The position numbers were made by a program, and so were the translations under genes. This document shows, piece by piece, positions 1 through 64,000 of a DNA stretch of 64,000 nt. The notes beneath the pieces were generated by a model. The model made no database searches. It saw nothing but the letters and a program-made list of their open reading frames with translations, and was not told the origin of the DNA. This DNA is from Prosthecobacter sp. (lineage in GTDB: Bacteria > Verrucomicrobiota > Verrucomicrobiia > Verrucomicrobiales > Verrucomicrobiaceae). Position 1 is the stretch's first letter. Each line of letters starts with the position of its first letter. The DNA lies in NCBI RefSeq assembly GCF_034366625.1, contig NZ_JAXMIH010000006.1:1-64000 (forward strand), in the 5' to 3' direction.

Positions 1-43
1 TGGGCGCGCCCGCCACTTTGCGCGCCCCCCACAACACCACGCC

Positions 44-163
44 ATGTCCAAGAAAACCGCCGCCAAGCCCAGCCTGCACCGCAAACACAGCGCCATCGTC
101 GTTGATGGCGTGGAACGCGCGCCAAGCCGCGCCATGCTGCAAGCCGTGGGCTTCAAGCGCTAG
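44..163 (+). other. ilvD: Stranded 5' end of ilvD, ended by in-frame TAG
   Basis: The ATG at 44 opens a frame encoding the expected IlvD N-terminus (SRAMLQAVGFKR, then [11 protein letters not shown]), but codon 40, at 161-163, is TAG. The same frame continues without a shift into the main ilvD frame. With the amber codon read through, the protein would be 571 residues, the usual bacterial IlvD length. Family members normally have an acidic residue (E-D-F) here, so a single GAG-to-TAG change explains the break. It could be a true mutation, a sequencing error or amber recoding; the sequence alone cannot decide. Confidence 0.75.
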
Positions 164-205
164 GACTTCAAGAAGTCGCAGATCGGCATCGCCAGCCTGT
201 GGAGC

Positions 206-1759
<1,554 letters not shown>

Positions 1760-1891
1760 GGCAGCTCCAAGGCGTCAAATGATCTTCAAGAAGTGGTCAA
1801 AAGGTGTGTCATGGACCTCCTTGATCACGCGCTGATGAATTGGCCTTCATCTCCTTGAACTTTCCGACGCGTCCTGCGTCTGAAGTATGCC

Positions 1892-3160
1892 ATGCGTGTC
1901 CTGTTTTGTCTGCTGCTCCTGCTCCGCCCGATTCAGGCGGAGCAGTGCCTCGTGCTCGGGGACAGCCTGACAAAGGAGTATGAGGCGGAATTTCCGGGCT
2001 TGTATCCGCAGAATCCGGCTGCCTGGCAGGCGCGGAATTGGATTGAAATCCTGCATCAGCACCGCACGGACTGGTTCGACACCGGAACGTGGGATGTCTA
2101 TGCCGATGCGCGCGCCACCGGCCATGCTCATAACTGGGCCTTGCCCGGAGCGACGACTGGCGAGATCAAATCCATCCTCACCAATTTCTTCAACCAGTGG
2201 TGGGTCAACTCGCTGAAAAACCACATCCGCTATGATGTGGAACGCGTGGTCATCTTTGCCGGTGGCAATGATGCCGACAGCTATTACGCGAACCTTTACA
2301 ACGGACTCGTCGGTCCCGAGGTAACGAACCCGACGCTGAGCAATCTGCAATGGCTCGTGGGCTGGGTACGTGACCTGAATGCCACAGTTCCCATTATGCT
2401 CGTGAGCATACCGCATGTCGGTTGCACGCCGAAGATCCAGCAAGGCTACCCGACTGATGTTGTGAAGACCGCACGCGTCTCTACTGCCATGGATGCGCTG
2501 AATGCCAGCCTCGCCAGCTACGCACAGTCACAGGGCATCGGTTTCGCGCCAGGTGTGTATGAATTCACGAAGGCGCTGATCACACAGCCCTTCCGCATCA
2601 AGGGCATCGAGTTTTATCGTGTGGCGGATGCGGATGCCGGCACGCGTTATGCCTTTAGCGGCGACGGCTTTCATCCCAACACCTGTGCGCACACGAAGAT
2701 CGCGCAGTTGATCGTGGAAGCCTTCAATTCCAAGTATCCTAGCACACCGATTTCGCCGCTGGATGACGACTACATCATCACGAACGTACTGGGGCTCGAT
2801 CCCAACATCCCTTTCAACGAGTGGATGATCTCGCAAGGATCTACCGGTGCCTTCCATGACGATTCTGATGGCGATGGTGTGCCTAATTTATTGGAATTCG
2901 CGCTCGAAGGGTTCGCCGCTGACCACGCTGACACCGCAAACCTGCCTCAGCCGGTCATGCAAAGCGGCGCATTGACCCTAACCTACCGTCCGCGGGTGGT
3001 GTTCACCGAATGGGGCAGCCTGAAAGCTCAATCATCCCCCGATCTGGCCACATGGACCGACGTACCCGCCGCTCAAACCATGACGAATCCCGATGGAACT
3101 ATCACGGTGAACGCCGCCTTCATCAACCGGGGCTTTGTCCGCCTGAAGGCAGTGAAGTGA
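1892..3160 (+). CDS. Secreted SGNH/GDSL-family hydrolase
   Basis: This 422-residue protein starts with a short hydrophobic signal peptide (FCLLLLL, likely cut after IQA). SGNH blocks are visible: GDS in VLGDSLTKEY near residue 23, the GGND block near 126-129, and DGFHPN near 256 supplying the catalytic Asp-His pair. This predicts a serine esterase or lipase-like hydrolase acting outside the cytoplasm; the substrate is unknown. After the catalytic domain comes a linker with DSDGDGVPNLLEFAL, a calcium-binding-like motif common in secreted proteins of this phylum, and a C-terminal beta-rich tail. It ends 13 bp from the convergent export gene and sits about 130 bp after ilvD, apparently monocistronic. 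Confidence 0.85.
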   Translation: MRVLFCLLLLLRPIQAEQCLVLGDSLTKEYEAEFPGLYPQNPAAWQARNWIEILHQHRTDWFDTGTWDVYADARATGHAHNWALPGATTGEIKSILTNFFNQWWVNSLKNHIRYDVERVVIFAGGNDADSYYANLYNGLVGPEVTNPTLSNLQWLVGWVRDLNATVPIMLVSIPHVGCTPKIQQGYPTDVVKTARVSTAMDALNASLASYAQSQGIGFAPGVYEFTKALITQPFRIKGIEFYRVADADAGTRYAFSGDGFHPNTCAHTKIAQLIVEAFNSKYPSTPISPLDDDYIITNVLGLDPNIPFNEWMISQGSTGAFHDDSDGDGVPNLLEFALEGFAADHADTANLPQPVMQSGALTLTYRPRVVFTEWGSLKAQSSPDLATWTDVPAAQTMTNPDGTITVNAAFINRGFVRLKAVK

Positions 3161-3173
3161 TGCTGCCATGGCC

Positions 3174-3740
3174 TCACTCCGGCACGATGATCTGATCTTC
3201 GGGCTGGAGCTTGATGTCGCGCGCTGGATTGGCGCTGATGTCCTTGAGGTTGACCTCGGTGGTGACACCGTCGCGAATCAGTTTGGTGCGGCTGGGGTGG
3301 GCAAAGTCAGAGAAACCTTTCGCTACACTCACGGCTTTCATAATGGTCATACCAGAGTTGTAAGGCACCGGGCCGTTCTGTTTACAGCCGCTGACGACAT
3401 AGACCATTCGGGACGGAGCCTCGCCACCATCAATCGAAATGGTGACGGTAGGACGCGTGTAAACTTCGCGCTCGATGTAGGCTTGCTCAATGGCACGTTG
3501 AAGCACGGAAGGCTTGAGACCAGCGGCTCGAACCTCGCCGATATGCACCAGATTGATGGTGCCACCATCACTGACGCTGTACACCTTGCTGATCTGGGTG
3601 ACGTCAGCGTCGGGAATCCTGCCGATGGAGAGGGCGATCCGATCACCAGATTTGAGCGCGAGTTCGCTGTTCTGTCCCTGAACAGAATTCAGCACAAGCG
3701 TAGAGGCAGCAAGAATGCAAAGGAGAAGTCGCGTGTTCAT
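3174..3740 (-). CDS. Polysaccharide export protein (Poly_export + SLBB), copy 1
   Basis: This 188-residue secreted protein has a signal peptide ending near VQG-Q, then a Wza-type polysaccharide export domain (about 25-100) and an SLBB-like domain (about 105-188) ending in DQIIVPE. Wza proteins form periplasmic and outer-membrane exit channels for exopolysaccharide. It is much shorter than E. coli Wza (about 380 residues) and lacks a lipobox Cys at the cleavage site. The start was set at MNTRLLL because the longer frame adds a non-signal leader. It is the last gene of the minus-strand export operon and a tandem paralog of its upstream neighbour, with identical length and a nearly identical last 35 residues. 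Confidence 0.85.
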   Translation of the reverse strand: MNTRLLLCILAASTLVLNSVQGQNSELALKSGDRIALSIGRIPDADVTQISKVYSVSDGGTINLVHIGEVRAAGLKPSVLQRAIEQAYIEREVYTRPTVTISIDGGEAPSRMVYVVSGCKQNGPVPYNSGMTIMKAVSVAKGFSDFAHPSRTKLIRDGVTTEVNLKDISANPARDIKLQPEDQIIVPE

Positions 3741-3766
3741 TGCCGTATCATTGGTTGTAATCAAAA

Positions 3767-4333
3767 TCACTCCGGCACGATAATCTGATCTTCGGGCTGG
3801 AGCTTGATGTCACGCGCTGGATTGGCGCTGATGTCCTTGAGATTGACCTCGGTAGTGACGCCGTCGCGGATGAGTTTGGTCTTGCTGGGCTTGGCGAAGG
3901 GGGTGAAACCGCCTGCGGCGCCGACGGCCTTGAGGATGGTCATGCCGGAATTCCACGGAATGGGACCGTTCTTGCCACAGCCGCTGATGACATAGACCAT
4001 GCGGGCGGTGGCCGCGCTGTCATCGGTGGAGACAGTGACAGTGGGACGTGTGTATATTTCGCGGGCAACGTAGGTCTGCTCGATGGTGCGCTGAAGCGTG
4101 GAGGGCTTGAGACCGGCGGCACGAACTTCGCCGATATGGAGGAGATTGACGGTGCCGCTGTCGCTGATGGTGTACACCTTGCTGATCTGCGGCACTTCGT
4201 TGTCGGGAATACCGCCGATGGAGATGGTCACGCGGTCGTTGGCCTTGAGGGCGAGTTCGCCGTTCTGGGCGTGTGCCGGAGCCAACACGAATGCGCATGC
4301 GGCGAGGATGCAGGAGAAAAGGTGTGTTTTCAT
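3767..4333 (-). CDS. Polysaccharide export protein (Poly_export + SLBB), copy 2
   Basis: This is the second of two tandem 188-residue export proteins, 26 bp from its paralog. It has a signal peptide (MKTHLFSCILAACAF, cleaved near AHA-Q), a Poly_export domain with GEVRAAGLKPS, then one SLBB-like domain. The open frame extends far upstream inside the BY-kinase gene in another frame, so the start was placed at the signal peptide. The stretch from TKLIRDG to the end is shared with copy 1, while N-terminal parts differ at many positions, suggesting duplication followed by divergence or local gene conversion. The role inferred from family and operon is outer-membrane or periplasmic export of an exopolysaccharide with the adjacent co-polymerase. 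Confidence 0.85.
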   Translation of the reverse strand: MKTHLFSCILAACAFVLAPAHAQNGELALKANDRVTISIGGIPDNEVPQISKVYTISDSGTVNLLHIGEVRAAGLKPSTLQRTIEQTYVAREIYTRPTVTVSTDDSAATARMVYVISGCGKNGPIPWNSGMTILKAVGAAGGFTPFAKPSKTKLIRDGVTTEVNLKDISANPARDIKLQPEDQIIVPE

Positions 4334-4358
4334 AACGGTGGTGGTGATTGAGGAGGGT

Positions 4359-6557
4359 CTAAAAAACATCGTCGCCATCCAAACGCGCGAGCGGCTGTGG
4401 AGTGCCCAGAGCGGGAGCGGTGGTTTCGGTGCGGATCTTGCGGCGACGTGACTTGCCGCTCTGGCCGCTGCCAGGGGTGTTGGTAGGCGAGTAGTAAGTG
4501 TAGTAGCTGGTGTAGTACTGGTATTGGGCGTCGCTGCGGAGATCGACGTTGTTGAGGACGACACCGATGACCTTGCCGCCGACGTTTTCGACACTCTGTT
4601 TGACGCGCATGAGCATATGGCGAGGCAGCTTGCGGTGCTGTACAACGATCATGGTCATGTCGGCCATGTTGGCGAGCACGGAGGCGTCGCTAACACCGAG
4701 GATGGGCGGCGAGTCGATCAAAACGAGGTCGAAGCGGCTTTTCACATCGGCGATGAGATCGACCATGCGCTGGGAGTTGAGCAGACCAGCGCTGTCGGCG
4801 GGCAACAGGCCACTGGGAAGAAAGAACAAGTTTTCGACTTGGGTGCGAATAACGACATCTTCGAGGCGGATGTCGGTGGTGAGGTAATTCGTAAGGCCGG
4901 TGGCATGGCTGACATCGAAATACGTGTGCATGCTGGGGCGGCGCAGATCGGCATCAATGAGCAGGACATTGTAGCCGCCTTGGGCGCAGACGTAGGCGAG
5001 ATTCACCATGGTGGTGGATTTCCCCTCCCCTGCCCCGCCACTGACGACGCTGAGGCAGTTGGCGTCGGCTGACTTGCGGTTGAATTCGATGTTCGTGCGC
5101 AGAATCCGGTAGGCCTCGGCATCGGGATTGAAGCCACTGGAACGATGCAGCACACCGACCCCCTTTGGCACCACGGCAAGCACGGGAACGCCGAGGAAGC
5201 GCTCGACATCATCAAGATTCTTCACCGTGGTGTCCATGTACTCGAGGAAGAAGGCGAGACCGAGGCCGAACATGAGACCAAGCACTCCACCCAGCGCGAG
5301 GTGCAGCGGCACATTCGGCTTGGCGGGTTTTCCCTCGGGTTCCGCCTCTGAGTAGATGGTGGCAGGGGATTTCACGAGTTCGATGCCCGCCTTTTCCTCG
5401 AAGAAGCGCGAGCGCATCTTGACGAGCAGGTCTTCGAGATAAGTGACCTCGTCCTTGGCAGTCTTGTACTCGTTGTAGAGCGACTGCATGTTCATGATCT
5501 CCTCTTTGGCGTCGTCGTTGTAGGTCTGGAGCGACTGGCGCTTCTTTTTGGCACCATCGAGCCGGTTTTGGAGCCCCGCGACGTGCGCCTTGGCCGCTCC
5601 TAGAATGAGAGCCTTGTATTGGGTGACCTGGCTGTCCACGCTGAGCACTTGGGGATGCATGCGACCACGGCCCTCGTTGATCAGCCCCTCACGGGCCACT
5701 TGCAGTTCCTGGAGCTTCGAGGTCATCGTCGCGATGTTTTGATTCTCCAGTTTGAGGCCGGAAGCCTGGGCAATCAGATCATCGGAGCTGAGATTGGCAA
5801 TCTGGTCGATCTCGGTCTGCAAGGTGAGGATGTCCTGATCAGACTGCATGAGCAATTGCTCGCGTGACATCTGCATGTTTTCTTCCGAGGTGCGAATGTC
5901 GCTGCCTGGATTGAGCGAACTGCCGCCGCCGACGATCCAATCGCCGACGATGCCGGCTTTGCGCTTGGCTTCTTGTGAGCGCAACTGGGCCTGACGTCGC
6001 AGATCTTCCTGATCAGAGATTTGCTGCTGAAGAACCGTGAGAGCTTTCTGCTTTTTTTCGCCCTCGATGTTGTTGCGCTGCGCCATGTAACTTTTAGCAA
6101 TTTCATTGGCAATGGTGGCCGCGAGTTGAGAATCCTGGTCGTAATAATCAATAATAACAAAGTCCGAACGCAGCATGGACTGCGTCTCAAGGTTGGCGCG
6201 CAGACGGGCCAGCGCGGCCTGGCGGTTGGGCAGCTCCCAGCGCTTGGCGAGTTCGAGTTTTTCGATAACCGGATAGAGCGTGGTGGGCTTGGTGATCGTC
6301 TCAAACTGCGTTTTGATATATTCTTGGGTGAAGGCAAGACTGTCTCCACGGTTTTTGTCGAACACATTGATATCCTGCGTGATGCGCTCGATGGTCATCT
6401 CGACATGTCCGCGATACTTGCGCGGCATGATGTAAGTGAGCACTGCGGCAGCAGCAAAAATGAGGAGGAAGGAAAGCGAGATGAGTCCAAACCGATTTTT
6501 GACCACCTGCCAGGTGTCCATCGCATGCTTTTGCAGTTCTGTGCCTGACTCGTTCAT
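4359..6557 (-). CDS. Wzc-like polysaccharide co-polymerase with BY-kinase domain
   Basis: This 732-residue inner-membrane protein has a Wzz-type chain-length domain between two membrane helices (about 23-45 and 415-435), with long coiled-coil segments in the periplasmic part (about 150-370). The cytoplasmic bacterial tyrosine kinase domain follows: Walker A GGAGEGKSTT near 508, Walker A' LLIDADLRRP near 535, and Walker B LVLIDSPP near 612. A C-terminal tyrosine cluster (YQYYTSYYTYY, near 680-690) is the expected autophosphorylation site. By family knowledge, cycles of phosphorylation control assembly and length of the exported polymer. It is transcribed with the two SLBB proteins downstream and the outer-membrane barrel upstream. 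No separate phosphatase gene is visible. Confidence 0.93.
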   Translation of the reverse strand: MNESGTELQKHAMDTWQVVKNRFGLISLSFLLIFAAAAVLTYIMPRKYRGHVEMTIERITQDINVFDKNRGDSLAFTQEYIKTQFETITKPTTLYPVIEKLELAKRWELPNRQAALARLRANLETQSMLRSDFVIIDYYDQDSQLAATIANEIAKSYMAQRNNIEGEKKQKALTVLQQQISDQEDLRRQAQLRSQEAKRKAGIVGDWIVGGGSSLNPGSDIRTSEENMQMSREQLLMQSDQDILTLQTEIDQIANLSSDDLIAQASGLKLENQNIATMTSKLQELQVAREGLINEGRGRMHPQVLSVDSQVTQYKALILGAAKAHVAGLQNRLDGAKKKRQSLQTYNDDAKEEIMNMQSLYNEYKTAKDEVTYLEDLLVKMRSRFFEEKAGIELVKSPATIYSEAEPEGKPAKPNVPLHLALGGVLGLMFGLGLAFFLEYMDTTVKNLDDVERFLGVPVLAVVPKGVGVLHRSSGFNPDAEAYRILRTNIEFNRKSADANCLSVVSGGAGEGKSTTMVNLAYVCAQGGYNVLLIDADLRRPSMHTYFDVSHATGLTNYLTTDIRLEDVVIRTQVENLFFLPSGLLPADSAGLLNSQRMVDLIADVKSRFDLVLIDSPPILGVSDASVLANMADMTMIVVQHRKLPRHMLMRVKQSVENVGGKVIGVVLNNVDLRSDAQYQYYTSYYTYYSPTNTPGSGQSGKSRRRKIRTETTAPALGTPQPLARLDGDDVF

Positions 6558-6679
6558 GCCTGCTTGGGTGAAAGTAGTTTGGAGAGGTTAAGAAAGTGGT
6601 CTGGAAATGCCGCCAGCGGGAGATTCGTGGTGTCCGAAACTGCCCGCCGGCGGATTGGGTGTCTGGCTGTTGGGGGGAC

Positions 6680-7885
6680 TTAGAAAGTGGCCGTGGCGCC
6701 GAGTGAGACGCGATGGCGGTCAAATTCACGCAACGCGTCGTCCGACTGTAGCGTGGAGAAGGAGTAGTTGGCGTTCAGATTGAGGTTTTCGAGGAGTTGA
6801 TAGCCAATCCCAGTGGAGAGCAGCGCAGAGTGTTCGTTCACGTCTGTTCCGGTGGTGCCGTTGTCGAACTGGCTGAACGCGTAGGATGCGCTTGCGTTGG
6901 CACTAAGCCGCTTGGTGAAGTAGTGGCTTATCTGAAGACCCGTGTTCAAGCCATAGCGGCTGTTGAAGGCGGCGAGTTCGGCCCCATTGAAGCCAAGCGC
7001 CGCAAACCAGCGCACCATGGTCTGTCGTGCAACCGCGTAATTGAGGGCGGCTTCTGCATAAGGAGCCGTCTTGCTCACGCGGTCTGAATCGTAGAACTCA
7101 GCACCACCACGCACTGACCCAGACATGCGCTCACTCCAGGCGTGATCGACTCCGAGCAAGGCAAACTGGGAGGTGTAGTTCTTGTCCGCTCGCGTGGCAT
7201 AAGTGGCCATGCGATAGCGATATTCCGCCGTCAGACTCGTGCGTTTGGAAATAGCATAAGCGAACTGCTGGGCGAACAGATGCGTGTAGCGATCCTCAGG
7301 ATCGGCCACCAAATCGTCCTGGTAGCCGATGCCATCAAGCGTATACGAGGTTGTGGTGGAGAGGCGTGGAGACCAAGCATAGCTGACGTTGAAATTGTTG
7401 TAGCCATACAGGTACTGTCCGTTCCAAAGCGTCGTGGACGCACCATACCCAAAAGCCGTGCCAGGATCCACGCCGTAGGTGGCATAGAAGTTATTGCTGA
7501 TCTTGAGACGCTCAGAGAACCGGTGCTCAAAATTGAAGGTTCCACGGGCATTGTAAAATGTGCCGCCAAAGCGTGGCACGCCGTCAATGTAATGGATGAC
7601 ACTGGTGTCGAGATTAAAACTCCAAGGTGTCGTGCGGTCAGGATTCGTATAAGCCGCTCCCACGCCACCCTGCACATACCAAGACTCAATGTCTTGCACG
7701 AGCGGAGAATTCACTCTGTATTTGAGGAAGTCATATCCACCCTGCCCTGTGAATGAAAATGTGAGCGGCTGTTCAGTCTTGAAATCCGCCGAGTAGTTCT
7801 GAATCGCCACCAACCCCTGGCCCCTAAGTGCGGCAGGGCTGAGCACAGCGGCTGCCAGAATCAGCATTGCAAATCGGAAGTTCAT
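6680..7885 (-). CDS. Outer-membrane beta-barrel protein of the EPS operon
   Basis: This 401-residue protein has a signal peptide (residues 1-22, cleaved near LRG-Q), many alternating amphipathic strands rich in Tyr, Asn and Ser, and a C-terminal Phe, all typical of outer-membrane barrels. Its first residues after cleavage and repeated strand pattern (for example RLKISNNFYATYGV and RLSANASASYAFSQF) suggest 14-18 strands. It lies between the Cys-rich secreted protein and the BY-kinase co-polymerase. In comparable exopolysaccharide operons such a barrel serves as a secretin-like pore partner for short SLBB proteins that do not span the outer membrane; that role is inferred from context. No specific family was recognised. 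Confidence 0.75.
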   Translation of the reverse strand: MNFRFAMLILAAAVLSPAALRGQGLVAIQNYSADFKTEQPLTFSFTGQGGYDFLKYRVNSPLVQDIESWYVQGGVGAAYTNPDRTTPWSFNLDTSVIHYIDGVPRFGGTFYNARGTFNFEHRFSERLKISNNFYATYGVDPGTAFGYGASTTLWNGQYLYGYNNFNVSYAWSPRLSTTTSYTLDGIGYQDDLVADPEDRYTHLFAQQFAYAISKRTSLTAEYRYRMATYATRADKNYTSQFALLGVDHAWSERMSGSVRGGAEFYDSDRVSKTAPYAEAALNYAVARQTMVRWFAALGFNGAELAAFNSRYGLNTGLQISHYFTKRLSANASASYAFSQFDNGTTGTDVNEHSALLSTGIGYQLLENLNLNANYSFSTLQSDDALREFDRHRVSLGATATF

Positions 7886-7943
7886 GGTGGTGAAGATCGG
7901 CGGTGGGTATGAGGAACAGTGGAGGAATTACCCCGCAGTTTCG

Positions 7944-8504
7944 TCATGGAGTGGCTGCAGCCGGCGACACCGGATCACAGCAGCAGCGGTAGGTGGGATC
8001 ACACGGAAGCGGACCAGAGGAAGGTGGCTGGATGAGGTACACACCTCGGATGCTGGCCGGGATGAAGAAATCCTCTTCCTGAACCGGAATAACAGGATTT
8101 TTGCTTGGGTTTTTGTCCGCGACAGTCACTGGACGCACAACCTCATCGACAGGAGCCACGGCTGCCAGTCCTGGAACCACCGAGATTGCAGCCTCGTTGA
8201 TAACCGCAGCCATTTTGGGTGCCACTGAAACAGCGGTTTGAACGATCTGACCCGCAAGCGTCGCATCTGCCTTGGAGGCAGTGATTGCCGCTTTCACGAT
8301 GTCAGCCGCGCAGCCTTCGTTAATAACAAGAGCGTCTTCGACGACCATTAGGACCTTGGAGGGGTCTTTTTCGACAGCGACCCGGACGTCGTTGGAGATT
8401 TCCGTGCAGTTGCCCGTTGATTGCGCCGTGCCAACGGGGGCAAAGGCAAGCATAAACATGCAGGTAAAAGCACTCGCAATGCGAGAAATGAATACAGCTT
8501 TCAT
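7944..8504 (-). CDS. Hypothetical secreted protein with Cys-rich tail
   Basis: This 186-residue protein has a signal peptide (about 1-27, cleaved near TAQ). The mature part has an Ala/Val-rich helical core with paired Cys (NCTEI near residue 32, EGCAAD near 64) and a short proline-rich C-terminus containing CDPTYRCCCDP. The core recalls small all-helical secreted domains with repeated VxxAxxxxP units, but no family was identified. It is the first gene of the minus-strand export operon, 58 bp upstream of the barrel gene and just after tRNA-Gly. A periplasmic or surface role linked to polysaccharide export is only suggested by position. Confidence 0.6.
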   Translation of the reverse strand: MKAVFISRIASAFTCMFMLAFAPVGTAQSTGNCTEISNDVRVAVEKDPSKVLMVVEDALVINEGCAADIVKAAITASKADATLAGQIVQTAVSVAPKMAAVINEAAISVVPGLAAVAPVDEVVRPVTVADKNPSKNPVIPVQEEDFFIPASIRGVYLIQPPSSGPLPCDPTYRCCCDPVSPAAATP

Positions 8505-8549
8505 AAGCGGCTTTGAATTTTAGATTTACAGGAATGAACGTGTTCTCAG

Positions 8550-8620
8550 AGCGGGTAGTGGGAATCGAACCCACATGGCCAGCGTGGAAGGCTGGAACTT
8601 TACCATTAAGCTATACCCGC
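8550..8620 (-). tRNA. tRNA-Gly (anticodon UCC)
   Basis: The minus strand folds as a cloverleaf: acceptor arm GCGGGTA pairs with TACCCGC, the T-loop carries GTTCGATTC, and the anticodon arm CCAGC-CTTCCAC-GCTGG has TCC in the loop. The discriminator base is U at 8550, and no CCA is encoded. A plausible promoter lies just upstream (8631-8660). Confidence 0.95.
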
Positions 8621-8630
8621 AATTAATGTT

Positions 8631-8660
8631 ATAGTAACACGTAACATCCTGCTGCCGCAA
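8631..8660 (-). promoter_or_regulatory. Candidate sigma-70-type promoter of tRNA-Gly
   Basis: On the minus strand TTGCGG (8660-8655) is followed after 18 bases by TACTAT (8636-8631), about 10 bases before the first base of the mature tRNA. Spacing and position fit a housekeeping promoter with a very short leader. This is a visual match only. Confidence 0.4.
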
Positions 8661-8855
8661 GATATTTTTAGAATTAACAGGAAGTTTTTGAAATTTCAGA
8701 ATGACTGATGGATTCAGAACTCGGAATTTTCAGATCCTTCGCTTTTTAACTCTATCTGGTTAATTAGCACGCCTGAGCGAGCTGGCAAGTGTCGTCATGA
8801 GGGGATTTTCCGAACCCATTCACGCGCCCCCTCTTCGTATGCCATTCATTTGTAA

Positions 8856-10310
8856 TTACTTAAGCTGCTTCACTGTAGCTTTGACAGGCTCATAATCCTC
8901 GCCATTCAGGCTCCGAACCACGTTTTCGAGCCAATCTTCGAGGCTTTTCTGCATTTCAGGCACCCGCTCCGGCTGCTCAGCCAAAAGAACGGTGCTTTCG
9001 TCGGGGTCATTCGCAAGGTTGTAGAGTTCCCAACTCAGTTCATGAGTCTGCTTGTTCTCGATACGGTGCAGTTTCCAAGGCCAATCAAGCCAGGCGGCAT
9101 GGCCGGGAAAAGTGTTCAGCGGGACAGGATCGCCGATTTTCCCAGCATCTGGGCGGACACGTGCTGGATCGTTGGGCTCCTCACCCCGGGATTGAGCGGC
9201 AAGAAGCTCGTCCATCCAAGCCTTGGAAGGCGTGCCAATGCCTTTGGTGCCCGATTCCCAAAAACCGATCGGACGACTGCGCTGCTGCTCCTGACCTGTC
9301 AGTAGCGGCATGAGGTCGATGCCATCCAACAGCGGCTGCCTTTCTATGGCCACTCCAGTGATTCCAAGTACGGTGGGATAGATGTCGGAAGTGACACAAG
9401 GGGCTTTGATGACTTTGGGTTCACGAAAGGCAGCCGGCCATTCAAGCAAAGCGGGAACTGCAAGGCCCCCCTCGTAGATCTGTCCTTTGAAACCGCGACG
9501 CCCACCAGCAGATCCCACCTTCGGCAATGCACCATTGTCGCTGCAATACCACAACAGTGTGTCTTCACGCAGATCGAGTTCACGCAGCTCGGTCCTCAAT
9601 CTGCCAAAGGCGCGATCCATGGCCGTGATCTCGCCATAGAAGTTCTGCTGTTTCTCGGGAAGTCCCGCATAGTGCGCCTTGTCTGCTTCCAAAGCCTGAT
9701 GCGGATCATGCGGCGACCCAAACCAGACCACGGCGAGAAAACGCTGCTTCTGACCCGCACAGCGACGGATGAATTTCAATGCTTCCTCCACGGTGACGTC
9801 GGAGCTGTCGCCTTTGAACGGCACCGCCCTGCCCTCCACGCTGAGCACCGGATCAAGGTCGAAAAAATTGGGAGAGGAAACCCATTCATCGAATCCGCTG
9901 GCTCCAGGGCTGACCGGACTGGCTTTTTGCACGGAACCCAGGTGCCATTTGCCGAAATGCCCCGTCGCATAACCCGCTGTCTTCAGCGCCTCCGCGATCG
10001 TGGTCTCCTGTGGCCGCAATGAATGCCCCCAGGAGAAGCAGCCGAAGCGATTTGGCGTGCGTCCTGTCATCACGCTTCCACGCGTCGGTGAGCAAACCGG
10101 TGCCGCGGCGTGAAACTGGTCAAATCGGATGCCCTCTTTTGCCATCGCATCAAAATTCGGCGTCTTGAGATGCGGATGACCGTTGTAAGCCATGTCACCC
10201 CAACCTTGATCATCCGCCATCACGAGCACGATGTTCGGCGCACCGGCCGCGGCGGCATGACAAGTGACTAAGAGCCAAAAACAGCCGCCCCAGATCAAAA
10301 AACATTTCAT
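8856..10310 (-). CDS. Secreted arylsulfatase-family enzyme
   Basis: This 484-residue type I sulfatase has a signal peptide (about 1-22), the metal-binding segment MADDQGWGD near residue 31, and the signature CSPTR at 73-77, where the Cys would be converted to formylglycine. A second metal-site region (WYCSDNGALPK) and the C-terminal sulfatase subdomain are present. It would hydrolyse sulfate esters in the periplasm or outside the cell; the substrate, perhaps a sulfated polysaccharide, cannot be read from sequence. Secreted sulfatases are frequent in this phylum. No formylglycine-generating enzyme or carbohydrate-degradation gene is adjacent; the next gene on the same strand is a Nudix hydrolase 44 bp away. 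Confidence 0.93.
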   Translation of the reverse strand: MKCFLIWGGCFWLLVTCHAAAAGAPNIVLVMADDQGWGDMAYNGHPHLKTPNFDAMAKEGIRFDQFHAAAPVCSPTRGSVMTGRTPNRFGCFSWGHSLRPQETTIAEALKTAGYATGHFGKWHLGSVQKASPVSPGASGFDEWVSSPNFFDLDPVLSVEGRAVPFKGDSSDVTVEEALKFIRRCAGQKQRFLAVVWFGSPHDPHQALEADKAHYAGLPEKQQNFYGEITAMDRAFGRLRTELRELDLREDTLLWYCSDNGALPKVGSAGGRRGFKGQIYEGGLAVPALLEWPAAFREPKVIKAPCVTSDIYPTVLGITGVAIERQPLLDGIDLMPLLTGQEQQRSRPIGFWESGTKGIGTPSKAWMDELLAAQSRGEEPNDPARVRPDAGKIGDPVPLNTFPGHAAWLDWPWKLHRIENKQTHELSWELYNLANDPDESTVLLAEQPERVPEMQKSLEDWLENVVRSLNGEDYEPVKATVKQLK

Positions 10311-10354
10311 GACCAGATGATAACCAGGGTCCCGGTCGCTCTGAAATCAAAAAA

Positions 10355-10840
10355 TCAAAGCCACTTCACTTCATGGGAAAGCATCGTGTCATCATCAAAC
10401 ACGAAGCGCCCCATGAAACGGCGGCGTTCCACCAGCGTCTGCGCGAGCCAGTGAATGTCATCGGCCCACATTTGATCAAAAGGCAGGACATCAAGCGAAG
10501 TCCAGAGCGGCACGGCCTCGGGAGTTTCAATTGCCTCGCCTTCATGCTCGGTGGCGACGAAGACATCGACGTGCATGCACAGGCCATCGACAAACTGAAA
10601 CCAAAGCTCGCCATGGTGAACCGGGTTCAGGGCGGTGACGCCGAGTTCCTCCTGTGTTTCGCGAACGGCGCATTCGGTGGAAGTTTCGCCGGGATCGATC
10701 TTGCCTCCGGGCCCGTTGATCTTGCCGGCACCGAGCCCGCGTTTTTTGCGGATGAGCAGCACTTCACGCTTTGCCTCGTCGATGACGAACATCAGCGTCG
10801 CACGAACCCCGGGCTGCCAGTTGTGCCAGTCGATGATCAC
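10355..10840 (-). CDS. Nudix hydrolase, MTH1/MutT-like
   Basis: This 161-residue protein has a complete Nudix box at 45-68 (GGKIDPGETSTECAVRE, then TQEELG). The preceding RKKRGLGAGKINGPGGK resembles eukaryotic-type MTH1, which cleans oxidised purine nucleoside triphosphates, so nucleotide-pool sanitation is the likely role. The ending DDTMLSHEVKW also fits that subgroup. It starts 6 bp after the stop of the upstream DUF502 gene on the same strand, suggesting co-transcription. Substrate preference is inferred from similarity recalled from memory. Confidence 0.85.
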   Translation of the reverse strand: MIIDWHNWQPGVRATLMFVIDEAKREVLLIRKKRGLGAGKINGPGGKIDPGETSTECAVRETQEELGVTALNPVHHGELWFQFVDGLCMHVDVFVATEHEGEAIETPEAVPLWTSLDVLPFDQMWADDIHWLAQTLVERRRFMGRFVFDDDTMLSHEVKWL

Positions 10841-10846
10841 CGTGGT

Positions 10847-11743
10847 TCAGCGTTTTTTCCACGGCAGGGCGCGCAGCCAGCGTTTGCCGCTCTTGATGTC
10901 CATCGACTGCGCGAGGATCTCGGTGTCTCCAGCGTCGAAGTCCTCCGCACGCGGCAGGCCTGCGGGCAGATCCATCGCCGGTTCGGGCACTGGCAGAGAC
11001 TCCGGCAAAGGCGCGACAACAGGCTTTTGATTGAGCGGCACCACGGAATTAAGCGGCACCACCAGACCGCCGGAGATGATCATCTTCATCGCCTCTTCGA
11101 TGGTGATCGGCGCATCGCTGACCTTGTCAGAGTCAACGACGAGCAAAAAGCCCGTCATCGGGCTGGGCGCGGTGGGCAGCAGCACGCAGGTCATCGCCTT
11201 GCCGTTCTGCGGATCGCAGTACTGGCCGGTGGCAAAGCCGATCATGCGCATCCCGGGCACGGGATAGTCGATGTAAACGACGCGCTTGAAGCTCTGCTTG
11301 GCGCCACCGAGACCGCGAAAGGCGTCGATCACCTGCTTGAGCGGCCTGTAGATGACCGCCACCAGCGGGATGCGCAGCAGCAATTTATCAACGACGGTGA
11401 CGAAGTGGACGCCGATGACGTTGGTGGCCATGAAGCCGAGGCCCAGAATGGCCAGCAGCGAAAACAGGAAGCCGATGAAGTTGGTGACGTTTTCGAGCTT
11501 CGGATCCTCGATGTTCAAGACTGTTTCCTCGGAGAGTTCGTTGACGAGGCTCACCACCTGGGCCAGCAGCGGTTTGCTCCAGCCGTGCAGCAGGTCGTAG
11601 ATCGAGAACAGAATCCAGAAGGTGATGATCAACGGCAGCGCCAGCGCGAGCCCGGCCAGGAACTTGTTGCGCAGCCAGACGCCCCAGCCTTTTGGCGCAG
11701 GTGCCTCGGGCATTGGAATTGGGCTGGGTGTTTCGAGTGCCAT
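10847..11743 (-). CDS. DUF502 family membrane protein
   Basis: This 298-residue protein has two membrane helices (about 28-52 and 88-112), then a soluble domain with DUF502 hallmarks such as IPLVAVIYRPLKQV and TGFLLVVDSDKVSD. A Pro-rich, probably disordered C-terminal tail (about 225-280) is added. DUF502 proteins are integral inner-membrane proteins of unknown function. It is followed by the Nudix gene and lies 75 bp after sucB on the same strand, so it may be read from the sucAB transcript or its own promoter. Confidence 0.8.
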   Translation of the reverse strand: MALETPSPIPMPEAPAPKGWGVWLRNKFLAGLALALPLIITFWILFSIYDLLHGWSKPLLAQVVSLVNELSEETVLNIEDPKLENVTNFIGFLFSLLAILGLGFMATNVIGVHFVTVVDKLLLRIPLVAVIYRPLKQVIDAFRGLGGAKQSFKRVVYIDYPVPGMRMIGFATGQYCDPQNGKAMTCVLLPTAPSPMTGFLLVVDSDKVSDAPITIEEAMKMIISGGLVVPLNSVVPLNQKPVVAPLPESLPVPEPAMDLPAGLPRAEDFDAGDTEILAQSMDIKSGKRWLRALPWKKR

Positions 11744-11818
11744 GTCAATAAGCTTCAGTGCGTGGATGAGAACGCACGGTGACCGCTTTGTTCAGCATTA
11801 TTCTGCGGTCATGCCTAA

Positions 11819-12904
11819 TTACGCGCCCACCAGCATTCTGGCCGGGTTCTCGATGCAGTCCTTCACGCGGATGAGGAAAGTGACGGCCTCCTTGCCATCG
11901 ACGACACGGTGGTCGTAGCTGAGAGCGAGATACATCATCGGGCGGATAACGACCTGGCCATCCACCGCCACAGGGCGCTGCTGAATGCTGTGCATGCCAA
12001 GAATCGCGCTTTGCGGCGGATTGAGGATCGGTGTGCTGAGCAGGGAGCCATAAACGCCGCCATTGGAGATCGTGAAAACGCCGCCGGTGAGGTCACTGAC
12101 CTGAATTTTGCCTTCCTTGGCCTTCGCGGCGTAGCCGAGAATGTCTTTTTCGAGATCAGCGAAGCTCTTCTGATCCGCATCACGCAGCACGGGCACGATC
12201 AAACCACGCTCGGTGCCGACGGCGACTCCAATGTCGTAATAGTGCTGCTGCACGATCTCATCACCTTCCAAGCGCACATTGATCTGCGGCACGGCTTTGA
12301 GGGCTTCAACAACGGCTTTGATGAAGAAACTCATGAAGCCGAGTTTGATGCCATTTTTTGCGACAAAGCTGTCCTGCAGCTTGGAACGCAGCGCCATGAC
12401 GTTGCTCATGTCGCATTCGTTGAAGGTCGTCAAAATGGCAGCCGTGCGTTGCGCGCTGACGAGCTGATCGGCGATCTTTTTGCGCAACGGAGTCATCTTC
12501 TTGCGCGTCACGCGGCCATCGGATGAAGCGGGCGCTTTCGCAGCCGGCGCGGGAGCTGGTTCCGGCTTTGGCACGACCTTGAATTCGGTGACGTTGCTCG
12601 GTTTCGGCTCAGGCTTCGGTTCTGGTGCCGGCTTGGGTGCTTCCACCGCCTTGGCAGCAGGAGCGGCGACGCTTTCATCGATCTGGCCCACAACCGCGCC
12701 GACTTCCACATCGTCACCCGGTTGCTTGCCAATGTGCAGCGCTCCGCTGGCCTCGGCGGTCACTTCAGCGGCGACCTTGTCTGTTTCGAGCGTGAGCAGG
12801 ATGTCGCCGACTTTCACGAAGTCGCCTTCTTTGAAGTGCCATTTGGCGATTTGACCACCGGCGACGGATTCGCCGAGTGCGGGTATTTTGATGTCGGAGG
12901 GCAT
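11819..12904 (-). CDS. sucB: 2-oxoglutarate dehydrogenase E2 (dihydrolipoyl succinyltransferase)
   Basis: This 361-residue E2 transfers succinyl groups from E1 to CoA in the citric acid cycle. The lipoyl domain (1-77) carries the lipoylated Lys43 in ETDKVAAE. A long Pro/Ala/Lys-rich linker (about 78-130) leads directly to the catalytic domain, with YDHRVVDG near residue 330 supplying the catalytic His. The roughly 35-residue peripheral-subunit-binding domain of E. coli SucB is not visible, which explains the shorter length; the mitochondrial E2o likewise lacks it. The start [13 protein letters not shown] was chosen because upstream codons lie inside sucA. It follows sucA by 22 bp. Confidence 0.93.
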
Positions 12905-12926
12905 GACGGGGTGTTTTGGAAAATGA

Positions 12927-15692
12927 TCAAGCGTTGAAGGCGGCCTCGACCAGGTTTTCCTGTTCGAGCGTGTGGATGGCCTTTGATCCGGCGGCGGGGC
13001 TGGAACTGCGCTCGCGGCCAGCGTAGCGGAGCTTGTGGTTGGAGAGCTCTTCGAGGCGCGGGCGGATGTAGTAGTGGGCGCCCATGTTGCGCGGCTCCTC
13101 CTGGCACCAGATCCATTTTTTCTGCGCACGCGGATACTTGGCGACGATCTCCTTCAGCATCTCGTAGTTCAGCGGGTAAAGCTGCTCGATGCGGATGATG
13201 GCGGCGTTCTTGATCTTGTTCTCGGCGCGGAATTCAAGCAGATCATAATAGACCTTGCCGCTGCACAGGATCAGGCGCGTGATGCGTTCCGGCGGGGCGA
13301 GGAGCTGGTCGTCATCGAGCACTTCCTTGAAGGTGGTGCCTTCGGCCATGTCGCTGAGCTTGGAGACGCACTTCGGATGGCGCAGCAGGCTTTTGGGCGT
13401 CATGACGACGAGCGGCTTGCGCGTGCTGCGCTTGAGCTGGCGGCGCAGCGCATGGAAATACTGCGCGGGCGTGGTGAAATTGCAGACCTGCATGTTACCG
13501 CCGGCGCAGAGCTGCAGGAAGCGTTCCAGCCGCGCGCTGGAGTGCTCGGGGCCCTGGCCTTCGTAACCGTGCGGCAGCAGAAGCGTCAGGTGACAGGGGC
13601 GCTGCCATTTGCTTTCGGCGCTGGCGATGAACTGGTCGATGATGACCTGCGCTCCGTTCACGAAGTCGCCGAACTGCGCTTCCCAGCAGACGAGCAGATT
13701 GCTGGTGAGCAGCGAGTAGCCGTAATCAAAACCGAGCACGGCGGCCTCGGACAGAAGACTGTTGTACACGCAGTAGCGGCCTTGCTCGGCGGCCAGGTTG
13801 TTCAGCGGGATATGGCGCTCACGTGTCTGCGAATCATAAAACACGCTGTGGCGCTGGCTGAAGGTGCCGCGTCGCACGTCCTGGCCGCTGAGGCGGACGC
13901 CATGGCCTTCGGTGAGAAGCGTGCCAAAGGCCAGGGACTCGGCATAGGCCCAGTCGATTCCTTCTCCAGCCTCCAATGCTTTCTTGCGGGCAGCGAGGAA
14001 GCGTTTGGCGATGGTGGGATGCAGATTGAAGCCCTCCGGCACTTCCAGAAGACGCTCGCCCACTTTTTTCAGGTCCTTGAGTTCGACGCCGGTCTTCACC
14101 GGATGGTAGTCATATGCCGCCTGCGGCATCGCCATGCTGCCTTCAAATGGATTGCCGCCATCGGCGTGCTTGTCACGATCAGCGAGCGTGGTGATGCCCT
14201 GTTCGAGTTCGTCTTCCAGCTCGCGCTGCAGCGCGGCGGAACCGGCTTCGTCAAGCACACCCGCCGAAGCGAGGTCGAGACGGAACAAGGTCGCGGTGGA
14301 AGGATGCTCGGCGATGGAGCGGGCCATGTTCGGCTGGGTGAAGCCGGGCTCGTCCGTCTCGTTGTGGCCATGTCGGCGGTAGCACACGATGTCGAGGATC
14401 ACATCCAGGCCAAAGGTCTGGCGGAATTCGAGCGCGAGCTTCGTCGCATGCACGACTTCCATCGGGCAGTCGCCATTCACATGGAGCACAGGCGCCTCGA
14501 TCATCTTCGCCACGTCGGTGCAGTAATGCGAGCTGCGGGCGTCCTCCGGCATCGTGGTGAAGCCGATCTGGTTGTTCACGATGACGTGGATCGTGCCGCC
14601 GGTCTGGTAGCCGGGGAGCTGCGAGAGATTGAGCACTTCCGCCACGAGACCCTGGCCGGCGAAGGCCGCGTCACCGTGGATGAGCACGGGGATGACTTTT
14701 TTGCGGTCCTTCGTGTCGCCCAGCGCGCGCTGGCGGGCACGGGCCATGCCTTCGACGACGGGATCCACCGCTTCCAGATGGCTCGGGTTCGGCGCGAGCA
14801 TCACGCCGATGGAATCTCCGCCGCTGGTCTGGCGCACGGTTTCAAAGCCCAGGTGATACTTCACGTCACCATCGCCACTGACCATGTTCGGCACATAGTT
14901 TTCGCTGAACTCGTAAAAGAGATACTCCAGCGGTTTGCGCAGGAAATTCGCCAGCACGCTGAGACGGCCGCGGTGCGCCATGCCGAGGATGATTTCCTTG
15001 CCGCCGTAGGCCGGCATGCCTTCGAGAATGGTCTCCAGCGCCACGAGCATCGACTCCCCACCTTCCACCGAGAAACGCTTCTGCCCGACGAAGCGGCGGT
15101 GCAGGAAGCGCTCAAAGGTCTCCGCCTCCAGCAGCCAGCGCAGCGCGTCGATCTGCGCCTTTGCCTCCGGTTTGGCGTCCAGATCGCGGCCTTCGATGCG
15201 CTCCAGCAGCCAGGTGCGCACCTCCGGGTTGTGGATGTGCATGAACTCGAAGCCCGTGCGTCCGCAATAAATGCGCTGCAGGTCCGCCAGCATCGTCTTG
15301 AGCTTCATCGGCTGCCCGCCGCGGAACAGATGCGTCTGCACATCCTCTTCGAGCTCGTCCGCCGTGAAGCCGAGGCCCGCCAGCGTGAGCGAGGGAATCT
15401 CCGGCCCTTCCTTGTCCAGCGGGTCGAGATGCGCGGCCGTGTGGCCGAGTTCGCGGAAGGCATACAGCGCGTTCGACACACGCATGCGGAAGTTCAGCGT
15501 CTTCTCGGAGAGCGGTGTGCCTGCCCCGGCGGCCGACTCCGCGCCTTTCGTGGCCAGACGGGCCATGCCCAGTTCAAAACCTTCAAAAAACGATGACCAC
15601 AGCGGTTCGACGGAACCAGGGTCTTTTTTCCAGTCCACATACTTGGACTCAAGGAAATCCGCATTGGCGCGGTACGGCAAAGTGGCACTCAT
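12927..15692 (-). CDS. sucA: 2-oxoglutarate dehydrogenase E1 component
   Basis: This 921-residue thiamine-diphosphate enzyme decarboxylates 2-oxoglutarate. The N-terminal segment [15 protein letters not shown] matches the flexible E1o arm that binds partner subunits. The thiamine/Mg motif region GDAAFAGQG and NNQIGFTT lies near 335-370, and the C-terminal transketolase-like domain ends with [12 protein letters not shown]. Length is typical. The start MSATLPYRA at 15692 is preferred over upstream codons, which add an Arg-rich leader of the wrong composition. It is first in the sucAB operon. Directly upstream, 149 bp from the start, begins a 19-copy 21-bp tandem array. The E3 gene is not in the window. 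Confidence 0.96.
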
Positions 15693-15840
15693 GATAGGGG
15701 GCGTGGAGAATGCGCCCTTTCGTTCCGAGTGCAAATGCGGAAAGGCAGGATTTGCCGCTCTTTTCGTGGGTAAACCGCCATCCCCAACAACGGCGCGTTT
15801 GCGGGCAACGCACCCCGCCTGCCTCACGCTCCCGCCAGCT

Positions 15841-16239
15841 CGGAAACGCTCCATCCCAACTCGGAGAAGCTCGATACGAACTCAAAAAAACCTTTTCCGA
15901 GCCGGAAAACGCTCAATCCGAGTTCGGAAATGCCCGGCCCGGGCGCGGAACAGGTCGGCCACCGTTCGGAAACATGCAGACCGAGTCCGGTGACGTTCGA
16001 CCCCGATTCGGAAAAGGTCGGCTACCGTTGGGAAAGACTCGATCCGCGATCGGAAATGCCCAACCCGAGTCCGGGGAAACTCGACCCCGATTCGGTCCTG
16101 CATGATCCGAGTCAGGAAAAGTTCAGCCGCCGTTGGGAAAGCCTCGATCCGAGTCCGGGGAAGCTCAACCCGAGTTCGGAAACGCTCAATCCGCGCTCGG
16201 AAAAGCCTTTCCCGAGTCGGGAAAAGCTCAACCCGAGGA
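15841..16239. repeat. 19-copy tandem array with 21-bp period
   Basis: Nineteen consecutive units of 21 bp (399 bp) keep phase to the base; one 20/22 pair around 15883-15924 self-corrects. Units typically start CGGAAA or GGGAAA and end CCGAGT or CCGATT; a weaker decayed unit follows at 16240. Because 21 is a multiple of three, several frames on both strands stay open and would encode seven-residue repeats (for example forward heptads around FGNA or EKLNPS). No frame has a convincing start and end, so coding is uncertain. The array lies upstream of sucA (minus strand) and ends before the ORFan island. It could be a decayed heptad gene, a protein-binding array or a recombination substrate. Confidence 0.9.
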
Positions 16240-16728
16240 GGGGTGTGGGGTTCAACGCTTTGATTTCCAATGGGTCATCGGATTTCTTTCCTGATTCCCT
16301 CCCCTTGGTTTACCACTCCTGGGGTTACTGCCACCAACTCCATGTTTGGCCGGACGAAATCGTGATTTGCCGCCACCCATTCGCGATTTGGCGGCACGCA
16401 AAGCCGGGATGACGGCTGTTGGGCCGGGATCGACTGATGGAAATCGGCTCCTGGACGAACCCATCCGCGCAGGACGAGCGAACCGGTGTCAGGGTGCGAA
16501 AGCGGGACGGGCATCCATTCTCTTTGGCATGGATGGCGGGCGTGGCGGGTCTTCAAGTCCCCATCCAACGTGCTTGCGACCCCATCTTGGTTTGGGCAGA
16601 ATGGCCGGAAACATGAGTGCTTTGCAGCCCCCAGCCATGCCGTCTTCCGAATCATGAGCACCGTGACCACTGTCAAGAATTTGCACCCGCCTTGACGGAT
16701 GCGCTGCGGAGCGGGATGATGGGTTGAA
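16240..16728. other. Noncoding stretch with hairpin, no convincing gene
   Basis: About 490 bp between the 21-bp array and the first ORFan. A perfect 8-bp inverted repeat, TGCCGCCA (16368-16375) and TGGCGGCA (16389-16396), could form a hairpin with a 13-base loop. The 18-mer GTCAAGAATTTGCACCCG lies at 16672-16689 and recurs at 18209. A 184-codon minus-strand frame spans most of the region but has odd composition and overlaps the next gene, so it was not called. Confidence 0.5.
16672..16689 (+). repeat. 18-bp dispersed repeat, copy 1
   Basis: GTCAAGAATTTGCACCCG is identical to 18209-18226. Copy 1 lies 39 bp before the 16729 gene; copy 2 lies 26 bp before the 18253 gene. It therefore marks the 5' side of two of the three ORFans. 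Confidence 0.85.
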
Positions 16729-17175
16729 ATGAGTTCCAGATGGAAAACTGCGGCGCGAATCCTGGTGGCGTTTTTGTTACTCATGGGCACGTGGTGGCTG
16801 TGGGTGATGCGGGGGCATGAGGGCCGCACTTTGGGCCGCCTGATCGATGCCCGGGTGATTTCGCAGGCTCATCACTGCCGGCTGCTGTTTTCGACGGGGC
16901 ATTTCCGGGAGAACAGGCATGTTTTTGAGTGCGCGGCCGGAGACATCCTGGATGCTGACAAGGGAGGTGTGGCTTTTCATCCGGTTGACTTTGAGAATGA
17001 AAATCATGCCAGATTCTTTGCAGAGCGCATCCGCCCGCTGATGGACGGCTGCATTCAGCCGCCGGTGGACTGGAAGAATGCCGTGGTCTGCAATGGCGAA
17101 GGCAAGGGCCTGCTGACTGAAGTGTTCACGGTGAAGGCCGGAAGCCGATGCTTTGTGGTGCTGGATGTGTTTTAG
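16729..17175 (+). CDS. Hypothetical membrane-anchored protein (ORFan 1)
   Basis: This 148-residue protein has an N-terminal hydrophobic anchor (ARILVAFLLLMGTWWLWVM, about 9-27), then a soluble domain with four Cys (near 50, 68, 108 and 119) that could form disulfides outside the membrane. No family was recognised. The upstream region lacks a strong ribosome-binding site. It opens a set of three unrelated small genes on the plus strand between sucA and accD, each next to repeats; a 116-bp repeat begins 10 bp after its stop. Confidence 0.55.
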   Translation: MSSRWKTAARILVAFLLLMGTWWLWVMRGHEGRTLGRLIDARVISQAHHCRLLFSTGHFRENRHVFECAAGDILDADKGGVAFHPVDFENENHARFFAERIRPLMDGCIQPPVDWKNAVVCNGEGKGLLTEVFTVKAGSRCFVVLDVF

Positions 17176-17185
17176 AAAAGGAAAT

Positions 17186-17301
17186 GGGAAAACGGGGTCG
17201 GTGTGCAACTGGCTGACAAACCAAATCGAGAAGAACGCAAGCGGCCGGGTTCCCCATGGGAGGCGGGGCCGAATGATCTGAGATCATCCGCAGCGGCGTG
17301 C
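17186..17301 (+). repeat. 116-bp dispersed repeat, copy A
   Basis: Copy A aligns without gaps to 18715-18830, with 102 of 116 bases identical by my manual count. It begins with GGGAAAACGGGGTCGG and contains a near-perfect palindrome, TGATCTGAGATCA. It starts 10 bp after the stop of the 16729 gene. Confidence 0.88.
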
Positions 17302-17394
17302 GCCCTCTTTTTTCTTGTATCAACAGCGGTTTTTTGCCACAAACACACTTCACCCAGGCCCGTTTCACCCCGTTTCCTTGAGTGGAGGCTTGCG

Positions 17395-18048
17395 ATGTTC
17401 TTGAAACACACATATTCTCTTTTATTGCTGCTCATTTTTTCGGGCACCGCTAATGAATGCATTGCGGAGAATGAAAAACGCATTGTGGTAATGTCTCCAC
17501 ACCGGCGAGTACTACCACATACCTCGCTCGCTGATTTGTCCGCAAAGCTGGATGCCGATTCCGTCTATTCACTACAAGTCGTTGCACTCACATTGCCCAT
17601 TGGAAGCGATTGGGTAGTGCTTCAAGGGTTGCCGTTCAGGAAACTCAACGAACTATTCCTCTGGATTTCATGTGAAGAGGTCAAAGCTGGTGCTTTGAGC
17701 TCCCTAGCCCACCTGCCTCTTGCCACGCTCTCAATTTTTGCCAACACATCTGGAGCGACAATCGACGTTTTGCCAATCATGGGATTAGCCGAGCGATTGG
17801 AGATAGGTGATCCAGATGCTTTTTTCGGGAGGAAGCGCGAAATTGATATGGCGAAAATACATCTAAAGTTTCCCACGCTAAATACGCTTGGGTTGCCGAA
17901 GGAGTGGATCGACGCACATCCTCAGCAAGTCATCGTGCTCAAGGCTAGCTTCATTATTGTGAATGTTGACATTGGTGCAAAAATGAAATCAGCAATCGAG
18001 TTGCTCGAAAAAAACGGAGCAGATCTATTCATTCAAACTGAAAAATGA
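17395..18048 (+). CDS. Hypothetical secreted protein, LRR-like spacing (ORFan 2)
   Basis: This 217-residue protein has a signal peptide (LLLLLIFSGTA, cut near residue 22). A GGAGG ribosome site lies 7 bases before the ATG, which supports this start over an upstream one inside the repeat. The mature part has spaced leucine segments (FRKLNELFLWIS, LAHLPLATLSIFA, GLAERLEIGD, FPTLNTLGLP) resembling irregular leucine-rich repeats, so a protein-interaction role is possible. Base composition is clearly more AT-rich than neighbours, suggesting acquisition. The last two codons and stop (GAA AAA TGA) belong to a repeat shared with ORFan 3. Confidence 0.65.
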   Translation: MFLKHTYSLLLLLIFSGTANECIAENEKRIVVMSPHRRVLPHTSLADLSAKLDADSVYSLQVVALTLPIGSDWVVLQGLPFRKLNELFLWISCEEVKAGALSSLAHLPLATLSIFANTSGATIDVLPIMGLAERLEIGDPDAFFGRKREIDMAKIHLKFPTLNTLGLPKEWIDAHPQQVIVLKASFIIVNVDIGAKMKSAIELLEKNGADLFIQTEK

Positions 18049-18133
18049 ACCCGTACGCCAACCAATAGCGGGAAGCGGCAGATGTCACCGGATGCCAACC
18101 AATGGCAGATGAACCCACGAGCCAACCAATAGC
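18042..18133 (+). repeat. GCCAACCAAT repeat cluster
   Basis: GCCAACCAATAGC occurs at 18057-18069 and 18121-18133, and GCCAACCAATGGC at 18094-18106; each is preceded by ATGAACCC or a close variant. A related GCCACCAATAGGG lies at 18705 after the next gene. The first copy starts inside the stop region of the 17395 gene, and the 204-bp gap to the next gene holds nothing else recognisable. Confidence 0.8.
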
Positions 18134-18208
18134 GCGGGACGTGCCAGCCAATTTGGGAAAATGAAGTTATGACCGCCGCTTCGTCTGAGCTATGAACATC
18201 AACCCACC

Positions 18209-18226
18209 GTCAAGAATTTGCACCCG
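18209..18226 (+). repeat. 18-bp dispersed repeat, copy 2
   Basis: Identical to 16672-16689. It runs directly into the left 14-bp inverted repeat at 18227. Confidence 0.85.
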
Positions 18227-18728
18227 GACCCCGTTTCCCCTCTGAAATAGCTATGAAGACGTCACTTGTATTGGCCGGCATTGCAATGTGTTCTCTATTT
18301 GTCGACTGTGGGCGTCGGGGAAGTGGAAGCACGGTTCGGAAGGCCTCGGCCTTGGATAATGTGAGAATCGCCCTCTTACGAGAGGTGAACGAACATATTT
18401 TGAGCAAAGGTATCGAAGAAAAAGTGCCAGTAGATAAAGCAGTTTATGAGCTGGTAGCGCACCACCAAGAAAGGGTCGGATTTTGGGTTTCTATTCAAGG
18501 GCCAAAAAATCGAGTATGGATCGTAGAAGACGAGAAGGCAGCGTTGTTGTCTGATCCACAAGATATATATTATAAAAGAATACTTGGTGTTAAAAAAGAT
18601 GGTGCTGTAGTTGCGACTGACGCTGGGCTCTTAAAAAGAGAGTTTCCATTTGATGGTGCCAAACACTTTTTCATCGAACCAAAAAATGAAAAATGAACCC
18701 GCGCGCCACCAATAGGGGAAACGGGGTC
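18227..18728. repeat. 502-bp unit bounded by 14-bp inverted repeats
   Basis: GACCCCGTTTCCCC (18227-18240) and its exact reverse complement (18715-18728) tightly bracket one gene: the left arm ends 12 bp before its ATG, and the right arm starts 18 bp after its stop. The right arm is also the first 14 bases of 116-bp repeat copy B. No flanking target duplication was recognised. Confidence 0.7.
18253..18696 (+). CDS. Hypothetical lipoprotein or secreted protein (ORFan 3)
   Basis: This 147-residue protein has a short signal (SLVLAGIAMCSLFVDC); Cys at position 19 could be lipidated, although the lipobox is atypical. The remainder is AT-rich in codon choice and has a small alpha/beta pattern without a recognised family. 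It lies between 14-bp inverted repeats and ends with GAA AAA TGA inside a repeat shared with ORFan 2. The next gene, accD, is on the opposite strand. Confidence 0.6.
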   Translation: MKTSLVLAGIAMCSLFVDCGRRGSGSTVRKASALDNVRIALLREVNEHILSKGIEEKVPVDKAVYELVAHHQERVGFWVSIQGPKNRVWIVEDEKAALLSDPQDIYYKRILGVKKDGAVVATDAGLLKREFPFDGAKHFFIEPKNEK

Positions 18729-18830
18729 GGGCTGCAACTGGCTGACAACCCAAATCGCGAAGAACACAAGCAGCCGGGTTGAGCATTGGAGGCGTGGCCG
18801 AATGACCTGAGATCATCCGCAGCGGCATGC
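18715..18830 (+). repeat. 116-bp dispersed repeat, copy B
   Basis: Ungapped partner of 17186-17301, same orientation, starting 18 bp after the ORFan 3 stop. The palindrome is imperfect here (TGACCTGAGATCA). Its 3' end stops 24 bp short of the accD stop codon region. Confidence 0.88.
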
Positions 18831-18853
18831 AGGCTCGGTTGATCCCGAAGCCG

Positions 18854-19699
18854 TCAGGCACTTGCCTTCACTCCGGCCAGGTAGCGCAGCACCTTCGCCA
18901 GCGTGGGGCGCATGTCCTTGCGGTCCACGATCATATCGACGAGGCCGTGCTGCATCATGAACTCGGCGGTCTGGAAGCCGGGAGGGAGGTCGGCATGGGT
19001 GGTTTCCTTCACCACACGCGGTCCGGCGAAGCCGATCATGCACTTCGGCTCGGCGATGATGATGTCGCCGAGGGTGGCGAAGCTGGCGGTGACGCCGCCG
19101 GTGGTCGGGTGCGTGAGCACGGAGATGTAGGGCAGGCGGGCTTCCGAGTGGCGGGCGAGGGCACCGCTGGTCTTGGCCATCTGCATGAGGCTGAGGATGC
19201 CCTCGTGCATGCGGGCGCCGCCGGAGGCGGAGAAGACGATGACCGGCTTGCGCTCGGCGGTGGCGGCCTCGATGGCGCGGGTGATTTTTTCCCCCACGAC
19301 GCTGCCCATGCTGGCACCGAGGAAGCGGAAGTCCATGATGGCGACCAGGACGGCGATGCCCTCGATGGTGGCGTGGCCGGTGACGACGGCCTCGGTGAGC
19401 CCGGTCTTGGCCTGGTAGGCCTTCACCTTGTCGAGGTAGCCTTTGAAGCCGAGGGCGTTCACAGAATCGAGATGCTTGTCCATCTCGACGAAGCTGCCCT
19501 CGTCCACCAGGCTGGCGATGCGCTCGTCGGAGCCGATGGTGAAATGATAGCCGCAGTTCGTGCAGACGCGGAGGTTTTTGGAGAGCGCCTGCTCAAACAG
19601 GCTTTCGTTGCACGAGGGGCACTTCGTCCAGAGGCCTTCCGGCATGTCGCGTTTCTTCTCGCCTAAATCGTCAACAGAGCGTTTTTTGAAAAATCCCAT
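18854..19699 (-). CDS. accD: Acetyl-CoA carboxylase, carboxyltransferase beta subunit
   Basis: This 281-residue AccD pairs with AccA to carboxylate acetyl-CoA for fatty acid synthesis. The N-terminal zinc ribbon has CPSC (about 28-31) and CTNCG (about 46-50). The carboxyltransferase core contains FSASGGARMHEG and HPTTGGVTASFA. Length is typical. accA and folC are not adjacent. Downstream lies the ORFan island; upstream, 143 bp away, is the comF-like gene on the same strand. Confidence 0.96.
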   Translation of the reverse strand: MGFFKKRSVDDLGEKKRDMPEGLWTKCPSCNESLFEQALSKNLRVCTNCGYHFTIGSDERIASLVDEGSFVEMDKHLDSVNALGFKGYLDKVKAYQAKTGLTEAVVTGHATIEGIAVLVAIMDFRFLGASMGSVVGEKITRAIEAATAERKPVIVFSASGGARMHEGILSLMQMAKTSGALARHSEARLPYISVLTHPTTGGVTASFATLGDIIIAEPKCMIGFAGPRVVKETTHADLPPGFQTAEFMMQHGLVDMIVDRKDMRPTLAKVLRYLAGVKASA

Positions 19700-19842
19700 G
19701 GTAGGTCAATCGGTGTGGACGTCCTGCGATGACGGACCTGATAGAGCGTCTCCCCGAGTGGCATGTCGCAGGAGTTGCCGGAAGGAAAACCACCCGGCGT
19801 TCGCACTGTCAGGCCCGGCGAGAGCCGGACGCGGGGCCGATC

Positions 19843-20649
19843 CTAGCCGCGTGCCGCGGTGATGACCACCACTTTTTCTACCCCGCCCTCACGTCGCAAA
19901 ATTCGGGCGCACTCGCTGGTCGTCGCTCCCGTGGTGAAAACATCGTCCACCAGGAGAATGCGGCGGCCCTGAAGGTCGGTTGGGCGCTGCCAAGGCCGTG
20001 GTTTGGGCAAAGCAAATGCCCCGCGCAGGTTCCGCAGCCGCTCGTCGCGATCCAGATTCGCCTGCGTCTCGGTCGCACGGACGCGCACCAGCGCTTTCGC
20101 AGCAGGAATACCGGTCAACTGCGAGAGCCGCTGGCACAGCTCCCAGCTTTGGTTGAACTCCCGGTCCAGCTCGCGGCTGCGATGCAGCGGCACCGGCACC
20201 AGCAGCCAATCCGCGAGATTTTCCCGCGCCAGCCGGGGCTCCTCCAGCACCCGCAGCATCAGCGTGGCCAGCGCCCCACGCAGATGCAGGCGGCGGTCAT
20301 ACTTGAACTGATGAATCAGCTCCCGCATCGCCTCCTCGGCACGACAGGCCGCCACGGCGAACTCAAACTCCAATTTCCGCCCGCTACAGTTCATGCAGCG
20401 GAACTCGTTCGTAAAAGCTCCGTCATACACCTCGCCGCATACCTTGCAGTAAGGCGGCTCCACCAGCGGCAGCGATTCCTCACAACTGCGGCAAAACCAG
20501 GCCTGTGCACCAGAACGCGGTGTCTCCTGCGGCAGTGGTATGCGGCAAACGCTGCACAAACGCGGATAAACCAGATCCACCACGGCCGCCCACGCCGTCT
20601 GCAACATTCGTTGCAGACGTGATTCGGCGGGTGGGCCAGGAAAGGGCAT
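19843..20649 (-). CDS. comF: ComF family phosphoribosyltransferase-like protein
   Basis: This 268-residue protein has an N-terminal zinc-binding region with CxxC pairs (LCSVC, FCRSC, YCKVC, RCMNC) followed by a type I phosphoribosyltransferase domain whose PRPP loop is [12 protein letters not shown]. ComF-type proteins take part in DNA uptake during transformation; the true reaction of this family is not settled. The start at 20649 (MPFPGPP) lies 53 bp from the divergent purT start; an alternative start is MLQTAW at 20607. Confidence 0.88.
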
Positions 20650-20702
20650 GGCTGAAGTTAATGGCGATTTGCAGCAAGCCAACTGCGAGCCTAATTGCCC
20701 GC

Positions 20703-21884
20703 ATGGCACGCATCGGCACCCCCCTCTCCTCCACCGCAACGAAAGTCATGCTCCTCGGCTCCGGCGAGCTGGGCAAGGAAGTCGTCATCGAACTGCAACG
20801 CCTCGGCTGCGAGGTGATCGCCGTGGACCGTTATGCCAACGCCCCGGCCATGCAGGTGGCCCACCGCAGCCACATCGTTTCGATGCTCGATGGCGAGGCG
20901 CTGCGCCGCCTCGTGGAAGTCGAAAAGCCCAACTGCATCGTCCCCGAGATCGAGGCCATCGCCACCGACACGCTGCTGGAACTGGAACAGGAAGGCTATC
21001 GCGTCGTCCCCACCGCCCGTGCGGCCAAACTCACGATGAACCGTGAAGGCATTCGCCGTCTTGCCGCTGAAGAACTCGGCCTCAAGACCTCGCCGTATGT
21101 GTTTGCGGCCACTGAAGAGGAGTTCCGGGCGGCGATTGAAAAAATCGGCATGCCCTGCGTCGTGAAGCCGATCATGAGCAGTTCCGGCAAGGGCCAGAGC
21201 GTGGTGAAAAAGAAGAGCGACATCGCCAAGGCCTGGAAATACGCCCAGGAAGGCGGACGCGCGGGCAAGGGCAAAGTCATCGTCGAAGGCTTCGTCGAGT
21301 TCGACTACGAGATCACCATGCTGACCGTGCGCCACGTCGGCGGCACGTCGTTCTGCGCCCCCGTGGGCCACACGCAGATCAAAGGCGACTACCGCGAGTC
21401 CTGGCAGCCGCATCCGATGTCCAAAAAAGCGCTCAAAGCCGCCGAACAGATGGCCGGGGCGATCACGGAGGCGCTCGGCGGCCGCGGGCTCTTCGGCGTC
21501 GAGATGTTCATCAAAGGCGACCATGTCATCTTCAGCGAAGTCTCCCCGCGTCCGCATGACACCGGCCTCGTCACGCTCATCTCGCAGGACTTGAGCGAGT
21601 TCGCGCTCCATGTGCGCGCCATCCTCGGTCTTCCCATTCCCAACATCCACCAGCACGGCCCCAGCGCGAGCTGCGCTGTGCTCGTCGCGGGTGAATCATC
21701 CCAGGTTCAGTTCGGCAAGCTCGACAAAGTCCTCGCCGAGCCCGACACCCAGATCCGCCTCTTCGGCAAACCGAACGTCAGCGGCCAGCGCCGCATGGCC
21801 GTGACCCTCGCCCGTGCCAAGACCATCAACGAAGCCCGCGCCAAGGCCCACCGAGCGGCGAAAGCGATGCAAATCCGGCTGTGA
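20703..21884 (+). CDS. purT: Formate-dependent phosphoribosylglycinamide formyltransferase
   Basis: This 393-residue ATP-grasp enzyme makes FGAR from GAR, formate and ATP in purine synthesis. It matches E. coli PurT closely over its whole length: [13 protein letters not shown] at the start, [27 protein letters not shown] and [12 protein letters not shown]. The start MARIGTP aligns with E. coli PurT, so longer upstream frames were rejected. It is divergent from comF with a short shared promoter region. Confidence 0.97.
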
Positions 21885-21932
21885 TGCAATTCATGATTGC
21901 GCCCGATGGGCGGGTCATGTTAACACCGTGCC

Positions 21933-22775
21933 ATGCCTGCCACCGCTCATCTGAGCCACCTGATCAAACTGCTCGACGACGAGTCGGAGGTGGTGCGTCA
22001 GGCAGTGAAGCAGGAGCTGACCGGCATGCGGCGGGAACTGCCGCAACACATTGAGACGCTGGAGACGCCGCTCACCGCCGATGAAGAGCGACTTGTGGCG
22101 CAAATGCTCGAACCGGCACGCCGCACCGAGTTGGAAGAAACCTGGATGCGCTGGCGCTGGATGGAAGGCCCGGACGCGCAGCTTGAGGAGGGCCTGAGCC
22201 AGCTTTCCGCCTTCCTGAACGGTTGGAAGACGCAATCCTCCAACCTGGCGAAACGTCTCGACGCGATGGCCGAGGAGGGGTTTGCCGAGCAGGGTCGCAT
22301 GGATGCGCACGAACTCTCGCAATGGCTGTTCGCGCCGCATGGCGGCATCACGCGTTTCCGAGGCAACAGCAAAGACTACTACTCGCCCGCGAACAGCAAC
22401 CTGTTCTGGGTGCTGGACACCGGCCTGGGCAATCCGATCAGCCTGTGCTGTCTCTACCGCCTGCTGGGGCAGCGTTTTGGCCTCGAAGTCGAAGGCTGCA
22501 ACTTCCCCGGCCATTTCCTCTCCCGTGTCACCTACCGCGAACAAACGTGGCTGGTGGATTGTTTCAACCGCGGCCGCTTCATGCTGGCCGCCGACGTGGC
22601 CAAACACCATCCCGCCGCCAATCCCGGCATGGAAGACCTGATCCGGGAATCCGCCACCGCCGACGGCACCCTGCTGCGCATCCTGCGCAACCTTGATGAA
22701 GCTTACGAACGCCTCGGCCTCCTCCATGAGCGCCAGTTCATGCGCCGTCTTGCCGTGAAGCTGATGGAAGATTAA
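21933..22775 (+). CDS. SirB1-type transglutaminase-like protein
   Basis: This 280-residue protein has the family hallmarks GNPISLCCLYRLLGQRF (about 168-184) and NFPGHFLSRV (about 190-199). Relatives (Transglut_core2) usually occur as one domain with TPR or YchN-type regions; the biochemical activity is unknown. The N-terminal third is mostly helical and variable. It follows purT by 48 bp on the same strand. Its stop overlaps by 4 bp the stop of the convergent gene. Confidence 0.8.
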   Translation: MPATAHLSHLIKLLDDESEVVRQAVKQELTGMRRELPQHIETLETPLTADEERLVAQMLEPARRTELEETWMRWRWMEGPDAQLEEGLSQLSAFLNGWKTQSSNLAKRLDAMAEEGFAEQGRMDAHELSQWLFAPHGGITRFRGNSKDYYSPANSNLFWVLDTGLGNPISLCCLYRLLGQRFGLEVEGCNFPGHFLSRVTYREQTWLVDCFNRGRFMLAADVAKHHPAANPGMEDLIRESATADGTLLRILRNLDEAYERLGLLHERQFMRRLAVKLMED

Positions 22776-24106
22776 GGCGCGGCGAGTTCCTTTTCCCAAG
22801 CGGCGAATTCGGGCGAGGCAAGGAACTCGGCGTATTGGGCGTCATCGGCCAGCGCTTTGCGGTCAAGCACCTGGCCGAAGTTACGCTTGAACGCGCGCAG
22901 CTCATCCGCCAGCGCCTTGTAGTCCTTGCGGGCGAGATGCACGGTGATGCGTAAATCGACGATCTCCGCCATCTTGGGATCCTCCTTGGCGGCCTGATCC
23001 GCCAGTTCCAATGCCCCCGGATAATCCTTCATCTGCAACCGTGTGCCACCACGCAGGTATTTGAGATAAGGATCGCCACCGACGACCGCCTCCACCCGTT
23101 TCAGACATTCTTCCGCACCCTTGAGATCGTTTTCCATGTACAACAGATCCACCATGAGGAGATCCGTGGTGCTGTCTTTGCCGAGAATGTCCGGAGCCGC
23201 GCGCAGGGCCTCCTTGTACTGCGTCTCGACCTTGTCGGAGGAACTCAGCGACATGAGCGCCTGCAGGCGCAGGATGAAGAAGATGCGCTGGGTTTTGAGT
23301 TCCTGGGGCAGTCCGTCGCAGATGCGCAACACCTCGGCCATGTTTCCAGAACGCATGGCCTCGTTGATGCTGACAAGGTAACCCGACACCGCCTCGTCCA
23401 TCTTCGGCATGCCCAGCAAGGCCGCCAGACCGCCCCCCGCCGATTTGGAAACCATCGCCGCGAGCGCGTTACGCGACTCCTCGGACGCCGTGGTGGCAAA
23501 GATGTAATTGAACATGTCCACGGCACGGAAGCTGTCGCCCTCAGGCCTGGCCATGATGTCGATGTAGTTCACCGCGCCCTCGGCCGATTTCACCCGCAGC
23601 AGCACGGCGGGGAAGCCCTGACGCTCACGTGCCCGCAGAAAACGCACCTCTCCACCCAGCACGCTCCACATCCAGCCGCCTTCGCGCTTTTTGATTCCCT
23701 GCATGAATCCGGCGCGCATCTCGGTGCTGTTCGGAATCCCTGTGGGGAGCTTTCCAAAGACCCGTGCGGTCAGTCCCTCGGCGTCCTGCAAGGACATCAC
23801 CCTGGCCGAGTCTTTCTTGCTGAGTGCCTCAGCCAGCTCGACCCCGAACCGTTCCAGCGCCTGCTTTTGCGCGGCAGTCAGCGGCGGCGGCGGATTGAGC
23901 GCCGGCGTTTGCTTGTTCTTAATCTCCTGAGCCATTGCCTGCACGCGGCGGAAGGTCGGAATCGCCAGCGCGGCCAGTACGCCGACCACCAACACCACCA
24001 CCCCGACAACGATGACCACGATCACGCCGGTGCTCATGCCTTTCCGTGGAGGAACGGGCAATAGCGGCAGATTCGGAACAGGCGGCAGGAGGTCAGGCGG
24101 ATTCAT
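22772..24106 (-). CDS. Hypothetical protein, one N-terminal TM and TPR-like C-half
   Basis: This 444-residue protein has a Pro-rich cytoplasmic start, a membrane helix (IVVIVVGVVVLVVGVLAALA, about 27-46) and an IPTFRRVQ motif that recalls prepilin-like stems but lacks the Gly-Phe cleavage context. The middle region is globular and unassigned. The C-terminal half has repeated helical pairs like tetratricopeptide repeats (ALRAAPDILGKD, CLKRVEAVVGGDPYLKYL, ALELADQAAKEDPKM). No function can be assigned. Confidence 0.7.
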   Translation of the reverse strand: MNPPDLLPPVPNLPLLPVPPRKGMSTGVIVVIVVGVVVLVVGVLAALAIPTFRRVQAMAQEIKNKQTPALNPPPPLTAAQKQALERFGVELAEALSKKDSARVMSLQDAEGLTARVFGKLPTGIPNSTEMRAGFMQGIKKREGGWMWSVLGGEVRFLRARERQGFPAVLLRVKSAEGAVNYIDIMARPEGDSFRAVDMFNYIFATTASEESRNALAAMVSKSAGGGLAALLGMPKMDEAVSGYLVSINEAMRSGNMAEVLRICDGLPQELKTQRIFFILRLQALMSLSSSDKVETQYKEALRAAPDILGKDSTTDLLMVDLLYMENDLKGAEECLKRVEAVVGGDPYLKYLRGGTRLQMKDYPGALELADQAAKEDPKMAEIVDLRITVHLARKDYKALADELRAFKRNFGQVLDRKALADDAQYAEFLASPEFAAWEKELAAP

Positions 24107-24169
24107 TTTCGCAGTCTGCGACAACCAACGCCGATTTGGCAAGCCTCGCGGTTTTCCGCCTCGAAAAAA

Positions 24170-25042
24170 TCACAGAAACCGCAGCAAAATCGGCAGCAAG
24201 TCTTCCACCGTCTGCTCCGGCCACAGTTTGCGGTCGGTCATCAGAGCGGTGTCGAGCGAGCGATGCTCAGGCCAGTTCGGTTCAGTGGGAATCTGCGGAA
24301 TGACCTGAGCGAGGATGGCTTTCGCGGCAGCGACATTCGCGTGGAGGTGGCCGATGACGGATTCGGCGGTCACAGCTTCCTCCTCGACTTTCCAGCAGTC
24401 GTAATCCGTGATCATCGCCAGCGTGGCGAGAGCGATCTCGGCCTCGCGGGCGAGCTTGGCCTCGGGCAGGTTCGTCATGCCGATGACATCAAAGCCGAGC
24501 TGGCGGTGCGCGTTGGATTCCGCCCGCGTGGAGAAGGCGGGACCGTCCATGCAGACGTAGGTGCCGCCATTATGGACGCGGCGTCCCTGCGCCACGGCGG
24601 CGTCATGCAACAACACCCGCAGCTTGTCGGAAATGGGATCACCAAAAGCAACGTGCGCTACGATGCCACGGCCAAAGAACGTGTGCTGGTCACGGCGGCT
24701 GGTGCGGTCGAAGAACTGGTCCGGCAGCACGATGTCACGCGGATGATACTGCTCCTGCAGGCTGCCGACTGCGGTGACGGCGATGATCCAGCGCACGTTC
24801 AGGCTGCGCAGCGCCCAGAGGTTGGCGCGATGATTCAGCTCCGTAGGCAGGAGGCGATGACCTTTGGCATGCCGTGGCAGGAAATAAACGCGACGCCCGT
24901 TCAGCGCGCCCGTCACCAGCGCGTCCGAAGGGTGTCCAAACGGCGTTTCCACGGTGATTTCCTCGCGATTTTCGAGACCTTCAAGGTCGTACAAACCGGA
25001 ACCGCCGATGATGCCGATGGCTGGAGGGAGATTTTGACTCAT
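24170..25042 (-). CDS. mtnP: S-methyl-5'-thioadenosine phosphorylase
   Basis: This 290-residue purine nucleoside phosphorylase-family enzyme splits methylthioadenosine in methionine salvage. Signature segments are GIIGGSGLYDL at the start, TAVGSLQ, CMDGPAFSTRAES and MTNLPEAKLAREAE, which together fit the MtnP subgroup rather than the inosine-specific enzymes. Length is normal. It lies 63 bp from the hypothetical TPR-like gene on the same strand. Confidence 0.93.
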   Translation of the reverse strand: MSQNLPPAIGIIGGSGLYDLEGLENREEITVETPFGHPSDALVTGALNGRRVYFLPRHAKGHRLLPTELNHRANLWALRSLNVRWIIAVTAVGSLQEQYHPRDIVLPDQFFDRTSRRDQHTFFGRGIVAHVAFGDPISDKLRVLLHDAAVAQGRRVHNGGTYVCMDGPAFSTRAESNAHRQLGFDVIGMTNLPEAKLAREAEIALATLAMITDYDCWKVEEEAVTAESVIGHLHANVAAAKAILAQVIPQIPTEPNWPEHRSLDTALMTDRKLWPEQTVEDLLPILLRFL

Positions 25043-25178
25043 GCGGGCAGGGTAAAAGGCACGGAGCTTGCTTCAACTGGCATCAATCCATGACATTGAA
25101 AATGTCACCTGTTGAAGGATGAACAGAATCGTCGAAAGTCGCGTCTGAATAGTGCCGTTTAAATCCAAGTCTGCTGTC

Positions 25179-25424
25179 ATGAACGTTCCACGTCTCCCAC
25201 TGCTGCTCCTGCCCGTCATCGTGCTCACCTCCTGCTCGATGCCTGACATGTTTGCGTCCACCACACCGCACAAGATCAAGCTCAAGGACGGGCGCGAGGT
25301 GCCTTGCAAGGGGGCGCCGCAGTATCAGGAAAAGACCGGCTACTACCGCTATCGCACACCCGACAAACGTGATGCCGTCATCCGGGCGGATGAGGTCGCG
25401 ACCATCGTGGAGCAGCGTGCGTGA
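25179..25424 (+). CDS. Small YgdI/YgdR-like lipoprotein
   Basis: This 81-residue protein has a lipoprotein signal with lipobox LTSC (Cys near position 19). The rest (IKLKDGREVPC, then TGYYRYRTPDKRDAVIRADEVATI) resembles the small SH3-like YgdI/YgdR lipoproteins: beta-strand pattern, DGR turn, YYRYR. The start at MNVPRL is set by the signal peptide. Its stop lies within the start region of maf, implying coupling. Confidence 0.75.
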   Translation: MNVPRLPLLLLPVIVLTSCSMPDMFASTTPHKIKLKDGREVPCKGAPQYQEKTGYYRYRTPDKRDAVIRADEVATIVEQRA

Positions 25425-25426
25425 GC

Positions 25427-25990
25427 ATGCGCCCGCTCGTGCTCGCCTCAGCCTCCCCGCGTCGTGTCGAACTGCTGAGCCAGGCGGGTTTTGATTTTGA
25501 AATCGTCGTGCCGCAGGTCGAGGAAGCCCACGATGCTTCGCTGACGCCGGAACAGCTCACGATTGAAAACGCCCGACGCAAAGCGCTTGCCGGCAGTCTC
25601 CAGAAACCCGGAGCTCTCGTGCTCGGCGCTGACACACTGGTTTACGTGGATGGCGACCCGCTGGCCAAGCCTGCCGACATGGACGAAGCGCTGCGCATGG
25701 TGCGCCGTCTCTCAGGCCGCACTCACGAAGTCTGCACCGGTGTGGTGTTTGCCTGCGATGGTCAGGTGGAGCGTGAACTGCATGTGATCACGCATGTCAC
25801 CTTCAAGTCGCTCTCCGAAGCGATCATCCGCGACTATCATTCCCAAGTGAACCCGCTCGACAAAGCAGGTGCCTATGGCATCCAGGCATGCACAGACATG
25901 CTCCTCGACCGCATGGAGGGATCGTTCACCAACGTCGTCGGTCTGCCAGTGGATGAAGTCATGACGGCGCTGTGTGCACTTCAAAGCTGA
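25427..25990 (+). CDS. maf: Maf-family nucleotide pyrophosphatase
   Basis: This 187-residue protein begins with the Maf signature LASASPRRVELLSQAGF and continues with LGADTLVYVDG and DKAGAYGIQ. Maf proteins hydrolyse non-canonical or some canonical nucleoside triphosphates (dTTP/UTP pyrophosphatase in the YhdE group), limiting mutagenesis and affecting septation. ATG at 25427 is used; GTG at 25421 overlaps the lipoprotein stop and is an alternative. Confidence 0.92.
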   Translation: MRPLVLASASPRRVELLSQAGFDFEIVVPQVEEAHDASLTPEQLTIENARRKALAGSLQKPGALVLGADTLVYVDGDPLAKPADMDEALRMVRRLSGRTHEVCTGVVFACDGQVERELHVITHVTFKSLSEAIIRDYHSQVNPLDKAGAYGIQACTDMLLDRMEGSFTNVVGLPVDEVMTALCALQS

Positions 25991-26000
25991 CCCAAGGGCC

Positions 26001-27644
26001 TCAGCGCAACAGGTCCTTCCCTTGCACGATCTTTCCGTCCGCCATGACGACAGTGAATTTACCACCGTTGCGCCTGGCCATTTCATCAAGATCCCTGGCC
26101 GCGTCCGGCGTTCCCAGCGCCGTGGTGTGGATGATGGTGCGCTTGCCGCGGCTGTTTTCGGTGGTGACGGCATTGATCCAGCCTTGTTCGTCGCTGCGGT
26201 TCCCGTCCGTCATGAAAAAGATCACATCCGGCTTGGGGCTGCCCTTCAAGGCCATCAGCAGGCCGCTGCCCCAGTTGGTGCCGCCGGGATTGTTCGATTC
26301 GGCGATGATTTTCTTGCTCTTGCCGATGTTTGCCGGGTTCGTGGCGAGGTAGCTGAAGCGCGGGATGCTCACATTCCGGCTCGTCGCCGTGATCTTCCAC
26401 TCGTAGTTGCTCAGCGCCCGCATGTCGTTGCTGTCCACCATGTCATGTGGCCAGGCAAAGTCGGAGAAGAAAAGGATCTGGTAGGCCGTGCCGGCCGCCA
26501 TCGCGCTGATGCTTTTCGCCAGTTCCTTCTTGAGCAGGTCAAAGCGCGTCATCATCCCGCTCCCCTCCACGTTCATCGAGGCGGACATCGAGCCGGACAC
26601 GTCCACCACGAACACCACATGCTTCGCCGTCGCGGTGTTGCCCAGGAAGGAGATCTTTCCTCCCGCTCCACCCGTGGTGACGCCAGAGCCGAACGATCCA
26701 AACGAGGTGCCGAGATTCAGATCGCTCGCCGTCGCCGAGAAATCGACCGCCGGCATGGCGATGTCGCTGACACCGGTGGACAGCAGCGGTGAAACCGAAG
26801 CCGCCATCGGACTCGTCTGCGGTGCTGCCGAGGTGACCTTCTTCCACGATTCATTCTCCAGTTCCTCCACCGCGCTCGTCGCCACGATCTCCGGCGGCGT
26901 GAAGTCCATCATCGGCACATGCATCAGCAGCAGGATGAAGGCGACGACCACATGCACGCCGACAGTCATCAAAATGGCCCGCTTCTTGGCGTTCTTGATT
27001 TCGTTGGTGTTGTCCGCAGGCGCGGCCTCTGGATCTGCGGCCACCCCCGTGTGAACCGCCGGTGCCTCTTGTTTCGGCGCGGGCGCTGGCCCCTGCGGCA
27101 ACGGTGGCGGCCCTTCCGTGCGCGATTGCTTCATCGTCAGCGGTGCTGGTGCCGCCGGGGTGAATTTTTTCTCCTCCTTGGCAAAGGAAACCTTGGGCGT
27201 CGCGCGCGGCTCCGCACGCCGTGGCACCACCGGCTCAATCGTCTCTTCCGCAGCTGCAGCAGCCCGTGCTTTCGGCGTGAGGATGGTCGGCGCGTCATCA
27301 AAACCCTGCTCCGAGGCAAACGCCCTCCACATGGCGCCTCCATCCTGCGCTGCTTCGGCGAGAGCCGGTGGATGATCCGCGTCTGGTTCAAACACGCGCA
27401 CCTTATTGACTGCCGTCGGTGCTTTCACCGGAACTGGCGGCGCCGAAACCACCGGCGGAGGCGTGTAAGCCTCCTCATGCACCGGTTCAGGTGTCTCCAC
27501 CGGCTCTTCCTCATGGGCTTCTGGCTCCGCAGCGGCAGGCTGCGGTGGTTTTGCACCCCACAGCTCTTCCTTGACCACATGCTTCTCGTCCGCCGAATCG
27601 ACGGTGGGCAGGAAACTGAAATCATCGTGAACGTGCCGGGCCAT
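26001..27644 (-). CDS. Membrane protein with von Willebrand factor A domain
   Basis: This 547-residue protein has a long Pro/Ala/Glu-rich, probably disordered N-terminal cytoplasmic part (1-225), a membrane helix (ILMTVGVHVVVAFILLLMHV, about 230-250) and a C-terminal VWA domain (about 340-547). The metal-ion-dependent adhesion site is visible: DVSGSMS, GGTNWGSG and MTDGNRSD. The VWA domain faces outside. Ligand and partners are unknown. It is convergent with maf and followed upstream by the U32 peptidase gene on the same strand, 33 bp away. Confidence 0.8.
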   Translation of the reverse strand: MARHVHDDFSFLPTVDSADEKHVVKEELWGAKPPQPAAAEPEAHEEEPVETPEPVHEEAYTPPPVVSAPPVPVKAPTAVNKVRVFEPDADHPPALAEAAQDGGAMWRAFASEQGFDDAPTILTPKARAAAAAEETIEPVVPRRAEPRATPKVSFAKEEKKFTPAAPAPLTMKQSRTEGPPPLPQGPAPAPKQEAPAVHTGVAADPEAAPADNTNEIKNAKKRAILMTVGVHVVVAFILLLMHVPMMDFTPPEIVATSAVEELENESWKKVTSAAPQTSPMAASVSPLLSTGVSDIAMPAVDFSATASDLNLGTSFGSFGSGVTTGGAGGKISFLGNTATAKHVVFVVDVSGSMSASMNVEGSGMMTRFDLLKKELAKSISAMAAGTAYQILFFSDFAWPHDMVDSNDMRALSNYEWKITATSRNVSIPRFSYLATNPANIGKSKKIIAESNNPGGTNWGSGLLMALKGSPKPDVIFFMTDGNRSDEQGWINAVTTENSRGKRTIIHTTALGTPDAARDLDEMARRNGGKFTVVMADGKIVQGKDLLR

Positions 27645-27677
27645 GGGTGGGTGATTCTCGCGGTAAACTTACGCCAT

Positions 27678-30125
27678 TCAAGGAAGTTCCGCCCAAGTTC
27701 CGCGCGTCACGCCGAGCTGGCTTTGGGCCTTCAGATCGCGCCAGATCTCCTCGCCATCGCGCTGGCCGGCCAAAAGCTCCTGATAGGTGCGCAGGACGAT
27801 CATCGCCTCATCCGCGTCCTCTTCGAGCAGCTCCACGCGGAAGCAGCGCAGGCCGTGCTCGCGGAGTTCGGCAAAGAATTCCGCGCCGGTTTGAGCGACG
27901 GCGTTGAACAGCGTGTTCCGACAGCCCACGTCGGCTTTCAGCGGGTGATTCATGCCCACGCGGTCACGCAGATGGACGCGGTGTTTGTCACAGGGGCGAC
28001 CGCAGTTGGTGAAATCGGTGCCGTTGCTCAGGAACGCCGCAAAGACGCAGTGCTCCATGTGAAACATCGGCATGTGCTGATGCAGCGTGAGCTCAAACCA
28101 CGAGGGCGGCGCGGCGGCGAGCAAATCGACAACCTGCTCGATATTGAGGTCGTAGCTGATCGTGAGGCGCTCCAGGCCGGTCTTTTTCAAGATCTCGGCG
28201 GTGAGCGGATTGGCGACATTGAGCGAAAAATCGCCCGTCATCGGGATGCCGTTGTCTTTGAAGTAAGCGATGGCTCCGAGATTGCGAATGAGCACGCCAT
28301 GCGGTTCCGCACGCTCGATAAGCTTGAAGAAGCCTGCCTCGCCGGATTTTTGGATGCGTGGTGTTGCCAGCCAGACCTGCGCAGTATCGCTGGCGGCCTT
28401 GATGTGCTTCACCGCGTCCGCGTAACGACGGATGTCCTCGAAGTCGAGGTAGAGACGCGGGATGCCGAGCACCAGCGCGGCGTCGATGTGCGCCGGCGTG
28501 CGACACAACGCGAATAATTGCGGAATGTGGATCGCGGATTGCGGATTGGAGGCGCGAACAGACTCCAGCATGCTTTCGAGCGTGGTCGCAGGCTGCGATT
28601 TGGGCGATTCCGAATTCCGAATTCCACATTCCGCAATCAACTCACGTCGCATGCGGTTCAGCTCGCTGATCGGCAGCATCACCTCGCCTTCGACATCGAA
28701 TTGCACACTGCCGAGTTCGAACTCGGTGCCGCCGAGGCGGCTGAATTGCTCGATGAAGGCGGACGGCGTCAGCGGTCGCTTCATCGCGGCCTGCAACGCC
28801 ATGGTGGACGCCATGCTGTGAGCACCGCTGCGCACGACGAGCGGCTCCCCGACTTTGCCCGTGACATGAAGATCGAGCTGGCGCTGCTTCCGAATCGGGA
28901 TGTCTCCCTCAAACGACTGCCGCAGCGCACGATTGAGCGCGGGATCACTCGTTTTGAAGACTCGCATGCCGATCTGGACGTCTTCCATGCGCAGATGACC
29001 GTGGCGGAAGCTCAGGGCGCTGCCGCGCATCTCATAGACGCTGCCGCCTTGCTCGTAGTTGGTGTCGGCAAGGTTTTCAAAGACGACGCCATCGCCAGGC
29101 TTCATGGCGATGTGCAATTCATCGAGTTCGAGCGTGTCCGCACCGAGGATGCGTGTGACCTGGCCGACATACGGACCGCGCTTCTTGCCGTAGTAAGCGC
29201 CAACGAGTTCCTGATGGTTCACGCCATGCATCCAGCCGGGATAGAGTCCGCGCGAGAAGGTCATTTCGAGCGCATATCGGTCTGCGTCGCTCGCAGGAGC
29301 CGGTTGATTGGCCAAGGCACGATCAATCGCCGCACGATACACTTGCGTGACACCGGCGACGTATTCCGGCGTCTTGAGACGGCCTTCGATTTTGAAACTG
29401 CGGATACCGAGTTCGATCAGGCGCGGGATTTCATCCACGGCGGCGAGATCCTGCGGCGAGAGCAGGTAGCGCTTGTCGCCAAGATCGCGCTGTTCGCCAT
29501 CGACAATCATTTCATACGGCATGCGACAGGCCTGCGCGCATTCGCCACGATTCGCGCTACGGCGGCCCAGCGATTCGCTGGTGAGGCACTGCCCGGAGTA
29601 AGCAACGCATAACGCTCCATGCACAAAGACTTCGAGTGGCACATGCGCGTCCTTGAAACGTTCCAGCTCGCGCATGGAAAGCTCACGCGCCAGCACCGCC
29701 TGGTCGATGTCGAGCTGCTTGGCGAATTCGAGGCCCTCGGGTGAGGTGATCGTCATCTGCGTGCTCGCATGCAGCCGCAGCTTCGGCGTGAGCGCCTTCA
29801 CCATGCGTGCGAGGCCAAGATCCTGCACGATCACCGCATCCACACCGCTGTTTTCGAGCAAACGAAGCTGCGTTTCGGCATCCGGCAGTTCCTTGGTGAA
29901 GATGAGCGTGTTGAAAGCCACGTAGCCCTTCACGCCATGCTCATGGAGGAACTTCATCAGCTCCGGCAGGTCTTCCGCAGTGAAGTTGTCCGCCCGCAAC
30001 CGCGCATTGAAGCGCGGCATGCCGAAGTAAATCGCATCCGCGCCGTTTGCGACGGCTGCACGCGCACAGTCCCAATTACCGGCGGGAGAGAGAAGTTCGG
30101 GACGTGGCAAAGTGGAGGACGGCAT
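27678..30125 (-). CDS. U32-family peptidase / RlhA-TrhP-like tRNA or rRNA hydroxylation protein
   Basis: This 815-residue protein has an N-terminal U32 domain (PELLSPAGNWDCARAAVANG; GQCLTSESLGRRSANRGEC with conserved Cys), a DUF3656-like middle region (about 330-500) and a second TIM-barrel-like U32 half (about 530-815). E. coli relatives RlhA and TrhP act in ho5C/ho5U RNA hydroxylation using prephenate-linked steps; assignment to that role is by family only. Codons near residues 496-536 carry a 121-bp repeat-bounded insertion without loss of frame. The start MPSSTLPRPEL at 30125 was chosen over a longer GC-rich frame. Confidence 0.85.
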   Translation of the reverse strand: MPSSTLPRPELLSPAGNWDCARAAVANGADAIYFGMPRFNARLRADNFTAEDLPELMKFLHEHGVKGYVAFNTLIFTKELPDAETQLRLLENSGVDAVIVQDLGLARMVKALTPKLRLHASTQMTITSPEGLEFAKQLDIDQAVLARELSMRELERFKDAHVPLEVFVHGALCVAYSGQCLTSESLGRRSANRGECAQACRMPYEMIVDGEQRDLGDKRYLLSPQDLAAVDEIPRLIELGIRSFKIEGRLKTPEYVAGVTQVYRAAIDRALANQPAPASDADRYALEMTFSRGLYPGWMHGVNHQELVGAYYGKKRGPYVGQVTRILGADTLELDELHIAMKPGDGVVFENLADTNYEQGGSVYEMRGSALSFRHGHLRMEDVQIGMRVFKTSDPALNRALRQSFEGDIPIRKQRQLDLHVTGKVGEPLVVRSGAHSMASTMALQAAMKRPLTPSAFIEQFSRLGGTEFELGSVQFDVEGEVMLPISELNRMRRELIAECGIRNSESPKSQPATTLESMLESVRASNPQSAIHIPQLFALCRTPAHIDAALVLGIPRLYLDFEDIRRYADAVKHIKAASDTAQVWLATPRIQKSGEAGFFKLIERAEPHGVLIRNLGAIAYFKDNGIPMTGDFSLNVANPLTAEILKKTGLERLTISYDLNIEQVVDLLAAAPPSWFELTLHQHMPMFHMEHCVFAAFLSNGTDFTNCGRPCDKHRVHLRDRVGMNHPLKADVGCRNTLFNAVAQTGAEFFAELREHGLRCFRVELLEEDADEAMIVLRTYQELLAGQRDGEEIWRDLKAQSQLGVTRGTWAELP
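28517..28637. repeat. 121-bp palindrome-bounded insertion inside U32 gene
   Basis: ATTGCGGAATGTGGA (28517-28531) and its exact reverse complement (28623-28637) flank a 121-bp segment within the coding frame. Internally there are further AT-T-CCG-type repeats (GATTGCGGATTG; GATTCCGAATTCCGAATTCC). It encodes an RNSESPKSQ...NPQSAIHIPQ peptide placed between two domains, consistent with a linker-tolerated in-frame insertion. Confidence 0.85.
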
Positions 30126-30158
30126 GCGGCCTATGGATACAGGCGCGCGGCCATACAC

Positions 30159-31898
30159 TCAACCGACGATGATGCCCTTCGCTTTGCGTTCTTTCTCGCG
30201 CTCAAGGAGCGGGATTTTCTCAGCGGTTTCGAGGACTTGAACACCCTGGTCACCGATCTTGGCGAAGGTGAGGCCATTGAGGGCGGGGACTTCGGTGGTG
30301 AGGCGTTTGAAGACGTCTTCGACGGTGTGGATGCCGTTGGAGCCGCCGAGGGCGACGATGAGGTCGCGGAGGATTTCCCAGGTGTCGTGGGCGTTGCCGG
30401 GGGCTTTGACGGCCTTGTTGAGGCGTTGGAGGCGGCCGGTGACGTTGATCATGCTGCCGCGTTTCTCGGCGTAGGCGGTGCCGGGGAGGACGACATCGCT
30501 GAGTTCGGCGCTGGCATTGGCCAAGATGTGAAGCGATGCGATGAACGGCACTTTTTCGAGATCGCGCTGCGTAAAACCAACTTTGAGGAGGTTTTCACCG
30601 AGGGCGAGCACGGCGCGGAGGCGGCCACGGCTCATTTGTTCGGTGATTTCAGCGAGTTTGGCTCCGGGTTCGATGCCGAGGATGAGTTTCGCGCCGTTGG
30701 TGTTCGGATTGAGGTCGTCGGCGCGGAGGTAGTTGTCAGAACCACCAGTGCGCGGGATGACATCGACGTTGGTGGTGCCGAGTTGGGCGGCGAGGTGCTT
30801 CACGAAGAACAATTCTTCATTTGTCATGCGGGCGCTGGCGATGATGGCGATTTCCTCGCCCTTCTTGCCGGCCAAAGCGGTGGCGATGTTGCTCAGCGCG
30901 GCCTTCCAGGTGGCGATGTTGTGTTTGCCGCCGGTCTTGATCATCGGATCGGTGAGGCGGAACTCGCTGTTCACGAAGTGGAAGTCGAGACGGCCTTGGT
31001 CACACATCCACGAGGAGTTCACGTCGTTGTTGTCGCGCGGAGTCTGGCGATAGACGGTATCGCCGCGTGCGCCGATCTCCATGTTGCAACCGCGGCCGCA
31101 GCCGGTGCAGATGCTATTTGTCTCGCTGAGGAACCACACGCGCTGCTGGAAGCGGAAGTCGTTGCTCGTGAGAGCGCCGACGGGGCAAATATCGACGGTG
31201 TTGAGCGAGTAGTTGTTTTCGAGGCGCTTGCCAGGATGCACGGCGAGTGTCGTGTGGCTGCCGCGTTCGGTGAAGCCGAGCACGGGATCGTCGGCGATCT
31301 CGGCGGTGAAGCGGATGCAGCGGCTGCACATGATGCAGCGCTCGTCATCGAGGCGGACGCGGGGGCCGATGTCCACGTTCTTCGGCTTCTTGACCTTGTC
31401 TTCGCGGAAGCGGCTCTCGCCTTTGCCGTGCTCGACGCTGAATTCTTGGAGACGGCACTCACCAGCCTGGTCGCAAATCGGGCAGTCGAGCGGGTGATTG
31501 ATGAGGAGGAACTCCATCACGCCTTTGCGGCATTCCTGCGTGAGCAGCGAGTCGGTGCGGATGCCCATGCCTTCGGCGACGGTGTTGGCGCAGGCGATGA
31601 CCGCGCGGGGCATCCAGCCGATCTTTGGCATGCCGTGCTCGTCTTTTTCAGGCTCGGTGCCGGGCGCGGGACGCGGCGGCATGCCCATCTCGACAAGGCA
31701 CATGCGACAGTTGCCGGGGGAGGACAGTTTCGGGTGGTAGCAGTAGTGGGGGACTTCCGCTTTGGCCTGCTTGCAGGCCTCGATCATGCGCGTGCCTTTG
31801 GGGAATTTGAGCCAGACGCCGTCGATCTGCACGTTCACCAGATCGGCAGGCGGTGGTGGGGCGGGAGTAGCGGCAGGGGCTTCAGCAGGGGCAGGCAT
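30159..31898 (-). CDS. nuoG: NADH-quinone oxidoreductase subunit G, short form
   Basis: This 579-residue complex I subunit has a 2Fe-2S ferredoxin-like domain (Cys in HYCYHP and GNCRMC), the HPLDCPICDQAGEC motif for N5, CIMCSRC with CPVGAL for another 4Fe-4S cluster, and CTGCGRGC with WMCDQGR for the N7-type cluster leading the molybdopterin-oxidoreductase-like domain. It is shorter than E. coli NuoG (about 900) because the C-terminal part is reduced. No other nuo gene lies in the window, so it is separated from its operon here. It is divergent from a lipid kinase gene. Confidence 0.93.
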   Translation of the reverse strand: MPAPAEAPAATPAPPPPADLVNVQIDGVWLKFPKGTRMIEACKQAKAEVPHYCYHPKLSSPGNCRMCLVEMGMPPRPAPGTEPEKDEHGMPKIGWMPRAVIACANTVAEGMGIRTDSLLTQECRKGVMEFLLINHPLDCPICDQAGECRLQEFSVEHGKGESRFREDKVKKPKNVDIGPRVRLDDERCIMCSRCIRFTAEIADDPVLGFTERGSHTTLAVHPGKRLENNYSLNTVDICPVGALTSNDFRFQQRVWFLSETNSICTGCGRGCNMEIGARGDTVYRQTPRDNNDVNSSWMCDQGRLDFHFVNSEFRLTDPMIKTGGKHNIATWKAALSNIATALAGKKGEEIAIIASARMTNEELFFVKHLAAQLGTTNVDVIPRTGGSDNYLRADDLNPNTNGAKLILGIEPGAKLAEITEQMSRGRLRAVLALGENLLKVGFTQRDLEKVPFIASLHILANASAELSDVVLPGTAYAEKRGSMINVTGRLQRLNKAVKAPGNAHDTWEILRDLIVALGGSNGIHTVEDVFKRLTTEVPALNGLTFAKIGDQGVQVLETAEKIPLLEREKERKAKGIIVG

Positions 31899-32032
31899 GA
31901 GCAAAAATGGGGACTGGCGTCGATTATCGGAGCCGCATGGAGTGCGGCAACCCGATTTTGTGAAAAGTTTCACAAGCGCCCAGGCATGAGTCTTTGCCAA
32001 GCGGCTGGCGCGTGCCATTCATGCGCCCCGCC

Positions 32033-32923
32033 ATGCCCATCCCGGTCATTTTGAATCCCGCCGCACGCAGCACGAAGGCCGCCGCGCTCGAACATGCCCT
32101 GCGCAAGCTCACTCCTGAGCCGGAGCTGCATCTGACCAAGGGTCCGGGCGATGCCGCCGTCATCGCCGAATGGCTGGCGACCGAGGGCCACGAACTCGTC
32201 GTTTCCGCCGGTGGCGACGGGACGATGAACGAGGTGCTGCAAGGCATCTGCCGGGCGAATGCCCGCCGCAAGCCGGGCGAAAAGCACACGGCACTCGGGG
32301 TTTTACCGCTCGGCACGATGAATGTGTTCTCCGTGGAGCTGAAGCTGCCAGGCCGAGACATCGAAGGCTGCTGGCGGAAGATCACGAGCGGAACGCGGCA
32401 GGAAATCGATCTCTGGATGGCGAACGAGCATTACTTCGTGCAACTCGGCGGCGTGGGTCTCGACGCGCAAATCGTGCAGGACACGTCGTGGGAACAGAAG
32501 AAGAAATATGGCCCGCTCAGCTATGTGCTGAGCGCCGTGAACGTGCTGATGCAAACGCCGCCGACGCTCAGTGTACAAATCGACGGCAAAGCACCACTTC
32601 TAGGCACCGTGGTGCTGATTGGCAACGGCAGGCACTACGGCGGACCGTTTCCACTGTTCCGCGATGCCTCAAACACGGACGGCCTGCTCGATTTGATCAT
32701 CTTTCGCGGTCTGGGCGGCATGGAATTCATCCAACTGCTGCGCGGCATGCTGCTCGATGGTTACCAAGAGTGCGAGTACCTGGACTACATCCAGGCGAGC
32801 GAGTTCACCGTGACGTCGGACCGCGGCGAGGCCCCCGTGGAGCTGGACGGCGAGCTGGCGGACCTGAGCGCCCCCGTGGTTTTTCGTCCCGCGCCGTTCC
32901 GCTTGAGCGTGATCGCGGGCTGA
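32033..32923 (+). CDS. Diacylglycerol kinase-like lipid kinase
   Basis: This 296-residue protein starts PIPVILNPAARS and carries the nucleotide-binding motif SAGGDGTMNEV and LPLGTMNVFS, both typical of the DAGK/YegS catalytic domain. It should phosphorylate a lipid such as diacylglycerol in phospholipid turnover. The start at 32033 is inferred from alignment; in-frame codons at 32021 and 31994 are alternatives. Its last 119 bp overlap the 3' end of the convergent pseudouridine synthase gene. Confidence 0.85.
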   Translation: MPIPVILNPAARSTKAAALEHALRKLTPEPELHLTKGPGDAAVIAEWLATEGHELVVSAGGDGTMNEVLQGICRANARRKPGEKHTALGVLPLGTMNVFSVELKLPGRDIEGCWRKITSGTRQEIDLWMANEHYFVQLGGVGLDAQIVQDTSWEQKKKYGPLSYVLSAVNVLMQTPPTLSVQIDGKAPLLGTVVLIGNGRHYGGPFPLFRDASNTDGLLDLIIFRGLGGMEFIQLLRGMLLDGYQECEYLDYIQASEFTVTSDRGEAPVELDGELADLSAPVVFRPAPFRLSVIAG

Positions 32924-33899
32924 ACGAGTCGCGCTTCGGTTTGAAGCGGGAAGGCTTGTCTTCGGCATCACCACGACGCGGCGGACCGCTCTTTTTGCCG
33001 CCACGCGTCGGTTTGAAGCTGCGTGGTTCGCGCGCTTCGGGTTCGCGTTCGCTAAGGTCACGCCCCCTTGGTGGGCCGCCCGCTCTGCCGCGAGTAGGTT
33101 TGGAACGCCGCTCGCCATCCTTGGAGCCTTTTCCACGAGCCGGTGGCCGGCCTTCGGATTCGCCTTCTGCCTCCGCGGCGGGATTGCGCTCGAGACGCGG
33201 CTTGGCGGGCTCTTCTTTGAAGAAGCGCTCGACCTCCGTCGGTGTGAGTTCTTTGTAGGCGCCTTTGGCCAGACCGTGAAGCTTCATCCAGCCGATGCGG
33301 ATGCGCGTGAGACGTGTGACCTCGTAGCCGAGGTAGTAGAGCATCATGCGAATCTGACGCTTGAGGCCCATCTTCAAAACGATGTGAGCCCGGTAGCCGG
33401 TGTCCACCCAGGCGCGTTCAGCACGGGCGAAACCTTCCTCGGTCATCATGCCTTTGACGAGTTTCGCCATCACTTCCGCGTTCAGCGGCTGATCGACGAC
33501 GACTTCGTATTCCTTTTCTGCTCCCTGGCTCGGATGAATGATCCGGTGGGAAAGATCACCTCGATTGGTGAGGAGAATGAGGCCTTCACTTTCTTTGTCG
33601 AGACGGCCGACGTGATGCAGGTTCTGATACTTGAGCGGCAGCAGATCGTAGATCGTCATGCGCTCATGCGTGTCGCCACGGGAGCAGAGATAGCCCTTCG
33701 GTTTGTTCAGTGCGAGGACGACCGGCGTCTCGGTGCGCACTGGAGAGCCATCGACAACGACCTTGTCGTCAGGCTGCACCTGGGTGGCGAGTTCCTTGAT
33801 GATGTGGCCGTTGATCGACACACGCCCGCCGAGGATGATTTCCTCCGCGCCACGCCGTGAGGCCACGCCGCACTGGCTGAGATAACGATTGAGGCGCAC
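32805..33899 (-). CDS. RsuA/RluB-family pseudouridine synthase with basic tail
   Basis: This 364-residue protein has an N-terminal S4 RNA-binding domain (about 1-60), then a catalytic domain with GRLDKESEGLILLTNRGD, where Asp101 is the catalytic residue. It should make pseudouridine in rRNA (RluB/E/F group; the exact site is not clear). The last 120 residues form an Arg/Gly/Pro/Ser-rich, probably disordered RNA-binding tail. The final 39 codons overlap antisense with the lipid kinase gene. The small basic protein gene lies 9 bp upstream. Confidence 0.88.
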   Translation of the reverse strand: MRLNRYLSQCGVASRRGAEEIILGGRVSINGHIIKELATQVQPDDKVVVDGSPVRTETPVVLALNKPKGYLCSRGDTHERMTIYDLLPLKYQNLHHVGRLDKESEGLILLTNRGDLSHRIIHPSQGAEKEYEVVVDQPLNAEVMAKLVKGMMTEEGFARAERAWVDTGYRAHIVLKMGLKRQIRMMLYYLGYEVTRLTRIRIGWMKLHGLAKGAYKELTPTEVERFFKEEPAKPRLERNPAAEAEGESEGRPPARGKGSKDGERRSKPTRGRAGGPPRGRDLSEREPEAREPRSFKPTRGGKKSGPPRRGDAEDKPSRFKPKRDSFSPRSRSSGTARDEKPRGRSGPPARRPAPRGPRRGPTSR

Positions 33900-33908
33900 G
33901 GGAAAGCC

Positions 33909-34061
33909 TTATTCCGGCTTGGTCTTCGGCAGGTTCGTCGGGAGACGGCCTTCCTTCCAAAGTCCACGGGATTTGAGCAGCTTGACGCGCTCGCCGCGCT
34001 TCAAAACACTGCGCTTGGTGCCGACGGAGCCGGAAGTCTTGAGGCTGCTATGCTGGGACAT
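33909..34061 (-). CDS. Small basic protein of Verrucomicrobia/Chlamydiae
   Basis: This 50-residue, highly basic protein has the characteristic SVGTKRSVLKRGERVKLLKSRG core and LPKTKPE end (the longer stretch is described by its parts: SVGTKRSVLKRGERVKLL, residues about 11-28). It matches a lineage-specific small basic protein family known from Verrucomicrobia and Chlamydiae and probably acts with rRNA. The start MSQHSSL at 34061 was chosen because the longer frame has an unrelated Pro-rich leader. It sits beside the pseudouridine synthase on the same strand. It is the best taxonomic marker in the window. Confidence 0.9.
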   Translation of the reverse strand: MSQHSSLKTSGSVGTKRSVLKRGERVKLLKSRGLWKEGRLPTNLPKTKPE

Positions 34062-34155
34062 GGTGAATAAAGGGGCTGGGGGTAGTCTGAAAAAGGGCGC
34101 GGAGAATAGCCGCCCGCTCCCAAGGTGCAAGGGGTTTGTGCAGGGGAGAACCGCC

Positions 34156-34452
34156 TCAGTAAAAGCTGCCAAAAACCGGCGGAATCTCGCGCACGACCAC
34201 CCGCAGGCTCAGCCCATGGCGGCTCAGTTCTTCATCAAGGGCATCATCCGTCTCCGGTCCGGCCTCCAGCACCTTCTCCACCCAAGGACGGTAGGTTTTG
34301 GAAAAACGGGAAGCATAGGGATGTCGTTCGTCGTTCCAATGCTTGAGCAGCCGCTTTTTGGCGGAGGGCCGCTTCCACAACAAGCGACCATACTCCAACC
34401 GCGCCTGATCATGCAGGAGCAGGGGCCAGCGGTCATGGATGGAAGGGTTCAT
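34156..34452 (-). CDS. Hypothetical protein, downstream partner of NTase-like gene
   Basis: This 98-residue protein has no signal peptide and no recognised domain. It is helical, with basic patches (WKRPSAKKRLLKHW) and an acidic segment (AGPETDDALDEELS). The open frame begins 6 bp after the stop of the nucleotidyltransferase-like gene at a TTG codon, but the first ATG is at 34452, so spacing is 45 bp. The pair is probably co-transcribed. It could be a toxin-antitoxin partner, which is inference only. Confidence 0.5.
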   Translation of the reverse strand: MNPSIHDRWPLLLHDQARLEYGRLLWKRPSAKKRLLKHWNDERHPYASRFSKTYRPWVEKVLEAGPETDDALDEELSRHGLSLRVVVREIPPVFGSFY

Positions 34453-34497
34453 GGAACTCACGAAGCATGCCACATACCGGCAGCACTGCAATGATGC

Positions 34498-34950
34498 TCA
34501 AATCAGACCCAGGCTGGCGGCGAAAGCCTCATGCGCCCGGTCCCGAGCTTCATTTCGCGCGATTTTGGGCGCCAGCAGATCGGCAACCGCAGGGACGATC
34601 ACTGTCAGTGTGTCGCGATACGTTTGAGAAAAGGCACGATCTCGCCATCCCACCGGCAGATGATCCAAAACCATGCGCGGCATCAGATTCACATGCCAAC
34701 CGTGTGTCTGCTCAAATTCGCTGCCGATCAGGGCATCGTAGGCCAGTTCGGCGACTGCATCACTTTCTGTCACCGGATCGGCATCCATGCTGTTTTCAGG
34801 CAGCGGGTCGTCGCGGCCAATCCTCGCCACATGCCAGAGAATGGCCGCCGAACCGATCAAAATCATCTCCGCAGGTTCTGTCAGCCGTTCCCCCCATTCG
34901 TTGAGCCAATCGGTGACCTGATGCGGATGGCTCAATTCTCGCTTCGGCAT
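34498..34950 (-). CDS. DUF6036-like nucleotidyltransferase-fold protein
   Basis: This 150-residue protein has the outline of a small nucleotidyltransferase-like fold: GSAAILWHV near residue 33, a short acidic strand (SMDADPV, the expected metal-site position), and the C-terminal ADLLAPKIARNEARDRAH segment resembling the KxxRxxxRD helix of AbiEii/DUF6036-type proteins. These families include antitoxins and toxins. The classical GSxxxGx(D/E) active site is not obvious. It is followed by a small partner gene and preceded by gatB on the same strand. Confidence 0.6.
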   Translation of the reverse strand: MPKRELSHPHQVTDWLNEWGERLTEPAEMILIGSAAILWHVARIGRDDPLPENSMDADPVTESDAVAELAYDALIGSEFEQTHGWHVNLMPRMVLDHLPVGWRDRAFSQTYRDTLTVIVPAVADLLAPKIARNEARDRAHEAFAASLGLI

Positions 34951-34968
34951 GGTTGTGTCAGTTTGAAG

Positions 34969-36432
34969 TTACCCCAGAACCTTCTTGCGCACGATCTCCG
35001 TGACCATCTTCGGGTTCGCTTTCCCTTGGCTGGCTTTCATGGCCTGGCCGGTGAACCAGTTCATGGCCTTTTCGTTGCCAGCCTGGACTTCGGCGACTTT
35101 GTCGGGGTTGGCAGCGAGGATCTGCTCCACGATGGCCTCCAGGGCGCCGGTGTCGCTGACTTGCTCGAAGCCTTTGGCCTTGATGATCTCAGCGGCGGGT
35201 ATGCCGGTCTCAAACATCTCTGTGAAGACCTCCTTGGCCTGATTGTTGGAGATTTTGCCAGCTTCGACAGTAGCGACGAGCGCACTGAGCGCCTCTGGCT
35301 TCACCGGGCATTCAGAAAGGCTGAGCGAGCGGTCGTTGAGAGCACCTAGGAGGTCGTTGATGACCCAGTTGGCTATCTTTTTGGCCGGAACGACCTTGTC
35401 GGCGGCCACAGCGGCCTCGTACCAAGCGGCCAGTTCTTTCTCGCTCGCGAGCACCCCGGCGTCGTAAGCACTGCAACCGTAGTCCTGCTCAAAACGGGCG
35501 CGTTTTTCGTGCGGCAGCTCGGGAACCTGAGGTTTCATCTTGGCGACGAGTTCGGCCGTGCGCACCGGGAGCAAATCGGGATCAGGGAAGTAGCGGTAGT
35601 CGTGCGCGTCCTCCTTGGTGCGCATGAGCGTGGTCTCGCCACGGTCATCGTCCCAACGGCGGGTGCTTTGGAGGAGTTTTTCGCCGCGATCGAGAGCCTC
35701 GGCCTGCCTCTCGGTTTCAAACTTGATCGCGCGACGCACAGCGGACATCGAGTTGAGGTTTTTGAGCTCGATCTTCGCTCCGAGTTCCTTCTGGCCTTCG
35801 GGGCGCAGGGAAATGTTCACGTCGCAGCGCAGGTTGCCCTTCTCCATGTCGGCATCGCTCACGCCGCCGTAGATCAAGATCTGCCGCAGGCTGGTCAGGT
35901 AGGCGAAGGCCTCCTCGGCGCTGTCGATGTCCGGTTCGCTGACGATTTCCATCAGCGGGGTGCCGGCGCGATTAAAGTCGAGCGTGGTGAACTTGTCGTA
36001 GTGCGTGGACTTGCCCACGTCCTCCTCCAGATGAATGCGCGTGAGCTTCACCACCTTGCCCGGATTGGTGATGCTCTTCTGCGCGTCCTTCGGATATGCG
36101 AGATCATACAGCGGCACGCCACCGCCAAGGCACAGCGGCATGTCGAACTGAGTGATCTGGTAGTTCTTCGGCATGTCGGGGTAGAAGTAGTTTTTGCGAT
36201 CCCACTTCACCACGGGCGGCGTTTCGCAGCCCAGCATCATCCCGGTGAGGATCGTCTTTTCGATGGCGGCCTGATTCAACACCGGCAGCGCTCCGGGCAG
36301 ACCGAGGCAGGTGGGACAGGTATGCGTGTTCGGCTCCGCTCCATACTCGGCAGGGCAGGCGCAGAACATCTTGCTGCGCGTCGTGAGCTGCGCGTGAACT
36401 TCGAGACCGATAGTGAGGATGTACTTGGGCAT
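34969..36432 (-). CDS. gatB: Asp-tRNA(Asn)/Glu-tRNA(Gln) amidotransferase subunit B
   Basis: This 487-residue subunit acts with GatC and GatA to amidate mischarged Glu-tRNA(Gln) or Asp-tRNA(Asn). Visible are TIGLEVHAQL at the start, the zinc-binding CACP and CPTCLG, the catalytic-cradle segments (RIHLEEDVGKST, NRAGTPLMEIVSEP) and a C-terminal YqeY-like helical domain. The ATG at 36432 is used rather than a TTG at 36441. gatA and gatC are not adjacent, so this subunit is encoded away from its partners. Confidence 0.96.
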   Translation of the reverse strand: MPKYILTIGLEVHAQLTTRSKMFCACPAEYGAEPNTHTCPTCLGLPGALPVLNQAAIEKTILTGMMLGCETPPVVKWDRKNYFYPDMPKNYQITQFDMPLCLGGGVPLYDLAYPKDAQKSITNPGKVVKLTRIHLEEDVGKSTHYDKFTTLDFNRAGTPLMEIVSEPDIDSAEEAFAYLTSLRQILIYGGVSDADMEKGNLRCDVNISLRPEGQKELGAKIELKNLNSMSAVRRAIKFETERQAEALDRGEKLLQSTRRWDDDRGETTLMRTKEDAHDYRYFPDPDLLPVRTAELVAKMKPQVPELPHEKRARFEQDYGCSAYDAGVLASEKELAAWYEAAVAADKVVPAKKIANWVINDLLGALNDRSLSLSECPVKPEALSALVATVEAGKISNNQAKEVFTEMFETGIPAAEIIKAKGFEQVSDTGALEAIVEQILAANPDKVAEVQAGNEKAMNWFTGQAMKASQGKANPKMVTEIVRKKVLG

Positions 36433-36545
36433 GACAGGCAATGAGCCAAGCCAAAGCCGAAATCTCAGGCGGATGCAAGGGCGAAGCGGGCAAGCGGGCG
36501 AGGAAACCTCTTGGACACAACGATGCTAAAGGCTATTTTCAGACC

Positions 36546-36794
36546 ATGCCTGCCGTCGCCACCCGTGATCTCGCCAGCCTCATCGCCGAGGAAGCCGCCA
36601 CGCTTCCGGCGGAGAAGCTGTCCTCCGTGCTCGATTATGTGCTGTTCATCAAACAGCAACATACCAAAAACGAAAACGGTGATGCGGCGTGGGAGCGCAT
36701 CATCAATGATCCACGGCCCCGCCCCAAGTTGCAGGCATTCATGCAGGCCGCGCTGGCGGAAGGCAGCGAACCCTTGGATTTGTCCCGGTTGTGA
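36546..36794 (+). CDS. Antitoxin-like protein (DUF2281/VapB-type)
   Basis: This 82-residue acidic-helical protein has LPAEKLSSVLDYVLFIKQQ (about 20-38), the arrangement seen in DUF2281 and related antitoxins. It overlaps the toxin gene by 4 bp (GTGA), the expected order antitoxin-then-toxin. It probably binds and neutralises the toxin and may bind its own promoter. Confidence 0.75.
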   Translation: MPAVATRDLASLIAEEAATLPAEKLSSVLDYVLFIKQQHTKNENGDAAWERIINDPRPRPKLQAFMQAALAEGSEPLDLSRL

Positions 36795-37054
36795 TTTCAC
36801 GCGCCACACCTGCATTCTGGCGTTGTCTGAATGCGCTCTCGCCGCAGGATCAACAGGCAGCCAGGAAAGCTTATGACCTGTTCATGGAGGATTGCGGCCA
36901 CCGTTCCCTGCGCTTCAAGAAGCTGGAGGGAGAAGCAGATGTGTGGTCCGTACGTGTGAATCTCAATCTGCGAGCCGTCGCGCAGCGCTCAGGTGACACT
37001 GTGACGTGGTTCTGGATCGGCACGCACAAGGAGTTCGACCATCTCTTTGCCTGA
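36791..37054 (+). CDS. ParE/RelE-superfamily toxin-like protein
   Basis: This 87-residue basic protein starts with GTG overlapping the antitoxin stop. The C-terminal strand pattern (VWSVRVNLNLRAVAQ, then TVTWFWIGTHKEFDHLF) is typical of small ParE/RelE toxins, which inhibit gyrase or cleave mRNA; the target cannot be read from sequence. With the preceding gene it forms a two-gene type II toxin-antitoxin module 8 bp from the convergent next gene. Confidence 0.82.
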   Translation: MISRATPAFWRCLNALSPQDQQAARKAYDLFMEDCGHRSLRFKKLEGEADVWSVRVNLNLRAVAQRSGDTVTWFWIGTHKEFDHLFA

Positions 37055-37062
37055 TCCACGTC

Positions 37063-37944
37063 TCAATTCAAACGCACCGGCTGCGGGCGCTGATAAACGA
37101 CGGAATCCATCGCTTGTTCAAGCGCCAATCCGCCCAGCACCGGCTGCAAATCGGGATGATTGGCAGTCTCCTCGACTTTTCTCATCTGCATCAGCCCGGC
37201 AAAGTCCCGGTTGTCGATCGCCTTGCGCACGGCCGGGTCGTAGCCGAGTTCGACGATGCGGGGATGATTGAGAGCCTGGGCGGCAGCGGGATTTTGCGCG
37301 GCAAGCTGCTGCCACATGCTGCCCTCGGGCCAGAGGATCAGCAGACGGGCGAGATTCGCGGTGGGCTTGATGTCGTAGGGATCGAGCCTTTTCGCCACAC
37401 CGCCGAGGAAGCTGTTGTCGATGCGCTGGCTGAGGCTGTACCAGAAGGATTTGGCCTGGCTTCCCACCTCGCCGCCCTTCTTTACGATCTCGGCGGCGTT
37501 TTCCATGCCATACAGGCTGCCGACGAGCCGCAGCACCATGCTGCCGATCCACAACAGCGCTCCCGAAGGAAGGAAGCTGATGATCAGCCCTTTCCACCCA
37601 TCCAGGCCACCGAGCATTTTCAGCAGGCCGAAAGCGGCAAGAAAGTACGTTCCCATTTTGCAGAGGAAGTAGGTCAGCAAGCCGGCCGCGACGGACAGCA
37701 TCAGCAGGCGATCCGTGGTGATGTTGATACCTGCCGCGCCAAAAATCTGCACCCGATGACGGAACACATACCACGCCGCGCCCACAGAAACCGCCAGTGT
37801 CACCGCGCCGAGCAACTGCTTCACCACGCCACGTGAAAAGGCCAGTCCGGCGGCGAAAGCAATGAAGCCCACGATGCCGATGGTGGCCCACATGCTGGAG
37901 GGCACCTTCTGGACGGTCTGGAGCACTTCACTGGGATTCGGCAT
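37063..37944 (-). CDS. Membrane protein, CvpA-like
   Basis: This 293-residue protein has four hydrophobic segments (about 20-42, 46-62, 78-100 and 110-142). The early FSRGVVKQLLGAVT and the four-helix layout resemble CvpA (colicin V production) proteins, which are needed for envelope integrity in some bacteria. The C-terminal third is soluble and unassigned. The start at MPNPSEV was chosen. trpD lies 67 bp away on the same strand. Confidence 0.6.
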   Translation of the reverse strand: MPNPSEVLQTVQKVPSSMWATIGIVGFIAFAAGLAFSRGVVKQLLGAVTLAVSVGAAWYVFRHRVQIFGAAGINITTDRLLMLSVAAGLLTYFLCKMGTYFLAAFGLLKMLGGLDGWKGLIISFLPSGALLWIGSMVLRLVGSLYGMENAAEIVKKGGEVGSQAKSFWYSLSQRIDNSFLGGVAKRLDPYDIKPTANLARLLILWPEGSMWQQLAAQNPAAAQALNHPRIVELGYDPAVRKAIDNRDFAGLMQMRKVEETANHPDLQPVLGGLALEQAMDSVVYQRPQPVRLN

Positions 37945-38011
37945 GGATGCGGTGGGATGGGACGCGCGCCATCGTAACATCTCCCGCCGCGCTGTCTCGC
38001 ACGAAAATGGC

Positions 38012-39049
38012 TCAGCACAGATCCTGCATTTCCCGCATCTTCACATGCGCGGCTCCGCGATTGAGGAGTTCCTCCGCCAAAGCCTTGCCCGCAGCCAGAT
38101 CCGCCGCCATGCCGGTGATCACGAAACCCGCCGCCGCGTTCAGCACGGCGATGTCGCGCTTCGCCCCCTTGATCGTGCCTGCCAGCACGCCTTCAAGAAT
38201 CATCGCATTCTCCGCCGCATCGCCGCCCACCAGTTCATCCAGCGCTGCCTTGCCAAAGCCGAGCGTTTTCGGGTCGATCTTCATCTCGCTGAGTTTGCCA
38301 CCCGCTATCTGGCAGACTTCGTTCACGTCCAGCGTGGAAAGCTCATCCATCCCCTGCCCTGCCCCGGCGCTGCCATGCACCACCCACGCTCCCTTGCGTC
38401 CGAGCTTGAGCAGGATTTCGCCAAAAGCCCGCGTCAGCTTCGGATCGAACACGCCGATGAGCTGGTAGTCCGGCCTGCCGGGATTCAGCAGCGGCCCCAG
38501 CACGTTGAAAATCGAGCGCTGGCCTTCGGCGGCGAGCAGCTTGCGCGCCTCCGCCACCGCCTTGAAGGCCGGATGATACAGCGGCGCAAAAAAGAACCCG
38601 AGGCCGATGGTCTCGATGCCATGCACGACTTTCTCCACCGGCAGTTCGATCTTGATGCCCAGCGCCTCCAGCACATCCGCACCGCCCGCCTTCGAGGTGA
38701 TGCCACGATTGCCATGCTTCGTCACACACACACCGCCTGCGGCCAAAATGAACATCGCTGTGCTCGACACATTGAATAGATGCAGTTTGTCGCCACCCGT
38801 GCCGACGACATCCAGCATCGGTCCCGGCAATTTGGCGCGATCAATCCCCGGATCGACCGCCAGCTTGAGGAATTCATTCACAAAGGCCGCGATCTCCTCC
38901 GGCGTCTCGCCTTTATGCGCCAGCGCCCGCAAAAAGTCCGCCTTCGTCATCGCCGTCACCGCCGGATCGACCAGGCACGCCGCAGCCTCCGCGATCTGGG
39001 CCTCGGTGAGATTTGTTCCCTGGGTCAGGCTGGTGGTCAGTGATTCCAT
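38012..39049 (-). CDS. trpD: Anthranilate phosphoribosyltransferase
   Basis: This 345-residue enzyme joins anthranilate to PRPP in tryptophan synthesis. The signature motifs are LDVVGTGGDKLHLFNVSS (PRPP site), KHGNRGITSKAGGADVLE (anthranilate site) and the conserved GPLLNPG. Length is normal. No other trp gene is adjacent. It is divergent from the Hsp70 gene with 61 bp between the starts. Confidence 0.96.
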   Translation of the reverse strand: MESLTTSLTQGTNLTEAQIAEAAACLVDPAVTAMTKADFLRALAHKGETPEEIAAFVNEFLKLAVDPGIDRAKLPGPMLDVVGTGGDKLHLFNVSSTAMFILAAGGVCVTKHGNRGITSKAGGADVLEALGIKIELPVEKVVHGIETIGLGFFFAPLYHPAFKAVAEARKLLAAEGQRSIFNVLGPLLNPGRPDYQLIGVFDPKLTRAFGEILLKLGRKGAWVVHGSAGAGQGMDELSTLDVNEVCQIAGGKLSEMKIDPKTLGFGKAALDELVGGDAAENAMILEGVLAGTIKGAKRDIAVLNAAAGFVITGMAADLAAGKALAEELLNRGAAHVKMREMQDLC

Positions 39050-39110
39050 GATTTGATTTTGACCAAAGCGCAGTGTTTAGCAAGCCCACCTGCATGAACC
39101 TTCCGAAACG

Positions 39111-40829
39111 TTGAATCCAAATTCCCCCATCCTCGGCATCGACCTCGGCACCACGAACTCCCTCGTCGGCGTCGTGGACAGCGGTTTTCCCATTCTGCTG
39201 GCCGATGAAAACGGCAGTCGCAGCACGCCAAGCGCCGTCTGCATCGCTGAAGACGGGACAATCACCGTCGGAGCCGTGGCTTTAAGACAACGGGCGCTGC
39301 ATCCCACACGCACCATCACCTCGGTGAAGCGTCTCATCGGACGCCGTCCCGGAGAAGGCGGCTGGGTGCCGCCGTATGTCTTGAGCGATTTGCAAACCAC
39401 GCCCGTCGAGGTTTCAGCGGAGATTTTGAAGCATCTCAAGGCCGTCGCCGAACGGGCGTTGGAGCAAAGCGTGTCACAGGCCGTCATCACGGTGCCTGCT
39501 TATTTCAACGATGCGCAGCGCAATGCCACGAAGCGTGCCGGTGAACTCGCCGGACTCGAAGTCGTGCGCATTTTGAGCGAGCCGACTGCCGCAGCGCTCG
39601 CCTACGGTCTCGACAAACTCGGCGAGCATCAAAAAGTGGCCGTCTATGACCTCGGCGGCGGCACCTTTGACATCTCCGTGCTCGAAATGCGCGATGGTGC
39701 CTTCCAAGTGCTCTCCACCGCCGGCGACACGCAACTCGGTGGCGATGATCTCGACCGCATGCTCGCCGGATTCATCGCTGAGAAGCTCAATTTGTCCGCC
39801 AAAGACATCCGCGTGCTCGAAGCGGCGGAATCCGTCAAAAAACGGCTTTCAGTCGATGAAGCAGCCTCGTTCGATGGTTTGGACATCACACGTGCCGAAC
39901 TCGAAAAAATAGCCCGTCCCTGGATCGAGTGCACGCGCCTCCACTGCCTGCGTGCTTTGAGCGATGCGAACCTCAAAGCGGAGCAGCTTGATGAAATCAT
40001 CCTTGTCGGCGGAAGTACGCGCATGCCGCTGGTGCGCGAATATGTGCGCGAACTCTTTGGACGTGAGCCGAACACCTCGCAGAATCCTGATGAGGCCATC
40101 GCGCTCGGTGCCACGATCCAGGCAGGCATCTTGAGTGGCAGCTTGCGTCAGGTGTTGCTTCTCGATGTCACGCCGCTCTCGCTCGGCATCGAAACCTTCG
40201 GCGGCTTGATGAACATCATCATCCCGCGCAACACGACGATTCCCGCCAAGGCGGGTGAGATGTTCACCAACGCCGTCGCCAATCAAGACAGCATGCTCAT
40301 CCGCATCCTGCAGGGCGAGCGTGAACTGGCGAAGGACAACTGGGAGCTCGGCCGCATCGAGGTGCCGTTTCCGCCCGGCCCAAAAGGCAGCGCGCGCGTG
40401 GGTGTGCAGTTCAGTTTGGACGCGGATGGCATTTTGAATGTCCTCGCTCGCGATACCGCGACGAATCAGGACACCACGCTCGAAATCAGCGGCACCGCGA
40501 TCGACGTGGAAGACGAACGCGTGGAGCAGATGATCGCCGAAAGCGTCGATTTAGCCTTCGAGGACATGAACGAACGCATCTGGACCGAGGCAAAACTCAA
40601 AGCTGAGGAACTGCTCCCCGCCGTCGATGCCGCGCTGGCCCAGCTCGGTGAGTCCGTCGAAGTCCGCGCCTGCGCCGCCGAAGTGCGCCGCCTGCTCGAT
40701 TTGCCGGAACATGATGCGCGTGCGCTCAAAGCAGCAAATCAGCAGCTCGACGATGCCACGCAATCACTCGCCGTGATGCTGATCGAGCGTGCGATGGAGG
40801 AATCCTTGGCACGGCGCGGGCTGGTGTGA
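39111..40829 (+). CDS. Hsp70-family chaperone (short DnaK/HscA-like)
   Basis: This 572-residue protein has a nucleotide-binding domain (GIDLGTTNSLVGVV; VYDLGGGTFDISVLE; ILVGGSTRMPLVREYV) and a substrate-binding domain (about 370-500) with DVTPLSLGIETFGG. It is shorter than DnaK (about 640), with a truncated C-terminal lid, closer to HscA-like proteins. It starts with TTG at 39111; an upstream ATG is in another frame. There is no isc gene nearby, so a role in iron-sulfur assembly is not supported by context. The kinase gene follows by 46 bp. Confidence 0.92.
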   Translation: MNPNSPILGIDLGTTNSLVGVVDSGFPILLADENGSRSTPSAVCIAEDGTITVGAVALRQRALHPTRTITSVKRLIGRRPGEGGWVPPYVLSDLQTTPVEVSAEILKHLKAVAERALEQSVSQAVITVPAYFNDAQRNATKRAGELAGLEVVRILSEPTAAALAYGLDKLGEHQKVAVYDLGGGTFDISVLEMRDGAFQVLSTAGDTQLGGDDLDRMLAGFIAEKLNLSAKDIRVLEAAESVKKRLSVDEAASFDGLDITRAELEKIARPWIECTRLHCLRALSDANLKAEQLDEIILVGGSTRMPLVREYVRELFGREPNTSQNPDEAIALGATIQAGILSGSLRQVLLLDVTPLSLGIETFGGLMNIIIPRNTTIPAKAGEMFTNAVANQDSMLIRILQGERELAKDNWELGRIEVPFPPGPKGSARVGVQFSLDADGILNVLARDTATNQDTTLEISGTAIDVEDERVEQMIAESVDLAFEDMNERIWTEAKLKAEELLPAVDAALAQLGESVEVRACAAEVRRLLDLPEHDARALKAANQQLDDATQSLAVMLIERAMEESLARRGLV

Positions 40830-40875
40830 TTTTCTTATTCCTTTTCCAGCACCCTGCCGCTAGCATCCGGCGCAA

Positions 40876-43800
40876 ATGAGCGAGGAAAATCCCGGCCCAC
40901 GTTCCACAGCAGGCATGAGCCGCTGGACGCCGCCTGCATCAGAACACATGCAGGCCATGCTGCCGCAGTATGATGAGTGGTCGCTGCTGGGCTGTGGCGG
41001 CATGGGCGCTGTTTACAAGGCCAGGCAGGTTTCATTGGACCGCACGGTCGCCATCAAGGTGCTGCCGCCGCAGGTTGCAGAAGACGAGGCGGAATTCGTC
41101 GAGCGCTTCAAGAACGAGGCGCGCACGATGGCGAAGCTGAACCACCCGGCCATCGTGGCCGTGCATGATTTCGGCGAGACCAGCGACGGGCTGCTCTACA
41201 TCGTCATGGAGTTCATCGACGGCACGGACGTGTCAAAGATGATCCAGGCGCAGCGCAAGCTGCCGGTGGACCACGCGCTGGCCATCACGGCGCATGTTTG
41301 TGATGCGCTGGCCTATGCGCACGAGCATGGTGTCATCCACCGCGACATCAAGCCCGCCAACATCCTCATCAACATGGAGGGCGCGGTGAAGGTGGCCGAC
41401 TTCGGCCTGGCCCGCATGCATGATCCAAGCCAGACCAGCGGCCTGACGCAGGGCGGCATGACGATGGGCACGCCGGACTACGTGGCGCCGGAAGCACTGA
41501 TCACCGGTGTGATGGTGGACGGACGCGCCGACCTCTACGCCGTGGGCGTGATGCTCTACAACATGCTCACCGGCGAGATCCCACGCGGTTTCTTCCAACT
41601 GCCGAGCGAAAAAACCAACTGCGACACACGCTTCGACGTCATCGTGCGCAAAGCGATGGAGCAAGATGTGGTGAAGCGCTACCAGACCTCGCGTGAAATC
41701 CGGCGTGACCTCGATCAAATCCTCACCGTGCCGGTGGCGAAGGCAAAAACCGCCGCGAAAGCAGCCGGCGGCATGCCGCCACGCCAGCGCCAGCACGTTC
41801 TGCCGCCACCACCGCCAAAAAGCACGCCCTGGGGCCTGATCGCCGCCGCCGTGATCGTGCTGGGTGGTGTGGCATTCTTTGTAATGAAGTCCGGCGATTC
41901 CAAATCGCCGTCCCAGGAGATCGCGAGGGCAACGCCCAGGCCAGAAATGACAAAAACAGCTCCTGAGCCGAAAAAGCCTGAAGCACCGAAAAGAACGGAG
42001 CCAGCGTCGATGCCCGTCGTCGTGCGGACCGATCCCGACGCACCCAAAGGCAGTCCGCTGTCGGAGCTTCCAGTGCTCAGCCATGCGGGGCACCATTATC
42101 AGGTGGTTGGGAAAGAAACGAGCCAGGCCGCGGCACAGAAACACGCGGAGAGCCTCGGCGCGCATCTGCTCACGATCACAAGCCAGGCGGAGATGGACTG
42201 GCTGGACCAGACGCTGCCGCCTTTCTTGAAACAGGTGCCGCAGTGGATGGCCACCATTGGGGGCAGACGTGAGGGCGGCGTTTGGAAGTGGATCACTGGC
42301 GAACCTTTTGAGTACACACGCTGGGACGGCGCGCTGTCAGCGCCCGATGTGGAGCCTGAGAAGAAATTCGCACTCAAGCTCACCGCCAAGAACGGCACAG
42401 CGACGCTGGTCTGGGGCAACGGCCACTTCGACGGCAACCGTGCCTTCATCCTCGAATGGGACAGCACACCGAAGACTGTTCCCGCGCCAACACCGCCAAC
42501 GATGCCGCCCGTCACCGAAAGCGAGGCTGCTAAACGGCTGCGAGAGCTGGAAACCAGCTTCCGCGCGGCGCTGGAGCGCGATGTGTTGAGCAAACACCGC
42601 GAGAAGCTGGCTGATTTGAACGGCAAGTATCTCGCCGCACTCGACCGCTCGCTCGCCACTGCCACGGCGGCTTCAGCCTTGCCGGAGGCGCTCGCCTTGC
42701 GCGATGAGAAACAGCGCATCGAGACCCAGGGCCCGCTGCCCACCGATGATGCGCCCACGCTGCCCGCTCCTCTGAAAACATTGCGCTCCACTTACCGCAC
42801 GAGCTTGAAGCCCATCGAGATTGAACAACACAACAACCGGATCACGCTGTTTTTGAAGTATGAGGAGGTGCTGAAGGCCTTGCAGACAGAGTTGACCCAG
42901 TCTGGCAAGCTCGATGATGCGAAGCTGGTGAGCGAGCGCATGAGCGACATCGCCCGCGAGCGCACCGCCGGAATCAGCGAGGCCAAAGAACTGCTGCCAG
43001 GAGGTGGTGAACTCATGCTGAAGAAATCCGAGCGCTTCACCTCCACGGAGAAATTCACGCCACCTGTGGAGTTCACCATCGTGGCCAAAACGCAGAAGAA
43101 CGACCTGCGCCTGGCCTACTCCGCGAAGCAGTTGATCTTCAACTGGGAGTTACGCCCTGATGAGCTGCGTCTCGACAGCGATCCCGGCGGAGGCCGACAT
43201 GCCCTGGGCAAAGGCCGCATTCCGGAGGACACTTTCGTCACGATCCACTGGCGCGTGTATCCCCACATGCAGAGCATCAGCGTCGATGGTGAGCGGCGCT
43301 ATCTCCACTTTGGCGACTACACGAAGGTGGACCAGCCACTGGAGATTTTCCCGCTGAACTCCATCGTCACGGTGAAATCGGTCAAGACTCGTGTCATCGA
43401 CATCAAAACACTCGAAGAGCGTGTCTCCAGCGTGCCGGAGATGAGGGAAAGCCTGCTCAACAAGACCGAGTGGGCCGGCAAGCTCACCATCCCCGCCGGT
43501 GTTTACCGACCCATCCGCCGCATCGACATCGGCGCTCCCGGCAAGAAAGATCCAAAAGCGCAATACGACGAGCAGCGCTGTGATGTGACGAGCCTGCCCG
43601 GCATGCGCATCGAGAACGTGCGCTTCCACATGCGTGAAGGCTCGTGGAAAGTCGCAGGCGGTCACTTTCGTGATGTGAAGATCACCGCCGACCTGGGTGG
43701 CAGCTTCGAGGCACGCGACAGTTTGTTTCAAGACTGTGCTTTTTCCAAGGAAGGTGCCTGGTATGTTGCGTGGTTCAGCAGCAAGTGGAACTTCACTAAC

Positions 43801-44235
43801 TGCGTCTTCTCCGGCTCCTTCATGCAGAACTGGAAGCTGGGTGATGTGGGCGTGAAGCTCGACGGCTGCACCTTCCACGGCGTGGATTTGATCCCCATCG
43901 GGATCAAGGAGGACGCGGGAACGGAAATGACCAAAGACTGGCTCAGCATCCAGAACTGCCGCTTCATCAACTGTCGCGTGCCGGAGAGCTTTGCGCTCGC
44001 CACAAAGAACTGCGTCTTTGAAAAATGCACCTTCGGCGAGCCGGAGGAGAAACTGCCGGTCAAATCACCGCTGAATACCGTCATCTACATCCAGGACTGT
44101 GCCAACACACCCAAGGCAGGTCCCGGACGCTCCATTGAGGCGAAACCCGCCACTCAACTGGGCGGCAAGGCCGGTGCCGCGCTGCCCTATGTGTTCACGA
44201 ACGAGCGACTCGACTTCCAAAGCCCGCCACCTTGA
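40876..44235 (+). CDS. Ser/Thr protein kinase with external lectin-like domain
   Basis: This 1119-residue protein has a complete Hanks-type kinase domain (about 30-290: LLGCGGMGAVYKARQ, AIKVLPP, HRDIKPANILI, ADFGLARM, MGTPDYVAPE), a Pro-rich linker and a membrane helix (WGLIAAAVIVLGGVAFFVM, about 317-335). Outside follow a C-type lectin-like domain (about 395-530: HYQVVGKETSQAAAQKHA, then GGRREGGVWKWITGEP), coiled-coil stretches (about 550-710) and a C-terminal beta-helix-like region (about 870-1090). This fits a transmembrane receptor that may sense sugars or ligands and signal by phosphorylation. It follows the Hsp70 gene by 46 bp. Confidence 0.9.
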   Translation: MSEENPGPRSTAGMSRWTPPASEHMQAMLPQYDEWSLLGCGGMGAVYKARQVSLDRTVAIKVLPPQVAEDEAEFVERFKNEARTMAKLNHPAIVAVHDFGETSDGLLYIVMEFIDGTDVSKMIQAQRKLPVDHALAITAHVCDALAYAHEHGVIHRDIKPANILINMEGAVKVADFGLARMHDPSQTSGLTQGGMTMGTPDYVAPEALITGVMVDGRADLYAVGVMLYNMLTGEIPRGFFQLPSEKTNCDTRFDVIVRKAMEQDVVKRYQTSREIRRDLDQILTVPVAKAKTAAKAAGGMPPRQRQHVLPPPPPKSTPWGLIAAAVIVLGGVAFFVMKSGDSKSPSQEIARATPRPEMTKTAPEPKKPEAPKRTEPASMPVVVRTDPDAPKGSPLSELPVLSHAGHHYQVVGKETSQAAAQKHAESLGAHLLTITSQAEMDWLDQTLPPFLKQVPQWMATIGGRREGGVWKWITGEPFEYTRWDGALSAPDVEPEKKFALKLTAKNGTATLVWGNGHFDGNRAFILEWDSTPKTVPAPTPPTMPPVTESEAAKRLRELETSFRAALERDVLSKHREKLADLNGKYLAALDRSLATATAASALPEALALRDEKQRIETQGPLPTDDAPTLPAPLKTLRSTYRTSLKPIEIEQHNNRITLFLKYEEVLKALQTELTQSGKLDDAKLVSERMSDIARERTAGISEAKELLPGGGELMLKKSERFTSTEKFTPPVEFTIVAKTQKNDLRLAYSAKQLIFNWELRPDELRLDSDPGGGRHALGKGRIPEDTFVTIHWRVYPHMQSISVDGERRYLHFGDYTKVDQPLEIFPLNSIVTVKSVKTRVIDIKTLEERVSSVPEMRESLLNKTEWAGKLTIPAGVYRPIRRIDIGAPGKKDPKAQYDEQRCDVTSLPGMRIENVRFHMREGSWKVAGGHFRDVKITADLGGSFEARDSLFQDCAFSKEGAWYVAWFSSKWNFTNCVFSGSFMQNWKLGDVGVKLDGCTFHGVDLIPIGIKEDAGTEMTKDWLSIQNCRFINCRVPESFALATKNCVFEKCTFGEPEEKLPVKSPLNTVIYIQDCANTPKAGPGRSIEAKPATQLGGKAGAALPYVFTNERLDFQSPPP

Positions 44236-44252
44236 GCTGCGGTCTTCTGTGG

Positions 44253-45221
44253 TCACCGCACGGCACCTGTGCCGTTCTCTTTGAAATAAGCGTCACGCAT
44301 GCGGCGGAGTTCCTCGAGGCGTGAAGAGATGGCGGTATGTTCGCGCTCCTTCTCGACCTTCTGCTGGCGGACGAAATGATTGTTGTCGCCAATGTTACGC
44401 CAAGGACCGGCGGGGACCTCGCTCACATCGACAAAGCGCCAGTCACAACGGGACATGCTTTTCAGCCCGAGGTAATCACGAATGGCAGGGGAGATGTCGA
44501 TACCCGCGCCATTGTTGCTGTTGTTTTTCGGGCGGGCGTTGCCAAAGACATAATCGTAGTCATCGGTAACAAAGGGTCCACAGTCCTCCCACTGGGCATA
44601 GCAGACGCGGTTGCCATGCTTGATGGCCACCCACTGGCCCTTGAGAACAGTCCTGCCGGAGCGGGTGTAGCGTAGCTTGAACCACGGGATGACCTTGGAG
44701 GCCTCGGGCTTGTGCGAGTTGTAATCAATGCAGTCGTTGTAGGGCAGCGCCACATAAAACGGGTTCTGCCTCGGTGTGAAGCCCACCGGCGTGAAATTGT
44801 CGGTGCGCTTGGTGGGATCGGGGTCGTCATAGCCGCCGAAATTATCCATCCACTTCGTATCCCATGAGCTTTTGTCGTTCGGTGTGGGATTGTTCTCCGT
44901 CGGCTCCTCACCCACCCAGAACACAGTGGCGACAATGTCGATTTTCCACGGATACCTCGCGTACTCCAGGTGTGGCATGGGAGGCGAGCTGAAATTGGGC
45001 AACGAGGAAGCGATGCTCCGGGGCGGCGGCGGGGCAACCGGCCTCGATACCGGGACGGCGGGCGATTTGCTTTTCAGCGCCACCGGCGCGGTGTCACGCT
45101 TGTTGAGCGCCGCCACGGCTCCGGTCGCTGAAACTGATGATGCCCCCTGGCTGAATGCCGATGCCGCCGTCACGAGAGACGCGGCGACGATCATAGAACT
45201 GATTGAGCGTTGGACAGGCAT
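44253..45221 (-). CDS. Secreted protein, possible double-psi beta-barrel
   Basis: This 322-residue protein has a signal peptide (SMIVAASLVTAASAF, about 9-24), a Pro/Ser-rich spacer and a globular domain with the pattern of RlpA/double-psi barrels: GQWVAIKHGNRVCYAQWEDCG, then GAGIDISPAIRDYLGL and WRFVDVSEVP (each quoted in parts; the first motif lies about residues 205-225). RlpA-like proteins bind or cut peptidoglycan, but the catalytic residues could not be confirmed. A charged helical tail follows. The start at MPVQRS was chosen over a longer, non-signal leader. A 200-bp gap to nadB contains nothing recognisable. Confidence 0.65.
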   Translation of the reverse strand: MPVQRSISSMIVAASLVTAASAFSQGASSVSATGAVAALNKRDTAPVALKSKSPAVPVSRPVAPPPPRSIASSLPNFSSPPMPHLEYARYPWKIDIVATVFWVGEEPTENNPTPNDKSSWDTKWMDNFGGYDDPDPTKRTDNFTPVGFTPRQNPFYVALPYNDCIDYNSHKPEASKVIPWFKLRYTRSGRTVLKGQWVAIKHGNRVCYAQWEDCGPFVTDDYDYVFGNARPKNNSNNGAGIDISPAIRDYLGLKSMSRCDWRFVDVSEVPAGPWRNIGDNNHFVRQQKVEKEREHTAISSRLEELRRMRDAYFKENGTGAVR

Positions 45222-45421
45222 TGGGGGTGGTCCGAATTGGCGAAAATGTAGCAGGTTCACCTGGTAAACCGCAATCTGTAATTCACCAAGCGAGGCGATG
45301 CTGCCCGGAGAACCAGATTGTTGTGGTCTGCGAAGCATCAACGCCAAAGGATGGACAAACCCTGCATGCGGCTGTTCAAAGCGCTGTCTCGGACCTCTTC
45401 CGCACCACAGCCGCAATAATC

Positions 45422-47026
45422 TCAATAGCGCCGCAGCGTGGAGTCCTGCGGCGCGCGTGACTTGTCTGTCTCAGGATAATCCAGCGTGTAGTGCAGCCCC
45501 CGGCTCTCATGACGGCGAATGGCGCATTCGACGATGAGGGAGGCGGTTTCGACGAGGTTGCGCAGTTCGAGAATTTCGCTGGTGACGCGGTTGTTCCAGT
45601 AAAACTCCTGCACCTCGCGCTTGAGGTTCCGCAAGCGGGCGGCGGCACGCTGGAGACGCTTGTTCGTGCGAACGATGGAAACGTAGTCCCACATCAGCCG
45701 GCGGATTTCATCCCAGTTGTGGTAGATGACGACGATCTCGTCATTCTCCACCACGCCGCTGGTCTGCCACGGGCGCAGTTCGTAACTCTGCTCCGCCTGT
45801 TTGCCCGGCGGGATCTTCTTGAGCAGGTGCGCCACAGCCCGCTGCGCGGTGACGCAGCATTCGAGGAGCGAATTGCTGGCCAGTCGGTTCGCACCGTGCA
45901 GTCCGGTGCAGCCGACCTCTCCCACGGCGCACAAACCACGCACGCTGGTGGCTCCGTTCACATCGGTGAGCACACCACCGCACTGGTAATGAGCGGCGGG
46001 CACCACGGGGATCGGCTCCTTGGTGATGTCGATGCCGACTTCGACACAGGCCTTCTGGATGTTCGGAAAATGATGCGCGATGAAGTCAGCCGGCTTGTGA
46101 CTGATGTCGAGATACACGCAGGGGCCGCCAGTGCGTTTGATTTCATGATCGATGGCACGGGCGACGACATCACGCGGAGCCAGCGAACCCCGCTGATCGT
46201 AACGCTGCATGAATTCCTCGCCGTCCTTGCCAATCAAGCGTGCCCCTTCGCCACGCATGGCCTCGGTGATCAAAAACGACCGCTTCTGAGGATGGTAGAG
46301 ACAGGTCGGGTGGAACTGGATGAACTCCATGTTCGAGATGGTCGCCCCCGCACGCCAGGCCATCGCCACGCCGTCGCCCGTCGCGACACGAGGATTCGTC
46401 GTGTACAAATACACACGTCCGCAGCCACCGGTGGCAAGGATCACGCGATCCGAGCGGAAGGTGTGCACCTCTCCGCTGGTTTCATCGAGCACATACAGTC
46501 CAAGCACGCGGTCTTCGGAGACGAGGCCAAGCTTGGCCGTCGTGATGATGTCTATGGCGTAATGATTTTCGTGGATCGTGATGTTCGGCTTCGCACGCAC
46601 GGCAGCGAGCAGCTTTTCGGTGATCTCACGCCCCGTGGCGTCCGCAGCATGGAGCACACGACGGGCGGTGTGGCCGCCTTCCCTGGTGAGATCGAACTCC
46701 AGATGCCCGCCGGGAGACTCACGCTGGTCAAAATGCACACCCCACTTCACCAGATCGGCGATGCGTGCCGGGCCTTCGCTCACAATCGTGCGCACGGCCT
46801 GTTCTTTGCACAAATCGGCTCCGGCAATGAGTGTGTCGCTGACGTGTTTCTCAATCGAATCGTTTTCTGCCGTGACGCAGGCGATGCCGCCCTGCGCCCA
46901 GTTGGAATTCGAGTCCAGCGCACCGCGTTTGGTGATCATCACCACACTGCCATGCTCCGAGGCGTGCAGGGCGGCCACGAGACCACCCGCGCCAGTTCCA
47001 ACGATGATAAAATCCGCCTCAATCAT
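45422..47026 (-). CDS. nadB: L-aspartate oxidase
   Basis: This 534-residue flavoenzyme oxidises L-aspartate to iminoaspartate for NAD synthesis. The FAD site is IIVGTGAGGLVAALHA; NWAQGGIACVTAE, HTARRVLHAADATGRE and the C-terminal GEVGCTGLHGANRLASNSLLE region (quoted in part as GLHGANRLASNSLLE) are characteristic. Length is normal. nadA and nadC are not in the window. An aldo/keto reductase gene lies 43 bp upstream on the same strand. Confidence 0.96.
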   Translation of the reverse strand: MIEADFIIVGTGAGGLVAALHASEHGSVVMITKRGALDSNSNWAQGGIACVTAENDSIEKHVSDTLIAGADLCKEQAVRTIVSEGPARIADLVKWGVHFDQRESPGGHLEFDLTREGGHTARRVLHAADATGREITEKLLAAVRAKPNITIHENHYAIDIITTAKLGLVSEDRVLGLYVLDETSGEVHTFRSDRVILATGGCGRVYLYTTNPRVATGDGVAMAWRAGATISNMEFIQFHPTCLYHPQKRSFLITEAMRGEGARLIGKDGEEFMQRYDQRGSLAPRDVVARAIDHEIKRTGGPCVYLDISHKPADFIAHHFPNIQKACVEVGIDITKEPIPVVPAAHYQCGGVLTDVNGATSVRGLCAVGEVGCTGLHGANRLASNSLLECCVTAQRAVAHLLKKIPPGKQAEQSYELRPWQTSGVVENDEIVVIYHNWDEIRRLMWDYVSIVRTNKRLQRAAARLRNLKREVQEFYWNNRVTSEILELRNLVETASLIVECAIRRHESRGLHYTLDYPETDKSRAPQDSTLRRY

Positions 47027-47068
47027 GGGTGATGCCTATCAGCGTGGAACAGCGAAGATGCAAATGCG

Positions 47069-48190
47069 CTACCACGCCGTGCCAAGATCCCAGCGCGATG
47101 CCAGGGCAAGCAGATCGGGACGCATCGGCCATTCGTCCGCACGCGGTTCCTGGCCTTCGTGGCGCTGGCTGGCGCCTTTCAGCGCCATGCAGCCGGTGTT
47201 GTCACCGATCTGGCGAATCGTTTCGACTTCCTCGGCGCTGAGCACGTTTCCCGCAGGCAGGGCGGCCAGTTCGTCGAGTTTGCTCTCGATGCTGCGGGCC
47301 TCTGCGCCGGCTTCCTGGATCAAGGTCGGCACCACGCTTTTCACGGGTGCGTTGGCCAAAGTCCACTGGCAGGCCAGTTGGATCATGGTGAGGCCATGCT
47401 TTTCGGCGATGGGGCGGATTTTTTCGATCTTCTCGTAGCCGTGTTCAACCCAGCCCGCCGGCCGGAAAGCACGGTGGTCGCCATCGCGGAACTTGTGGCC
47501 GGGTTTCACGTCATCATGGAACAAGCCGCCGTAATCGACGACTCGCGCGAGAATATCGACGCCGTTCTTCTTCGCCGCCGGCAGCACATGCTGACCGGGC
47601 CAAGGCTCGAACGGGTTCAAAATGATCATCGCCCAGTCCATGCGATCGCCGAAACGCTCGAAGCAGTCGATCATGTCGAGCGTGAAACCATTGGCCGGTC
47701 CGGGCGCAATGCCGAGGCGATCCGTGAGACCTTTGTTCTTCAGTGCGGTGAGACCGTTCCAGACATCTTCGCTGGTGTAACCGACCGTGTCGGGGTTGTG
47801 CAGCATGAGGCAGTCAAACTTGGCCACGCCGCAGCGTTTCAGCGATTCCTCCGCCGCCATCGTGAGATAGCTGCCGTACTGCTCCGGCTTATGCAGTCCG
47901 GCGTCAGTGAAGCGCGGGTAGCCCTTCGATCCGGCACGCAGTCCGGTGTAGAAATCATGACCAACAATGCCCACGAGACAGTATTCATCTCGAGGCAGGC
48001 CTTTCAAAGCCTCGCCCAGCATCGAATCGGCACGTCCGGCGCCGTAAACGTCGGCCGTCACGAAGGTGCGCACACCTTTCTCGAAGGCGCTGCGAATCAT
48101 GGCGATATAGCGCTCGTCATCGAGCATTTCACCGAAGTGCATGAATTTGCCGCCGCTCCAAGTTCCGTAGGCCGTCCGTGTCAGGTTCAT
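47069..48190 (-). CDS. Aldo/keto reductase family oxidoreductase
   Basis: This 373-residue TIM-barrel protein has the family pattern TFVTADVYGAGRADSMLGEAL (quoted in part; ADVYGAGRADSMLGEAL about 47-63), with Asp and Tyr at catalytic positions, and LMLHNPD near 130. The substrate is not evident. It is the last minus-strand gene before the murG-ended dcw cluster, from which a hairpin-bearing 128-bp gap separates it, so it is likely a separate transcript. Confidence 0.85.
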   Translation of the reverse strand: MNLTRTAYGTWSGGKFMHFGEMLDDERYIAMIRSAFEKGVRTFVTADVYGAGRADSMLGEALKGLPRDEYCLVGIVGHDFYTGLRAGSKGYPRFTDAGLHKPEQYGSYLTMAAEESLKRCGVAKFDCLMLHNPDTVGYTSEDVWNGLTALKNKGLTDRLGIAPGPANGFTLDMIDCFERFGDRMDWAMIILNPFEPWPGQHVLPAAKKNGVDILARVVDYGGLFHDDVKPGHKFRDGDHRAFRPAGWVEHGYEKIEKIRPIAEKHGLTMIQLACQWTLANAPVKSVVPTLIQEAGAEARSIESKLDELAALPAGNVLSAEEVETIRQIGDNTGCMALKGASQRHEGQEPRADEWPMRPDLLALASRWDLGTAW

Positions 48191-48212
48191 AAAGTATCTA
48201 GTTGGGTTTTAG

Positions 48213-48237
48213 GGGCGGATACATACTGAGTCCGCCC
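48213..48237 (-). terminator. Hairpin between murG and aldo/keto reductase gene
   Basis: GGGCGGA (48213-48219) and its exact complement TCCGCCC (48231-48237) enclose an 11-base loop, in the gap 3' of murG. No U-rich tract follows on the minus strand, so a rho-independent terminator is only possible; it could be an attenuator or RNA stabiliser. Confidence 0.35.
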
Positions 48238-48317
48238 GGCCTTTCAAACAGGGATCGCACCATCACCGGGGATGAACGCAGGATTTGGCAAAATCGGCCC
48301 AGTCACACGGAATTGGG

Positions 48318-49433
48318 TTACCGCCCCACCTCTTTGACCAGCAGATCGGCAATCTTCTCCGCCGAATTCTTCACCGCGAGCTTTTGCGCCGCTTTCTTCA
48401 TTTCTCCGGCCTTGCGGGGATCGTTGAAGACGCTGCGCACGGCATCGGCGAGGGTGTCGGCGTTGAGATCCTTTTCAGGCATCAGGCGTGCGGCGCCGGC
48501 CTTGTCGAAGATCTCCGCGTTGCGGGTTTGATGATCCTCGGCGGCGAAAGGATAGGGCACGAGCAGGCTCGGAACACCGAAGTAAGCGAGTTCCGCCATG
48601 GATGAGGCGCCTGATCTTGCGATGGCGAGATCAGCGGCACGGTAGGCGAGATCCATGCGGTGGCAAAACGCGGCCACGTGCTGCTTGAGCAGCGGCACCT
48701 TCGCGTAAACATCACGCACCTCCTCGTAATCGGTCGGTCCGGCGATGTGCAGCACCTGGATGCCCATTTTCTCAAATTGATCGAGTGCCTGGCCCACAGC
48801 TCGATTCACACCACGTGCGCCCTGGCTGCCGCCCATGACGAGCAGCGTGCGCCTGTCCTTGTCGAGTTTGAAGAAGGCGCGTGGATCGTCGCTGTTTTGT
48901 TTGCGCATGCTGCTGCGGATCGGTGTGCCGACGACACGCACATCTTCATGCTTGGGGAAGTGTTGTTTGCAGGCGTCGAGGCCGCACAAGACGATGTCGC
49001 TGTAGCGTGCGTTAAGCTTGTTGGCCTTGCCGGGGATGGCGTTGCTTTCGTGGATGAGTGTGGTGCAGCCTTCTTTACGCCCGGCATACAACGGCGCAAA
49101 CGAGGTGAATCCGCCCATTCCGAGCACAACATCCACCTTGTGGTCGCGGATGAGCTTGCGGCAGGCCTTGGTGCCCTGCCAGAGACCTTTGAGGAAGCCG
49201 ATCATCTTTGGCGACCACGGTTTCGGCATGGCGAGAAACGGCATTTTCTCAAACCGCAGTTCCTTGTGCCCGGAAGCGGCCAGGGAGTCGATTTTCTTTT
49301 CGCTGATGAGCAGGGTCACGTCGTGACCGCGTGAGGCCAAAACCTCACCGACGGCAATGCCAGGGAACAAATGCCCCCCGGTGCCACCACACGCGATAAG
49401 CACGTGGACGGACTTCGAATTTTTCTGTTTCAC
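48318..49433 (-). CDS. murG: Undecaprenyl-PP-MurNAc-pentapeptide GlcNAc transferase
   Basis: This 371-residue enzyme converts lipid I to lipid II at the inner membrane. The N-terminal loop is ACGGTGGHLFPGIAVGEVL; the acceptor region GMGGFTSFAPLYAGR and the C-terminal donor site with APHPW-like ASSMAELAYFGVPSLLVPYPFA (parts quoted) fit MurG. It is the last gene of the dcw operon here, 14 bp after ftsW. murC, murB, ddl and ftsQAZ are not downstream. Confidence 0.95.
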   Translation of the reverse strand: MKQKNSKSVHVLIACGGTGGHLFPGIAVGEVLASRGHDVTLLISEKKIDSLAASGHKELRFEKMPFLAMPKPWSPKMIGFLKGLWQGTKACRKLIRDHKVDVVLGMGGFTSFAPLYAGRKEGCTTLIHESNAIPGKANKLNARYSDIVLCGLDACKQHFPKHEDVRVVGTPIRSSMRKQNSDDPRAFFKLDKDRRTLLVMGGSQGARGVNRAVGQALDQFEKMGIQVLHIAGPTDYEEVRDVYAKVPLLKQHVAAFCHRMDLAYRAADLAIARSGASSMAELAYFGVPSLLVPYPFAAEDHQTRNAEIFDKAGAARLMPEKDLNADTLADAVRSVFNDPRKAGEMKKAAQKLAVKNSAEKIADLLVKEVGR

Positions 49434-49447
49434 TGAGATTCAAAAGG

Positions 49448-50608
49448 CTAAAGCTGTGGAGTCCAGCGGCGCTTTCTGCGGATCACGGGGAGTTGATCCC
49501 AGGTCAGATGCACGCCCTGGCGATGGATGTTGATCAGGATGCCCACCGCGACCATCGCGGCAACAAGACTGGACCCTCCGTAACTTACGAAAGGCAGCGG
49601 CAACCCCTTGTTCGGCAGCAAAGCAGTGGTCACGCCCATGTTCAAGAGCGCTTCCATTCCGAGCAAAAATGTCACTCCAGCGCCCAAAAGCTTGCCAAAC
49701 CGGTTCGGCGCATAGGCCGAAACGACCATCCCGGCCATCACCAGCACCGCGAAGGCGAGTACGACCGCCGCCGTGCCACGCAGGCCCAGTTCCTCGCCCA
49801 CCATGGGGAAAATGAAGTCCGTGTGCGCCTCGGGCAGGTAGGACAGCTTCATGCGTCCTTCTCCGAGACCGCGACCTTCGATGCCACCGGAGCCAAAGGC
49901 CAGCTTCGACACCCATTGCTGCAAACCGAGGCCCTCCTTGTGCTTTTCGAGGTCGAAAACGACCATCACGCGCTCAAGCCGGTTCGGCAGATACTTGATC
50001 CCCGCCCACAAACCACCGGCACACATCAAAACAATCAGCGCGAGATAGCGCATCTTCGTCCCGGCCACAAACATCACCCCCAGGCCGACGACTGAAGCCA
50101 GCAAGGCACTGCCAAGGTCGAACTCGCAGCCGATCAGCGCCACAATGCCGGTCAGCATCAACCCCGGGAGCAGGAAACCCCGCACGAACGTCCGCGTCAG
50201 CGCCTCATGGGTCGCAAACCAGCCCGCCAGCGCGATGATGAGCGCAATTTTCGCGAATTCGGACGGCTGCACTCGGAAACTGCCCACGCCAAGCGCCTGC
50301 AAACCAATCCAGCGTTTCGAGCCATTGATCTTCACGCCAATCATCGGCACGTAGCACAGCGCCAGCAGCACTGCGGCGGCGATCAAAATATGCCAGCGCC
50401 AGCGCATCCATGCATTGTAATCAATCACAGCGGCAAACACACACGCGACAGTCGCCACGCCCAGCCAGGCAAGCTGCCGCCACAGCGTCACATAGTCTTC
50501 ACCACCCTCCTGCGCGATCTCAAACGTCGTGCTCGCCAGCATGGTGATGCCCAGCGCGATCAACGACAGCGCCGCAAGAATGAGCAGGATGACGGAATGT
50601 CTGGCCAT
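49448..50608 (-). CDS. ftsW: Peptidoglycan glycosyltransferase FtsW
   Basis: This 386-residue SEDS-family membrane protein polymerises septal glycan strands with FtsI. Ten hydrophobic segments are apparent, with INGSKRWIGLQ, RVQPSEFAK and FPMVGEELGLRG, and the C-terminal PNKGLPLPFVSYGGSS characteristic of FtsW/RodA. Position between murD/LysM and murG indicates FtsW rather than RodA. It lies 14 bp from murG and 18 bp from the LysM gene. Confidence 0.95.
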   Translation of the reverse strand: MARHSVILLILAALSLIALGITMLASTTFEIAQEGGEDYVTLWRQLAWLGVATVACVFAAVIDYNAWMRWRWHILIAAAVLLALCYVPMIGVKINGSKRWIGLQALGVGSFRVQPSEFAKIALIIALAGWFATHEALTRTFVRGFLLPGLMLTGIVALIGCEFDLGSALLASVVGLGVMFVAGTKMRYLALIVLMCAGGLWAGIKYLPNRLERVMVVFDLEKHKEGLGLQQWVSKLAFGSGGIEGRGLGEGRMKLSYLPEAHTDFIFPMVGEELGLRGTAAVVLAFAVLVMAGMVVSAYAPNRFGKLLGAGVTFLLGMEALLNMGVTTALLPNKGLPLPFVSYGGSSLVAAMVAVGILINIHRQGVHLTWDQLPVIRRKRRWTPQL

Positions 50609-50626
50609 GGAGCCGGGAACGAAAGT

Positions 50627-51808
50627 TTACTTCGCAGGGATCACCAGCTTCATCCCGTCACGCATGGCGTTGGGATTCTTGATGTTATTCGCCTTCTGAA
50701 TGGTGGCGACAGAGACACCGTACTTGGACGAGAGGCGGTAAAGCGTCTCACCCGACTTCAGTATGTGCGTGCGGGCCGGAGTGGCTTTCGCCGCAGATTT
50801 GGGCGGAGCGTCAGCGGTCGTTTTTTTCGTCGGCTCGGTTTTCTTCGTCGCCGGAGGTGTGTCGGCGATCTTTTTCAGCATCTGCGTCGGCGACGGCACG
50901 GGATTCGGTTTCACAAGCGGCTTCGGCTCCGCCTTGGCGACCAGTTTCGGCTCTTCCGTGGGCTTGGAAACCGCCGGCTTGCTCGCCTTCACCGTCGGCG
51001 CGTCTTCCTTCAGGAGTGAAACGGGATGCGGATTGGAGGGTGGGGGAAGCGGTGCTGTTTTGGTTTCCGGTGCAGGCGCAATCGCCGGCATGTCAGCCGC
51101 GGATGCGAGTGATGGTGTGGCAGGCGGAGCTTCGCTCGGTGCCACGAGGGACATCGGCGTCATGGCGGCGGCGGAAAGGCTCGCTGGCGCATCGGCAGGC
51201 TTCACGGCTTCGCTGGGAACTTTCGTCGCAGGCGGCTGATCCTGGAGGGGAAGAGCCTTCGACACCTCCTCCGTGGCCGCCAGCGGTTTCAGCGTCTTCG
51301 GATCCACTGGAATCGCGCTCGGCACAGCCTGCTTCGGCACGCGCAGCATCGTTCCAGGACCGATTTGCAGCCCTTTGTCGATCATGTTCATCTTGGTGAT
51401 CTCCTCTTCCGTGGAGCCGAACTTGGCCGCGATGGATTTGATCGAATCCCCCGAACGCATCTCGTAGTTGTCATGCTGCTGCGTGTCCGCCGCAGCCTGT
51501 GCCTGGGCGCTGACAATTTCAGGCGCGGCCTGTGGCAGACCCGAGGCGGCACCCATTGCGCGCGCTGCCTGCGTGACGGACTGCTGCGGCGTCTTCTCGT
51601 CGTCCATGTAATCATAAAAAATGATGCCGCTGATGAGGACGACATGAATCAACAGCATGACGACAAACATGCGCGCCATGCCGGAATTCGGCTCGTGCTG
51701 GTTCCATTCTCCCTCTTCCGTCACGAGCGCCACGCGATGGCGGTGCCGCTCACCATCCATCAGGTTGAGCAGCAGTTTGGATTCTTTGGTCTTGGGTTTC
51801 GTCTTCAT
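50627..51808 (-). CDS. Membrane-anchored protein with two LysM domains
   Basis: This 393-residue protein has an N-terminal cytoplasmic segment, one membrane helix (FVVMLLIHVVLISGIIFY, about 47-64), a LysM domain (about 106-152: YEMRSGDSIKSIAAKFG), a long Pro/Ala/Lys-rich spacer and a second LysM domain at the C-terminus (HILKSGETLYRLSSKYG). LysM binds GlcNAc-containing glycans such as peptidoglycan. Its place inside the dcw operon between murD and ftsW suggests a division-related wall anchor. The start at MKTKPKTK (51808) was chosen. Confidence 0.85.
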   Translation of the reverse strand: MKTKPKTKESKLLLNLMDGERHRHRVALVTEEGEWNQHEPNSGMARMFVVMLLIHVVLISGIIFYDYMDDEKTPQQSVTQAARAMGAASGLPQAAPEIVSAQAQAAADTQQHDNYEMRSGDSIKSIAAKFGSTEEEITKMNMIDKGLQIGPGTMLRVPKQAVPSAIPVDPKTLKPLAATEEVSKALPLQDQPPATKVPSEAVKPADAPASLSAAAMTPMSLVAPSEAPPATPSLASAADMPAIAPAPETKTAPLPPPSNPHPVSLLKEDAPTVKASKPAVSKPTEEPKLVAKAEPKPLVKPNPVPSPTQMLKKIADTPPATKKTEPTKKTTADAPPKSAAKATPARTHILKSGETLYRLSSKYGVSVATIQKANNIKNPNAMRDGMKLVIPAK

Positions 51809-51845
51809 GGGACCTTGGGTTGGTGGGAGTTTGTATTTCAAAATT

Positions 51846-53162
51846 TCATTTCAAGGCGTTTACGGCGTCACGAAACACCTCGCCGCGCTGGGCATAGCCG
51901 GTGTACATGTCAAAGGAGGAGGTGCCGGGACTGAGGATGATCGCATCGCCGGCCTGCGAAGCTGCGGTGGCCAGGCGCACGGCGTCGGTCATGTCCGTGG
52001 CACGCTGGCAGGGCAGCAGATCGCCAAACGTGCGCTCAAGCTGCGGCGCGATCTCGCCGATGAACACCATCGCGCGCACCTGGCCATTCAACTCGGCGCG
52101 CAGCGGCGTGTAATCGAGCTCCTTGTCCTTGCCACCGGCGATCAGCACAATCGGACGCTCCTGCGAACGCAGACAGGCTTCCAGCGCGTGCAGGTTCGTG
52201 GCCTTCGAGTCGTTGATGTATTCACGGTTGTGCAAGGTGCGCACCAGTTCGCAACGATGCCGCGGCGGCTCGTAGCTCTCCAGCGCATGCAGCATGCTGG
52301 AGTACTGAAGACCAAACACGCGACCGGTCATGAGCGCAGCGAGCACGTTCTCCATGTTGTGCTTCCCGCGCAGTTTCAAACCGGCCGCGCCGCCGATTTC
52401 CTGGTCGTGATAATAAAATTTGCCCGCGTTGTAGGTGTAACCGGCCTCGGCGCCATAGGCGGAGAACGTCCAGCGCTGCGCCTTGCCGGAGGAGACGCTT
52501 TCACCTGCTCGCACGATGGCGACATCATCTGTCCTGACGTTTTCAAAGATGCGGGCCTTCGCGGCGAAGTACGCCTCCATGTTTGGATAGCGGTCCAGAT
52601 GATCGGGCGCGAAGTTGAGCCACAGGCTGGCCTTCGCACGGAAGTTGCGGATCGTTTCAAGCTGGAAGCTGCTGATCTCAAGCGCCAGCACGTCGTAACG
52701 CGCGCCGCTGGCGACGACCTCGCTCAAGGACACGCCGTGATTGCCGCAGGGCAGCGATTTCATGCCGCAGCCATTAAACAGCGTCGCGATCAGCTCCGTG
52801 CAGGTGCTCTTGCCGTTGGTGCCGGTGATCGCCGCCATCGGCATGTTCGTGAGATTAAAGGCAAACTCGGTCTCGCCGACGAGCGGGGTGCCTACATCGG
52901 TGAACTTCTTCGGCAGCGGCCAGTGTTCGTCCAGACCAGGGCTGATGATGACCTGCTGAAATTCACCGGGTTTCACCTCGAGATCACGCGCGGCCTGGCC
53001 AGTGACCGATTGGAAGCCTTCGGCTTCGAGCTTGTCGGTTTTGACCGCGTCACCCTCGTCAAACACCGTCACCACCGCGCCATGCTGGCGCGCCAGAAGC
53101 GCGGCACCGAGGCCGCTGCGCCCGGCGCCGAGAATGGCGAGGTGTTGTGAGGCGAATTTCAT
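51846..53162 (-). CDS. murD: UDP-MurNAc-L-alanine:D-glutamate ligase
   Basis: This 438-residue ATP-dependent ligase adds D-Glu to UDP-MurNAc-Ala. The ATP loop is AITGTNGKSTCTELIA, followed by the conserved ALEISSFQLE and FAPDHLDRY segments typical of MurD. Normal length. It is preceded by mraY (3 bp gap) and followed by the LysM gene (37 bp). Confidence 0.95.
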   Translation of the reverse strand: MKFASQHLAILGAGRSGLGAALLARQHGAVVTVFDEGDAVKTDKLEAEGFQSVTGQAARDLEVKPGEFQQVIISPGLDEHWPLPKKFTDVGTPLVGETEFAFNLTNMPMAAITGTNGKSTCTELIATLFNGCGMKSLPCGNHGVSLSEVVASGARYDVLALEISSFQLETIRNFRAKASLWLNFAPDHLDRYPNMEAYFAAKARIFENVRTDDVAIVRAGESVSSGKAQRWTFSAYGAEAGYTYNAGKFYYHDQEIGGAAGLKLRGKHNMENVLAALMTGRVFGLQYSSMLHALESYEPPRHRCELVRTLHNREYINDSKATNLHALEACLRSQERPIVLIAGGKDKELDYTPLRAELNGQVRAMVFIGEIAPQLERTFGDLLPCQRATDMTDAVRLATAASQAGDAIILSPGTSSFDMYTGYAQRGEVFRDAVNALK

Positions 53163-53165
53163 GAA

Positions 53166-54311
53166 TCAACGAAGCTTGAGCGTGGCGAGGCCGAGCATGG
53201 CAAAGAGCAACGAGAGCACCCAGAAGCGCACGATGACCTGGTTCTCGTGCCAGCCGCCGAGCTCGAAATGATGATGGATCGGAGCCATGCGGAAGATGCG
53301 CTTACCGCGCTTCTTGAAGCTCCAGACCTGGAGGATGACGCTCATCGCCTCCATCACAAACACGCCGCCAACGAGCGCGAGCACGATCTCCTGCTTGCAG
53401 CCGATGGCGAGCGTCGCGATGCAGCCGCCAAGCGCGAGCGAACCGGTGTCGCCCATGAACATTTTGGCGGGATGCGCGTTGAACCAAAGGAAGCCAAGGC
53501 ACGCGCCAGCCAGCGCCATCGCGATGATGGGCAGTTCATTGGCGAGGCTGTTGTGCGCCACGCCGAGGTAGTCCGAATAGCGCGCGTTGCCGCAGATGTA
53601 GCCGAACCCGGCATAGGCGAGCGCCGTGGTCAGTGAGCAACCGGTGGCGAGGCCGTCGAGACCGTCCGTGAGATTCACTGCGTTCGACGCGCCGACGATG
53701 ATGAGCGTGAACAGCGCTACGGCAAAGAGGTGCATGTCCGCAATGACGGCGTCCTTCACGAACGGCAGGTATAGAGCACGCAGGGTGATGCCGTTGTCGC
53801 CAGGAACCACGTAGGCGAACAAAACACCCGCCAAAAGCGCCACCGAGGTCTGCCAGACAAGCTTGGTGCGCGCGCTGACACCTTTGGAGTTCTTCTTGCT
53901 GATCTTGAGGTAGTCGTCGCGAAAACCGAGCGCACCGAGGCCGATGGTGGTGAACAGGACGATCCACACCATGATGTTGTCCCATTTCGCCCACATCAGT
54001 GTCGAGATGACGATGGCACCAAGGATCAAAATGCCGCCCATCGTCGGCGTGCCGGCCTTCTTGCCGTGCAGTTCATAGAGTTTGTGCACTTCCTCGGCGG
54101 AGCGGATCGGCTGGCCGATCTTGAGCGAGATCAGTTTGCGGATCAGGCGCTCGCCATACAGCAGCGAAAGCACAAAAGCCGTGATGGCGGCCCCGCCGGC
54201 ACGGAAGGTGTGGTACTTGAACAGGTTGAGCACCTTGTACAGGGCGGCATCATCGCTGATCCACTGATGAGCGAAGAGCCATTCCCTGAGTTCGTAGAGC
54301 CAGTACATCAT
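53166..54311 (-). CDS. mraY: Phospho-MurNAc-pentapeptide transferase
   Basis: This 381-residue integral membrane enzyme makes lipid I. Conserved motifs are GTPTMGGILI, GFRDDYLKISKK, NLTDGLDGLA and FRMAPIHHHFE. The start at ATG 54311 overlaps the murF stop by 4 bp (ATGA), favouring coupling; ATG 54308 is the next in-frame codon. Downstream murD begins 3 bp later. Confidence 0.95.
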   Translation of the reverse strand: MMYWLYELREWLFAHQWISDDAALYKVLNLFKYHTFRAGGAAITAFVLSLLYGERLIRKLISLKIGQPIRSAEEVHKLYELHGKKAGTPTMGGILILGAIVISTLMWAKWDNIMVWIVLFTTIGLGALGFRDDYLKISKKNSKGVSARTKLVWQTSVALLAGVLFAYVVPGDNGITLRALYLPFVKDAVIADMHLFAVALFTLIIVGASNAVNLTDGLDGLATGCSLTTALAYAGFGYICGNARYSDYLGVAHNSLANELPIIAMALAGACLGFLWFNAHPAKMFMGDTGSLALGGCIATLAIGCKQEIVLALVGGVFVMEAMSVILQVWSFKKRGKRIFRMAPIHHHFELGGWHENQVIVRFWVLSLLFAMLGLATLKLR

Positions 54312-55684
54312 GATGCGGAGAAGTGCGTGAGAACCTGTTCCATGCGCGCGGAGCGGCTGCCTTTGAGCAGCACCACGTCTCCCTCGCGCAACCACTCGCG
54401 CAGACGAGCCGCACAGGAGGCGTGATCGGGAAAATGGCGGGACTGCAGCGTGCTGTTCGTCCGTGCGGCGGCGGCACTGATGAGCGCAGCCTCGTCACCG
54501 CCCACCGTGAAAACAGCGGTGAGGCCGAGAGAGCCGGCAAACTCACCGACGCGACGATGTTCGGCCTGCGCAATCGTTCCAAGCTCGCCCATGCGGCCCA
54601 GTACGGCCACGCGGCGGCTGTTCTCACCGCCCAACGTGCTGAGCGTCCGCAACCCGGCGATCATGCTGTCAGGATTGGCGTTGTACGAATCATCAATGAA
54701 CTGGATGCCGTTGACGACCTTCGGTTCGACACGACCGCCGGTGAGTTTCGCGTGATTCAAGGCATCAGCGATGTCCGCGGGGGCAATGCCCTGCCGCCAG
54801 CCCATGCACGCGGCGAGCGCGGCATTGCCGACCATGTGCTCTCCGAGAACGGGCAGCCGCGTTTCGACTTTTTCGCCGCCGAAATCGAGCGTGAAGGTGG
54901 TTCCAGTCGCATCGGCGCGCAGGTTGCTGGCGAAAACATCCCCGCAGCCGACTCCAGCCGTCGAAACGCTGGCCTGGCAGTGGCGGGCGATGGTCTCACT
55001 GTATTTGTCGTTCGCATTGAGCACGACGACACCACTGCGCTTCACCTGCGCTGGCAGCGTGGCTTTTTCCCACGCAATCGCATCCTGCGTGCCCATGTGC
55101 TCGATATGGGCCATGCCGACATTCGTGAGGATGCCGGCGTCCGGATCGGCGATGTCGGTGAGCACCTTGATCTCACCAGCGTGGTTCATGCCCATCTCCG
55201 TGACGCAGCATTGATCGCCCTCGCGCAATGAAAGCAGCGTGAGCGGCACGCCGATGTGGTTGTTCAAGTTGCCAAAGGTGGCGCGGGTCCGCAGTTTTTT
55301 CGCCATCACGATGGCGGCAAGGTCTTTGGTCGATGTTTTGCCATTGCTGCCGGTCAAACCGATGATCAGCGGCGCGTGATGCTGGCGATAGCCACGCGCC
55401 ATGTTTTGCAGGGCGATCAAGGTGTCGCCCACCTCGATCACGGCGCAGGGCAGCGAGCCCCAGGCCGGATTGATCTTGCTGACGACGACTACAGCGACGC
55501 CGGCGGCGGCAGCCTGCGGGATGAAATCGTGCGCGTCGAATTTGTCGCCAACCAAGGCGACGAACACGTCCCCTGCAATGATCTTGCGCGTGTCGGTGCT
55601 CACATTCTTCACCAGACGCGATCCATCACCACGCAGCGTGCCTGCGGTGAATTGGGCGAGAATCTGGAGTGGAATCGGAATCAT
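54308..55684 (-). CDS. murF: UDP-MurNAc-tripeptide D-Ala-D-Ala ligase
   Basis: This 458-residue ligase adds D-Ala-D-Ala to the wall precursor. ATP loop GLTGSNGKTSTKDLAA near residue 110; TEMGMNHAGEIK and DSYNANPDSM are family markers. The start overlaps the murE stop by 4 bp, and its own stop overlaps the mraY start. The gene order murE-murF-mraY-murD is standard for dcw clusters. Confidence 0.95.
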   Translation of the reverse strand: MIPIPLQILAQFTAGTLRGDGSRLVKNVSTDTRKIIAGDVFVALVGDKFDAHDFIPQAAAAGVAVVVVSKINPAWGSLPCAVIEVGDTLIALQNMARGYRQHHAPLIIGLTGSNGKTSTKDLAAIVMAKKLRTRATFGNLNNHIGVPLTLLSLREGDQCCVTEMGMNHAGEIKVLTDIADPDAGILTNVGMAHIEHMGTQDAIAWEKATLPAQVKRSGVVVLNANDKYSETIARHCQASVSTAGVGCGDVFASNLRADATGTTFTLDFGGEKVETRLPVLGEHMVGNAALAACMGWRQGIAPADIADALNHAKLTGGRVEPKVVNGIQFIDDSYNANPDSMIAGLRTLSTLGGENSRRVAVLGRMGELGTIAQAEHRRVGEFAGSLGLTAVFTVGGDEAALISAAAARTNSTLQSRHFPDHASCAARLREWLREGDVVLLKGSRSARMEQVLTHFSAS

Positions 55685-57225
55685 CGGTCGTGGTCGCGGA
55701 AACCACGCTGGGCTTCACGTTCGGCGGCTTTATCCTCGCGATCCTGGGCGCGGGTGGCTTTGAGATCGTGCAGGAACTGGCGGGCGATCTTGCGGTCGTC
55801 GAAGGGATGCTTCTTGCCCTGGATGTCCTGGTAGTCTTCGTGGCCTTTGCCGGCGATGAGCACGAGATCGCCCTCCCAGGCGTTTTCGAGCGCCACGCGA
55901 ATGGCTTCGCGGCGGTCGGCGATGATGGCGTGTTTTTGCGGGCGGGTAAAACCAGCCTTCGCGTCATTCAAAATCTGCTCGGGATCTTCGGTGCGCGGAT
56001 TGTCGGAGGTGAGCACGCAGATGTCGCTGCCTGCCTCGGCGGCGGCGGCCATCTTCGAACGCTTGGTGCGGTCGCGATCGCCACCGCAGCCAAATACGGT
56101 GATGAGACGGCGCGGACGCAGCGCACGGGCGGTGCGCAGGGCGTTTTCGAGGCCGTCGGGCGTGTGCGCGTAATCGACGAAGACCTGGAAACGTGAGTTT
56201 TCAGAGACACGCTCCATGCGTCCCGGCACCTGCGGCGCGTTGTGCAGGCTTTTGACGGCCTCGCGCAGATTCAAGCCGACGCCATGCGCGGCAGCGAGAG
56301 CGCCGAGGGCGTTGTACACATTGAAATCGCCGATGAGCGGCAGACGCACGAGGAAACTGCGGCCCTTGGCCTCTAGCTCGAAAGTGGTTCCGGTGAGATC
56401 GTAGCGCACGTTGATGGCGCGGAACTCACAACCGACGCCGAAGCCAAAACGCGTGACGCAGCCGGTGTGCTCAAAGCGCTGCGCGAGTTTGCGACCCCAG
56501 GAGTCATCACCATTGATGATGAGCGCCGAGCGCGGCGATGCGGCCGTGATTTCAAACAGACGCACCTTGGCCTCAAAGTACTTCTCCATCGTGCCGTGGT
56601 AATCGAGATGGTCCTGCGTGAGGTTGGTGAAGATGGCGGCGGCGAAGGGCAGGCCGAAGACGCGTTCCTGATCGAGCGCGTGGGAGGAGACCTCCATGGC
56701 GCAGGCGCGGCAGCCGTTGTCACGCATGGAGGCGAGCAGGCCCTGGATTTCGAGCGATTCGGGCGTGGTGTGCGTGGCGGGCAGTTGCTCACCGTTGCCA
56801 AGATCGTAAAACACGGTGCCGAGCAGGCCGCTGCGCATCTGCGCTGCATTGAACAGATGATGCAGGAGGAAGGCCGTGGTGGTCTTGCCGTTGGTTCCAG
56901 TGACACCGGCGATGATCAGTGCTTTGGCCGGGTGCCCGTTCAAGGCCGCCGCCGCCTGCGCGAGCGCGATGCGCGAGTGACGCACATGCACCCAGGGCAC
57001 GGTGACATCGTCCGGCGGAGCCTGCTCGGCGATAATCGCGGCAGCGCCGAGTTCAATGGCCTTCGGAATGAACGCGTGACCGTCCGCGTGCGTGCCACGC
57101 AGCGCGACGAAAGCAATGCTTGGACCCGATTTGCGCGAATCATAAGCGAAGCCAGCGATCTCAGTATCGAGGTTGCCGGAGACGGCGGGTTTGTCGAGAT
57201 GCGGAATGAGATCACGCAGTTTCAT
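55681..57225 (-). CDS. murE: UDP-MurNAc-dipeptide:meso-diaminopimelate ligase
   Basis: This 514-residue ligase adds the third stem residue. The ATP loop is GVTGTNGKTTTAFLLHH, and LTSDNPRTEDP carries DNPR, the motif that marks meso-diaminopimelate rather than lysine specificity. Together with ftsI it shows a diaminopimelate-type peptidoglycan. Start and stop overlap ftsI and murF by 4 bp each. A short charged tail (RAQDREDKAAERE) is added at the C-terminus. Confidence 0.96.
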   Translation of the reverse strand: MKLRDLIPHLDKPAVSGNLDTEIAGFAYDSRKSGPSIAFVALRGTHADGHAFIPKAIELGAAAIIAEQAPPDDVTVPWVHVRHSRIALAQAAAALNGHPAKALIIAGVTGTNGKTTTAFLLHHLFNAAQMRSGLLGTVFYDLGNGEQLPATHTTPESLEIQGLLASMRDNGCRACAMEVSSHALDQERVFGLPFAAAIFTNLTQDHLDYHGTMEKYFEAKVRLFEITAASPRSALIINGDDSWGRKLAQRFEHTGCVTRFGFGVGCEFRAINVRYDLTGTTFELEAKGRSFLVRLPLIGDFNVYNALGALAAAHGVGLNLREAVKSLHNAPQVPGRMERVSENSRFQVFVDYAHTPDGLENALRTARALRPRRLITVFGCGGDRDRTKRSKMAAAAEAGSDICVLTSDNPRTEDPEQILNDAKAGFTRPQKHAIIADRREAIRVALENAWEGDLVLIAGKGHEDYQDIQGKKHPFDDRKIARQFLHDLKATRAQDREDKAAEREAQRGFRDHDR

Positions 57226-59084
57226 TGCGCACCTCCTTTCGAGGCAACTTTGATCGGACGTTCGTTGCGGATGGAGAGATGATCGAGCGTCTCGCGCACG
57301 ACTTCGGCGAAGATGGGCGCGGCAACGCGGCCGCCGCGGATCATTTTTTCGCTCTCAGCCTTCGGATCGTCGAGCATGACGAGGCAGACGACCTGCGGCT
57401 TTTCCATCGGGGCCATGCCAATGAAGGAAGTGAGGTAGGAGCCCTCGATGTAGCGCTTCTTTTCAGGATCGTAACGACGGGTGGTGCCGGTTTTGCCACC
57501 AACGCGGACCTCGGGCATGGCGGCACGGCTGCCAGTGCCTTCGAGCACGACGCCTTCGAGGAAATCGCGTAGCGAAGCAGCCGTTTTGGCGGTGCAGACC
57601 TGCCAGACGGGCTGCGGCGGAGTGATTTCGTTTTCGCCGGTGGCTTTGACGACACGGTCGACGAGGCGCGGTTTCATGAGCACGCCACCGTTGGCGATGA
57701 CGCCGTAGGCCATGCACATCTGCAAGGGTGTGACGGAGACCTCATAGCCGATGGGCATGCGTGAATAGGTGGTGTTGCTCCATTTGCCGGTGTTCATGTA
57801 GCCGGCCTTTTCGCCCAGAAGGCCGATGCCGGTGACGCTGCCGAAGCCGAAACGCGAAGCGTAGTCGAGCATCATGTCCTGGCCGACGCGCTTGCTGATT
57901 TTGTACATGCCGATGTTACTGGAGTGGACGAGGACGCCTTTGACGGTCTGCATGCCGAGCGGCTCGTCGTCGCTGAGCTTCACTTTCCGGACTGGATCTT
58001 CGTAGAACATGTTGCCGCAGTCGATCTTCTCGCCGGGAGTGACCTTGTTATTGTCGAGCGCGGCGGCCAGGGTGATGACCTTGAAGATGGAGCCGGGTTC
58101 GTAGGGTTCCGCGATGACGTGATTGGTCCAGGTGCTGACATCGGGATTGCTCACATCACGATGCGGACGCGCAGCCATAGCGAGGACGGTGCCGGTGGCG
58201 GGCTCGGTAACGACGATGACAACGCGGCGGGCATTGTTGGCCTTCCAGGCGCGTTCGCAGATCGCCTCGATGTTGTCCTGAAGCTGCATGTCGATGGTGA
58301 GATGCACGTCGTTGCCGTGTTGCGGCTCGACGACCTGACCACGATAAGCGGGAAGCTCGTGGCCAGACTTGTCACGCTCGATGAACTGCTCGCCGGGGGT
58401 GCCGGTGAGTTTGGCATCCATGAGCTTTTCAACACCCCAGCGGCCTTTGTTGCCGGTGTCGGTATCGCCAAGCACGAGAGATAGGCGGTCCTTCGCAGGG
58501 AAACGGCGCGCGACGGCGGGACGCAGGTGGATGCCGAAAAGGTGTTCGGCTTTGAACAGGATACCCCACTGTTTCGCGGTTTCTTCATCCACCTGTTTGG
58601 CAAGGACGATCTCTGGCTTGTCCGATGCTATTTGCGCGCGGAGCTCTTTTTCCGGCAGCGGCAGAATGCCCGAGAGCACCCTGGCGACATGGTCATGGTA
58701 GGCGGCGAGGGTGCCGGCCTCATCGAGCTGTTCTCGCAATTCAATTGCCCGCACCCCGCGCACAGCGGCAAGATGATGGCGCACGGTGATGATCTCGCGC
58801 AGATGTGTGCGGTCCGTGTAAAGCTCGCTCACGTCTTCATCATGCGCGAGGTATTCGCCGTTAAGATCTTTGATGGCACCACGATGCGCAGGCAGGACGA
58901 TGTGGCGCTGGTATTTCTGCGCGGCGAGGGCTGCAAGACGCGGCGATTCCTTGATCTGAATGACCGCGAGCCGCCAGGTCACGAGCGAAAAGCCCGCCAG
59001 CAGCACAAACAGCAGCAGCAGCATGCGGCGGCACACCGGGCGGTCACGACGGAGCTGGGTTTGATTTGGAAGAGGCTGGCTCAC
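57222..59084 (-). CDS. ftsI: Septal penicillin-binding protein (class B transpeptidase)
   Basis: This 620-residue protein has a membrane anchor (LLLLFVLLAGFSLVTWRLAVI, about 22-42), a dimerisation-like domain and the transpeptidase domain with SIFK (active-site Ser) near 335, SSN near 388, and KTG in VGGKTGTTRRYD near 530. It crosslinks septal peptidoglycan with FtsW. Overlaps of 4 bp with the FtsL-like gene and murE indicate translational coupling. Confidence 0.95.
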   Translation of the reverse strand: MSQPLPNQTQLRRDRPVCRRMLLLLFVLLAGFSLVTWRLAVIQIKESPRLAALAAQKYQRHIVLPAHRGAIKDLNGEYLAHDEDVSELYTDRTHLREIITVRHHLAAVRGVRAIELREQLDEAGTLAAYHDHVARVLSGILPLPEKELRAQIASDKPEIVLAKQVDEETAKQWGILFKAEHLFGIHLRPAVARRFPAKDRLSLVLGDTDTGNKGRWGVEKLMDAKLTGTPGEQFIERDKSGHELPAYRGQVVEPQHGNDVHLTIDMQLQDNIEAICERAWKANNARRVVIVVTEPATGTVLAMAARPHRDVSNPDVSTWTNHVIAEPYEPGSIFKVITLAAALDNNKVTPGEKIDCGNMFYEDPVRKVKLSDDEPLGMQTVKGVLVHSSNIGMYKISKRVGQDMMLDYASRFGFGSVTGIGLLGEKAGYMNTGKWSNTTYSRMPIGYEVSVTPLQMCMAYGVIANGGVLMKPRLVDRVVKATGENEITPPQPVWQVCTAKTAASLRDFLEGVVLEGTGSRAAMPEVRVGGKTGTTRRYDPEKKRYIEGSYLTSFIGMAPMEKPQVVCLVMLDDPKAESEKMIRGGRVAAPIFAEVVRETLDHLSIRNERPIKVASKGGAQ

Positions 59085-59473
59085 GGATTCTGGGGTGTAG
59101 TTTGAGCAAAGGAAGGATCCAGCGAGGGTGCCGAGGCAGTTTCTTCAACAGGCTGCGGCGGCAGCGGTTTGAGCATGATCAGACTGCGCTTCGTGATCTG
59201 ACGCAGCAAGGTGCCCGCACCGGTGAGACGCGGCTGCACGCGATCACGCGTGAGCAGTGTTTCAATGCGGTTGTTCAGGGCGAGGATCTCTGCCTGCAGC
59301 AGGCGCATGTCGGACTCGACCTTGCGCTGCTCCTCACCGAGGGCACGCACACGGTTTTTGCTCACCACGATGCCGAGACCCACGAGCGCCAGCGAGGCGA
59401 CGACGATCAGGATCGCCGTGATCGTGGGCAGGCCGAGGCTGTTGCGGTAGCGGTTGCGCTGGCGAGGTTTCAT
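59081..59473 (-). CDS. ftsL: FtsL-like cell-division protein
   Basis: This 130-residue protein has a basic N-terminus (KPRQRNRYRN), one membrane helix (about 13-37), a leucine-zipper-like coiled coil (about 40-72: RALGEEQRKVESDMRLLQAE) and a Pro-rich tail. Size, topology and position between rsmH and ftsI identify it as the FtsL-type component that joins FtsB/FtsQ and activates FtsWI. The start at 59473 overlaps the rsmH stop by 4 bp; a longer frame is Arg-rich and overlaps rsmH in another frame. Sequence similarity to model FtsL is low, as usual. Confidence 0.8.
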   Translation of the reverse strand: MKPRQRNRYRNSLGLPTITAILIVVASLALVGLGIVVSKNRVRALGEEQRKVESDMRLLQAEILALNNRIETLLTRDRVQPRLTGAGTLLRQITKRSLIMLKPLPPQPVEETASAPSLDPSFAQTTPQNP

Positions 59474-60501
59474 ACGGGAAGACGTTCGGCGACGCGCAGC
59501 ACGGCGCTGCGTGCACGCGGGTTCATTTCGATCTCGTGCGGAGTGGCCTGCACAGGCTTGCGTGTGATAAGTTTGAGCACGCAATCAGGATTTTTACGCG
59601 GCTCCGGCCATTCCGGCCGGTCGAGAAATGGGGCGGAGAGATGCTGCAGCGTCTGTTTAACGATGCGGTCCTCCAACGAATGGAAAGAGATCACCGCCAG
59701 CCTGCCTCCGGGTTTCAACCAGCGCGGGGCGGCGGCGAGAAAGTCGTGCAGCGCGGCGAGTTCGTCATTCACGGCGATGCGCAGGGCCTGAAACACAAGT
59801 GTGGCCGGGTGACGTTTCCCACGCTTCGGCGATGCGGCGGCGACGATGTCGGCAAACTGGAGTGTGGTTTTGATGCGACACGCCGCGCGCGCCTTGATGA
59901 TCGCCCGGGCGATGCGACGGGCATTGGGCTCCTCGCCATATTCAAAGAAGAGTCGCGTGAGCTCAGGCTCGTCCGCCGTGTTCACGATGTCCGCCGCCGT
60001 GCGTGGCGATTCGGTGTCCATGCGCAGATCGAGCGGGCCGTCTCTCATGAAGGAGAAACCACGGGCGGCATCGTCGAGTTGATGACTCGACACGCCAATA
60101 TCGACCAGCATACCGTCAAAGCCGGAGACGCCGGTCTCTTCAACGATCTGCGGGAAATGACGGAAATTGCCGCGCAGCGCGCAGAACTGTGCCGCATAAG
60201 ACTTCAAACGCTCTGTGGCATGCTTGAGCGCATTCACATCCTGGTCCATCGCGACAACACGTGCGCCATGCTGCAGGAGCGCTTCGGAATGCCCGCCACC
60301 ACCGAGCGTACCGTCGAAAAAAAGCTTCCCTGGAGCCGGCTGGAGCAGTGAGACCACCTCGGCAAGCAGCACGGGTGCATGATAGAAAGGCAGATTGCGC
60401 GTGGGTGATTCGGGCGGGGCAGGTTCCAACGAATCTCCCCCTCCCCCACCGCCAGGTCGTGTTACCAAAGTTCCACGCCCCCAAGGCATCAGGTCGTCCA
60501 T
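59470..60501 (-). CDS. rsmH: 16S rRNA m4C1402 methyltransferase
   Basis: This 343-residue enzyme methylates 16S rRNA C1402. The core starts FYHAPVLLAEVVSLL, then DGTLGGGGHSEALLQ (SAM site), DIGVSSHQLDD and AVISFHSLEDRIVK; the C-terminus MNPRARSAVLRVAERL is typical. It is the first gene of the dcw operon; mraZ, often upstream, is absent. The start is uncertain: 60501 is used, giving a 36-residue leader with six glycines; 60489 and 60660 are alternatives. Confidence 0.9.
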   Translation of the reverse strand: MDDLMPWGRGTLVTRPGGGGGGDSLEPAPPESPTRNLPFYHAPVLLAEVVSLLQPAPGKLFFDGTLGGGGHSEALLQHGARVVAMDQDVNALKHATERLKSYAAQFCALRGNFRHFPQIVEETGVSGFDGMLVDIGVSSHQLDDAARGFSFMRDGPLDLRMDTESPRTAADIVNTADEPELTRLFFEYGEEPNARRIARAIIKARAACRIKTTLQFADIVAAASPKRGKRHPATLVFQALRIAVNDELAALHDFLAAAPRWLKPGGRLAVISFHSLEDRIVKQTLQHLSAPFLDRPEWPEPRKNPDCVLKLITRKPVQATPHEIEMNPRARSAVLRVAERLPV

Positions 60502-61069
60502 CGCATCGGTCGCACCAAACCACGGCCACCCGCCCACTTGAGAAAATCCAATCAGTCTGGAAATCCCAACAAGCAATGGCCACGCAGGCAACCGCCTCCA
60601 TCGGCTTGACCGATGCGAGAGGCGCGGCAGAGGGAATCCAATTGCAGCAGGTGCGTTCATAAAAGAAGCTGAACATCAAACTGCCTACCCATGTGAAAGA
60701 GTGGCATAAATGTCATAAGACTAAAATTCTAACTAATCCTTATAATCGAGAGATCATATTCTTGGCAATCGTCTATTTTCAGAATTTTTGCTTTCAGGCA
60801 GAATTACTCCAATACTGTTCATTCGATCAACTGGAGATTTTAGAGATATCCTCAATTGGGCCAACTGAGATCACCCTCCAAACAGCCTTCCATGGGCATG
60901 AATACAGCCAAGTTTGCCCGTCTCGACAACGATTAGAGGCGCCAACCGCCTTCTCCCGCTTGGCACTTCTTTTACAATTTGCACCAGAATACCAAGAGGA
61001 ATCTCGACAGATGACCGGAAGTATTGCTAGCCTCGCAGAAATTGAAACAATTCCGACCCACTAATCACC
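60502..61069. other. AT-rich divergent intergenic region
   Basis: About 570 bp between rsmH (minus) and the histone-like gene (plus), with a sharp drop to AT-rich sequence from about 60690. It probably holds promoters for both sides, but no confident pair of promoter boxes was fixed. A 123-codon plus frame beginning with GTG at 60693 contains Cys and Gln-rich text without a clear ribosome site, so it was not called as a gene. Confidence 0.5.
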
Positions 61070-61720
61070 ATGGCCAAGAAACCTGCTCCCAAAAAGGCAC
61101 CCGCTAAAAAGAAGCCCGCCGCTAAAAAGAACAAGCCGACGCCAGTGAAGAAAGCGGCCAAAAAAGCAGTTCCGGTAAAGAAAAAATCAATTCCGGCAAA
61201 GAAGCCGGTGAAAGTGAAGTCAAAAGCACCTGCCAAGCCCATGCCCGCCGCGCCTGCAAAGAAGCCTGACCCGGCACCAGTGCTGAAACCCGTCTTTGAA
61301 GTCCCGGCACCGAAGCCACCCGTACCGCCCGCGCCTGTGGCACCGAAGATCGTCATGAAAACAGGCGCAGGTGGTGCCACCTCATTGACCGTCGCCGGGC
61401 AGGCCTCCGCAGGTTCTGCGGCCAGTGGCAACACGCATCCTGCCAACATCATGGTGCTCGTCAGCAGCGGTGGCTGGCCTGTGACCGATCTGACAAAAGA
61501 TCACTTCACGTTGATGGAATACTTCGAGGTGCCCGGTCAGCAATCCCCTTTCAGCAACAACATCACCTCCTTCCGCAATGTCGGCACGGGAGCCTATCTG
61601 CTCCAGGTGAAGCCGATCAATGGCACTCCTTGGCGCAGCGGTCATCATCTCGCCCAAATTCTCGTCTCCTCCGCTGATGATCGTCAGGGCCAGGGCGGGG
61701 TGAAGCTGATCATCCGCTGA
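61070..61720 (+). CDS. Histone-H1-like basic tail fused to a small C-terminal domain
   Basis: This 216-residue protein has an N-terminal Lys/Ala/Pro tail (about 1-100: KKPAPKKAPAKKKPAAKK repeats) like bacterial H1-type or AlgP-type nucleoid proteins, then a short Gly/Ala region and a compact beta-rich domain (about 125-216: VLVSSGGWPVTDL, YLLQVKPINGTPWRSGHH, GGVKLIIR). A plain bacterial H1 would lack such a domain. DNA binding is inferred from charge; the C-terminal domain function is unknown. No signal peptide is seen. Confidence 0.75.
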   Translation: MAKKPAPKKAPAKKKPAAKKNKPTPVKKAAKKAVPVKKKSIPAKKPVKVKSKAPAKPMPAAPAKKPDPAPVLKPVFEVPAPKPPVPPAPVAPKIVMKTGAGGATSLTVAGQASAGSAASGNTHPANIMVLVSSGGWPVTDLTKDHFTLMEYFEVPGQQSPFSNNITSFRNVGTGAYLLQVKPINGTPWRSGHHLAQILVSSADDRQGQGGVKLIIR

Positions 61721-61777
61721 TCAGCCACACGCGAGATTCGTTATCGACAGCAGAATCGACTCCGCTAGCATGGCAGA

Positions 61778-62830
61778 ATGAACCGCCGTTCCTTTCTTGC
61801 GCAATCTCTCGCCGCCACCGCTGCGGCATCGTTCTCCCGAGCCGGTACCGGCTCAAAGCTGGCCATTGGCCTCGATCACTTTTCTGTCCGCGCCACCGGC
61901 TGGAAAGCCGCAGATCACATCAACTACGCGGCCTCGCTCAAGCTCAACACCATCTTCCTCTCCGAACTCGGCGTTTTTGAAAACTTCGAGGAAGGCTACT
62001 TGAAAAGCCTCAAAGAGCAGGCTCATCGCGTGGACCTGCAAATCTACGTCGGCACCGGCAGCGTGTGTGAAAGCTCCAATACTTGGAAGACCGCCAACGG
62101 CACCGGTGCGGAACACCTCGCCCACACCATCCGTGTCGCCAAGATGCTCGGTTCCCCCGTCGCCCGCTGCTACCTAGGCAATCAAAAAGACCGCTCCACC
62201 GACGGTGGCATCGACAAGCACATCGAAAACACCATCAAGGCCATCAAGGCCAACCAGTCCCTTGCCGAGGCCGAGGGCATCAAGATCGCCATCGAAAATC
62301 ACGCGGGCGACATGCAGTCCCACGAACTCAAGGCGCTCATCGATGCCGCCGGCAAAGGCTATGTCGGTGCCAACATCGACCCCGGCAACGCCGTCTGGGC
62401 GCTGGAGGAGCCTTTGAAGCACCTCGAAATCCTCGGCCCGCTCACCATTTGCAGCAGCGTGCGAGACAGCATGCTCTGGGAAGATGAAAAAGGCGCGGTC
62501 GTCGTGCAATGGACCGCCATTGGCGAAGGCCTTGTCGATTTCAAAGCCTACGCCAAACGCTTTGCCGAACTCGCCCCCGGTGTCCCGCTGCAAGTCGAAA
62601 CCATCTCCGGCTTCGCCCGCCCCTTCGAGCACCAGAAGGACGAGTTCTGGAAGATCTTTCCAAATCACCGCGACACCGACATGTTCAAGGCCTGGCTCGC
62701 CATGGCCAAGCGTGGCAAAAAAATCGACAGCTTCAAAGCACCCGACGGTCCTGGCAAAAAAGACGCCGAAATCGCCTACCAAAAAGGCGAGTGCGAACGC
62801 AGTTTTGCCTGGCTGCGCGCAAATGCGTGA
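61778..62830 (+). CDS. Secreted sugar-isomerase-like TIM-barrel protein
   Basis: This 350-residue protein begins with a Tat-like signal (NRRSFLAQSLAATAAASF, twin Arg at 3-4) and continues as a xylose-isomerase-like barrel with metal-ligand patterns such as IENHAGDMQSHEL and NIDPGNAVWALEE. Such proteins (sugar phosphate isomerase/epimerase family) often act on modified sugars in this phylum; the substrate is unknown. It ends 43 bp before tRNA-Val. Confidence 0.82.
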   Translation: MNRRSFLAQSLAATAAASFSRAGTGSKLAIGLDHFSVRATGWKAADHINYAASLKLNTIFLSELGVFENFEEGYLKSLKEQAHRVDLQIYVGTGSVCESSNTWKTANGTGAEHLAHTIRVAKMLGSPVARCYLGNQKDRSTDGGIDKHIENTIKAIKANQSLAEAEGIKIAIENHAGDMQSHELKALIDAAGKGYVGANIDPGNAVWALEEPLKHLEILGPLTICSSVRDSMLWEDEKGAVVVQWTAIGEGLVDFKAYAKRFAELAPGVPLQVETISGFARPFEHQKDEFWKIFPNHRDTDMFKAWLAMAKRGKKIDSFKAPDGPGKKDAEIAYQKGECERSFAWLRANA

Positions 62831-62873
62831 TTGCACATCGCCCCGCTTCGCGATACATCGCCGCACGTCCGAT

Positions 62874-62948
62874 GCGTGGATAGCTCAGTGGTAGAGCGGC
62901 TCGTTTACACCGAGTTGGTCGGGGGTTCGAATCCCTCTCCGCGCACCA
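62874..62948 (+). tRNA. tRNA-Val (anticodon UAC)
   Basis: Acceptor stem GCGTGGA pairs with TCCGCGC; D-loop AGCTCAGTGGTAGAGC; anticodon arm GCTCG-TTTACAC-CGAGT with TAC in the loop; T-loop GTTCGAATC. Discriminator A, with CCA encoded at 62946-62948, unlike tRNA-Gly at 8550. Confidence 0.97.
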
Positions 62949-62961
62949 CCCCTGTTCCGTC

Positions 62962-63936
62962 ATGCCCACCTGCCAGATCGAGGAGTATCAAGACAGCCAG
63001 CAGGCGCGTGCCGAACTCATCCCGTGGCTCATCGCCAGCGACCCACAGCCGCTCTCCATCGAAATCTGGCAGCGCCGCCTTTCCCACTGGTGGGATCAAA
63101 ACCCCTTCGCCAGCCTGCGAGCCGAGCGCGGCTGGCTGCTGCGACACGAAGACAAAATCGGCGGTTTCCTGGGCCTCATTCCCACCTGCTATGCGGTAAA
63201 CGGAAGGCCTGTCCCCGCCTTCATCGCCTCCACCTGGCGTGTCGATGAGGCACATCGCAACGCCAGCCTGCCCATGCTCATGAAATTTCGGCGGATGGCT
63301 GCCGAAACGCTCACCGCCGACACCACGCCAACACCCAAGGTGCAGGCGCTTCTTCAACGCAGTGGCTGGAGCTGCCTGACGGACATACAGCGCCGATTTG
63401 TCCCGCTCGGTCTGATTCAAAAAATCCTCCAGCACCGCTCCTGGCCGCTTTTGCCCTCTGGGCGGCGGATCTCTCGCGATCCCTCCGAGGTTCAACGCAT
63501 CGCCGCATCCTGCATGTCATCCGCAGGCATCGAAAAATGGATCACGCCGGAATATCTTCGCTGGTTCGCCGCCTCACCGATGCGCAGGCACGAGTTCATC
63601 GGAGTCATCGACGCCTCCGACTGCCTCAGCAGCTATATTTTCATCACGCCAAAACGCATTCGAGGTCTCCCCGCATGGATGGAGATCGATCACTTCTCCG
63701 TTTCGTCCGACTCCGAAGAGCTGCATGCCCTCGTCGGCGAAATCGTGCGAAATCCATCCCTGCTTGGCAACGAACGCCTGCTCTCGCTCGCCGCGTTCCC
63801 TGGTGATACCTCATGGGATGTCACTCCCGTTTTGCACCAGCGCACCGAACACGTCTGCCACTGCTTCGCAATTCCAGAGGCTCTCGAAACACTCCCCAAA
63901 CGCACCGTCCTCGCCGAGGGCGACTGGGGCTTGTGA
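62962..63936 (+). CDS. Acyltransferase-like protein (possible GNAT/FemAB relation)
   Basis: This 324-residue protein has GGFLGLIPTCYAVNGRPVPA (quoted in part; GGFLGLIPTCY near residue 67) and WRVDEAHRNASLPMLMKF near 93, reminiscent of the strand-turn-helix of acetyltransferase-fold proteins, where R-N-x-S-L-P might form the acetyl-CoA loop. A second half with similar strand pattern is possible. No exact family was assigned. The start MPTCQIEEY lies 13 bp after tRNA-Val. Confidence 0.5.
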   Translation: MPTCQIEEYQDSQQARAELIPWLIASDPQPLSIEIWQRRLSHWWDQNPFASLRAERGWLLRHEDKIGGFLGLIPTCYAVNGRPVPAFIASTWRVDEAHRNASLPMLMKFRRMAAETLTADTTPTPKVQALLQRSGWSCLTDIQRRFVPLGLIQKILQHRSWPLLPSGRRISRDPSEVQRIAASCMSSAGIEKWITPEYLRWFAASPMRRHEFIGVIDASDCLSSYIFITPKRIRGLPAWMEIDHFSVSSDSEELHALVGEIVRNPSLLGNERLLSLAAFPGDTSWDVTPVLHQRTEHVCHCFAIPEALETLPKRTVLAEGDWGL

Positions 63937-63943
63937 CCCAGCC

Positions 63944-64000
63944 TCAGACCAGCTTCTCAATCACCGCCAGCAGATGATTGCCCGTGGCAAACGTGTCCAC
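63944..64000 (-). CDS. Partial 3' end of a minus-strand gene
   Basis: The minus strand reads VDTFATGNHLLAVIEKLV then TGA (stop at 63944-63946), open to the window edge. Composition and codon pattern look coding, and the convergent 7-bp spacing to the upstream gene fits. Only 18 residues are visible, so no function is given. Confidence 0.5.
   Translation of the reverse strand: MDTFATGNHLLAVIEKLV

Follow-up and report, generated by a model that had tools for sequence, protein, structure and literature searches.

Repeats beside three small genes between sucA and accD in Prosthecobacter are probably scattered ends of a Y1-transposase element

The 64,000-nucleotide stretch of Prosthecobacter DNA analysed here (the window) carries, between sucA and accD, three small ORFs that the initial annotation likened to a gene-cassette array without an integrase. 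We find that one motif underlies both repeats on which this comparison was built: an 18-mer has it in one orientation and the left end of a 116-bp element in the other, a relation that had been overlooked. Our best explanation, to which we assign a probability of roughly 0.75, is that they are right-end and left-end TIR copies of a Y1 (HUH) transposase element of the TIRtron/RAYT kind resident in the genus, that such ends have been scattered, and that ORF1, ORF2 and ORF3 are independent of them. The puzzle of the array would thus become recognisable as Y1-transposase element ends at a gene-turnover spot, and the repeats look like clutter at a busy place, not like a new gene-cassette machine.

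The repeats themselves are real. The 18-mer (16672 and 18209) lies within a 23-nt repeat at 16667-16689 and 18204-18226 (96% identical), and the two copies of the 116-bp element (17186-17301 and 18715-18830) align ungapped with 88% identity. The motif shared by the 18-mer and, in inverse orientation, the opening 32 bp of the 116-bp element is GTCA-n5-TTGCA-n3-TGACCCCGTTT; complementarity between the orientations is 82% over 33 bp for RE2/LE2 and 78% over 32 for RE2/LE1 (Table 1). The TIR copies in the window read GGGGTCGG or GGGGTCCG, one base from GGGGWSAS. Repeat A2, with which the 116-bp element ends, occurs elsewhere also without a TIR. As the initial annotation had stated, the repeats sit hard against gene ends, each ORF is followed by a repeat, and the three ORFs are mutually unrelated in sequence as far as could be seen; the repeat in which ORF2 ends is a different one, repeat B, which contains its stop codon. 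When four single TIR pieces from the window were folded, only the short RE1 piece was better than shuffled sequences (z -2.7), the remaining three giving z values of 0.4, 0.2 and 2.0, a result that speaks against our best explanation. A search of 15500-19000 against Rfam returned 0 matches.

Table 1. Repeats and small ORFs of the sucA-accD stretch, in window positions.
Feature	Position	Strand	Remarks
RE1	16667..16689	+	Shortened TIR copy, right-end orientation, without the TGACCCCGTTT half
ORF1	16729..17175	+	148 aa; ends 10 bp before the 116-bp element
LE1	17186..17221	-	TIR in left-end orientation; core 17190-17217
Repeat A2	17218..17301	.	Tail of the 116-bp element
ORF2	17395..18048	+	217 aa; GC 0.46; signal-like N-terminus by eye
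Repeat B	18035..18200	.	Units at 18045, 18082 and 18109; body to ~18200 by eye
RE2	18204..18241	+	TIR in right-end orientation; core 18209-18236
ORF3	18253..18696	+	147 aa; GC 0.43; signal-like N-terminus by eye; ends 18 bp before the 116-bp element
Repeat B, further short copy	18683..18714	.	Families D4 and D7; contains the ORF3 stop codon
LE2 and A2 tail	18715..18830	-	LE2 core 18719-18746

A candidate source of these ends lies elsewhere in the same genome, where a transposase gene at C23:223268 (L041; 351 aa) is located between two inverted exact TIR copies. The element measures 1164 bp and has GGGGTCAG, which fits GGGGWSAS, at both ends. The encoded protein matches Pfam Y1_Tnp with 45.2 bits (cut-off 23) and displays an HYH stretch, which we take to be a sign of a Y1 (IS200-like, HUH) transposase. 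Its match to the NCBIfam RAYT equivalog REP_Tyr_transpos (NF047646), at 62.1 bits, is below the cut-off of 80, and that of a possible C-terminal HTH to LexA_DNA_bind is weak (13.5 bits, below the cut-off of 23.7). Across 43 fetched loci there are 18 pairs running from a left end to a right end. Eight of them span 1137-1165 bp and contain a transposase (L041 and seven in relatives; two of the eight were matched in two pieces), two hold transposase remnants, five are doublets of 89-90 bp, and three are others, including the pair in the window. The doublet at C20:9310-9399 of the own genome, the only one folded, forms one long hairpin (z = -6.2).

Recurrence elsewhere in the genome, which the cassette comparison would require, is borne out for the wider motif; the 18-mer, by contrast, has a 16-mer core whose exact sequence is present in the own genome only at its two places in the window. 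At ≤2 mismatches this core has 8 sites (control 4), GGTGTGCAACTGGCTGAC at ≤3 mismatches has 19 (control 6), and the whole motif at ≤3 mismatches has 20 (control 2). The analysis adds a TIR family to a Verrucomicrobiaceae genus, where the motif at ≤2 mismatches is found in 36 of 48 genomes (own included), the control giving 1 match over all. The 116-bp element was matched in 12 of 37 genomes, 12/24 inside the genus and 0/13 outside, with many of the matches spanning the TIR part only. At the fetched loci the motif takes the form of whole elements, REPIN-like doublets of 89-90 bp and singlets. We rejected the idea that the singlets are decayed doublets, as 112 of them showed no excess of an opposite TIR ~61 bp inside (9 at offsets 56-66, compared with 11, 5 and 5 in three further ranges), which likewise weighs against our best explanation. 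When 15 chosen single TIRs were scanned along their outer flank with a weight matrix, a partner end (score >5; 95% of shuffled stretches scored below -15) emerged for 6, all already known. An apparent left end at 16609, next to RE1, was likewise set aside as within chance (11/20 positions, null 0.11).

Among published systems, the closest kind is the TIRtron or TIRYT (Di Nocera 2013), in which a Y1 tyrosine transposase gene lies between inverted repeats with the TIR motif GGGGWSAS and TIR copies are dispersed as singlets, dimers and groups (PMC3733652); TnpA-Y1 subclass 2.1 probably corresponds to TIRYT (PMC6006769). The family described here shares with these the Y1 gene within inverted repeats, the form of both L041 ends, and the scattering of single, dimeric and grouped copies. 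By contrast, its copies in the window are one base off and some carry the A2 tail; the C-terminal HTH of subclass 2.1 is matched in L041 weakly and below the cut-off, as given above. REPINs, which are doublets of inverted short repeats with an associated Y1 transposase, the RAYT (PMC3116915), are similar in both respects to the doublets found here, the folded one being a long hairpin. However, the ~20 sites of our genome are far below the REPs reported for P. fluorescens SBW25 (PMC3116915), and in the elements found here the transposase gene lies between both ends. The titles and abstract openings returned by searches of open-licence literature did not describe this TIR family for Prosthecobacter or Verrucomicrobiaceae.

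Gene content turns over in the sucA-accD spacer, and to that extent the cassette reading was right. Among stretches fetched from 20 relatives, 13 reach sucA, and in these the spacer ranges from 104 to 3584 bp, with other genes inside and differing contents. In the nearest relative (G058) it encodes a C5 DNA methylase and a DUF4928 protein, and in the ~105-bp spacers of G001 and G004 everything is absent, not just one unit. ORF1-3 occur in 0/20 of the fetched relatives. The motif is present in 1 of the 13 spacers, that of G060, in which an element 75% identical to LE2 and the A2 tail adjoins accD. Under our best explanation, the transposase, acting in trans, would nick and then copy or move the hairpin-forming ends, whereby doublets and single ends would pile up between genes, here in the hypervariable spacer. 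ORF1, ORF2 and ORF3 would be separate small genes, two of them AT-rich, acquired or kept in the spacer, and the repeats would have landed beside and between them without carrying them.

Similarity searches indicate that ORF1 belongs to a small, patchy family. Five relatives were found at other loci, the motif being absent from the fetched flanks of all five (5/5); four further matches (E 0.002-0.009) were left unused. ORF1 has no Pfam family over the cut-off and no NCBIfam match, and its AlphaFold model (mean pLDDT 85), a long N-terminal helix followed by a small alpha/beta domain, had no match at E 0.001 or below in a fold search against the PDB. By eye, the similarity to the G058 relative starts directly after RE1 and stops a few bases before LE1. 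These bounds are as expected of a moved unit and count against our best explanation. Across 288 genomes ORF2 has a single weak match (E 0.009) and no convincing relatives, with none in plasmids or viral contigs, and its single-sequence AlphaFold model was unusable (pLDDT 34). ORF3 has no convincing relatives in the 288 genomes and none in phages; its eight weak matches (E 0.001-0.009), in 7 other genomes and at a second place in G000, sit in frames of 266-1167 codons. Five of the eight fall on a common part of ORF3 that starts at residue 41; these may constitute one distant family.

We consider it unlikely that the transposase, in trans or in a one-ended or inside-out manner, moves the small genes between TIR ends, be it as RE-ORF1-LE, RE-ORF3-LE or LE-ORF2-RE. 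Such movement would fit the interval from LE 17190 to RE 18236, which encloses ORF2 in 1047 bp with the geometry and almost the length of the transposase element, as well as the ORF1 unit, whose boundaries match TIR positions. Small low-GC ORFs between RE and LE also occur in relatives (L199, 89 aa; L202, 140 aa; L209, 207 aa; L229, 255 aa). However, among 26 distinct LE-to-RE pairs at 159 loci, 13 contain transposase sequence, 10 are ≤120 bp and 1 is <250 bp, and the last 2 include just one with an ORF of at least 70 aa, the pair in the window. In addition, whole elements that adjoin one another produce RE-to-LE intervals with no need for capture, TIRs are missing from the surroundings of the five ORF1 relatives, and we encountered no empty site that would correspond to such a unit.

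It seems quite improbable, too, that single TIRs are mobile borders and that the enzyme, by one-ended or inside-out transposition, mobilises genes on their outer side that are small, AT-rich and in many cases secreted-looking, RE-gene-LE units being integrase-free cassettes of which the spacer would hold two. In exploratory, post hoc and uncorrected comparisons, GC was ≤0.51 in 7/11 RE-to-LE intervals of 250-2500 bp vs 0/7 same-orientation intervals (Fisher p 0.013; one of the latter seven relies on a doubtful end at 16481), and the outer side of single TIRs was AT-richer (0.562 vs 0.590; 94 sites, Wilcoxon p 0.0015), whereas doublets were without AT bias (14 sites). The first two results count against our best explanation. 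Because small AT-rich ORFs recur from a right end to the next left end in several relatives and the outer DNA is AT-richer, gene capture by TIRs retains some probability; if the weak outer-side bias holds, it would provide a lead on how small orphan genes move.

Homologous recombination between the direct repeats, which would duplicate, swap or delete the intervening genes, is in our judgment very unlikely. The near-equal spacing of the two direct repeat pairs would be consistent with it (the 116-bp elements are 1529 bp apart and the 18-mers 1537 bp, with RE-to-LE distances of 519 and 511 bp), but ORF1 and ORF3 show no likeness by eye and therefore no duplicated gene is visible. As ORF1-3 are absent from the 20 fetched relatives, these speak neither for nor against such recombination.

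An integron-type cassette array, or its remnant, has a probability close to negligible. It shares with the spacer the small unrelated ORFs, each with a repeat behind, and an integron integrase exceeds the cut-off in 14 of 48 genomes of the genus, one of which (G043) has an ORF array with ~111-bp repeats adjoining its integrase. In the own genome (assembly 96.67% complete), however, the top integrase-model match reaches 78.7 bits vs a cut-off of 265, and a home-made finder of low sensitivity detected no attC-like pair in the window; its relaxed version recovered 3 sites in a G043 stretch with about nine repeats, and the first version, with canonical cores, almost none even next to integrases. 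We thus rejected the integron reading for this genome and this window. Nor is the comparison with a cassette array supported by the repeats, which we read as the two ends of a Y1-transposase element and not as a site brought by each gene, or by the distribution of the motif among ORF1 relatives and spacers reported above. The relaxed finder also picked two REPIN-like doublets (L196 and L220), owing to the likeness of GTGCAAC...GTTGCAC to attC core sites; since TTTGCAC, without the G of GTT, stands in many of the copies, they were not read as attC.

As the initial annotation had described, the DNA between sucA and accD holds three small ORFs (ORF1–3), each followed by a repeat; two of the ORFs share an 18-mer on their upstream side and a 116-bp element downstream. 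An inverted-repeat search linked these repeats to one another: the 18-mer region at 18209-18241 is 82% complementary, over 33 bp, to the start of the 116-bp element at 18714-18746, and for the upstream copy of that element (17186-17217) the figure is 78%, against 18209-18240. Combined, these sequences define a single motif, GTCA-n5-TTGCA-n3-TGACCCCGTTTCCC. A single pair of exact copies of this motif frames a Y1-transposase gene at C23:223268 in the same genome, in an element of 1164 bp that is composed of a left end (GAAACGGGGTCAGTGTGCAA-n5-TGACAAA), a 351-codon gene and a right end (TGTCA-n5-TTGCACCCTGACCCCGTTTCC). Against Pfam Y1_Tnp the transposase scored 45.2 bits; its score with the NCBIfam RAYT model, 62.1 bits, is under the cut-off of 80. 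Among the fetched loci of the 11 Y1_Tnp matches in this genome only this one contains the motif. The repeats are a new family of terminal inverted repeats (TIRs) of a known kind, within a hypervariable spacer; left-end (LE) and right-end (RE) copies are arranged as listed below, where A2 is the tail of the 116-bp element and B a separate repeat.

Repeat copies between sucA and accD, in order along the forward strand
Feature	Position	Neighbourhood
RE1, truncated	from 16667	followed by ORF1
LE1 with A2 tail	17186-17301	between ORF1 and ORF2
Repeat B	18035-18200	between ORF2 and RE2
RE2	from 18204	followed by ORF3
Second B copy		between ORF3 and LE2
LE2 with A2	18715-18830	followed by accD

The genome-wide recurrence check proposed for the 18-mer gave a divided answer: its exact 16-mer core occurs at two places only, both in the window (8 sites versus 4 in the control at ≤2 mismatches), whereas the whole motif occurs at 20 sites versus 2 in the control at ≤3 mismatches. 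At ≤2 mismatches the motif is present in 36 of 48 genus genomes, this one included, with one hit altogether for the reversed control. A degenerate-pattern scan of the genome_contigs collection returned 116 stretches, and the titles among the 80 listed name Verrucomicrobia(ceae), Prosthecobacter, Brevifollis gellanilyticus and one MAG labelled Akkermansia. Within 43 loci there are 18 LE-to-RE pairs, of which 8 enclose a transposase (1137-1165 bp; the matches at L212 and L223 are split in two), 2 enclose remnants, 5 are doublets of two inverted TIRs (89-90 bp) and 3 are of other kinds. The doublet in this genome folds into a single long hairpin (z = -6.2). Four TIR-bearing pieces from the window were folded as well: z was -2.7 for the short RE1 piece and 0.4, 0.2 and 2.0 for the rest. 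Such elements are termed TIRtrons and their enzymes TIRYTs in PMC3733652, which gives GGGGWSAS as common to some TIRs and describes many TIRs as lying in dimers or clusters. PMC6006769 places 20 of the 26 described TIRYTs in TnpA-Y1 subclass 2.1, which has a C-terminal HTH. The transposase locus of this genome fits this description in the features tested, the exception being its C-terminal HTH, which is weak.

DNA beyond accD was fetched in 20 relatives; sucA is next in 13 of these, at 104 to 3584 bp, and ORF1–3 were found in none of the 20 stretches (tblastn, E 0.01). The spacer is ~105 bp in G001 and G004, a GntR-aminotransferase-like gene is common to at least six others (by eye; that of G051 was confirmed), and a PIN-domain protein and a different Y1 transposase are encoded in those of G042 and G039, respectively. 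In the nearest relative, G058, it holds genes for a C5 DNA methylase and, after it, a DUF4928 protein; the two may be a restriction-modification pair. These varied contents indicate that the spacer is a turnover spot. A TIR is present in 1 of the 13 spacers, that of G060, as an LE-A2 element beside accD that is 75% identical over 116 bp; the accD-side element therefore either predates the ORFs or is independent of them. A2 is a second repeat, joined to the TIR in this genome, G004 and G060 and found without it in G014, where it adjoins accD, and at two other places in this genome. The stop codons of ORF2 and ORF3 both lie inside repeat B, in GAAAAATGAACCC. Repeat B (ATGAACCC..GCCAACCAATAG..CGTGCCAGCC..) is dispersed separately, with further copies at L004, L006, L008 and L074, the L074 copy lying directly against a TIR's outer end.

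That TIR ends capture genes is an unlikely reading. The cargo site of the transposase element lies between LE and RE, so that ORF2 alone is in a cargo-like place (LE 17190 to RE 18236, 1047 bp); ORF1 and ORF3 lie outside, from a right end to the next left end. A set of 159 loci, which includes 80 of the 116 scan stretches, yields 26 distinct LE-to-RE pairs: 13 contain transposase sequence, 10 are ≤120 bp and 1 is <250 bp, and an ORF of ≥70 aa is present in just one of the remaining 2, the window's. The outside intervals are more favourable to capture: 7 of 11 RE-to-LE intervals of 250-2500 bp have GC ≤0.51, versus none as AT-rich among 7 same-orientation intervals (p 0.013; for one of the latter, the end at 16481 is doubtful). 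Five of the 7 AT-rich intervals contain a single small ORF (89-255 aa; L199, L202, L209, L229 and window ORF3), one has a 175-aa frame overlapping the end, and one has no frame of 70 aa. Single TIRs (n=94) also show lower GC on the outer than the inner side (0.562 vs 0.590, p 0.0015), with values below 0.5 at 16 and 5, respectively; the AT-richer side is the GTTTCCC side. By a simple gene caller, AT-rich neighbour genes number 20/80 outside and 9/79 inside (p 0.039), and the outer side is faced by 32 starts and 48 stops, the inner by 34 and 45. Doublets (n=14), however, have no lower outer-side GC, transposase-adjacent TIRs (n=37) show a difference of the same sign but their inner side is the transposase gene, and adjoining whole elements necessarily leave RE-to-LE intervals, making the pattern partly trivial. 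Singles as decayed doublets were also considered, with no sign of this. All of these tests were devised after the data were seen, on loci that overlap between sources and were de-duplicated by identical sequence only. The two RE-to-LE spacings are almost alike (519 bp within 16667-17217; 511 bp within 18204-18746), as are the lengths of the otherwise dissimilar ORF1 (148 aa) and ORF3 (147 aa), perhaps by coincidence.

The observation behind the initial annotation is right; its cassette-array interpretation is not supported, the repeats being ends of a Y1-transposase element family. Integrons occur in the genus: 14 of 48 genomes have an integron integrase over the cut-off, this one not among them, and no attC-like site was found in the window by our own finder, which gets only 3 sites in the array stretch of G043. 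In G043, an ORF array with ~111-bp repeats adjoins the integrase (L240, from about 9.4 kb) and genes taken by eye as atp genes. Contig C86 of G001 carries both integrase fragments and TIR elements.

ORF1 is very likely a real gene, judging from its conservation and predicted fold: relatives occur in G058 (56% identity), G169 (43%), G116, G044 and G054, an alignment of five sequences has 16 invariant columns, and the AlphaFold model (pLDDT 85) combines a small alpha/beta domain with a long N-terminal helix. Family searches gave nothing above cut-off, and the fold search no match. These relatives are at other loci, with no TIR in the fetched flanks (L156-L160, up to 1.5 kb, up to 5 substitutions). 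GC is low in ORF2 (0.46) and ORF3 (0.43), versus 0.60 for the window. ORF2 has a single weak match (E 0.009) among 288 genomes, and ORF3 (18253-18696) has weak matches only (E 0.001-0.009), within longer frames; from residue 41 on it weakly resembles (~36%) parts of such frames at five genus places (L168, L170, L171, L173, L175), possibly a distant family. Just upstream of the sucA start, 15837-16227 is a degenerate array with unit spacing in multiples of 21 bp, in which 11 copies in register are 62-82% like the reference and more than one reading frame is open.
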